Source of the DNA: Rubripirellula sp.
GTDB taxonomy: Bacteria > Planctomycetota > Planctomycetia > Pirellulales > Pirellulaceae
Assembly (NCBI GenBank): GCA_012270065.1
Contig: JAAXJB010000110.1
Location: 32,836 to 70,257 of the forward strand
DNA length: 37,422 nucleotides
Reading direction: 5' to 3'
In this document: positions 1 through 37,422 of the stretch, in pieces
Numbering within the stretch: the stretch's first letter is position 1
Layout: each line of letters starts with the position of its first letter
The notes under the pieces: generated by a model
Database searches by the model: none
Told to the model about the DNA's origin: nothing
Seen by the model: the letters and a program-made list of their open reading frames with translations, nothing else
Position numbers and translations under genes: made by a program

Positions 1-167
1 GCTTCGTGATCACGACCCGAATTTGGACGGTTTATTGAAGGGTGATTGCTGGCTTTCAAGCCATGATGGATGCGATGAAGCGATCGGGTGATGGCAGTCG
101 TGGGACACTGAACGAGGGGCCGTTTTGAAATATCAGGCGTTTGAGAATTTACACTGGGACAAGGCAC

Positions 168-1103
168 ATGGATGATTCCAATGCGGTTCGAGCACGATTG
201 ACCGATTGGTTGGGATTGATTCGATTCAGTCACACGATTTTCGCTCTGCCGTTTGCAGCACTGGCAACGGCAATGGCTTTCAGTGCACCTTTACCCACGG
301 GAGGGTATCCGGTATTTCGCCTCCGGGATCTGGCAGGCATTCTGTTGTGCATGGTTTTTGCTCGTAGCGCGGCGATGGCTTTCAATCGCGTTGTTGATGC
401 TGGGATAGATGCTGGCAATCCGCGCACCGCGAAGCGTCATATTCCAGCGGGGATTCTGAGTCGTCGTGCGGTCTGGATATTTACGTTGGCGTGCAGTCTG
501 GCGTTCGTCGGTGCTACAGCCTTGTTTCTTCCTAACCTCGTGCCGCTGCTCGCATCGGTACCCGTGCTGCTGTTTCTCTGCGGTTACAGTCTCGCCAAGC
601 GTTTTACTTCTGCCGCGCATGTGTGGCTTGGCGTTGCTTTGAGTCTCTCGCCGATTTGTGCCTGGGTCGCCATTCGTGGCAGTATTTCGCTGATGGATCC
701 GTCGGATCTTCTACCGCCTCTGTTTCTTGCTGCGTCCGTCGCAGCATGGGTGACTGGTTTTGACATCATTTACGCTTGTCAGGACGCCGAGTATGACCAA
801 GGTGCAGGTTTGAACAGTATCCCTGCCAAGTTCGGTGTTGCAGGAGCGCTCCGGATTTCAGCTTGCTTTCATGTCCTGATGTTATTTCTGCTTGCCTGTC
901 TGCCACTGTTCGCAAATGCTGCCGGTTTTGGTTGGCTCTTCTGGAGTGCTTTGGGTGTGATTGCCGTATTGGTGGTTCGGCAGCATTCCCTTGTGAAACC
1001 GGGGGATTTAGGACGGGTGAATCAGGCATTTTTTGACATGAACGCTGCAATCAGCGTGACTTTGTTGATCGTGGGCGTTGTTGATTGTTTCTGGGTGAAA
1101 TGA
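168..1103 (+). CDS. mqnP: UbiA-family prenyltransferase, probably MqnP of the futalosine menaquinone pathway
   Basis: This is an integral-membrane enzyme that should attach a polyprenyl chain to the aromatic precursor made by the futalosine route to menaquinone. The protein (311 aa) is strongly hydrophobic throughout, with about eight or nine membrane segments. UbiA motif 1 is visible as NRVVDAGID (N73, D77, D81) and motif 2 as QDAEYDQGAG (D206, D210); these Asp clusters bind Mg-diphosphate. An upstream in-frame TTG exists at 141, but the ATG at 168 gives the usual short N-terminus before the first helix, so I chose it. mqnE follows on the same strand about 210 bp downstream, which supports a menaquinone rather than ubiquinone role. 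The substrate assignment is inferred from that neighbour. A generic 4-hydroxybenzoate prenyltransferase is the alternative label. Confidence 0.88.
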   Translation: MDDSNAVRARLTDWLGLIRFSHTIFALPFAALATAMAFSAPLPTGGYPVFRLRDLAGILLCMVFARSAAMAFNRVVDAGIDAGNPRTAKRHIPAGILSRRAVWIFTLACSLAFVGATALFLPNLVPLLASVPVLLFLCGYSLAKRFTSAAHVWLGVALSLSPICAWVAIRGSISLMDPSDLLPPLFLAASVAAWVTGFDIIYACQDAEYDQGAGLNSIPAKFGVAGALRISACFHVLMLFLLACLPLFANAAGFGWLFWSALGVIAVLVVRQHSLVKPGDLGRVNQAFFDMNAAISVTLLIVGVVDCFWVK

Positions 1104-1316
1104 TTCGGATGAGAGGCTTTTTGGGCCAATCCGGGCAGGGCTCTGAACGCACGACCGGTTTTCTCAGGCCGCGTGACCTCTTAAAGTTGTGGCTGGCCAT
1201 AGAATTCGGTTCGCCCTTTGGGAAGCGGTTTGCCAGAGGGAAAATCGGTTTTCAGCCCCAGGCGGCTGATCGTCGCCACTTTTGTCAGTTTGTCCCCAGA
1301 TCAACCTGGTCTCGCC

Positions 1317-2477
1317 ATGAATGTGACTGAACGAGATGCCCGCTTTCGAGAAATTCGTGACAAGGTGGAAGCGCAGGAGCGTCTCAGTCTCGACGATGGG
1401 ATCTTTTTGTACGATCCTGATGTGCCACTGCAGTCGGTAGGTGAGCTCGCAAATCTTGTGCGAGAACGGATGAATGGCAACGTCGCCTATTTCAATATCA
1501 ACACGCACTTGAATCCGACCAATGTGTGCGTGTACCGCTGCCGCTTCTGCGCTTTTCGAAGTGACCTTCGCGATCCCAAAGGTTACGCGATGAGCGACGA
1601 GCAGATTCTGGCTCGAGGGCAGGAGGCCACCGACAACGGCTGCACTGAGATGCACATCGTGGGCGGTTTGCATCATCAGCGGCCCTATGAATGGTACAGG
1701 CACATCATTGAACTGCTCAATGAGAACTACCCCAAAATTCATCTGAAGGGATGGACAGCAGTAGAGATCAACTGGTTTGAATTCCAGACGAAGAAATCGA
1801 TTCGGTGGGTATTGGAGGACCTCCGGGAAGCTGGTCTTGGAAGCATGCCCGGCGGTGGAGCCGAGATTTTTCATCCGGAGGTTCGTGATCAGCTATGTGA
1901 GCACAAGGCGAACACTCATGCCTGGTTGGAAATTCACCGCACGGCACATGAAATCGGCCTGCGAACGAATTGCACGATGCTTTACGGACATGTTGAAAAC
2001 GCATATCACCGAATCGACCACTTGCTGAGGCTGCGGGAATTACAGGATCAGACAGGTGGCTTTCAGGTCTTCATTCCGCTCGCATTTCACCCCGAGAACA
2101 CGAAACTGTCTGACTTGAAGAAACCGTCGGCCCTGATGGATCTGCGTACCATGGCAATCAGCCGACTGATGCTGGACAACGTTCAGCACATCAAGGCTTA
2201 CTGGATCATGTTGGGGATCGAGACGGCCCAGACGGCCTTGGCGTACGGTGCCGACGACATTGATGGTACCGTGCGACATGAGTTGATCTATCACGATGCC
2301 GGGGCTACGACGCCAGAGTGTTTGTCGGTGGAAAACATCAAACAGCTGATTGTCGAGTCCGGGCGTGAACCGGTGGAACGCGATACCGTTTACCATCGGG
2401 TGCATCGCGATCCGGATAATTTCACCCAGTGGGAGAGTGGTGAATCAGTCGATCAGGCAGTGGTCGCCAGTAACTGA
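1317..2477 (+). CDS. mqnE: Aminofutalosine synthase MqnE (radical SAM)
   Basis: MqnE joins the enolpyruvyl group of 3-[(1-carboxyvinyl)oxy]benzoate to S-adenosylmethionine in the futalosine pathway. The protein (386 aa) has the radical-SAM cluster motif CVYRCRFC (Cys71, Cys75, Cys78; CxxxCxxC), preceded by NTHLNPTN, a context typical of the MqnE/MqnC/CofH group. A glycine-rich EMHIVGG strand and PGGGAEIF follow, as expected for the SAM barrel. The open frame extends upstream to a TTG at 1218, but the ATG at 1317 places the conserved N-terminus at the usual distance, so I chose it. Length is normal for the family. CofH or MqnC are the nearest alternatives; EMHIVGG and the neighbouring prenyltransferase favour MqnE. 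The next gene downstream is convergent. Confidence 0.92.
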   Translation: MNVTERDARFREIRDKVEAQERLSLDDGIFLYDPDVPLQSVGELANLVRERMNGNVAYFNINTHLNPTNVCVYRCRFCAFRSDLRDPKGYAMSDEQILARGQEATDNGCTEMHIVGGLHHQRPYEWYRHIIELLNENYPKIHLKGWTAVEINWFEFQTKKSIRWVLEDLREAGLGSMPGGGAEIFHPEVRDQLCEHKANTHAWLEIHRTAHEIGLRTNCTMLYGHVENAYHRIDHLLRLRELQDQTGGFQVFIPLAFHPENTKLSDLKKPSALMDLRTMAISRLMLDNVQHIKAYWIMLGIETAQTALAYGADDIDGTVRHELIYHDAGATTPECLSVENIKQLIVESGREPVERDTVYHRVHRDPDNFTQWESGESVDQAVVASN

Positions 2478-2589
2478 AGCTATCGACAGGGTTCCCTCGT
2501 CGCCAACTTCATCCGATCCAAAGCTTGATTCCAGGGTGAATACTGCGAGAGCGGTTTCAGAGCATCAGCAACGGGTAGAACGCCTCTGG

Positions 2590-4284
2590 TCAATTTGTGT
2601 TGTCGAGATTCTTGATCGCCTGTTTGCGGGCAGATTCGAACTCGTCTCCCTCGTTCCATGCCGGCATGTCCTGCAGTTCGGCGATTCTTCGCCCCACTTC
2701 GTATAACAGTCGGGTGTCTTCAATTGCTCCTGACATGTCCCAGTCATCACTGTATTCATCGCTTGGCTGGTGGTAGATCTTTTCTACCCATTGATCCAAC
2801 CGCTCTTTGCCCCACCCGGGCGGTTTCCCTACGACTTGCAGCCCTGAATGCAGATAGACGCCGGGGACACCGATTTTGGCGAGGCTGAATTGATCCGAGC
2901 GGTAGTAATAACCACGGTCGGGAAAATGGTCCGGAGTGACAATGCGTTTCTGATCTTTTGCCGCTGCCTTCACGATGGAATCGAGATTCGATTTTCCGTA
3001 TCCGATGACGTTCACGTCATGGGTGCGGCCGATGATGTTTGTTCCGTCCATGTTGATCACCGCAGCCATTTTGCCGGGCGGCAGCGGAGGGTTTTCTGCA
3101 AAGAACTTTGAACCCAACAAACCCTGCTCCTCTGCTCCTACTGCGGCGAACAGGATGGATCTTTTCGGGGGCGGTTCCATGCAACTGAATGCATTCGCCA
3201 TGCTCAGCAAAGCCGCCACGCCGGTGGCATTGTCAACCGCTCCGTTATAGATGTTGTCACCTCGCATGTCGCGTTCGGCCCCCATGCCCAGATGATCATG
3301 GTGCGCCATGTAAATCAGGACTTCGTCACTCAGTTCCGGGTCACTTCCCGGCAGCATGCCAAGGACGTTGGCCGTTTTCTGTTCACGTACCACGCCCTCA
3401 AGCTGGATTGACAGGGTTGTTTCGAGTGGGACTGGTCGAAAGTCTCTTGATTCCGCCTGTTCGCGCAATTTGTCCAGATCAAACCCGCTCATCTCGACAA
3501 CTCGACTGAGCCCTTCTTCAGTTCCCCAGGCTTTGAGCTCCAGTCTTGGCCGGTCCTTGCCAACTAATTCAAATTCTTCACCGCTCCACGAGGTCTGGAT
3601 GACCTGCCATGGGTACCCGGCTGATGGCGTGGTGTGAATGATAATCGCGCCAGCAGCACCTTTTCTGGCAGCAATCTCGTATTTGTAGTCCCAGCGGCCA
3701 TAGTACAGACGTCTGCGTCCCTCAAATAAATCCGGATTGGAGGCTGGGTCGTTGTTCATCATCAGCAGGACTTTGCCTTCCACGTCGACGTCTTTGTAAT
3801 CGTCCCAGTCGTATTCGGGGGCTTCGATCCCGTAGCCAACAAATACCAGTTCAGCGTTCTCAAGGCGTGTTGATGGAACAGGCTTGCCAATCGTCGACAT
3901 GAAGTCTTCGACAGATTTCAGCGATGTGGTTTTGTCTTTCCACTTGAACGCGACATTTGGAGGCGCAATGGTTCTCACACCAACAAGTGGGAATGGTTGC
4001 AGCCACTTTCCATTTCCAGCAGCCGGTTTCAGTCCCATGGTTTGAAACTGGGTTGCAATGTAACGCTGCGTGATTTCATCACCACGGGATCCCGGTCCAC
4101 GACCTTCCAGAAGGTCATCTGCCAGGAAACGAACGTGCCCACGAAGCTTCGCTTCATTGATCAGCAAGGCTCCATCGTCAGCCCTGAGTCCAACGTTGGG
4201 TGCAATGTCCGGAATAAAAAAAGACAAGGCCAGCATGACTGCTGGCTTTGCCAAACGGAACAACATCTGAGATTTACTTGCCAT
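2590..4284 (-). CDS. Secreted M28-family zinc aminopeptidase with PA-domain insertion
   Basis: A predicted exported zinc peptidase of 564 aa. The N-terminus has a basic start and a hydrophobic stretch (about residues 8-28), read as a signal peptide; Met7 is an alternative start. Residues about 145-270 look like a protease-associated (PA) lid domain. The M28 di-zinc site is visible in order: H328-x-D330 in AHHDHLG, D351 in VDNATG, E385/E386 in AEEQGLLGS, D413 in NMDGTN, and H479 in YLHSG. It probably trims peptides outside the cytoplasm; the substrate is unknown. Its ATG overlaps the last 11 nt of the upstream cytochrome gene, so the two are probably co-transcribed and translationally coupled. 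Family assignment is firm; physiological role is not. Confidence 0.9.
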   Translation of the reverse strand: MASKSQMLFRLAKPAVMLALSFFIPDIAPNVGLRADDGALLINEAKLRGHVRFLADDLLEGRGPGSRGDEITQRYIATQFQTMGLKPAAGNGKWLQPFPLVGVRTIAPPNVAFKWKDKTTSLKSVEDFMSTIGKPVPSTRLENAELVFVGYGIEAPEYDWDDYKDVDVEGKVLLMMNNDPASNPDLFEGRRRLYYGRWDYKYEIAARKGAAGAIIIHTTPSAGYPWQVIQTSWSGEEFELVGKDRPRLELKAWGTEEGLSRVVEMSGFDLDKLREQAESRDFRPVPLETTLSIQLEGVVREQKTANVLGMLPGSDPELSDEVLIYMAHHDHLGMGAERDMRGDNIYNGAVDNATGVAALLSMANAFSCMEPPPKRSILFAAVGAEEQGLLGSKFFAENPPLPPGKMAAVINMDGTNIIGRTHDVNVIGYGKSNLDSIVKAAAKDQKRIVTPDHFPDRGYYYRSDQFSLAKIGVPGVYLHSGLQVVGKPPGWGKERLDQWVEKIYHQPSDEYSDDWDMSGAIEDTRLLYEVGRRIAELQDMPAWNEGDEFESARKQAIKNLDNTN

Positions 4285-7200
4285 AGATCTTCTTGTTTTG
4301 GCGATTCCCGCCGCTCATCAAGTAAGCCAGCAGGTCACGCAATTCATCCGGGTTAAGACCATCAATCAGTCCTTTGGGCATTTGCGAAACATCCGAAGGA
4401 CGAACTGCTTCGACTTCGTCGAGCGATAATGTCACTGGGGCAGCTTTGGGATCCGATGGATAGATAACAAGTGTGTCATCAGCCTCGGAAACCAACCCGC
4501 TGACGGTTCTACCGTCCGCTGTCAAAACTGTAGATGCCTGATACTGGTCCGAGATGACTTTACTTGGATCAATGATGTGATCGATCACATAATTGACGTC
4601 GAATTTGTTTGGGATACTGGTCAAGTCAGGCCCAATGTTCCCTCCCAGTCCGTTGTGCCGATGGCACTTTCCGCAATTGGCAGCGAAGTAGACACTGCGA
4701 CCGTTTTCAAAGCTGGCTTCCTTGAACCGTGTTGCCTTGGACCTCGCTTCATCCAGCGTCCATTCACGCCCTGGGCCTTCGATTTCCTTGATTTCGAAAT
4801 CCGGAACGGGATCGTAGTCTTCTCCCGTGAGGTCCTGCAGGGCGACCCGTTCAGAGTCGAGACAGTTTGCCAAAGCCTCATCGCGGATGTTCCGCATGAA
4901 GCCGGGGAAACTCGAACCACCTGATGTTTTTGCCGCATCATTGAGAAACTCGAAGAAAGCACGACGATCTTCGATAGTCCAGCCCGTGCGCAGATTGCGC
5001 AAAGCCAGGGCGTATCCGATTTCCCTGCTGGGTGGGTGGTTTGCAAGGATGCGTTTCACGGTTCCGCCGTAACGTGCGTTGCGTCCCGCCAGTTCGGTCC
5101 AGTCGGGTATGCTCGGTGGATCCCGGTTGACGATCAATTGAACCGTTTTTGCTGCAACGGTGGGCGAGCGGAGATACACAAGTAATCGGACCAGTTCTGT
5201 GTTGACGTCAGGGTTTGCGTGGGGCAGCATCGCATCAAAGCGTTCCAGAAGCGCGGCACGCTGTTCTCGATCGGGAGCACCCAGACGCATGCTGGTCAGT
5301 GACACAGCACGTAACAGTCCCAGAAGCTGGTTGTCATTTTCAAATTCGGCCTCGGTCAGAGCAGCCAGCAGCAGGGCCTGTAGCGACAGGTTGATTTCGG
5401 CATCTGCGCCGACCCGTGCCAAGGCGATTGCACCAGTGATGAGTGCCTGCGGGTTGTTTTCTTTCAAGACGCGGTCAGCCCAGTACTCCGCTGGTTGGGA
5501 TTCCACCGCAACTCTTGCCGCGGCACGCAGGAATCGGTCTTCGCTGGAAAGGTACGGCCATGCATCATCCAGAGCTGCCATGGATTCTTTTTTAGACAGA
5601 CTCGCACCGTGGTAGTTTTCCAGACGCTTTCGAATGGCTCGGGCGTTTGCGACCGAAGGCGGCAATTCTGAAGAAGCAGTGGAAGTCGATGCCTTGCCGG
5701 TGTAACGGACACGATAGAGTGCCGAGGCGGTGCCACGTCCTCCTACTGTGAAATAAAGCAAACCGTCATCGCCGATGACTGCATCGGTAACGGGCAGTGG
5801 TGAACCCGTCACAAACGGTTCACTGATGCCTTGGTAGCCCGCCCCGACCGGCGTCATGTGGATCGCATAGATGGTGCCAAACGTCCAGTCCAGTGCGTAC
5901 AAAGCGTCTTGATATTTGGCTGGAAAGGCAGCGCCAACTCCTGAAACTACACCTGTCGGAGAACCAGGGCCAATTTCAACCACTGGGGGCAAACTGTCTT
6001 CAAAGTAGGTGGGCCATTTGCCCGTTCCGCTTCGCCAGCCATAGTCACCGCCACTGACAACCTGACAGATGCGAGTCGGTCTGTACCAAGGTGACCCCAT
6101 GTCCCACTCCATGTCGGCATCATAGGTGAACATGTCTCCGAAGCGATTGATCGAAATGTCGTACTGGTTTCGGAATCCAATGCAAACGAGTTCCTGCTCG
6201 AGAGTTTCCGGGTCAAGTCTTGTGACCCATCCGCCCGGGGCCAACTTGCCCCGAGCATGTCCATTAGCGTCCCACATTCTCGTCAATAACAGATCTTCTT
6301 CCCATGACGTTACCCGACGACGTGATAATTCCGCCAACGGAGCGTGGTTGCCACCAGCCATGTAGATTCCCTTGTTGTCCTCTGTCTTGATGACCGCATG
6401 GTTACCATGCTCGCCACCGCCAGTTCTGCTTGGGACCTGATCGACTTGGTCCAGAACTCCGTCCGCATCGGAATCTGTCACGCGATAGAGATGACCACCA
6501 TTTTGATGAAACCACAGTGCTCCATAGGCCCAGAGTAGCCCTTGCGCACCACTGAGAGGACTGTTCGTTCCCGGACGATTGACTCGCAAAGGAGAAACCG
6601 TCGCACTTGGCCCTGCAGCTGATTCGTTGACCTGAATCCAGAATGCACCTTTGCCCCCCTGGTCACAGGCAATCAGTTTTCCATCGGGGCCAGTGGTCAA
6701 GGACACCCATGAGCCCTGAGTTTCTTTTGGAACCTCATAAATGAGTTCAACCGTAAAGTCTTTGACCGACTGCGGCTCGGAGTTCACGAATGCCGGCGAA
6801 CTCTTCTGGCTCCCAGGAACGCCCCATGGCGAGTCTCCCATCGTGCCGACCTTCCGTAGCTTTCCAGTCCATCCCGATGCGTCAAAGTTTTTTCCGGTCC
6901 ATGCAGTGTCAGGTGCTGTTGTCGACATTTTCCATTGCGGATCTGACAAGATGACGACGTCATCAACATCCTTCTGTTCAATGACCAGTTTCAACGTGAA
7001 TGCCGCAACACCACCTTCATTGGCCGCTTTGACTGAGATTGTATTGCTACCTTGTTCAAGGAACTTGGCAACATCCTGCTGAATCGGTCTGGCCCAATCA
7101 CGACTCTCTCCCACTCGCTTCCCATTGATCCACAGAGTCATGTTGTTGTCACAAGTCGTATAAAGTTGGGCCTTGGCGACCTTTTTTGCGACGTCGAATT

Positions 7201-7360
7201 TTTTCTGAAGGTGGATCACTTGACCGTTGGAGCTACCTCGTGCATCCCATACCCAGTCAGCGCGTGGTTTTTCCATGGAGAACTCTGCTCCATTGGCAGA
7301 CGTGTTCATTGCCGCGGCGAAGGTGAGCGCAAGGCCCAGGATTACTTGTCGATCAATCAT
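4274..7360 (-). CDS. Large secreted c-type cytochrome with beta-propeller dehydrogenase-like domain (planctomycete type)
   Basis: This protein of about 1028 aa has a signal peptide (MIDRQVILGLALTFAAA...), a beta-sandwich-like N-terminal region (about 30-160), and a six-bladed-propeller/membrane-bound-dehydrogenase-like domain (about 190-560). A helical, HEAT-like stretch (about 590-830) follows, then a C-terminal heme domain with one CGKCH motif (C896-H900, encoded at 4661-4675) and the following GGNIGPDL. This arrangement matches the planctomycete/verrucomicrobial families described as putative membrane-bound dehydrogenase domain plus Pirellula/Verrucomicrobium-type heme-binding domain. It probably oxidises a sugar-like or other organic substrate in the periplasm and passes electrons to heme; the substrate cannot be read from sequence. 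An in-frame ATG at 7435 would add 25 residues ahead of the signal peptide, so I chose 7360. It overlaps the downstream M28 peptidase by 11 nt. Confidence 0.88.
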   Translation of the reverse strand: MIDRQVILGLALTFAAAMNTSANGAEFSMEKPRADWVWDARGSSNGQVIHLQKKFDVAKKVAKAQLYTTCDNNMTLWINGKRVGESRDWARPIQQDVAKFLEQGSNTISVKAANEGGVAAFTLKLVIEQKDVDDVVILSDPQWKMSTTAPDTAWTGKNFDASGWTGKLRKVGTMGDSPWGVPGSQKSSPAFVNSEPQSVKDFTVELIYEVPKETQGSWVSLTTGPDGKLIACDQGGKGAFWIQVNESAAGPSATVSPLRVNRPGTNSPLSGAQGLLWAYGALWFHQNGGHLYRVTDSDADGVLDQVDQVPSRTGGGEHGNHAVIKTEDNKGIYMAGGNHAPLAELSRRRVTSWEEDLLLTRMWDANGHARGKLAPGGWVTRLDPETLEQELVCIGFRNQYDISINRFGDMFTYDADMEWDMGSPWYRPTRICQVVSGGDYGWRSGTGKWPTYFEDSLPPVVEIGPGSPTGVVSGVGAAFPAKYQDALYALDWTFGTIYAIHMTPVGAGYQGISEPFVTGSPLPVTDAVIGDDGLLYFTVGGRGTASALYRVRYTGKASTSTASSELPPSVANARAIRKRLENYHGASLSKKESMAALDDAWPYLSSEDRFLRAAARVAVESQPAEYWADRVLKENNPQALITGAIALARVGADAEINLSLQALLLAALTEAEFENDNQLLGLLRAVSLTSMRLGAPDREQRAALLERFDAMLPHANPDVNTELVRLLVYLRSPTVAAKTVQLIVNRDPPSIPDWTELAGRNARYGGTVKRILANHPPSREIGYALALRNLRTGWTIEDRRAFFEFLNDAAKTSGGSSFPGFMRNIRDEALANCLDSERVALQDLTGEDYDPVPDFEIKEIEGPGREWTLDEARSKATRFKEASFENGRSVYFAANCGKCHRHNGLGGNIGPDLTSIPNKFDVNYVIDHIIDPSKVISDQYQASTVLTADGRTVSGLVSEADDTLVIYPSDPKAAPVTLSLDEVEAVRPSDVSQMPKGLIDGLNPDELRDLLAYLMSGGNRQNKKIYGK

Positions 7361-8098
7361 GCTTTGTGGTCTCTGAAAATGACTATTTCCGTTTTGGCAC
7401 ATGATAGCCGAAACGGGGAGTTTCTGCTCAAGCATGAGGTCAGGATGCGAACCACTGAGGAACGAACCATGATCCCCGCCGCGTCACGCATGAGGCTGGT
7501 GTTTTACCCACTCAAGCATGGAACATCCGGTTTGAATGTCCTCCGCCACGATCCATCGGATGGATCATTTTCATCTGTCACCGCTAGACGAGCGTATTGA
7601 GCTGAGTTCGATGAACGGCCTGGAGGGTCACACAACATTCCGAAAAGCAAAGGAATCCGTTTTTGAATGTTCCGGTTACGAACGGTGCGGATGCGGGGGC
7701 AGCTTTTCAATCGATGGAGCATACGTCCCGGGACTGCTGGGCCAGAAACGCATGCAATCGCTGATTGCTTGCAAAATAGCCGCGGTCGGCCGGGTTGGTT
7801 GGTTCGTTAGGCTTGCCGGGGAAACCCTCGGGTATGATCGAAATTCCCTCTCCTGAGCGGTTTTTGCGAGATTTTTTGGGAAAAACGGCATTGATTTCAG
7901 CTGTTAAAAGATGACGGTCAGGTCAAGACTGCTGATTTTTCCGGTTTTTCTGATTTTTGGCAAAGGTCGCTCTCGGCGAAGGTCGATAAGCCTCTTGAGC
8001 CGGTAGCTCTCACCCCAGCGGGTTTTAGCGATCGGGTCATCAACAGGGGGGGAAACCTGTTTCGGTGATGTTTCATAACACGCCATCCTAGCTTTCCA
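7361..8098. other. Long intergenic region between divergent genes
   Basis: About 740 bases separate the divergent cytochrome and BBP7 genes. I see no convincing gene; short open frames here lack family features. It should hold the promoters of both flanking genes. A 17-nt palindrome sits at 7550-7566 (separate entry). A TATGAT hexamer at about 7833, with TTGCCG upstream at only about 14 nt, is a weak promoter candidate for the + strand. Confidence 0.5.
7550..7566. promoter_or_regulatory. 17-nt perfect palindrome, possible operator
   Basis: GATCCATC-G-GATGGATC is a perfect inverted repeat with 8-bp arms and a single central base, lying in the divergent intergenic region about 190 bp upstream of the cytochrome start. 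Such symmetry suits a dimeric regulator site, but no regulator is encoded nearby and no second copy was noticed. Function is inferred only. Confidence 0.3.
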
Positions 8099-8101
8099 TT
8101 G

Positions 8102-9724
8102 GTGAAGCCAGTGTCAATCCTCCGCCTGTCTATCAAAACAACTCTCATTATCGCCGGACTGCTGGTCAGCGATCTCCAAGCTCAGGAGTCTTCCCAGCGT
8201 CGGAGTGTTCGCAGAAGCGAGCAAGCTGCTCGTGCCAGTTGGCAGCCCACACGCAACCGAGTCCGAAATACGCGTGTCGAGATCCCGGAACTCGCGGGAC
8301 GCGATGCAGTGTCGAAAATCAAACAAGTGCAGGGCGAGGGGATTCCGACTCCTCCTCCGGAAGCGGCAATCTCAATTGTTGCTCCATCAGATTCTGGGCC
8401 ACTTGATGGTCAGATCACTCTTTCACCAGTCTACGAAGGCGAGATCATCGAAGACTTTTCCGGTGACATTGGGTGTGATTCACCGGGCTGTGACTCACCC
8501 GGCTGTGTGGGCTGCGATACGATTGGTTGCGATGGCGGATGTGGTGCAAGTTGTTGCGGAGAGTACTGCAGCGACACTGCCTGGCGTCCCTGTCTGACTC
8601 TCTGCATGCCACAGGATGGTTGGGTTTCTCTTGAATTTCTCGGCTGGTGGCAGGACGGCATGCAACTGCCTCCACTTGTCACCACAAGTGTTGGCTCGGT
8701 TGCACAAAGCGAAGCTGGAGTTCTTGGAGCACCTGCGACAAGAATTCTCAGAGGAGGTGAAGCGTACCACGACGATGCTCTCGACGGAATTCGTCTGCAA
8801 TTCGGCTTGTGGTTGGATAGCTGCCACACCTGGGGTGTGGGTGCGGAGTACTTCAGCCTTTCCACGACTTCGGATTCATTCTCTGCCAGCAGCGATGGCA
8901 GTACCGTTCTTGCACGTCCATTTTTCAACGTGACTGCTGGCAGCGAATTCTCTTCACTGATTTCCTATCCCGGTCAGATCATGGGGAGTGTTGATGTGCA
9001 ATCCGACTCGGAACTGGTCGGCGGCGGAATTCTGTTCCGTCGACTCCGGAGAGCCGAGGAAGGATGCAGCAACTGGTTCCTGTGTGGTTGTCCAGAGCAC
9101 TTCTGCAGCCGCAGCGAATTGCTGTTCGGCTACCGTTATCTTCAGCTGCAAGAGGGAGTGTCGATCATTGAGGACGAAACGACTTTGTCAGGGGCTCCTG
9201 CCTCAGGCATCTTCAGTGTGATCCGTGACAGTTTCCAGACATCAAATCAGTTCAACGGTTTTGACATCGGTTACACCACAAGACGAACTCGTGGATTCTG
9301 GAGCCTCGATACCGGGATCAAGCTCGCGATCGGAGTGACCCATCAAAAGGTGAGAATCGCTGGATCATCAACGATCACCGACAACAGTTCAGGACCTGGT
9401 ACTCCTGTGACTTATGTTGGCGGCCTGTTGGCTCAAAGTACGAACATTGGGACTTACACACAGGACGAGTTCGCTGTTGTTCCCGAGTTCGATCTCAGAA
9501 TCGGGTATCAGATGACTGAACAGTTCAAACTCACTCTCAGCTACACAGCGATCTACTGGTCGAATGTGGTGCGTCCCGGAGATCAAATTGACAGAAACCT
9601 GAATCCTGACCTGTGGCCACCTGTTTTGACTCCTCCGAGTCTTCCGAATCGACCCGAGTTTGCGTTCGATACGACAGACTACTGGGTCCAGGGCTTGAGT
9701 TTTGGCGGCGAGTACCGCTGGTAG
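8102..9724 (+). CDS. BBP7-family outer-membrane beta-barrel protein
   Basis: A planctomycete outer-envelope protein of about 540 aa. After a hydrophobic signal-like segment (about residues 8-28, ending near LQAQE) comes a basic, Pro-rich linker. Next is a very Cys-rich stretch built on repeated GC[DS] units (8471-8579, nine Cys in about 35 residues). Then comes a barrel region with alternating amphipathic strands, opened by WVSLEFLGWW and containing FGYRYLQL, FDIGYTTRR and a C-terminal GLSFGGEYRW. Ending on an aromatic strand is typical of outer-membrane barrels. The overall form matches the BBP7 family of planctomycetes. No ATG precedes the signal segment; GTG at 8102 (or TTG at 8099) is the best start. 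The next gene, on the same strand, encodes a giant surface protein, so the pair may build the cell surface. Confidence 0.8.
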   Translation: MKPVSILRLSIKTTLIIAGLLVSDLQAQESSQRRSVRRSEQAARASWQPTRNRVRNTRVEIPELAGRDAVSKIKQVQGEGIPTPPPEAAISIVAPSDSGPLDGQITLSPVYEGEIIEDFSGDIGCDSPGCDSPGCVGCDTIGCDGGCGASCCGEYCSDTAWRPCLTLCMPQDGWVSLEFLGWWQDGMQLPPLVTTSVGSVAQSEAGVLGAPATRILRGGEAYHDDALDGIRLQFGLWLDSCHTWGVGAEYFSLSTTSDSFSASSDGSTVLARPFFNVTAGSEFSSLISYPGQIMGSVDVQSDSELVGGGILFRRLRRAEEGCSNWFLCGCPEHFCSRSELLFGYRYLQLQEGVSIIEDETTLSGAPASGIFSVIRDSFQTSNQFNGFDIGYTTRRTRGFWSLDTGIKLAIGVTHQKVRIAGSSTITDNSSGPGTPVTYVGGLLAQSTNIGTYTQDEFAVVPEFDLRIGYQMTEQFKLTLSYTAIYWSNVVRPGDQIDRNLNPDLWPPVLTPPSLPNRPEFAFDTTDYWVQGLSFGGEYRW

Positions 9725-9742
9725 GAAAAATTCTGCCGGCAA

Positions 9743-9759
9743 GGCTTGTAACGCAAGCC
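9743..9759 (+). terminator. Hairpin after the BBP7 gene
   Basis: GGCTTG (9743-9748) and CAAGCC (9754-9759) form a 6-bp stem with a 5-nt loop about 20 nt after the BBP7 stop codon. No T-run follows, so it is at best a weak terminator or mRNA 3'-end structure. Confidence 0.3.
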
Positions 9760-9926
9760 GAGGTCAAGCTGGCTGGGCAATCTGTCCGATAAGCAACGAG
9801 AGTGCAGATTCTTGCACCTCGGCAGGGTTGGAATGGCAATTCGTGTTCAGTGCCGTTCTACCCAAGGAACGCGACCGTTTTTAAGGGTCGTCTCGTAATG
9901 GATTCCGGGTTTTACGGACAAATAGC

Positions 9927-12900
9927 ATGGTTTGGCGAAAGATATTCCGCGGCTTGAATCAATCTTCGGCGAAGTCTCTGAAAAACCGTAAGCGGCGCCG
10001 TTTACGCATGGAGTGCATGGAACGGAGGGAATTGCTTGCAACTGATTTGGGGGCAATCACCGGTGTTGCTTTTGTCGATGAGAATAATGACGGCAGCCCC
10101 CTCGGAGATCCACCGGTATTGGTTGATGGTGGTGGCAATCTGGTTTCGCCCGGAACCCCGGGGGCTTCGGGCATCCAGGTCCAACTGTTCCGCGATTCCA
10201 ATGCAAATCTGGTTTTTGACAGTGGGGTCGATACTCTCGTCGGGACGGATATCACCGACCTTCTCGGAAACTATCGCTTCAATAATCTCACCGAAGACAG
10301 ATATTTTCTTCAACAGCAGACCGTCCCTCAGCTGAATACTCCTGTTTCAATCACAGTTGATATCAGTGCAGATGATGCCGATGGTACGCAGGCAGAGTTG
10401 ATCGATGATTACTCGGCGACCAACCAGAGCGTGACGGCTGACAATGCGACACCGAGCAACACGGACATCGCATCGGCGAGTGAAGTGATTGGTGGTGAAC
10501 GTGACATTCAGATCACCAACACGGCTGGTGTTGGGCAGACAACGGTGTTGGTGGATGCAGGAGCAGGAACACTTTCAATCGGTTCCTTAGGAAATGGTGA
10601 GGGTGTCGCGCTGCTGCAGTACGACGGGATCGACGGAAGCATTTCGCTTGATGCAACAGGTTTGGGTGGGGTTTCGTTGACGGGAGACGCTACTGGCACA
10701 CCAGTGGATCCGGCTGCTGGCCTGGTGGTGTTTACACGCTCGGATGCAGCAGGTGAGACCCTTACGATTACAGTTCATTCGGACGGATCGAATTCTTCCA
10801 GTACAACGATTGCTGTCCCGTTGAACCTCACGAATACCGAAGAAACATTTGTTCCATTTTCTGCTTTCAGCGTGGTTTCCGGGACAGGCGCTGACTTCAC
10901 GAATGTCGGGGCCATTGAAGCAACAGTAACTCTCGCAGTCGACAGCGATGTGATTGCTTCGATTGTTGAATCGAGAAGGTCTGGCCTGGTGACAGCGGAC
11001 ATGCCAAACCTGTTGCCAATTGACCTCGGCGGGCAGTTGTTCGACGACAACTCGGTCGGAGGTCAGAACAATGGCATCAAGGACGCACTTGAGGGTGGTT
11101 TGCTGGGTGTTACCGTCAATCTCTATCAGATGGCGGCCGCGGGCGACGTTGTTGATCCCGCCGTTGATACTCCCATTGCGACGACTACCTCGACGACGGG
11201 CGGTGCTTATACCTTTACCAACCTGGATCCCGGTCACTATGCGGTCGTGATTCCCGCTTCGCAGCTGACAGGTGGTGGCGTGCTGGACGGATATTCAAAC
11301 AGCACAGGGAATGATCCTCCGTCAGATCCAGATGATAATGTTGATGGTGTGGATGATGGTTTGACTCTTCCAAGCGGTGATGTGATTTCACAGACGATCA
11401 CGCTCGAGTCAAACAATGAACCGATCAACGACGACGATACCGATCCGAATACCAACACCACCGTCGATTTCGGATTTTTTCCCCAGATTGATCTGGCGAT
11501 CAACAAAGCTCTGAATGTTCCTTTATCCAATGTGATTGCCGGTGGCAACGTGGTCTTTGATTTGACCGTCGATAACCTGGGTGTGAATGACGCAACCAGT
11601 GTCGAGTTGGTAGACGCTTTTCCATCCGGTCTGACCTACACAGGAAACCAGAATGCATCAGGTGCATTCACGGTGAACGCGGTTGGTTCAACCATCACAG
11701 TTGATATGGGGACCCTTCCGGCAGGGACGACTGGGACCATTCAGTTGCTGGCAAGCATTGACAGCAATCAAACGGCTGATATCACGAATACGGCAACCGT
11801 CAGCGCTTTTGAAATTGAAACCGATAATCTCAACAACAGCAGCAGTGAATTGCTTGAGCTGGTGGCTAGTGATCTGTCGATCGTGAAATCGGGGTCCCCC
11901 GATCCAGTTGATGCGGGTAGTACGCTGACCTACACAATGACGGTGACCAATAATGGACCGGATCCCGCCGCGGGAGTCAGCGTAGTTGATACGCTTCCCA
12001 GTGACGTGACCTTTGTATCCGGTGATGTTGATGGGTCATCCGCGGGGGTCAGTTTTGATTCGGGAACAGGCATCCTTACTGCGAACATCGGCGCCATGAA
12101 CAACGGTGATGTGTCCGTTGTTACGGTCAGTGTGACCGTGGGAGCGAACCCATCGAGCACCCTCAGTAACACGGCTACAGTTTCTGCCACACCGAATACC
12201 GATTCCAATCTGACAAACAACTCTTCCAGTGTGAACACTGCGGTCAACAGGTTTGTGGATCTTGGGATCACAAAAGCAGCTGTCGGGACTCCGGTTTCAA
12301 GCCAGAATATCACTTACAGCATGACAGTGACCAATTCGGGCCCAAGTGATGCAGCCGATGTTATCGTTTCAGACACGCTGGTTTCCGACTTGTCCTTTGT
12401 AAGCTTCAATCCTCTGACGTCGGCTGCGACCCATACAATTGCTGGGCAAGACCTGACCATTGACGTTGGTACGCTGGCAGCTGGCGCTTCAGCGACCTTT
12501 GAATTCGTTGCGACGATCGCTGCTTCTGCCGTTGGAACCATTTCCAATACGGCGACCGTATCAACAAGTGATACGGATACGGATCCAGCCAATGACTCGG
12601 CTACAGAGGATTTTGTAACTGATAACCAGATTGACCTGATTCTCGGCAAGAGCGTGGATCTTGCTGCTGCGGTGCCTGGCAGTGACCAGTTGGTTTACAC
12701 ATTCAATGTCAGCCATGACACCGATAGCGTGAGTGATGCCAATACTGTTGTGGTGACAGACACCATCCCGGCAGGGCTAACAGGAGTGGTCATCAATGCA
12801 CCTACGGCGGACAGCACAAACTTTGATCCTGGCACCGGTTTGATAACCGTTCAGTACAATGTTCTTCCCAATGGGCAGACAAGGAATTTCACGCTGACTG

Positions 12901-14162
12901 CAAACATTGATGAAGATGCAACCGGCGTGATCTCCAACAGTGCCAGTATCACCTCCCTTGGAAATGATCTGGATCCGAGCAACGATACTGCAACCGCCTC
13001 AACCACGCTTACCCCTAGTTTTGACGTTGTGGTATCCAAGAGTGCAGATGATCCGAATCTGATTCCAGGGGATACGGTTGTCTATACCGTGACACTCACG
13101 AATTCCGGCCCCAGCACGGCCCCGGGCGTCATTCTTACGGATGTGTTGCCCGCAGGTTTGACATTCGTCTCTGCAACCTTGGACGGGCAGGCAGGTGTTG
13201 AAAGTGGCGGTACGATCACGTTTCCGTCGGTCAATATTGCCAGCGGTGACGTTGCCACTGCCACCATCACGATGACAGTGGACACACTCACAAATGGTGT
13301 TTTGACGAACACGGCAAGTGTGCAGGATTTGTCGTCTGCCGGAGAAACGAACATTGCCAATAACACGTCAACGACTGATGTGACGGTGGTTGCCGAAGCA
13401 GATCTGAGTTTGACAAAAACGGTTTCCGCAGCTGCATCTCAAATCGGCGGTACTCTCACATACGATATCACCGTATCCAATGCTGGTCCGTCTGCTGCGA
13501 CAAATGTTGTTGTTACTGATACGTTGCCAACCGGAGTGACGTTCGTCAGTGGAACAGGACCCGCCGGTGAAGTGCTGAGCGAAGTTGGCGGTGTTGTGAC
13601 GGCCAACATGGCGTCCTTGGCCAGCGGGGCCAGCGGCAATATCTCGATTACGGTGAGTATTGATGCTGGAGCTCCAAGTAGCGTTAGCAATACGGTTGCG
13701 GCGGTTTCTGATGTTGGAGACTCAAACCCGAGCAATGATTCCGCTGTCGCGACAACAACGGTGGATCCAAAAACATCGAGTATATCGGGCTTTGTCTACA
13801 TTGATCGCAACGGCAATGGCATCAAGGATGCAGGAGAATTACCGATTACCGGTGTGGAGGTAACCCTTGAGGGGACTGACTTGTTGGGGGCAATCACCCC
13901 AGTGACCGTGCAAACAGACGCCAACGGTGAGTACGTTTTTGCCTCTCTGGCTCAAGGCACCTACAGCGTCACGGAAACACAGCCAATTCATTACCGGGAG
14001 GGTTTGGTGACGGTCGGGACGGGGGCAACTGCAACGGTCGTCGGTAACAGTTTCACTAATTTGATTCTGGCAGAAAATACCAGCGCGACTGACTTCAATT
14101 TTGGCGAGTTGGCACCGTTGCTTTCAAAGCGATTGTTCATGTCAACTCCACAGTTGAGTTGA
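9927..14162 (+). CDS. Giant surface protein with three SdrD-B-like and six DUF11 repeats
   Basis: A 1411-aa predicted extracellular protein. The N-terminus is very basic and carries RMECMERRELLA, resembling the planctomycete export motif of the form LExRxLLA. An SdrD-B-like (Cna-B type) domain follows with DENNDG (about 41-150), then a Ser/Thr/Gly-rich region (150-360) and a second SdrD-B domain (about 363-450). Six DUF11 repeats start at about residues 521, 647, 775, 901, 1032 and 1158, spaced about 125-131 residues and marked by TVTNxGPS, VxDTLPxG and xNTAxV motifs. A third SdrD-B domain with DRNGNG begins near 1284. Cys is nearly absent and Asp, Thr and Val are abundant, as in adhesins. 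The tail ends FNFGELAPLLSKRLF plus a few residues. No sortase motif is seen. A role in adhesion or cell-wall structure is inferred. Confidence 0.88.
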   Translation: MVWRKIFRGLNQSSAKSLKNRKRRRLRMECMERRELLATDLGAITGVAFVDENNDGSPLGDPPVLVDGGGNLVSPGTPGASGIQVQLFRDSNANLVFDSGVDTLVGTDITDLLGNYRFNNLTEDRYFLQQQTVPQLNTPVSITVDISADDADGTQAELIDDYSATNQSVTADNATPSNTDIASASEVIGGERDIQITNTAGVGQTTVLVDAGAGTLSIGSLGNGEGVALLQYDGIDGSISLDATGLGGVSLTGDATGTPVDPAAGLVVFTRSDAAGETLTITVHSDGSNSSSTTIAVPLNLTNTEETFVPFSAFSVVSGTGADFTNVGAIEATVTLAVDSDVIASIVESRRSGLVTADMPNLLPIDLGGQLFDDNSVGGQNNGIKDALEGGLLGVTVNLYQMAAAGDVVDPAVDTPIATTTSTTGGAYTFTNLDPGHYAVVIPASQLTGGGVLDGYSNSTGNDPPSDPDDNVDGVDDGLTLPSGDVISQTITLESNNEPINDDDTDPNTNTTVDFGFFPQIDLAINKALNVPLSNVIAGGNVVFDLTVDNLGVNDATSVELVDAFPSGLTYTGNQNASGAFTVNAVGSTITVDMGTLPAGTTGTIQLLASIDSNQTADITNTATVSAFEIETDNLNNSSSELLELVASDLSIVKSGSPDPVDAGSTLTYTMTVTNNGPDPAAGVSVVDTLPSDVTFVSGDVDGSSAGVSFDSGTGILTANIGAMNNGDVSVVTVSVTVGANPSSTLSNTATVSATPNTDSNLTNNSSSVNTAVNRFVDLGITKAAVGTPVSSQNITYSMTVTNSGPSDAADVIVSDTLVSDLSFVSFNPLTSAATHTIAGQDLTIDVGTLAAGASATFEFVATIAASAVGTISNTATVSTSDTDTDPANDSATEDFVTDNQIDLILGKSVDLAAAVPGSDQLVYTFNVSHDTDSVSDANTVVVTDTIPAGLTGVVINAPTADSTNFDPGTGLITVQYNVLPNGQTRNFTLTANIDEDATGVISNSASITSLGNDLDPSNDTATASTTLTPSFDVVVSKSADDPNLIPGDTVVYTVTLTNSGPSTAPGVILTDVLPAGLTFVSATLDGQAGVESGGTITFPSVNIASGDVATATITMTVDTLTNGVLTNTASVQDLSSAGETNIANNTSTTDVTVVAEADLSLTKTVSAAASQIGGTLTYDITVSNAGPSAATNVVVTDTLPTGVTFVSGTGPAGEVLSEVGGVVTANMASLASGASGNISITVSIDAGAPSSVSNTVAAVSDVGDSNPSNDSAVATTTVDPKTSSISGFVYIDRNGNGIKDAGELPITGVEVTLEGTDLLGAITPVTVQTDANGEYVFASLAQGTYSVTETQPIHYREGLVTVGTGATATVVGNSFTNLILAENTSATDFNFGELAPLLSKRLFMSTPQLS

Positions 14163-14168
14163 TCTCTT

Positions 14169-14208
14169 CTGCTCTACTACTGGGAGTCGGTGGAATCAAG
14201 TAGAGCAG
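14169..14208. terminator. Hairpin between convergent genes
   Basis: CTGCTCTACT (14169-14178) and AGTAGAGCAG (14199-14208) are perfect 10-bp complements around a 20-nt loop, starting 7 nt after the stop of the giant surface protein. There is no T-run, but the position between two converging genes suits a bidirectional transcript end. A second, smaller hairpin (CGGCCT/AGGCCG, 14247-14266) lies just before the next gene's stop. Confidence 0.45.
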
Positions 14209-14280
14209 GAACAGGATCGGACTCGCTGTCAGCAGAGGGTAGTGTTCGGCCTTCGGGGGGAGGCCGGGCACTGCATGCCC

Positions 14281-14835
14281 TCAGTCTTTTTTGATCACGC
14301 CGAACAGGTGACCGCCCACTTCGTCGTGTTGCCATGTCCCCGAGTAACGATTGGCATGAATCAAAACCCTCGCTCCGAATGTACCCATTCCCGGGATCCA
14401 GAATGCGTCCATGGTGATGACAGGTGTTCCACCTGCCCAAAGTATTTTCAGGTCAAGTGGAACTTCGCTGTCAATGTCCCCGTATTTGATTCGCGCGGTC
14501 AGGCGATACATGTCAGGTTGTGGAAGCTTTTCACACTTACTGATGGTGTAGGCTTCTGGCTTCGGTAATTTGTCCGACTGTCCCTCGATGGTGAAATTGC
14601 CAACGAATTTTGCTCCTGACAGATACTTCGCCAAACGGATTTCTCTGGCCTGTTGATCTTTGCCAGTTTCGTTTGATTCTGTTTCTTTTGAATCGGGAGA
14701 ACCTTCAGAAGTGTTTTCGGTGGGTTTCTCATTTGGCGGAACAGGGGCTTTCGCTTGCTGAGCATGAACACCATGTGCAAGAAGGGTTGAAGCCATGAAG
14801 GCGAACAGGATGTAGCATGTTTTGCTGTAATTCAT
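14281..14835 (-). CDS. Small secreted protein of unknown function
   Basis: A 184-aa protein with a clear signal peptide (residues 1-25, cleavage probably after HGVHA). A Pro/Glu/Ser/Thr-rich, highly charged linker (about 26-65) precedes a compact C-terminal domain of about 115 residues. That domain has alternating strands (FVGNFTIEG, MYRLTARIKYGD, VPLDLKILWAG, ARVLIHANRYSGTWQHD) and ends GGHLFGVIKKD. The shape suggests a small beta-sandwich or lipocalin-like fold, but I do not recognise a family. The ATG at 14835 is preceded by GGAG at about 8 nt, supporting the start. It converges with the giant surface protein gene and stands alone; probably periplasmic. Confidence 0.7.
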   Translation of the reverse strand: MNYSKTCYILFAFMASTLLAHGVHAQQAKAPVPPNEKPTENTSEGSPDSKETESNETGKDQQAREIRLAKYLSGAKFVGNFTIEGQSDKLPKPEAYTISKCEKLPQPDMYRLTARIKYGDIDSEVPLDLKILWAGGTPVITMDAFWIPGMGTFGARVLIHANRYSGTWQHDEVGGHLFGVIKKD

Positions 14836-15388
14836 GTCTGTTTTCTCCGCTGATTGCTCCGGTTTTCACCGTGCAGTGATACGAGTTACCACCAAGGTCG
14901 GTCATGTTTTGATCCTGCGATAGAGTCGACTGCATTTTGGATCATCATCCAGACGAATCTGTTGCTTGAATCTATCGTTCCTACGTGGACTGTTGATCGT
15001 TGCATCTCACTTGCATTCGATCAAGCAGGCACAAATTTTGATGAGTTATTCTGGGATTACACAACGCATTAACTGAGTCGGAATATCAAAACAAAACGAC
15101 GTCACCCACGCAGTATAACGGATTTCGACAGATTGCCTTGGTCAGGCCTGCGATCTGTGTTTGGTTTTAGTAAGCTTGCTGCCGTTGCTGAATTTGGCAT
15201 CAGGTCAGCTTGCTTTGGGAAATGCCCGTCAAGACAGTTGGCGGGATTGACTTGAGTGCCCATTCCAGTTCAATGGCGAAGAGCTGGCATTCGCCGGTTA
15301 TGGAATCAGGCCATGGAATCAAGAAATAAGCTGATACGGGGATGCCTTGGTGTTTTATCGTGAAGGCTGAAGTGAACGTCGAGAGTAA
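14836..15388. other. Intergenic region, no gene recognised
   Basis: About 550 bases between divergent small secreted-protein genes. No open frame with family features, no tRNA and no strong hairpin was noticed. It presumably carries the two promoters. Confidence 0.5.
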
Positions 15389-15853
15389 ATGATGAGTACA
15401 GGAATCATACATTTGAACAAATGGCGACGTTTGATTGGTTGCCATTTGGTGTTTTGCACTTTGCTGTTGGCATTTGGGGGGTGTTCCCAGGAGCAGCAGG
15501 ATGCAGTCCGACAGCGGCGTGATACCCTCTCTGACATCTGGCGATGCTATCGAGACATGAATGCATCGACGGGAGTTCCGCCGGATAGTGCAAGCACATT
15601 GGCTGAGTGGATACTCACGGTTCCTGATACGGTTGGCTACGGGCAGGCCAGCGAGTGTGTTGTCGAGGGGGACGTGATTGTGAACTGGAATGGGAACCTC
15701 ATTTCACCAAACGGGCTCGGTCGCTACGTGTTCGCCTTTGAAGCGGCTACACCGGCGAGAGGAGGTTATGTGGTGATGGGCGACGGTAAAGTCATCAGCA
15801 TGACAGCCAAGCAGTTCGCGAATGCCGATATGCTGCCTGCAAAGTCAGATTGA
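15389..15853 (+). CDS. Small lipoprotein of unknown function
   Basis: A 154-aa protein starting MMSTGIIHLNKWRR, with a hydrophobic stretch and a lipobox-like LLLAFGGC (Cys32), so it is likely lipid-anchored in the envelope. The Phe at the -3 position is not the commonest lipobox residue. The mature part has a short charged helix (about 34-55, QEQQDAVRQRRDTLSDIW), then PPDSASTLAEWIL, a strand-rich central part (VVEGDVIVNWNGNLIS) and a C-terminal GGYVVMGDGKVISMT. No enzyme motif is visible. The ATG follows GAGAG by a few bases, a plausible ribosome-binding site. No operon partner: flanking spaces are 387 bp or more. Confidence 0.68.
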   Translation: MMSTGIIHLNKWRRLIGCHLVFCTLLLAFGGCSQEQQDAVRQRRDTLSDIWRCYRDMNASTGVPPDSASTLAEWILTVPDTVGYGQASECVVEGDVIVNWNGNLISPNGLGRYVFAFEAATPARGGYVVMGDGKVISMTAKQFANADMLPAKSD

Positions 15854-16240
15854 ATCTGCCAGTGGTGTGTTCTGACCATCCTGAGAGTCGTGCGTGTGTT
15901 TGCATGGCGTGGGATCTTGCCCCCATTTCTGTTGAATTCGGGGTATCAGTCTCATGAATCTCAAATTATGGCGGATGTGCAGCGCATCCATGGATTATGC
16001 ACTGGAGCGGTCGTAGCGGTCGCTTGGGATCTGACCGATTTAGGAGACTTGATTGGTCGCCGTGACATTTCTAATCACAAAAACCTTTTCGGTTCAGTGC
16101 CCCTTAGCCGAATACACCACCAGAACGACCGGTGCATTGGCAGGGATCAGCGGCATTAACGCCTCAAAAGCTGAATCACCTTATGCACAGCCGATGGGTT
16201 TGAGCCGGTGGTCAAGATTCCTCCCTGACGCAATAGATCC
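15854..16240. other. Intergenic region, nothing recognised
   Basis: About 390 bases between the lipoprotein gene and the 811-residue orphan, both on the + strand. There is a small repeated GCGGTCG unit near 16006-16021 but no clear gene, RNA or terminator. Confidence 0.45.
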
Positions 16241-18676
16241 ATGATTCAGCCAACTTTTTCCATTGAATCGAACTCATGCGGAGAAAACGTTCCGGATTTC
16301 AATGGAATGCATGGACGTTTTTCGATGCACAGGCGTGATTGCGTTTTGCAGTCCCGGGCTGTGAAGTCCACGAAAGAGCCACATCAGTCCTCTGGCGATG
16401 ATGTCATCGTACGTTTTGATTGCGGTGTTTCCGGGTTGGGAAGTATCAAGCCGCCGCAACACCTGAAGTCACATCGCCTCGGATGCGGTTCAAGCAATCG
16501 TTCCAGCAGGAATTCATTCAAACCCACCGTGCACGTTGTCGATCCAGCATCCGCTTCTACTGATACCAGCGGTGTGATCGGATTCCGGACAGGTTTGGAT
16601 TCCGTTTTGAATCATGTCGTTGAATTGAATGTCCAAGCCGATATTGTTGAGGCTCATACTGCGCTGTTGTCGACGCAACTAGATGACCATGTCGCTGAGT
16701 TTGATGGCAATTGCACGGTTGCGTCGTTTCAGATGGAAGTGGTGAGTCGGTTGGATACGATGCCTGACCCGACTTCTGGAGTTGATGACACCACAGCGAT
16801 TGTTCCCATGACTCTTGACTTGGTAACCTGGTGTCGCAGGCGGCGTAGTCTTGTCGAGAGCACGAAGGTCAGCCCATCATGGCTTGCGGGTGTTGAGGCG
16901 GGTAAAGCGATCGCAGGCACCCGAACAGATGAGTTGATCATTTCGCCAGATTGTAATGCGGCAGACTTGGCCGGCACGACAGTTGTGACTCCGATTCTGG
17001 ATCTGGTGGCATGGGCAGTGCGGCGACGACATCTTGTTGAATCAACGTCCCATCATGGGGCTGAGTGGCTGGACGAGAAGCAGGGAGGAGGGCAATCTGG
17101 CATCAGTATCGCTCCACCCGTGGCGATGTTGGACGTCAATGGAGAATTCTCTGGCAGGCTGATGTTGCCGATATGTCAACCTGATTTTACCGTTCTGGAT
17201 CGGCGGGATCTGCTTTGTTCGTCGACTGAGCATTTTGTCGATGGATTGATTTCAATCCATCAGGACTATGGCTTTGGCGTTCCAGATGCCCCACACTGCA
17301 GCAGCGAGCTGGATTTGAACCTGTCGAATCTGGAGACGAAGGTGCCACGCGTCGACGGGGATGTGCATGTCGCGACGATGTCAGAGAGTCAACGACATGA
17401 ATGTGAAACAACCTCTCATTTTCCAATGCACACCATGGCAACGCACATGGGGTCTGCGGAGCTTCATTCGGTCTGTGGTGTGTTGGATGTGATGTTGTCC
17501 AGGCCCGAACGATGTGCTGTGCAGATTGCCAGTAGTTGCTATCTGCGGGGCAGTTGCGGGTTTCCAACTGGTTGGCAGATACCAGTGATTGAAATCGCCG
17601 GATTGCTGCAGGTTTGGGATTTGCCGAATGCGGACCCGACCAGAACTTCACGACGGAGAACATGCAATCAAGGTGCTGTGCAGGACACTTCCGCGTTGCA
17701 AGGGGCACTTCAGCAGACTTGTTCTGACGATCAACTCAAGGCGGTTGGGCAGTTTTCTCGTGAGACAGGGATGCACGCACAGGCAGCATTTGGTTGGCAT
17801 GTGACGACCTTTGAGCTCGATGCCGGAAACGAAGTTCTGGGGGAAAATACATTCGACGGACGATCAGCTAGAGTTGAAGATGCTGTCAGTCATCACCTCG
17901 TTTCCGAAGATTACTTTCCACCATTGGCGACTTTCGAATTACCTCGTGTGATTTTGCATGGCCAGGATGTTGCACAGTCCGCAATCGCAGTTACAGGCCA
18001 GATGACTTCATGTGATGGCGATAAAAGTCACGAGGAAATTGAAACGAATGCTTTGGGCTATGTCTTTTCATCAGACGAATTGGGAGCCACCGATGTTTCC
18101 CCGGCTCAAGCGGATCCCCGGCCACAGTTATCTTTGGCGGACGATGGAACGCTGATGTTGCCACCAGGTTTTCAGCTGCTTGCATTTGAGGAGTTCCATT
18201 CTGACGAGTTCACGGTGGAACAAACCGCGGAAGCGGCGGAGAATCCTCCATGTTGGCAGGCAGCTTTCTGGTCATTCGAATCATGGGCATTGGGACACGG
18301 CCATCAGGCATTGGTATCCTCGTTTTGCATCGTTGTTGATCGCCAACCGTTGATGCACTTGAGGTCTTACTTCGGTGGGCAGCATGTTGTCGGGGCATGG
18401 ATCCAGGGGGCGGATGATACGATCCACGGGGGGCATGATACTGGGATGCGAGTGGCTTCCGGGGTCACAACACCTCCGAGTCACTTTGCTGATGCGGCGC
18501 CAACGGTCAGCCAATCTGATTCAGGCTCAGGTTCAGGCAGGCAGGGGAATGTCAGGTTCGGAAGTAGACCACATAGGGCAATGGTTGCCATCGAATTCGC
18601 ACAGCAGAGTATTCAGGCAATTGAGTTCAGCAAAGTGCCCACGTGGACGGTAGGGGTAGAACACTGGGCTGCGTGA
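16241..18676 (+). CDS. Orphan 811-residue protein with a duplicated motif
   Basis: A single uninterrupted frame of 811 codons from an ATG; a frame this long is very unlikely by chance at this base composition, and the opposite strand has only short frames. I recognise no family. There is no signal peptide or membrane segment, so it is probably cytoplasmic. A motif is duplicated in tandem: about residues 184-216 and 246-277 share the pattern T-[AV]-V-x-P-x-x-D-L-V-x-W-x-x-R-R-R-x-L-V-E-S-T followed by a WL pair (copies contain LVTWCRRRRSLVEST and LVAWAVRRRHLVEST). Cys and His are scattered and frequent; the last 100 residues are Gly/Ser/His-rich. No Shine-Dalgarno is evident. It converges with the Pup-ligase-family gene 85 bp away. 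It could be a lineage-specific regulatory or structural protein; function unknown. Confidence 0.6.
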   Translation: MIQPTFSIESNSCGENVPDFNGMHGRFSMHRRDCVLQSRAVKSTKEPHQSSGDDVIVRFDCGVSGLGSIKPPQHLKSHRLGCGSSNRSSRNSFKPTVHVVDPASASTDTSGVIGFRTGLDSVLNHVVELNVQADIVEAHTALLSTQLDDHVAEFDGNCTVASFQMEVVSRLDTMPDPTSGVDDTTAIVPMTLDLVTWCRRRRSLVESTKVSPSWLAGVEAGKAIAGTRTDELIISPDCNAADLAGTTVVTPILDLVAWAVRRRHLVESTSHHGAEWLDEKQGGGQSGISIAPPVAMLDVNGEFSGRLMLPICQPDFTVLDRRDLLCSSTEHFVDGLISIHQDYGFGVPDAPHCSSELDLNLSNLETKVPRVDGDVHVATMSESQRHECETTSHFPMHTMATHMGSAELHSVCGVLDVMLSRPERCAVQIASSCYLRGSCGFPTGWQIPVIEIAGLLQVWDLPNADPTRTSRRRTCNQGAVQDTSALQGALQQTCSDDQLKAVGQFSRETGMHAQAAFGWHVTTFELDAGNEVLGENTFDGRSARVEDAVSHHLVSEDYFPPLATFELPRVILHGQDVAQSAIAVTGQMTSCDGDKSHEEIETNALGYVFSSDELGATDVSPAQADPRPQLSLADDGTLMLPPGFQLLAFEEFHSDEFTVEQTAEAAENPPCWQAAFWSFESWALGHGHQALVSSFCIVVDRQPLMHLRSYFGGQHVVGAWIQGADDTIHGGHDTGMRVASGVTTPPSHFADAAPTVSQSDSGSGSGRQGNVRFGSRPHRAMVAIEFAQQSIQAIEFSKVPTWTVGVEHWAA

Positions 18677-18761
18677 GATTCACGTCCTGGTGTCTTGTCA
18701 GATCGTTGTGATAAGGCACTTCCTTTTTTTCTTCCGGCATTTTCAAGTGGCGAATGCATAT

Positions 18762-20567
18762 TCACACGTATTGATGGCTTGAAAAATTGATTCTTCTTTG
18801 GTTTCTTCCTTCTCCAACAAGTGCAAAATTCCAGTCGCAAAGCATTCTTTCTTCGGATTCGGCGAACTCTCGGATTAGCCATCCACGTCGTGCCGCCGGC
18901 GAATCAGAAGGAGGCGAGCGTCGTCGCCTTTCGATGATTGATGTTTCAACGAGTCTCACGTCTGGCATGGTCGTTGCGAGTTTCCAGAAATAACCCTCTG
19001 TAGACAATTCATGGTAGCGGAGATCAATCTTTTTTCTTGCCAGCCATTCGGAATCGCTCCCGAGTTCATCGAGCATGATCCGTTTTGTCAGCCAGTCGAT
19101 CTTTCCCAAAGCATCTTCGAAGTCATTCGCATCTTTGCGAAATGCCAACGCTGCATCCAGCAATTCACGCCAACGCGTTAGCACAACGGGCGCTTCACCT
19201 CGTTCACCTGCTGGCACGCTATCGACGTACGACTCCGCCGCGGCCAGGTATTTTTTTTGAATTTCGAGCGCAGACATTTCTCCATGGCTGGTTGCAACAC
19301 GGGAAACCAGGTGCCAGTCACCAGCAATTCGACCCAGAGCATGTAGTGGCGACTTGAGTTTTGGAAGCTTCTGGTGACTTCCTGATTCGATCATGTCGAG
19401 CAGCAGTGACACGCTTCCAACTTTTACATACTCGGCCAAATCGGACAGGTTTGAATCAGAAAGGCCAATTTGTAGACGTTGTGTTCTGCCGAACATCTGC
19501 TTTGTTGAAGCAAGAGAGTAAAAAGATTTTGCACAGAATTGACCCAGCCAGTGGCCAAAAACAAAAATCGGCTTTTCGCCATTGAACCCACCCATGTCTG
19601 CGAGCGAATCAATTGCCATCGCTTTTGCGCTGACATGATACGTGCCGTCGGTGTTGAGAGTCCCGGTTCCGCACAGTACGACACGGGAGATCAGAAAAGC
19701 CGTCAAATGTCTGCGTTGTCGTCTGAACGCAATGTGACGCACAACGAAGCGCAATACAATGACGGTTGGCAGGTGAACGCATCGAAGCATGAATAGTGGT
19801 GGACTCGACAGCCACCGAGGCAGACTATCAAATAGGTCTCCGGGGCCATCGATGGCGACTTTCTGTCCCTTGATCATCTTGTTGCAAAGGACCATTGCCA
19901 GAATCATTGCCATGATCGGCAGCGAGATCACCAGGCTCAAGACCTGCATGCCCCAGAGCAACAGCACCATGCAGCGATAAACCCCCAGACACAGACCAGT
20001 TGCTACCTCTGCTTCGTAGTTCTCGTGACAGCCATACACGTGTCCAAACGCGTCGCGGTTGTTTTTGAGCAGTCGAATCTCACCATCAACCTTGGACCTG
20101 CTGGCAGCCTCAGTCGCCAGATGATCGACGGCTCGTTGGCAAGCAAGTAATTCTTCCGGGGCATGAACCTCGGGTGTGGCGATCTCGAGAAAACCGCCCG
20201 GTTTCTGTTGCATCGTGGGATGAGATTCAAAGCTGACGGCTGCTCCATTGGCGAGAAAAAGCTGTTCCGGGTCAAAGACACCCGGAACGGTTGGTTGGTC
20301 TTGCGTGATCGCGTCGCACAAGGATGCATAGACTATCTCTCCTGATGGGGGCTCGATTGAATCAGAACCTTCAGAGGGAAGAATAAGAGTTGCATATTCA
20401 GTCTCCATCCCGATGAGCCGTGATACCAGACCTCGTCGCGATTGATGACTTCTGGTGGCGGCTTCATTTAACCGCCTTGTTTTCGGACCAGTTTGCCGTC
20501 GCGGCAGTTTACCTGACTGCCCCATGGGGGATTCATCAGTGTTTGATCGACTTTCTTTGCGCGTCAA
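18762..20567 (-). CDS. Pup-ligase/deamidase (PafA/Dop) family protein with hydrophobic insertion
   Basis: Members of this carboxylate-amine ligase-like family attach Pup to lysines (PafA) or deamidate/remove it (Dop). Family blocks seen here: GMETEY (53-58), NGA (107-109) with a following EIATPEV, NNRDAFG (169-175), GCHENY (179-184), FLISR plus CGTG (291-302), DSNLSDLAEYVKVG (371-384), DMIESG (391-396), and KIDW plus RYHEL near the C-terminus. Between GCHENY and FLISR, where PafA/Dop have about 20 residues, there are about 100 (encoded at 19704-20015). They include hydrophobic stretches at about 197-228 and 253-277 that could span or dip into a membrane. About 50 basic residues precede GMETEY. 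The catalytic Asp of the family's LYLDVGSHPEY block is not clearly kept (the local sequence is VSFESHP plus extra residues), and PafA's RDEPHAD is absent. TTG at 20567 has AGGGG at about 6 nt; ATG at 20525 is the alternative. Ligase, deamidase or other amide chemistry cannot be decided. Confidence 0.8.
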   Translation of the reverse strand: MTRKESRSNTDESPMGQSGKLPRRQTGPKTRRLNEAATRSHQSRRGLVSRLIGMETEYATLILPSEGSDSIEPPSGEIVYASLCDAITQDQPTVPGVFDPEQLFLANGAAVSFESHPTMQQKPGGFLEIATPEVHAPEELLACQRAVDHLATEAASRSKVDGEIRLLKNNRDAFGHVYGCHENYEAEVATGLCLGVYRCMVLLLWGMQVLSLVISLPIMAMILAMVLCNKMIKGQKVAIDGPGDLFDSLPRWLSSPPLFMLRCVHLPTVIVLRFVVRHIAFRRQRRHLTAFLISRVVLCGTGTLNTDGTYHVSAKAMAIDSLADMGGFNGEKPIFVFGHWLGQFCAKSFYSLASTKQMFGRTQRLQIGLSDSNLSDLAEYVKVGSVSLLLDMIESGSHQKLPKLKSPLHALGRIAGDWHLVSRVATSHGEMSALEIQKKYLAAAESYVDSVPAGERGEAPVVLTRWRELLDAALAFRKDANDFEDALGKIDWLTKRIMLDELGSDSEWLARKKIDLRYHELSTEGYFWKLATTMPDVRLVETSIIERRRRSPPSDSPAARRGWLIREFAESEERMLCDWNFALVGEGRNQRRINFSSHQYV

Positions 20568-20631
20568 TTCCTGCCCCTTTCAGGTGAGCTGCAAAATCAT
20601 GCGACAACGTATCAACGTCGTCTGAGGTCAA
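20536..20631 (-). CDS. Possible 31-residue leader frame overlapping the Pup-ligase-family gene
   Basis: On the minus strand a short frame reads TSDDVDTLSHDFAAHLKGAG and continues IDAQRKSIKH to a TGA, overlapping the start of the downstream gene by 32 nt. Its codons look coding-like. The frame is open from 20664, but the only usual start is TTG at 20631 and an in-frame TGA lies at 20665-20667. It has no GG[E/Q] or SG[E/Q] C-terminus, so it does not look like Pup or UBact. It may be a coupled leader peptide, a gene remnant, or chance. Confidence 0.22.
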   Translation of the reverse strand: MTSDDVDTLSHDFAAHLKGAGIDAQRKSIKH

Positions 20632-20980
20632 TTCAACACAAGCATATTTCCATTCGGTTGTTCTTCACGCTTGTGAGCGTAATGAACCCGCTGCCCGGTA
20701 TGCACTCCTTTGCAGATTTACGTTCCTGTGCTGACGCCAGTTTTCATGATCCATTGACAACTGGTCATCGTGGTGGACAAGAGCTCGGTGCGGAGCATCA
20801 TGCGCGGTTTACACGAAGCTGATCGTAAATGAATTCCCGGGAACCGGACTCAAGTTTAGCAATTGTGATCGCTCAAAACGGGAAAAAGTGCGTTTTGACT
20901 GATTGAATCAACCGGGCGGGTGACTGATCGGCGTACAAATCCCGTTCTGCCGGGATTTCGCCTACCTGGATTTCCTGGAG
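20568..20980. other. Intergenic region between ribH and the Pup-ligase-family gene
   Basis: About 410 bases upstream of the Pup-ligase-family gene. Apart from the short overlapping frame near its left edge, I see only fragmentary open frames and no strong terminator after ribH. An AAAGGAG at about 20705-20711 (minus strand) is a Shine-Dalgarno look-alike without a convincing frame behind it. Confidence 0.4.
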
Positions 20981-21460
20981 CTAGATTCCGGCGTCCATTT
21001 TGTTTTTCAGTCTCAGTAGTTCCAGCACTGCGTCGGCAGCTTCGTGTCCCTTGTTACCGACGGTGCCACCACTGCGATTGATCGCCTGCTCCAAGTTGTT
21101 GCATGTCAATAGACCGAACGCGACCGGAACCTGTTTTTCGATTCCCATGTTCATGAGAGCGAGGCTGACAGCACGATTGATGTGTTCGTCGTGCGTGGTT
21201 TCTCCTCTGATGACACAACCAAGTGCGATGGCAGCAACAACATCGGATTGAGCCAGAGCCTGTCTGGTGACAAGAGGCAATTCCCATGCTCCTGGTACTC
21301 GAATGACTGGCGTTTGCCCTGCCGCGAATCCGGCTTCGGCCAGCGTTTGCAAAGCTGCTTTGACAAGAGAGTCACAAATGGCAGGGTTGTAGCGACTGGC
21401 AACGATCACAACTTTTCCGTCGGGTAGCCCCCCATCGAGGCCAGTGATTTCAGTTGACAT
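20981..21460 (-). CDS. ribH: 6,7-dimethyl-8-ribityllumazine synthase
   Basis: RibH condenses 5-amino-6-ribitylamino-uracil with dihydroxybutanone phosphate, the penultimate step of riboflavin synthesis, usually in pentameric or icosahedral assemblies. The 159-aa length is standard. Diagnostic blocks are VPGAWELPL (about 55-63), [14 protein letters not shown] (81-94) with the catalytic His in that block, FGLLTCNN (about 115-122) and the C-terminal GNKGHEAA. Its ATG lies inside the last codons of rho, an 11-nt overlap, so translation is probably coupled to rho; I see no other rib gene in the window. The gene is followed by about 400 bp without a clear gene. Confidence 0.97.
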
Positions 21461-22961
21461 CCTTCAAACTCATCAAAAATTCGGCGTTGTTTTGAGTCTT
21501 TCGCAATTGCTCAGTCAGATTATGCATGCCGTCGGCAGGTGAGAGTTCTGCCAGAGCCCTGCGGAGGCCTGAAATACGGCGATATTCTTCGGGGTCCATC
21601 AACATTTCTTCACGTCTTGTGCCACTTGCACTGATATCGATAGCCGGCCAGATTCGTCGTTCGACCAGAGCGCGGTCAAGAACAATTTCCAAATTGCCCG
21701 TTCCTTTGAATTCTTCAAAGATCACGTCATCCATCCGGCTGCCGGTGTCAACCAAAGCAGTCGCAAGAATCGTCAAGGAACCTCCTTCCTCAACCTTACG
21801 GGCAGAACCGAACAATGCTTTCGGTTTTTGAAGGGCTCCGGCATCCAGACCACCCGTGAGCAGTTTGCCAGTTGATTCCCCATCGCTGTTGTGCGCGCGT
21901 GCGAGTCTGGTGATCGAATCGAGGAAAATTACCACATCAACACCGCTTTCAACCATTCGCTTGGCTTTCTCAATGACCATCTGAGCGACTTGGATGTGCC
22001 GTTGAGCGGGTTCGTCGAAAGTGCTGCTGATGACTTCGCATTGTGGACCGCGGACTTCACGCTCCATATCCGTCACCTCTTCCGGGCGTTCATCAATCAG
22101 CAGAACAAAAACATAGGACTCCGGATAATTCTGCAGAACGGCACGTGCCATCTGTTGCATCAGGATCGTTTTGCCTGCGCGCGGTGGACTGACGATAAGG
22201 CCTCTCTGACCAAACCCGATCGGGGTGAGCATGTCGACCACACGCGTGTTGAGATCATCATGTTTGTGTTCCATGATGATTCGGGCGTCCGGATGCAACG
22301 GTGTCAGCTCGTCAAAGGGAACAACGTTCTTCCGGCTCATCGGATCGTTGCCATTGATTGCTTCGATTCTCAACAAGGCGAAGTAACGCTCGTTTTCTTT
22401 TGGTGGCCTGATTTGGCCGGCAACATGACTGCCGGTCTGTAAGCCGAAACGGCGAATCTGGCTTGGAGAGACGTAGATATCGTCTGGGCACGACAGGTAG
22501 TGATAAGAAGGGCTGCGAAGAAAGCCAAAGCCATCCGGTAGAATCTCAAGTGTGCCCTCACCGTACATCAGGCCGTCAGCCTTCATGCGATGTTTGAGGA
22601 TTTTGAAAATCAATTCCTGACGTGGTGTTTCTGCTACACCATCAATTCCTTGGGATTCTGCCAGCGACAGCAATTCAGGATGCGATTTTTCCTGCAAGAT
22701 GGCGATGTTAAGCCGTTGACTCTCCGTTTTCTCGGCACGTGGAATACCGACCTTTTCGCCTGCTTTGTTAGCCTCACTGACGATTTCCTCAGGGAGCGAA
22801 AGAGGATCTCGCTCAGCATCAAGTTCGCGGATCCGCTGATCGACTTCCTTGTCAGGGTGCCGCGGGCGATTTTGATTCTGTCGATAATTTCGATACTCGC
22901 GAGGTCCGGTCTTCCGTTTTGGACCGGAGTTATCGCGTGAGGGAGGAGGATTTTGGGACAT
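21450..22961 (-). CDS. rho: Transcription termination factor Rho
   Basis: Rho is the hexameric RNA-dependent ATPase that ends transcription at rut sites. The 503-aa protein has a basic, Asn/Arg/Pro-rich N-terminal extension (about 1-50), a Rho N-terminal SAP-like helical domain (about 85-125), and the cold-shock-like RNA-binding domain with [17 protein letters not shown] (about 133-149). The ATPase core follows, with Walker A SPPRAGKT (258-265), [13 protein letters not shown] and the Walker [18 protein letters not shown] at 22961 gives the expected start; the frame stays open 38 codons further upstream without resemblance to Rho. It overlaps ribH by 11 nt and is preceded by a leader of about 295 nt that contains a tandem repeat. 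Confidence 0.97.
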
Positions 22962-23018
22962 GGGCGTCCAGATAATAGGAATAGAGTGGAGGGGAGGAGT
23001 GAGGAGTAGTTGGGCAGT

Positions 23019-23056
23019 CAACTCAGAGCCCGCCTGGCAACTCAGGGCCCGGCCTG
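23019..23056. repeat. 19-nt tandem repeat in the rho leader
   Basis: CAACTCAGAGCCCGCCTGG (23019-23037) is followed directly by CAACTCAGGGCCCGGCCTG (23038-23056), two near-identical copies. They lie 60-100 bp upstream of the rho start, in the region that should be its 5' untranslated leader. Two regulatory sites or simple slippage are both possible. Confidence 0.5.
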
Positions 23057-23256
23057 AAGAGATGACTTCATTCAAAAGAGAAGGAATAGTTTGGAAAGCG
23101 CTTTATTACAGGCTAACCGATCGTTTCATGGTCTGTGGGGGGCGAAAGTAGATGCTTGTTCGTGTTTGGTTCACTTTGGTATCGGGATTCGTCGTTGAGA
23201 CGGACTTATTCGAGTAAAACCGCTGGTTTGAAACAGTCAGGATTGGTGATTGGTTA

Positions 23257-23913
23257 TCAGTTGGGAGGATCGGGGACGGGACGGCAATGTTTTTGGACTG
23301 CTGAAGTCGCATGCCTCTTAACAAGGGAACGCCACATCGACTTGATGGTTTCGTTTAATTCGTCAAGGCTGCCATTATTCAGGATCACGCAAGTGCTTCG
23401 GCGTTTTTTCTCGTCAATTCCAAGCTGGTTTCGCTCCCTCGCCTCGAGTTGATCCACCCCCCAGCCACGCTCAGCGGCTCGCTCAAGTCGGATCTTTCGA
23501 TCAGCATCGACACACCAGATTTCGTCGCAGGTACCATCCCAGGAGGACTCAAACAGCAGCGGCACATCAAGAACAGCAACCTGCTTACCGAGCCTGTCGG
23601 AGCTGACCAGTTGCTCCGTGATTAGATTTCTTGTCGCCGGGTGAATCCGACTCTCCAAATATTCTAGTCTGCTGCGGCTCTGGTCGTCATCCCCGAAAAC
23701 CAGGGAGGCCAGCTTGGTACGGTCAATCAAGCCTTGCTTATTCGTAATTTCTGACCCGTAATGTTCAGTCAAATCTGCCTGTACCAGGGGCTGTTCGAGC
23801 ACGCTTCGTGCGATCAAGTCAGCATTGATCCATGATGCTCCTTGTTCCTGTAGCATTTGAGCAACGGTTGATTTGCCGCCCGCAGGCGTGCCAACGAGTC
23901 CCAGCACTATCAT
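23257..23913 (-). CDS. coaE: Dephospho-CoA kinase
   Basis: CoaE phosphorylates the 3'-hydroxyl of dephospho-CoA, the last step of coenzyme A synthesis. The 218-aa protein has the P-loop GTPAGGKST (8-16), the INADLIAR block (about 29-36), LDVPLLFES (about 114-122) with the conserved acidic and substrate-contacting residues, and the lid region RxxRAAERG. The usual P-loop is GxxGSGKS; here the middle is PAGG, a mild variation. The last 20 residues (KRHATSAVQKHCRPVPDPPN) look like a non-conserved tail. It lies upstream of rho on the same strand, with about 295 bp between them. Confidence 0.95.
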   Translation of the reverse strand: MIVLGLVGTPAGGKSTVAQMLQEQGASWINADLIARSVLEQPLVQADLTEHYGSEITNKQGLIDRTKLASLVFGDDDQSRSRLEYLESRIHPATRNLITEQLVSSDRLGKQVAVLDVPLLFESSWDGTCDEIWCVDADRKIRLERAAERGWGVDQLEARERNQLGIDEKKRRSTCVILNNGSLDELNETIKSMWRSLVKRHATSAVQKHCRPVPDPPN

Positions 23914-24224
23914 GTTTTGAAGCGTTCCTGAACGTGATGTTGCTACCGCAGGCAGAAGTTGAACTTGGCATTAAAGGCGTTCAAATTTCCGTTTGATTTT
24001 TCCCGGGAAAGTTCGTGTTCCGCCTGAAAAAGGAATTTTAGAGCGGTTGATTGTGATCTTTCGCGTGGCTTATTCCTGCTTCCATTGTAGCAAGCAGCGG
24101 AAGGAAAAGGCTCATTCGTGGCACGGACATCAGTGATCATTTCACCTGACTGGATGCTTTTTGGCAGTCAGACTGATGGTCAAACCGGCCTTCGCCGCCG
24201 GTTTTCCTTGAATCAGGTACCGAC
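23914..24224. other. Intergenic region with one terminator-like hairpin
   Basis: About 310 bases between the zinc-ribbon gene and coaE, both on the minus strand. The right end holds a strong hairpin (separate entry); the rest shows no gene and should contain the coaE promoter. Confidence 0.45.
24182..24204 (-). terminator. Terminator-like hairpin after the zinc-ribbon gene
   Basis: AAACCGGC (24182-24189) and GCCGGTTT (24197-24204) make a perfect 8-bp GC-core stem with a 7-nt loop, about 20 nt past the stop codon of the minus-strand zinc-ribbon gene. Each arm ends in a short T stretch (TTT or TTTT), so it may work on both strands. Confidence 0.65.
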
Positions 24225-24956
24225 TCAAACTGCCGTGTTTTCAGGCAGGTAAAGAAACGCGTTGCAGCTGGGGCACCGGATCAAAACCGACATTCTGAGG
24301 CGATCAATGTACTGTGTCGTGAGCACTTGGTAGCAGCCACCGCATGAACCCTCCTCGACAGGGGCCAGTGCGTCTTCTCCTTTGGCGCTGATGACGCGGC
24401 GATATTCACCAATCACTTCAGCGGGGATCTGCTTTTCAGATTCTTCCAGTTCTGCGGTGACCCTATCCAGCTCTTTGTGCAAGTCGGCTGTTTTGCTTTC
24501 GACTTCAGAGATTCGCTTTGCCTGGTCGCCGGCTTGTCTTTCCACTTCTGTTTGGGCATCCTTCAGTTCGACCTCGAGTTCATCGATTGCTTCCATCGCC
24601 TCCAGAATTTCATCACTAAGGACGCTATTGGCCTGTTTGTCGGCTGCAATTTGCTCTTTGAGAAGGTCAAACTCGCGATTGCTGGCAGCAGAGTTTAGTT
24701 TGGTTTGAAGATCAACGATTTTGTCTTCACGTGATTTGAGCTGTAGTTGTTTTTCATCCGAGAGCAGATTTGCTTTTGTTAAATTTTCTTTGATCACCTG
24801 CATCTCAGATTCGGCTTTTGCCACCAGAGCATCGCCTGCTTTGATCTGTCTTGGACCTCTCGCAATCTGTCCATCCAGGTCAGTTTTTTGCCGGTGTATC
24901 CTGTGCAGTGTGCGTAGCAGAACAGTGCTGATTTTGATTTGGGCATCGTTGGGCAT
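24225..24956 (-). CDS. Coiled-coil protein with C4 zinc ribbon (CT398-like)
   Basis: A 243-aa protein whose first 180 residues are heptad-rich and almost wholly helical (for example QLQLKSREDKIVDLQTKL and DELEVELKDAQTEVERQ). A C-terminal zinc ribbon follows with SCGGCY and, after a 22-residue spacer, RCPSCNAFLYLPE, giving four Cys in CxxC...CxxC. This is the form of the C4-type zinc ribbon/CT398 family, thought to bind nucleic acid or act as a scaffold; the exact role is not established. A TTG at 24968 is also in frame, but the ATG at 24956 is preferred. In the minus-strand order it follows the sigma factor gene but is separated from it by an intrinsic terminator, so it is probably its own transcript. 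Confidence 0.88.
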   Translation of the reverse strand: MPNDAQIKISTVLLRTLHRIHRQKTDLDGQIARGPRQIKAGDALVAKAESEMQVIKENLTKANLLSDEKQLQLKSREDKIVDLQTKLNSAASNREFDLLKEQIAADKQANSVLSDEILEAMEAIDELEVELKDAQTEVERQAGDQAKRISEVESKTADLHKELDRVTAELEESEKQIPAEVIGEYRRVISAKGEDALAPVEEGSCGGCYQVLTTQYIDRLRMSVLIRCPSCNAFLYLPENTAV

Positions 24957-25382
24957 GTGCTTGATCAATCTGGGAAAGGCAAGGGAAAAGCGAACTCGCA
25001 GAGCAAGATCTTGTCGTATTGCACGTAATATTCGACACCGGTTTGTTTGGCACCGGGGTGACCTGGCCTGAAAAGTCTGGTTGCATCCATTGTTTCACCC
25101 GCACAAGGCCAGGAGCGGTTGCAATGAATGCAGCACGGCTAGGCACTTAGCATATCGCCTTGGGGCACTGCTGCCAGCGACCCTAGGCAGTGAAAACCCG
25201 TGAAACCACGTGGAGCATCGCAAACGCAACGAATTTGTGGTGCGGAAAAATCTGGAAATGCGATTTTGTCGGTTTCCCGGCGTTTGCATCACGTCGTGCC
25301 GGAGAAAAAAACGGACTACCTGCCATCTTGGCAAGGTAGTCCGTCATTGATCCGAGTATTGAAAACGTACGCAAACGCTTGA
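24957..25382. other. Intergenic region upstream of the zinc-ribbon gene
   Basis: About 425 bases. The right end contains the intrinsic terminator of the sigma factor gene. The remainder should hold the zinc-ribbon gene's promoter and leader; no gene or RNA was recognised. Confidence 0.45.
25305..25344 (-). terminator. Strong intrinsic terminator after the sigma factor gene
   Basis: On the minus strand ACGGACTACC pairs perfectly with GGTAGTCCGT (plus-strand arms 25311-25320 and 25335-25344). An inner TGCCA/TGGCA extension is followed immediately by a run of seven T (25305-25311). It begins about 40 nt after the sigma factor stop codon and is the clearest Rho-independent terminator in the window. 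Confidence 0.92.
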
Positions 25383-27080
25383 TCAGGCCGCAGTCTTCAA
25401 GAAAGCCGCAAGGCGATCAGAGCGGGATGGGCTTTGCAGCTTCGCAACGGCTTTGGCTTCGATTTGCCGTACTCTCTCTCGCGTCACTTTGAAAATACGT
25501 CCACACTCTTCCAGCGTATACGAATATCCGTCAACCAGACCGTAGCGGAGGCGAATGATCTCGCGTTCACGGTAGGTCAATGTCTTCAGCAGTTCGTCAA
25601 TTTTTCCACGCAGGATGCTTCCGGCAGCGGAACGGACCGGATTGTGGCTGTCACCATCTTCGATGAACTCGCCAAAACTGCTGTCCTCTCCCTCGCCAAC
25701 CGGGCGGTCCAGGCTGACAGGGTGCCGTCCGATGTCCATGACACGCCTGACTTCTTCAAGCGGAATTTCAGTTGCTTTACTGATTTCTTCGTAAGTTGGC
25801 TCGCGTTTGAGATCCTGTGTCAATGATTTCTGTGCCTGACGCAATTTGCTGAGCACGTCGATCATATGAACAGGAATCCGGATGGTGCGGGCCTGATCAG
25901 CAATGGCGCGAGTGATTGCCTGGCGAATCCACCAGGTTGCGTAGGTGCTGAACTTGAAACCACGACGGTATTCGTACTTGTCAACCGCACGCATCAAACC
26001 GGTGTTTCCTTCCTGGATCAGGTCAAGAAAGGACATCCCGCGATTGCGGTATTTTTTGGCAATCGAAACGACGAGGCGCAGGTTGCCGCTACTGAGTTGA
26101 CGTTTGGTGGCTTCATACTCTTCAAAATGGCGTCGTGCCTTTACCATGCGGTTGTGCAGACTTGTTGGGCTTTCCTGTGTGACCAGCATCAGTTCACGCT
26201 GTTCCTGTCGCAAGTCTGCTGCTTCATCACGACTGACCGCATCATTGCCAAGTTCGGCAAGGCGTGCTCGGATGAAATTCATCCTTCTGGAAATTTCTTC
26301 AAGGTGTTTCAGGAGTGGTGTCACACGACGGCTTCTCAAGCTGAGTTCCTCGACCAGTTCAAGGCATTTGCGACGATTGCGGATAAACCTCCTGCGGACT
26401 TCTGCCTTGAGTCGAGGCGAGGTGCTTTTGCGTACCATCAATTCAAAGTCGAATTTGTTCTGACGAATCAGGACATCGAGAGTCCGCAGGTTGTGCGGCA
26501 TACGCGCTGTGATTTGTTCCTTTGTCAGCCGTTCTGTCAGCGATACTTTGATGGTGCGATCGAACGGAAGTTCACCACGATGCACGCGGTGCAATGTCTG
26601 CACTGTTGCACGCATGGCGTAGTCGGATTCCAGCAACGTACGTCTGAACTGCTTTCGTGTGATTTCGATCTTTTTGGCCAACGCGATTTCTTCTTCGCGG
26701 GTCAGCAGAGGAATCTCAGCCATCTGGCTCAAGTACATCCGGATGGGGTCGTCACTTGGCTTGGGCATTTCGACTGTTGCGGCGGCAAGGGGCTCACCAG
26801 AATTCACTTCCCCATCGAAGCTGTCGCTTTGGCGAACTGCTCTTGCTCTCATTTCTGCCAGGTTTGGTTCCGGTGCGCGTGCCGGTTTTGACTTGGCCTT
26901 GGCGCTGGTTGAATCCACCAGCGTGATCCCTTTTCGTTCGATCGCCATCAGCAGGCGATCCAGTTTTTCGGGGCTTACATCTTCATCAGGAAGGTAAGCG
27001 TTCACTTCGTCGTAGGTCAGGAATCCTTCCTGAGTGCCGCGGGAAATAAGGGACGATAATTCTTGATCCATCAATTGCAT
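25383..27080 (-). CDS. rpoD: Primary sigma factor (RpoD/SigA type)
   Basis: A group-1-like sigma-70 of 565 aa. Region 1.1 is present (about 1-55, [20 protein letters not shown]). Region 1.2 is [10 protein letters not shown] (about 110-119). A long Arg-rich non-conserved region (about 140-320) precedes region 2, with [36 protein letters not shown] and [13 protein letters not shown], the core-binding and -10 recognition segments. Region 3 follows, then region 4 with [26 protein letters not shown] (the -35 helix-turn-helix). Presence of 1.1 and length argue for the housekeeping sigma. GAGG lies 9 nt before the ATG. It follows dnaG by 156 bp on the same strand, the classical dnaG-rpoD pairing, and ends at a strong terminator. 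Confidence 0.95.
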
Positions 27081-27101
27081 ATCTAAAAACCTCGTGTTTT
27101 A

Positions 27102-27118
27102 CATGCCGTCATGGCATG
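27102..27118. promoter_or_regulatory. Short inverted repeat upstream of the sigma factor gene
   Basis: CATGCC (27102-27107) and GGCATG (27113-27118) form a perfect 6-bp inverted repeat with a 5-nt spacer about 20 nt upstream of the sigma factor ATG. It could be a small mRNA hairpin near the ribosome-binding site. Low confidence. Confidence 0.25.
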
Positions 27119-27236
27119 AGTGTCAAATGAAAATCCGTTTCAGTTGTGGTGTTTTGAGCTGGGCTCCTTTTGGGGTTGCAGAAACTGACTGGGTCGTCGG
27201 AATCCATTGAAATTGGAAATGAAAGTGTTGGTTGTT

Positions 27237-29249
27237 TCAGGTGTCATTCCTGATTCGGTGTTGAAGACGCGCCTTTTCCACAATTGCTTTCAGCAGGGCA
27301 TCCTCATCGTCTTCAGGCATGGATGCGGACGCAAGTTTTTCGATCTGTCGATCCTGCTCGTCTGAAAATTCGCGTTCTCGAAAGCGTGTGACAATGGCCG
27401 CGTATCGGGTTTCTGCGCTTTCTGGCAGTTTGCCTGCCCGCTCGGCAACCCGCTCCTGAAGCGTCACGATCTGATTTTTGAGAGCCTCGTTTTCTACAAG
27501 CAGCAGGATGGAATCGACATCAAGTGAGTGTCCCTGCAGTTCCAGGTCCTGATAGGCCGTGAGCAGCATTTTTGCTGCCATGCCGTCAAGCCACTGAACG
27601 TCAATGGCCTCCACTGCCATATTCGCCAGTTCCGGATTTTCGATCAGCGTCTCGAACAGGTCACGTTCCAGGCCTGTCATCGGTTTCAGGCGAATGGGGG
27701 CGGATTCAGCGGGGTCGGTCAGATTCGGTGAGTAAGAAGCACCAGTTGCCGGTGTCGGCCCATTCGGGATCAGTGTACCGTCGCCTTCGCTTTCAGCAGA
27801 TTCCTGAAAGGCAGCGTTCGGGTCGGATATGATTGGTAGGCGACCCTGCGGATGCTTGCTGGTCGTCGGCAAGGTGGTGCGTGCTTGTGTTCTGGCAGAA
27901 GTTCGCTTGGCGGTTTTGCGCAGCACACCGAGCCGCTGCTCCAATCGCTCCACCTTGAATTTGAATCGCTTTGCCATCCGGTTCAGCAGCTGATCGACCC
28001 GCAGTCCATCAGGCCCCTTGGCGACAATCTTGAGCATTTTGTCGACGGCCGTGGCAACGGCGTGGGTGTCGTTTTCGATGTCAACGCCTTTAGTCAGGCG
28101 AGACAGCTTGTGGTCAAGAGCATCCGGTGCTTCGCTTGCTTTGAGTTCAAAAGTCTCGCGACCATGAGCGGAAACGAAATCGGCAGGGTCGCTGCCGTCA
28201 GGAAGCGTCATCACACGCAGGTCGACATCAGCAGTGATGAACAGTTCCAGCACTTCGTCAGCCCGGTTTTGCCCCGCAGTATCACCGTCCAGTACGAGCA
28301 CGACGCGTTCGGCGAAACGTCTGAGAATCTTGACGTGTGCTTCGCCAAGTGCCGTTCCAAGAACGGCAACTGCGTTTTCGATCCCTGCCTGCCTGCTGGC
28401 GACGACATCGGTGTAGCCCTCCATCACCATCACTTCGCCGCTGCGGCGGATTGCATCACGAGCCAGATCCAGACCGTAGAGCTGCTGTGATTTGCGGAAG
28501 AGCAGCGTTTCTCTTCCGTTGATGTATTTTCCGCCGGCACGATCACCATGACGTTCAGCAATGGCGGGGATCACGCGTCCGCCCAAGGAAATTGGTCGTC
28601 CCTGCAAGTCCTGAATGGGGAACATCAGGCGACCCCGAAACATGTCAACGTAGCCATCGCCAGAGCGTTTCGGTGATGCCACGCCACAAGCGTGTGCAAC
28701 CTCTCCGCTGTATTGCTGGCCCTTCAGCAAGTCAACTGCGTAGCTCCATGAGTCAGGAGCAAAGCCGATCCGAAAATGCTTGCGGCTTTCATCATTGATG
28801 CCGCGTGATGCGAGGTAATCGCGGGCAATTTTCGCATCTGAAGCACTGCTTTGCAGGTAATCAAAATACGAATCAGAAATCAGCTTGAGTGCAGACAGCA
28901 GGGTGGCTTTGTCGTCCGGGCTGCCCGGTTGGGTTTTTTTGCCCCGGGAGTATTCTTCGACGGGGATGCCGGCCAGTTCGGCGAGCGTTCGGATTGCGGT
29001 CGGAAAGTCAATTCCATCGCGTTTCATGACAAAGCTGAATACATCGCCGCCAATGTCACATGGCCAGCATTTCCATGTTTGACGCTCGGGATTGATTGTC
29101 ATGGATGGGCGGCGGTCGTTGTGCCACGGACAGCGGGCAACGAAATTGCGGCCCTGAGGCTGCAATTCCAGCGTTGCTCCGATGACATCAACGATGTCAA
29201 CCGAACTACGCACACGCTCTTTCAGGTCGAAGTCCTGATGTGGGGACAA
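27237..29249 (-). CDS. dnaG: DNA primase DnaG
   Basis: DnaG lays down RNA primers for chromosome replication. With the start chosen here it is 670 aa. The CHC2-type zinc site is C40-P-W-H43 and C61-W-P-C64, followed by GGDVFSFVM. The catalytic core has GRLMFPIQD, GGRVIP and KYINGRETLLF. The TOPRIM domain shows MEGYTDVVA and VVLVLDGDTAGQ with the expected Glu and Asp residues. The C-terminal region (about 470-670) has a Pro/Thr-rich linker, then a helical helicase-binding-like part. The frame is open to 29426, but the upstream 59 residues are unlike DnaG and contain no ATG near the domain. TTG at 29249 is preceded by GGAG at 7 nt and gives MSPHQDFDLKERVR, so I chose it. rpoD lies 156 bp downstream. 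Confidence 0.93.
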   Translation of the reverse strand: MSPHQDFDLKERVRSSVDIVDVIGATLELQPQGRNFVARCPWHNDRRPSMTINPERQTWKCWPCDIGGDVFSFVMKRDGIDFPTAIRTLAELAGIPVEEYSRGKKTQPGSPDDKATLLSALKLISDSYFDYLQSSASDAKIARDYLASRGINDESRKHFRIGFAPDSWSYAVDLLKGQQYSGEVAHACGVASPKRSGDGYVDMFRGRLMFPIQDLQGRPISLGGRVIPAIAERHGDRAGGKYINGRETLLFRKSQQLYGLDLARDAIRRSGEVMVMEGYTDVVASRQAGIENAVAVLGTALGEAHVKILRRFAERVVLVLDGDTAGQNRADEVLELFITADVDLRVMTLPDGSDPADFVSAHGRETFELKASEAPDALDHKLSRLTKGVDIENDTHAVATAVDKMLKIVAKGPDGLRVDQLLNRMAKRFKFKVERLEQRLGVLRKTAKRTSARTQARTTLPTTSKHPQGRLPIISDPNAAFQESAESEGDGTLIPNGPTPATGASYSPNLTDPAESAPIRLKPMTGLERDLFETLIENPELANMAVEAIDVQWLDGMAAKMLLTAYQDLELQGHSLDVDSILLLVENEALKNQIVTLQERVAERAGKLPESAETRYAAIVTRFREREFSDEQDRQIEKLASASMPEDDEDALLKAIVEKARLQHRIRNDT

Positions 29250-29622
29250 ACGACGACTCCATTGAAAGTAACAGCCGAATCGTACAAAACGACAGGGGCA
29301 TCCACAGGGATGCAAAAAGACCACTCGCGTGATTCTTTCCTTATCTTCGCACTTTTTCAAGCTGGCGAAACTTTTCCAGTCGGTCCACCCGCCGTGCCTG
29401 GCACGGAATCCGTCTTCTGACGGCATTCAGGTAAATTTCGACTGACGCAATCCTTTGCAGCGTAGCGGAATTGAAACGCGAGACATGCCGCAAATCAACT
29501 CTTTCCACGAGCGACCCGCGATTGTGAGCGAAGCGGTTGTGCCGGTCAACACCAATGTGTCGCCCGGTTCAGGTGACTGCCTGATTTCCCCCACAAGTCT
29601 GGCGCAAATGGACACTGGTGCG
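29250..29622. other. Intergenic region between purU and dnaG
   Basis: About 370 bases on the 5' side of dnaG. A GCATCC-ACAG-GGATGC hairpin (29298-29313) sits about 50 nt upstream of the dnaG start. A GGAG near 29257-29260 is the dnaG ribosome-binding site. The region stays partly open in the dnaG frame, but the residues look non-coding. No other gene seen. Confidence 0.45.
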
Positions 29623-30489
29623 TCATTCTGCCAGATTTCCTCTTGCCACTACCCGGTGAAAATGCAGGTAGATCTCCCTCTCCACAACCCGCCGGAGACC
29701 TTCCACGAGACATGCTGGTTCGTTTTCCGATTCTCCCATCTCGATCACTGATTCAAGCGGTGTCCCTGGGGCGACGGCAAACGTGCGTTGATTGATGGTC
29801 TGGTTGCCTGCATCAAGTTCCGGAATGATGAAGTGACACGTGGCACCAAAGGTGAGCATGCGAGCGTCATACGCGTCGTGATACGGCCGGAATCCCGGGA
29901 ATCCCGGAAGCAGGCCATGGTGTAAATTGATGATTCGTCCACCAGCAAATTGCCAGCAGGTCTGGGCAGGCAAAATCCGCATGTACCGTGCCAGAACGAC
30001 ATAGTCGACATCGAATTCGTCCAGAATCCTGGTCATTTCCTCGTCGTCAGCCACGCCTTGGCTGTTGCCGATCATTCGGAACGGGATTCCGAACTCCTCT
30101 GCCAGAGGTGCCAGTTTTTCCCGGTTCGAAATCAGCACCGCGGTTTCTGCTGGGATCAAACCCGAACTGATCGCTTCCAGGACTGCTCGGGGAGTGTGTT
30201 CCAGGTAAGTGCAGCAGACCGCGATTCGAGGGCGATTGACTCTGTGTTCACTGCTCCAGACCCGAATGGCAAGTGAAGTGTGTTCACCGATCTGCCGCAT
30301 CGCTTCGGTCAACGGCGCGAACTCGTCTGCCTCAATGTCGATTCGACAAAGCATGGCAAACAGTTGTTCGTCGTCGTGGTCATACATCTGGATTTCTGCA
30401 ATCCGCGCACCACGGCCCGTCACATGGTGAATGATCGGGTCAGCCAGGCCCACGTTGTCGGGGCCCAGAGCAGTTATGATGACTTCCAT
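29623..30489 (-). CDS. purU: Formyltetrahydrofolate deformylase
   Basis: PurU hydrolyses 10-formyl-tetrahydrofolate to formate and tetrahydrofolate, balancing one-carbon pools. The 288-aa protein has an N-terminal ACT-like domain (about 1-85, starting VIITALGPDNVGLADPI) and a C-terminal formyltransferase-fold domain starting near RPRIAVCCTYLEHT. The catalytic triad is visible as Asn and His in IINLHHGLLPGFPG and Asp in PELDAGN. The active-site loop differs from the common NIHHSFLPSF form, and LDAGNQTI replaces the usual LDxGPII, so this belongs to a diverged subgroup. The ATG at 30489 starts directly at the ACT domain. It is the most upstream gene of the minus-strand block, and the next + strand gene begins about 820 bp away. 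Confidence 0.9.
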   Translation of the reverse strand: MEVIITALGPDNVGLADPIIHHVTGRGARIAEIQMYDHDDEQLFAMLCRIDIEADEFAPLTEAMRQIGEHTSLAIRVWSSEHRVNRPRIAVCCTYLEHTPRAVLEAISSGLIPAETAVLISNREKLAPLAEEFGIPFRMIGNSQGVADDEEMTRILDEFDVDYVVLARYMRILPAQTCWQFAGGRIINLHHGLLPGFPGFRPYHDAYDARMLTFGATCHFIIPELDAGNQTINQRTFAVAPGTPLESVIEMGESENEPACLVEGLRRVVEREIYLHFHRVVARGNLAE

Positions 30490-31313
30490 GGTTTTTCTCC
30501 GAACACGGATTCTGCGGTGTTCGAGTCCGTTGATGAAATGAATGGGGAACCCTTGAATGAATCGCCTTCCGTCTTCGTGTGGAAAACTATCGTTCGGCGG
30601 GGTACATCAGAGTACTGGAACGGCGGTATTGTGATTTCTTTCGGGCAATTTGCCGACCCCCTGTGTTTGCCGACCCCCAGTGATCGAAATCGTTGATGAG
30701 TCAGGCCGGCGTTGTTTGTGGGGATAATGCTTGTGGATAGCGTGTGGACCCGGTTCCGTCAGGCGTCATGCAAAAAATGTCTTCGCAGGATGAACATACA
30801 CGCTTGGCGGGCCGGCGACTGGCAGTGGGAGCATCACGCAGCATCAGTGTTTGTCAACCGTCCATGTGCGATTCCAGAACGCGGGTGAAGCGTGTTGTGA
30901 GATAGTCCGCTGCGATGTGATGACGTGTGGTGTTCGTGTTTTGGGGGATTTGCACCGGTGGAACACCCCGGTTTTTCCGGTTTTGTGATGGATTGGTTGT
31001 TTTTCTGACGGTACTGCCTTTGTTCCGGGGGATGCTGGCTCACAGCGTTATCGGCAGTTGCTAGACTGCTGGTCTGGTATCGGAGCGGATTGGCGGTCGA
31101 TTTCACGGCAGCACGATTTCATGGTAGCACGACCGGAGCTTTGCTGTTTTGGCTGCGCGCCGCACCGGAGCTGCGGTGGTGTGTTGGTTGGCGGGGAGTG
31201 CTTCTCCGTGATCGCGTTGAGCAAAGACTTGATGCATCCACGGTGCCACTTCTGTTCGTGATCAAAATTTCAAGATTCCGTTCCATTCATTTGCTGTTCG
31301 TCGAGTTCATCCA
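30490..31313. other. Long intergenic region between divergent genes
   Basis: About 820 bases between purU and the Cys-cluster protein. Short open frames here look like chance. A 16-nt tandem repeat lies at 31099-31130. It should contain the promoters of both flanking genes. A TTCGAGTCC at about 30524 resembles a tRNA T-loop, but no tRNA can be folded. Confidence 0.45.
31099..31130. repeat. 16-nt tandem repeat
   Basis: GATTTCACGGCAGCAC (31099-31114) is followed by GATTTCATGGTAGCAC (31115-31130), differing at two positions. It lies about 200 bp upstream of the Cys-cluster protein gene. Only two copies; meaning unknown. Confidence 0.45.
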
Positions 31314-31778
31314 TTGTCCGCACTTGCACCACCCACAAAGCAACGCAGGAGTCAGTTGCCCGCCTCGGCCAACCTGTGTGAATACTGCACCGCCAAATGT
31401 TGTCACTACTTCGCGTTGGCAATTGATGAACCGGTGAATCGACGTGACTTCGACTTCATGCGTTGGTATCTGCTGCATGACCGCGCTACGGTGTTTGTGG
31501 ATAATGAGGCCTGGTACCTGCTGGTGCATACGACCTGCAAGCATCTGCGAGATGATTACCGCTGCGGTATTTATGAAACTCGACCGCAAATTTGCCGGGA
31601 TTACACAACAGATGAATGCGAATTTGACGATGACTGGTGCTACGAAAAATACTTCGAGACTCCTGAGCAGCTTGATGAGTACGCCGACGCGCTGTTTGGA
31701 CCACAGTTTCCGGAACCTGATGTAGATGAATTTCAGTCATTGCGTAGTCGCCGGCCCACTGGACTGCCGATTGCATGA
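31314..31778 (+). CDS. YkgJ-type cysteine-cluster protein
   Basis: A 154-aa soluble protein with the Cys pattern of the YkgJ/Fli(B)-like zinc- or iron-binding family: CEYCTAKCC near the N-terminus (Cys22, 25, 29, 30), then TTCKHL, YRCGIYETRPQICRDY and a later DECEFDDDWC. The CxIYxxRPxxCRxY block is the family signature. Function is not established; a metal-binding role is inferred. No ATG precedes the first Cys cluster; TTG at 31314 or a second TTG at residue 15 are the possible starts. The C-terminus is acidic, then ends RSRRPTGLPIA. hisS follows on the same strand after about 155 bp, so the two may share a transcript. Confidence 0.85.
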   Translation: MSALAPPTKQRRSQLPASANLCEYCTAKCCHYFALAIDEPVNRRDFDFMRWYLLHDRATVFVDNEAWYLLVHTTCKHLRDDYRCGIYETRPQICRDYTTDECEFDDDWCYEKYFETPEQLDEYADALFGPQFPEPDVDEFQSLRSRRPTGLPIA

Positions 31779-31933
31779 TTGAAGGAATCCGTTAAAAGGG
31801 ATCTATTCAAGCCAGTTGGGTTCGTCCCTCCAGTGCTTACACCGGTGATGCGTGTGCCAGTTTGTCGGGTTTGCACTGTTTGCCAGCAAAGCCTCCTGTC
31901 CAATTCGTACTGTTCTCTTACTCACTGTCATCC

Positions 31934-33286
31934 ATGTCGTTAATACAGCCACGTACATTGAAGGGTTTCCGGGATTATCTGCCAGCGGTAATGATCCCAC
32001 GTGAGCAGATGATGCAGACTGCTCGTGAGGTTTTCCGTTCGTTTGGGTTCGCGCCCATTGATACACCCGTTCTTGAGCATCTTGAAATTCTGACGGGTAA
32101 GGGAAGCGATGAGACGGATCGTCAGATCTATCGTTTCCAGGATAACGGAAAACGTGATGTGGGTATGCGATTTGATCTGACCGTTCCCTTGGCTCGTTTT
32201 GCGGCGCAACATGCTCATGCGTTGGGGACTCCTTTCAAACGTTATCACATTGCTCCTGTCTGGCGCGGTGAGAATCCGCAGGCTGGGCGATACCGGGAGT
32301 TTGTCCAGTGTGATTTCGATACCATTGGGACCGAATCCGTGCTGGCCGACATTGAGGCGGTTGCAGTGATTGACAGTTTGCTCGCGACGCTTGGGTTTGA
32401 TGCCTTTACCATCAGCATCAACAATCGGGTGATCCTCAGTGGCCTGTTGGAACATCTGGATTTGTCCGGGAAAACTGTTCCCATCCTTCGCAGCCTCGAT
32501 AAGCTCGGGAAAATTGGAAGAGAAAAAACAGCTGCCGAGATGTGCAAGGTCGCCGAGATCCGGCCTGAACAGGCAGAAGCCGTTCTGGCATTGGCCGAGT
32601 GTGATGGTGACGCTGTTTCAGTGTTTTCACGTCTGCCCGAGGTTACCGGTGGAAATGAAAAAGCCGCTGCCGGAATTGACCGTCTCAAACAGATTTACGA
32701 AGGTGCCTTGGCGTCGGGGGTGCCGGCTTCGCGGCTTCGGATCGATGTTTCGATTGCGCGAGGTCTGGATTATTACACAGGCGTGATTTTTGAAACAACT
32801 TTGGATCAGTTGCCAGGAATCGGCAGTGTCTGCAGTGGCGGTCGCTATGACAATCTTGCGGGGCTTTATACCAAGCAGCATCTGCCTGGAATCGGTGCTT
32901 CTCTGGGGCTGGACCGGCTACTGGCTGCCATGGAGGAACTGAATTTGTTGCCCGAGGCTTCCACTCCTGCTCCGGTCCTGATTGCATTTTTTGATCGTGA
33001 CTTTCGCGATGATTATTTGCGTCTGGCGAATAATCTGCGGGCCGGTGGTGTGGCTGTGGAAGTTTATCCGGACGCCAAGAAACTTGGCGTACAGTTGAAG
33101 TATGCATCCCACAAAGGATTCACGGCCGCCATCATCGCTGGTGGTAACGAATGGAGCGAGGGGCGGTGTCAGGTGAAAACTCTGGCGTCACGGGAATCCG
33201 TTGACGTTCCCTACAGTCATGACGATCCGATTCGCCTGATTGAGTTGCTGCAGAAGATCATTCTGGATTCGCAGCAAAAGTCTTGA
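31934..33286 (+). CDS. hisS: Histidine-tRNA ligase
   Basis: HisRS charges tRNA-His. The 450-aa protein shows class-II aaRS features: the family N-terminus with LKGFRDYLP, RFDLTVPLAR, motif 2 in VWRGENPQAGRYREFVQCDFD (split around Arg and Glu), the HisRS-specific RGLDYYTGVIFE and CSGGRYDNLAG, and motif 3 as GIGASLGLDRLL. The C-terminal anticodon-binding domain starts near APVLIAFFD and has LKYASHKGF. ATG at 31934 matches the usual start; the frame opens further upstream to 31862 without similarity. Its last 29 nt overlap, tail to tail, the gene for an alpha/beta hydrolase on the other strand, so transcription of one may interfere with the other. Confidence 0.96.
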   Translation: MSLIQPRTLKGFRDYLPAVMIPREQMMQTAREVFRSFGFAPIDTPVLEHLEILTGKGSDETDRQIYRFQDNGKRDVGMRFDLTVPLARFAAQHAHALGTPFKRYHIAPVWRGENPQAGRYREFVQCDFDTIGTESVLADIEAVAVIDSLLATLGFDAFTISINNRVILSGLLEHLDLSGKTVPILRSLDKLGKIGREKTAAEMCKVAEIRPEQAEAVLALAECDGDAVSVFSRLPEVTGGNEKAAAGIDRLKQIYEGALASGVPASRLRIDVSIARGLDYYTGVIFETTLDQLPGIGSVCSGGRYDNLAGLYTKQHLPGIGASLGLDRLLAAMEELNLLPEASTPAPVLIAFFDRDFRDDYLRLANNLRAGGVAVEVYPDAKKLGVQLKYASHKGFTAAIIAGGNEWSEGRCQVKTLASRESVDVPYSHDDPIRLIELLQKIILDSQQKS

Positions 33287-34091
33287 TTGAGTCGACTGCT
33301 TGCCGGAGTGTCTCTTGGGGCAGGTTGCCGTTGTGCTCAAGCCCGGACACTTCGATCAGTATTTTCTTTTCCCCTTCAATTGCCTGATGAAGGCGTCGGG
33401 GGCATTCGATGGGAATCAACTCGTCGTTGGTGCCGTGGATGATTACCACAGGGCCTGCGTACTGATTGATGAGTCCAATGGATTCAAATCGGTTTCGCAT
33501 GACCAATCGCACTGGGACCCAGGGGTACTGGCGGCTCGCGATTCCGACTAGTTCATCGTAAGTGCGTTCGAGCACAAGTGCTTTGGCTCCACCGTCGGCA
33601 GCCAATGCAACGCCACAACCACCACCCAGCGAACGACCGTAGAGGACGATGTCGGAATTCTTGATGCCAAATGTGCTGCAAAGATAGTCTCTCGCTGCAT
33701 GGCAATCTGTAACAAGTCCCTGTTCGGTTGGTGTGAGGTCGTCTTCATAACCACGATATTCCGCCAGCAGAACGGTGGCGTCAAATGCATTGCTGAGACG
33801 TTCGGCCCATGGATCAAGTCGTTGTGCCTTGGAAAGATTTCCATGCATGAACAAGACGAAGTTCTCGCACCCTTCACGTTCAAGCAGTCTGCCCTTGATC
33901 TGGTTTCCGTCCCGGCTCGTGTATTCCACAACTCGGGTAAGTCTGCCATCGGCAGGTGGGCGTGTAGTGAGGTACGCGCCGGGGTAAACAAGACGAGTTT
34001 CAAACAGCATAAGTGCGAGTACTATCAGAATGTAAGTCGTCACAGTCACGCACAGGATGCGTGAGAAAGCACGTCGGAGCCGGTGACGCAT
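33258..34091 (-). CDS. Membrane-anchored alpha/beta hydrolase (BEM46/ABHD13-like)
   Basis: A 277-aa serine hydrolase. Residues about 10-31 (RILCVTVTTYILIVLALMLF) form one N-terminal membrane anchor, and the rest should face away from or lie along the membrane. The family blocks are FMHGN (oxyanion region, about 81-85), LLAEYRGY (about 99-106), the nucleophile elbow YGRSLGG with Ser154, Asp223 in IHGTNDELIP, and His253 in GLEHNGN. The substrate is unknown; fatty-acyl or other ester or amide bonds are typical. Start is ATG at 34091. It overlaps the 3' end of hisS by 29 nt. Its 5' side faces the ECF sigma factor gene across about 440 bp. Confidence 0.88.
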   Translation of the reverse strand: MRHRLRRAFSRILCVTVTTYILIVLALMLFETRLVYPGAYLTTRPPADGRLTRVVEYTSRDGNQIKGRLLEREGCENFVLFMHGNLSKAQRLDPWAERLSNAFDATVLLAEYRGYEDDLTPTEQGLVTDCHAARDYLCSTFGIKNSDIVLYGRSLGGGCGVALAADGGAKALVLERTYDELVGIASRQYPWVPVRLVMRNRFESIGLINQYAGPVVIIHGTNDELIPIECPRRLHQAIEGEKKILIEVSGLEHNGNLPQETLRQAVDSIKTFAANPE

Positions 34092-34534
34092 TATTTCATG
34101 TTTCCATTTTTTGAGTGATCGATTTAAGTCAACGTCTCATCAATCCAATGAGTTCGGTGACCGCACGGGATGCATTCTATTGATTGTATTGTTCCGCCCA
34201 AGCATGTCTCCGTTGCATTGACGGTGATTCGCCATTCATTGAAGGTTCACACGGCAAGGCTAGCATCACGGGGCAAACCGGGGAAAAATGCCAGCACGAT
34301 TGTGGCTGCAACACGAAACAATTGCCTTTTTTGGGGCGTCGAGGGGCCAAGGGCTTCTGGTCATCTTCTGATGTTCTTTGAGGACTCATGCCCATGTGCG
34401 GCTTTGGGGGTCATGTGCGGATTGTCCGTGGTTAATTTGCCTGTTCGGTGTTTTTCCGGAATCTTTGAGTGTTTCTGCGGGCAGAATGTGGATAAATTCT
34501 GGCATGTCCCGTTTCACTACCCAGAAGCACTTTC
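34092..34534. other. Intergenic region between divergent hydrolase and sigma factor genes
   Basis: About 440 bases holding the two promoters. A + strand frame is open through most of it but runs into the sigma factor gene in another frame and has no family features, so I treat it as chance. Confidence 0.45.
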
Positions 34535-35197
34535 ATGCCTGAATCTGAAATCAATGACGATGCTGAGGAGCAACTGCCGCCAAAGGAGGATCCTGCATTG
34601 TTGGCACGATTGCGAAGTGACGGTGAGCAGGTGTTGGCTGAGGCGTTCGACGCTAATCGGGAACGGTTTTGGCATTTGATTTCGTTCAGAATGGATCGGA
34701 GGATTGCAGCCAGAATTGACGCTGATGATGTTTTGCAGGAAGCATTTGTTGCTGCGACGAAGAGATTGGAGCATTATCTGCGTGATGAAGGTTACACGTT
34801 GTTTATCTGGTTACGCATGATCGTGGCGCAGACTCTGGTTGATGTCCATCGGCGACATCTGGGTACAGAGAAACGATCGGCGGGACGTGAAATTTCCATA
34901 CGCGGAAATCAATATCCACAAACCACCTCTGTTTCACTTGCAACCCAGTTGGTCGCCAGTCAGACATCGGTCAGTAACGTGGTGCAGCGAGGGGAAATGG
35001 GACAGACACTTTCAGCAGCGCTTGATCAGATGTCACCACTGGACCAGGAGGTGATTGCTCTGCGTCACTTTGAAGGCTTGACCAATGTGGAGGCTGCTCA
35101 AGTCCTGGCCATCAGTGTCACTGCCGCAAGTAATCGTTACGTTCGAGCGCTTTCGCGTTTGAAGGTGATTCTCGAAGAAATGAATCTTGAATTATGA
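34535..35197 (+). CDS. ECF-type RNA polymerase sigma factor
   Basis: A 220-aa alternative sigma factor with only regions 2 and 4. Region 2 covers about 40-90 and contains RIDADDVLQEAFVAATKRL, the core-binding and -10 helix. Region 4 covers about 158-212 with ALDQMSPLDQEVIALRHFEG, then the helix-turn-helix NVEAAQVLAISVTAASNRYV. The linker (about 108-150) is Ser/Thr/Gln-rich. The N-terminal 30 residues are acidic. No anti-sigma factor is adjacent. Instead a Ser/Thr kinase with one membrane segment begins 69 bp downstream on the same strand, a recurring planctomycete arrangement in which the kinase may control the sigma factor. Phosphorylation as the control mechanism is inference. Confidence 0.92.
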   Translation: MPESEINDDAEEQLPPKEDPALLARLRSDGEQVLAEAFDANRERFWHLISFRMDRRIAARIDADDVLQEAFVAATKRLEHYLRDEGYTLFIWLRMIVAQTLVDVHRRHLGTEKRSAGREISIRGNQYPQTTSVSLATQLVASQTSVSNVVQRGEMGQTLSAALDQMSPLDQEVIALRHFEGLTNVEAAQVLAISVTAASNRYVRALSRLKVILEEMNLEL

Positions 35198-35266
35198 CAA
35201 GTCGTGATTTCGATTGAGGCAACTCTGATCAGTTGACCGTACTGACACTGACCGAACCGTGTGACA

Positions 35267-37422
35267 ATGGATCCAAAAACAACCGAATCCCGTAATCCTG
35301 TTGAATCGATCGCAAGTGAATACGCCGATGCGGTACGTCAAGGAAAGAATTTATCGGTCGATGCGATTGCGGAGGCAAATCCCGAGCATGAATCTGAACT
35401 GCGGGAATTGTTGCCACTGATCACGCATCTTGAGCGGGCTCGGCAGACACACCAACAGCGGCCAGCAGGGCTGGCAACTTTGGGAGCATCCCGCCCCGAG
35501 CAACTCGGCGATTTCCAGCTCGTGAGGCAAATCGGTCGTGGTGGCATGGGAGTGGTTTTTGAGGCTGTGCAGCAGTCACTGGGGCGACGGGTTGCATTGA
35601 AGGTGCTTCCTAAAACCCTGTTGTCCAACGATGAACAACTGCGAAGGTTTGAGCATGAAGCGAGGACGGCCGCCGCTCTCCATCACACCAATATCGTCCC
35701 GGTATTCGGGGTCGGTCAGGATCATGGGTTCCATTACTTTGTCATGCAACGCATTGACGGTCACGGGTTGGATGCGTTGCTTGAGAATTCGAGCGCGGTA
35801 CTGACGCCCCGTCAGGTTGCAAAGCTGGGGGTTCAGGCTGCCTCCGCGTTGGATTATGCCCATGATCAGCAGGTACTTCATCGGGATATCAAGCCAGCTA
35901 ATCTTCTGGTCAATGATCGGCTGGATTTGTGGATCACGGACTTCGGAGTAGCAAAGGCATTGGAAGCGGAAGCAGTGACCAGAACTGGCGATGTTGTTGG
36001 AACGCTGCGTTATATGGCGCCCGAACAAGTGGTTGGCGAAGCAGACATCCGTAGCGATATTTACAGTTTGGGAGTAACGCTGTACGAACTGTTGGCCGGT
36101 CGCCCCGCGGTCGATGACTCTTCCATTCGTCAGGCAATTGTGGCTCGACGTCCGATTTCCAGTCCACCACCTTTGAGGCAATTGAATCCTGAGGTGCCAG
36201 TTGATCTGGAAACAATCTTGCAGACCGCAATGTCGAATGATCCAGCAGCACGGTATCAGAATGCTGGCGTGTTCCAGCAGGATCTCGAAGCGTTTCTGAG
36301 TGGAAATGCAATTTCGGTTCGCAGGGTTCCACTGCATGAGAAGATAAAACGTTGGGGAAAACGAAATCCGGCGGTTGCCGTGTTGTCCGCTCTTTCATTG
36401 CTTCTGCTTGCAAGCGTTGCTGCTCTTTCAACTGCCGGTGTTTTTCAATTGCGTGCTGCGTTCGAACGTGAGCAGCAGAATCGTCAAAAAGCGGAAAAGA
36501 TTGCGGAGGTTGCTGTCGGGACTGTGGATCAGATTTTTCAGCGTTTTGCGGGAGATGCAGCAACAGCAGGATCTGAGAAAGAATTTGCAGCATCACCGGC
36601 AATCAGTTCGGAAACCGCAGAGATGCTGGAGGATCTGCTGCCGTTTTATGATGAGATGGATCGTCTCAGTTCTTCAGATGGGCGCACTTCTTCAGAGTTG
36701 CTCGGGGCTTCCGATGGGATCTGGTCTTCCGATGGCATCGGGACACCCCAATTGCAACAGTCCACCGTTGGAGCACAGTCGGCAGTGGCAGAGCTGCATT
36801 TCAATTTGGGACATTATCAACGCACCATCGATACGCTCCATGTCATGTTGGAGAATCATTCAGATGTACATGGCGACGATGGTGATGCGAATGTCCAGTT
36901 GGCCAGCTTGCGGAACCGCCTTGGATTTGCTTTCCGAATGTTGGGTGACGACGATGCGGCCGAAAAAGAACACCGGATTGCGCTTTCCTTGCTGAAGAAC
37001 GAAAACAACGCAGTTGGTCTCGATGAGGAGGTCGGTTCGCAAACAGGGAAATTTGAACTTGCACGAACGTATTACCTGTTGGCAGTTCAAGTGCTACCCG
37101 GGATGGGGCCTACCGCGATGCCAACGGTTGAAGTTTTGCGCAGCACGCGTTTCAACGATTTTGGGCCATTCTCAGGAGTCAGGCCGCTCAGGAATCGTCA
37201 AAATGGCGGTTCTCATCCGGATGTCGGATCGGTGCCACCCGCTTTGAGCCAGGATGCGGCAGAAGCTGTTTCTTCTGAAGCATCAGAGTCTGGGCAGGCT
37301 TCCGTCACGGAGCGGCGACCTGATGCGGGGCGGCGACCTGATGCGGAGCGGCGACCTGATGCGGGGCGGGGGCCGGGGGCTGGACCGGGACCAGGATTTG
37401 TTCCGCGACAAGCACCGGCAGG
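35267..37422 (+). CDS. Transmembrane Ser/Thr protein kinase (PknB-like), truncated by window edge
   Basis: A partial gene (at least 718 codons; no stop before the edge). The N-terminal 80 residues are charged and helical (YADAVRQGKN; ELRELLPLITHLERAR), a leader common in planctomycete kinases. The kinase domain (about 82-345) has the Gly loop IGRGGMGVVFEA, Lys112 in VALKVL, HRDIKPANLL (His205-Asp207), DFGVAK (225-230) and GTLRYMAPEQ. A membrane helix spans about 368-392. The C-terminal region (after 400) has helical TPR-like parts (HFNLGHYQRTIDTL; LRNRLGFAFRMLGDDDAAEK), then a low-complexity tail with RRPDA[GE] units from an 18-nt repeat. ATG at 35267 fits the leader. It follows the ECF sigma gene by 69 bp, suggesting a functional pair. 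Confidence 0.92.
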   Translation, partial: MDPKTTESRNPVESIASEYADAVRQGKNLSVDAIAEANPEHESELRELLPLITHLERARQTHQQRPAGLATLGASRPEQLGDFQLVRQIGRGGMGVVFEAVQQSLGRRVALKVLPKTLLSNDEQLRRFEHEARTAAALHHTNIVPVFGVGQDHGFHYFVMQRIDGHGLDALLENSSAVLTPRQVAKLGVQAASALDYAHDQQVLHRDIKPANLLVNDRLDLWITDFGVAKALEAEAVTRTGDVVGTLRYMAPEQVVGEADIRSDIYSLGVTLYELLAGRPAVDDSSIRQAIVARRPISSPPPLRQLNPEVPVDLETILQTAMSNDPAARYQNAGVFQQDLEAFLSGNAISVRRVPLHEKIKRWGKRNPAVAVLSALSLLLLASVAALSTAGVFQLRAAFEREQQNRQKAEKIAEVAVGTVDQIFQRFAGDAATAGSEKEFAASPAISSETAEMLEDLLPFYDEMDRLSSSDGRTSSELLGASDGIWSSDGIGTPQLQQSTVGAQSAVAELHFNLGHYQRTIDTLHVMLENHSDVHGDDGDANVQLASLRNRLGFAFRMLGDDDAAEKEHRIALSLLKNENNAVGLDEEVGSQTGKFELARTYYLLAVQVLPGMGPTAMPTVEVLRSTRFNDFGPFSGVRPLRNRQNGGSHPDVGSVPPALSQDAAEAVSSEASESGQASVTERRPDAGRRPDAERRPDAGRGPGAGPGPGFVPRQAPA
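37311..37364 (+). repeat. Three 18-nt tandem repeats inside the kinase gene
   Basis: AGCGGCGACCTGATGCGG, GGCGGCGACCTGATGCGG and AGCGGCGACCTGATGCGG stand head to tail. They encode RRPDAG, RRPDAE and RRPDAG hexapeptides, followed by a Gly/Pro-rich stretch (RGPGAGPGPGF). The number of copies is likely variable between strains. Confidence 0.85.

Follow-up and report, generated by a model that had tools for sequence, protein, structure and literature searches.

Background

What is known of ubiquitin-like tagging of bacterial proteins derives, to our knowledge, almost entirely from the actinobacterial Pup-proteasome system. Pup ligases in which an insertion of four transmembrane segments follows core strand 4 were described in Rhodopirellula and Plesiocystis by Iyer, Burroughs and Aravind in 2008 (PMC2588565). 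In the text of that study available to us, these ligases have a neighbouring Pup gene, often unannotated, and Pup is stated to neighbour PafA always; no linkage to proteasome genes is reported, and anchoring to the cytoplasmic face together with membrane substrates was proposed. Relatives in the wider superfamily are said there to make small peptides, and in the accessible portion of a later study single-copy planctomycete homologues served as outgroup (PMC7947786).

A preliminary description of the locus analysed here had proposed a new amide-bond-forming or -cleaving system. Because its core has been known since 2008, with both the transmembrane insertion and the adjacent Pup gene in the portions of PMC2588565 at hand, the system is not categorically new. 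What goes beyond that account is a broken linkage between ligase and tag genes, the replacement of an Asp by a Glu, and relatives with a damaged ligase that lack the tag. Nothing on an unlinked tag, on ligase-tag co-occurrence or on linkage history was found in searches of the open-access literature.

Results and Discussion

The window, a stretch of 37,422 nucleotides from an assembly of Rubripirellula sp. (GCA_012270065.1, contig JAAXJB010000110.1), contains an ORF for which the frame and coordinates were confirmed (Table 1), with an AAAGGGG sequence upstream of its start codon. The translated product matches PF03136 over residues 50-580 and profile positions 1-438 of 441 (Bitscore: 244.6; cut-off: 25; e-value: 2.6e-72), and represents the single PF03136 match in the whole 7.0 Mb assembly, which is 99.5% complete. 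Its scores against the PafA (TIGR03686; Bitscore: 142.7; cut-off: 551.3) and Dop (TIGR03688; Bitscore: 124.5; cut-off: 492.3) models lie under the equivalog thresholds. A sequence search of the PDB returned Dop and PafA, and when the AlphaFold model of the protein (14 sequences; pLDDT: 84.5; pTM: 0.88) was compared by Foldseek, matches 1-11 were all Dop or PafA chains, with Dop first (e-values: 7e-23 to 4e-16; TM-score by target: 0.79-0.80 for Dop and 0.73 for PafA). The ORF is a genuine PafA/Dop homologue, and the PafA/Dop signature motifs were found where the preliminary description had placed them, while the PF03136 search and structural modelling that it had suggested bear out its family assignment. 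The basic N-terminus of about 50 residues that it had also remarked upon belongs to the protein if the TTG at 20567 is the start, but in the wider alignment this tail is mostly gap. The possibility that the tag is fused into this tail was set aside, as the tail is variable and lacks a GE terminus. An 811 amino acid ORF without a family match is located at 16241-18676 on the forward strand, convergent with the ligase gene; similar ORFs occur in three loci only, the window included.

Table 1. Features of the predicted membrane-inserted ligase gene, in window coordinates
Feature	Position	Strand	Details
Putative membrane-inserted Pup-type ligase	18762..20567	-	601 aa; TTG start; stop codon 18762-18764
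Basic N-terminal tail, residues 1-52	20412..20567	-	common to nearest relatives, variable beyond
GMETEY of the first core strand, with E55 and E57 as metal/ATP glutamates	20394..20411	-	E in 70/70 and 69/70 homologues
Glu114, column of the PafA/Dop catalytic Asp	20226..20228	-	Glu 69/70, Asp 1/70
Lengthened loop, residues 115-127, Glu114 to Glu128	20187..20225	-	13 residues vs 5 in PafA references
EIATPE: E128 and E133	20169..20186	-	E in 69/70 and 70/70
YGCHENY, core strand 4 motif directly ahead of the insertion	20016..20036	-	alignment
Insertion, residues 185-290	19698..20015	-	not in PafA and Dop references
Predicted long hydrophobic helix 1, residues 191-233	19869..19997	-	AlphaFold, hydropathy
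Predicted long hydrophobic helix 2, residues 251-279	19731..19817	-	AlphaFold, hydropathy
FGHW, in the stretch of PafA/Dop RDEPHAD	19548..19559	-	alignment
RLQIGLSDSN, core strand 6 motif	19449..19478	-	R364 70/70, D371 69/70
RYHEL, C-terminal domain motif	19005..19019	-	alignment

About 100 residues with two hydrophobic stretches had been noted between GCHENY and FLISR; HENY and FLISR prove to be 106 residues apart, and two helices are predicted between them. The insertion is present in all members of the homologue set (70 different sequences, each of at least 500 amino acids), with a length of 101-179 residues (median: 122; counted in alignment columns), compared to 17 residues in the PafA/Dop references (n = 3). 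The latter comprise one Nonomuraea and two L160 sequences, for which the PafA and Dop labels were assigned here from motifs and gene order. As the insertion is common to 70 homologues, a purely local artefact is ruled out. The L160 record (MT835496.1, 40733-47842), filed as UNVERIFIED Bacteriophage sp., harbors ORFs for an AAA-Dop and a PafA-like protein, an arrangement known from actinobacterial pupylation operons, and is probably a mislabelled bacterial scaffold.

The Kyte-Doolittle hydropathy of the ligase peaks at 2.69 (residues 209-227), compared to 2.36 for the UbiA-like membrane protein of the window, 1.14-1.54 for the three PafA/Dop references, and 0.66-1.68 for eight window neighbours presumed to be soluble, several of which were named from sequence reading, without a family search. 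Three 19-residue stretches above 1.2 are found in the insertion of 43 homologues, two in 23, four in three and one in a single homologue, and in every homologue (70/70) at least one such 19-residue stretch of the insertion reaches 1.72 or more. A second AlphaFold model, that of the R. europaea homologue (pLDDT: 76.3), again has two long helices. The prediction of long hydrophobic helices, rather than a soluble domain, suggests that the insertion may be read as a membrane hairpin, and supports the earlier proposal of a membrane-attached member of the Pup ligase family. In a quick IQ-TREE phylogeny of 78 rows, which drew a long-branch warning from the program, the membrane class separates from the PafA/Dop-type sequences with a support of 99. 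It forms a separate membrane-inserted clade with retained ATP/metal glutamates, of the kind that the preliminary description had named as support for its proposal. In other planctomycete families, the membrane-class ligases of loci L166, L168 and L169, among the best 10 loci of a phylum survey, have a second insertion between DW..K and KIDLKYH-like motifs, and GGE tags upstream.

The ATP-binding glutamates are retained in this class, with E55, E57, E128, E133, R295, R364, D371 and K495 each conserved in 69 or 70 of the 70 homologues. An Asp has been proposed as the catalytic base of PafA and Dop (PMC3511204, text available in part), namely D94 in the case of Dop (PMC8599861, likewise). The column of this presumed catalytic Asp, which lies on the loop following core strand 2 and had been called unclear, holds Glu114 in the window ligase; the single Asp among the homologues is that of L038, and all three references have Asp. 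In five additional homologues, which belong to other planctomycete families and are among the best 10 loci of the phylum survey, Glu was likewise seen by eye in this column. RDEPHAD is lacking, as had been described. The Asp to Glu change and the loss of RDEPHAD count against the explanation that we favor below, and render its chemistry uncertain.

A same-strand ORF with a GE end, which stops no more than approximately 210 bases ahead of the GxETEY codons, is found at 48 of the 71 ligase loci, while such ORFs were met at random positions of the same loci in 1.8% of tries (64/3,550; somewhat narrower search window). The tails of these tags align over 34 columns, in which G and E are invariant and D and Y near-invariant. 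When three representative linked tags were compared against Pfam and NCBIfam, Pup (PF05639) and UBact included, no family was matched at an e-value of 10 or below, and since the tag is absent from current family models it is easily missed in annotation. Because the tags found already end in Glu, no deamidase is needed. The 23 loci without an adjacent tag comprise 18 from the clade of the window and five others. Among these five, the ligase is broken in L056 and damaged in L055, L030 lies at a contig edge, a long frame hid the tag start in L024, where a profile search places the tag adjacent, and the upstream ORF of the distant locus L015 ends in GGAE. An adjacent tag with a weak score (e-value: 0.022) is located beside the ligase of genome G008. 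In three genomes of one genus two ligase-tag pairs each can be observed (G072: L062/L102; G006: L101/L104; G103: L103/L081), with the tails RANTQQQGE and VVVPDGGE, and these perhaps constitute two separate tagging systems in one cell.

No Pup, ARC-type ATPase or proteasome gene is seen in the window, in agreement with the preliminary description, and no tag-like ORF was found in three frames of the 0.4 kb upstream of the ligase. The notion of a system without Pup must nevertheless be revised, as the same genome carries a Pup-like tag gene on another contig. Tag model A1, built from linked tags only and not containing the tag of this genome, has its best match in the genome at C73:4832-4912 on the reverse strand (e-value: 0.011), reaching the C-terminal GE; the strength of this match, obtained without the sequence itself in the model, is modest. 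The ORF is 96 codons long (72 when read from the second ATG), and its product terminates in DYLVKSNTGYDGE, with the C-terminus SNTGYDGE. The ligase is located on contig C29 and the tag on C73, approximately 20 kb apart even if the two contigs abutted. On its downstream side the relocated tag gene is immediately followed by short repeats with a masked stretch (L114:4400-4800; G000:C73).

Model A2, which includes the sequence of the window genome (19 of its 20 rows derive from linked tags), identified unlinked tags in eleven more genomes of the clade among 119 genomes of the family (e-values: 9e-10 to 0.0018). None of these contributed to the model and all of the tags end in DGE, bringing the family genomes of this clade with an unlinked tag to twelve. 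In G055, 1.83 Mb separates ligase and tag. Within the genus the tag is apart from the ligase in 15/15 genomes showing both, as determined by upstream ORF search for three genomes, by distance or large separate contigs for G409, G410 and G412, by inspection of the upstream sequence of the ligase for eight, and of the downstream sequence of the tag for G424. The tag tail is strongly conserved in the genus (YVLRSNTGHDGE-like), and two pairs of unlinked tags compared over 33 codons are under purifying selection (dN 0.079/dS 0.433 and dN 0.143/dS 2.62, the latter saturated). Neighbours of the relocated tag are shared by at most six of twelve loci. The 18 rows without an adjacent tag form one clade in the same phylogeny (support 95), and one change from linked to unlinked suffices to account for them.

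Both ligase and tag (e-value at most 0.002) are present in 57 of the 119 family genomes, PF03136 without a tag in four, a tag alone in none and neither in 58. The tag thus occurs in 57/61 genomes with PF03136 and in 0/58 genomes without it (Fisher p = 1.4e-29, a test which ignores kinship and in which linked tags built the model); as 19/20 tag-model rows came from linked tags, the co-occurrence is partly circular in the linked genomes. The four PF03136-only genomes are G008, the adjacent tag of which misses the threshold, G089 (a fragment), G092 (damaged ligase) and G108, which has only a different PF03136 class. A different, very divergent PF03136 class (L047-L052), often in tandem pairs, was observed in six genomes of the family, and five of these carry a membrane ligase as well. 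In 22 genomes of the same genus, largely held out from the model, both genes are found in 15, two of these with the ligase only in pieces, and neither gene in two, while three have a damaged ligase and no tag. There are two exceptions: in G421 (91% complete) a ligase was found without a tag, and in G423 (86% complete) the reverse, a tag without a ligase. The three damaged ligases carry E57W and E128K in open frames of 560-605 residues, one of their genomes being just 66% complete. These full-length relatives, located at L055:2477-4291, L191:216-1955 and L192:1045-2799, are putative membrane pseudo-ligases. Across 60 pairs, ligase distances correlate with tag distances (r = 0.65; p = 0.0001), as they do across the 48 linked pairs (r = 0.73), but the 12 unlinked pairs show no correlation (r = 0.065; p = 0.38).

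The genome of the window has no match to PF00227, a family which also covers HslV, and its best score against the Pup-proteasome ATPase model (TIGR03689; Bitscore: 149.8; cut-off: 504.75) is at the level of general AAA proteins; a whole-genome search for 20S subunits and ARC had been suggested in the preliminary description. PF00227 is matched in 87 of the 119 family genomes. Because 86 of these 87 have a single match each, the genes are not an alpha/beta pair, and are presumably HslV or Anbu-like. No conserved third neighbour gene could be identified, as flanking-ORF clusters, the ligase itself and overlapping ORFs aside, recur in at most 10/71 loci, and rho/ribH linkage is limited to the nearest relatives. 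Viral contigs yielded two stretches and no relative, and no match was obtained in PADLOC or PHROGs.

From sequence comparison and modelling, the locus probably encodes a membrane Pup-type ligase that works with an unlinked tag. A two-helix hairpin would anchor this ligase to the cytoplasmic face of a membrane, and its partner would be the small Pup-like tag encoded by the ORF of 72-96 residues on the other contig. Judging by the homology and the conserved residues, the likeliest chemistry is that the terminal Glu of the tag is activated with ATP and passed on to a lysine near the membrane. If the reaction resembles that of PafA, the C-terminal Glu would be phosphorylated by ATP on its side-chain carboxylate, which may then be attacked by a lysine from a target protein located at or within the membrane to yield an isopeptide bond, with Glu114 acting as the putative catalytic base in place of the PafA/Dop Asp. 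With a tag that already ends in Glu a deamidase step would be unnecessary, and without a proteasome the tagged protein may be regulated, or removed by another protease. In the clade of the window the tag gene would have moved away from the ligase.

The slightly better Foldseek scores for Dop, and a segment from the first glutamates to Glu114 that is longer than in PafA at the site of the Dop loop, could point to the Dop direction, in which the membrane enzyme removes or processes the tag and another enzyme is the ligase. We consider this unlikely, as the only PF03136 gene in the genome would then leave no ligase of the family, the tags found end in Glu and make deamidation unnecessary, and the PafA model outscores the Dop model, albeit with both scores far under their cut-offs. 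It is quite improbable that the ligase of the window's clade has been freed from the tag and now modifies a membrane target with another small carboxylate (glutamate, a peptide or a metabolite), while the distant tag serves something else. A gene pair that was broken once and stayed broken, the missing distance correlation among unlinked pairs and the peptide-making relatives described in the available text of PMC2588565 would fit such a change, but the tag is retained in 15/16 genomes of the genus with a normal or merely fragmented ligase and in 0/3 with a damaged active site, its tail is strongly conserved there, and selection acts on the unlinked tags.

It seems very improbable that the insertion is no membrane anchor but a helical hairpin, either soluble or lying on the surface, that serves in dimerisation or in binding the substrate. 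The topology is predicted, the HisS-like soluble neighbour accounts for the hydropathy peak of 1.68, and helix 1, modelled at 43 residues, is long for one span; against these points stand a peak exceeding that of a real membrane protein of the same window, the hydrophobic stretch in the insertion of all 70 homologues, and the independent 2008 prediction of transmembrane segments at this position (PMC2588565, in its accessible text). Returning to the membrane ligase with an unlinked tag, a more far-reaching version can be offered tentatively, although we regard it as doubtful in its entirety: a proteasome-free, single-enzyme membrane tagging system across a large part of the Pirellulaceae. In it, a Glu-for-Asp ligase would both attach a Glu-ended tag to membrane proteins and, by transfer or reversal, remove it, the tag serving as a regulatory mark and not for degradation, with tag and ligase genes separately regulated in one clade, and a sub-lineage in which the system is dead and a membrane pseudo-ligase is left.

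Conclusions

A predicted membrane Pup-type ligase in genomes in which no proteasome gene was found suggests that tagging may not feed the usual shredder. The remnant predicted to remain on substrates after trypsin cleavage makes tagging outside the Actinobacteria testable in proteomics data of cultured planctomycetes, for which the relatives with a damaged active site and no tag provide natural controls. For the genome of the window this predicted remnant is SNTGYDGE, with a calculated mass addition of about 823.30 Da, and for Rhodopirellula europaea it is ANTHHDGE, with about 861.34 Da.

With actinobacterial PafA the window ligase shares the predicted fold, the glutamates of core strands 1 and 3, a HEN-type motif, the R of FLISR, the D of strand 6 and the C-terminal domain. 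The two differ in that PafA has 17 residues where the hydrophobic insertion of 101-179 residues is found here, Asp in place of Glu and the RDEPH motif that is missing here, and in that no proteasome was found here. Actinobacterial Dop, a deamidase/depupylase, is the best structural match and differs in the same ways as PafA, while the window ligase is the sole family member in its genome. The tandem PafA/Dop pairs of other Planctomycetota belong to the same superfamily and phylum and likewise have a small tag beside the enzymes, but consist of two soluble paralogues with a GGQ tag and branch with PafA/Dop in the tree; we take these pairs to be UBact-like.

The closest described systems are the Rhodopirellula and Plesiocystis ligases (PMC2588565, available to us in part). 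Four transmembrane segments were given for them, whereas two or three are indicated here by hydropathy in 66/70 homologues and two long helices in two AlphaFold models. Their Pup gene is adjacent, whereas the tag gene of the window's genome is unlinked; the linked membrane-protein gene reported there does not recur as a neighbour in the loci analysed here, and the Asp to Glu change is not discussed in the accessible text. Shared with these ligases are a PafA family enzyme whose hydrophobic insertion immediately follows core strand 4, the proposed anchoring to the cytoplasmic face with membrane substrates, the lack of proteasome genes in the vicinity and a small Pup gene in the system.
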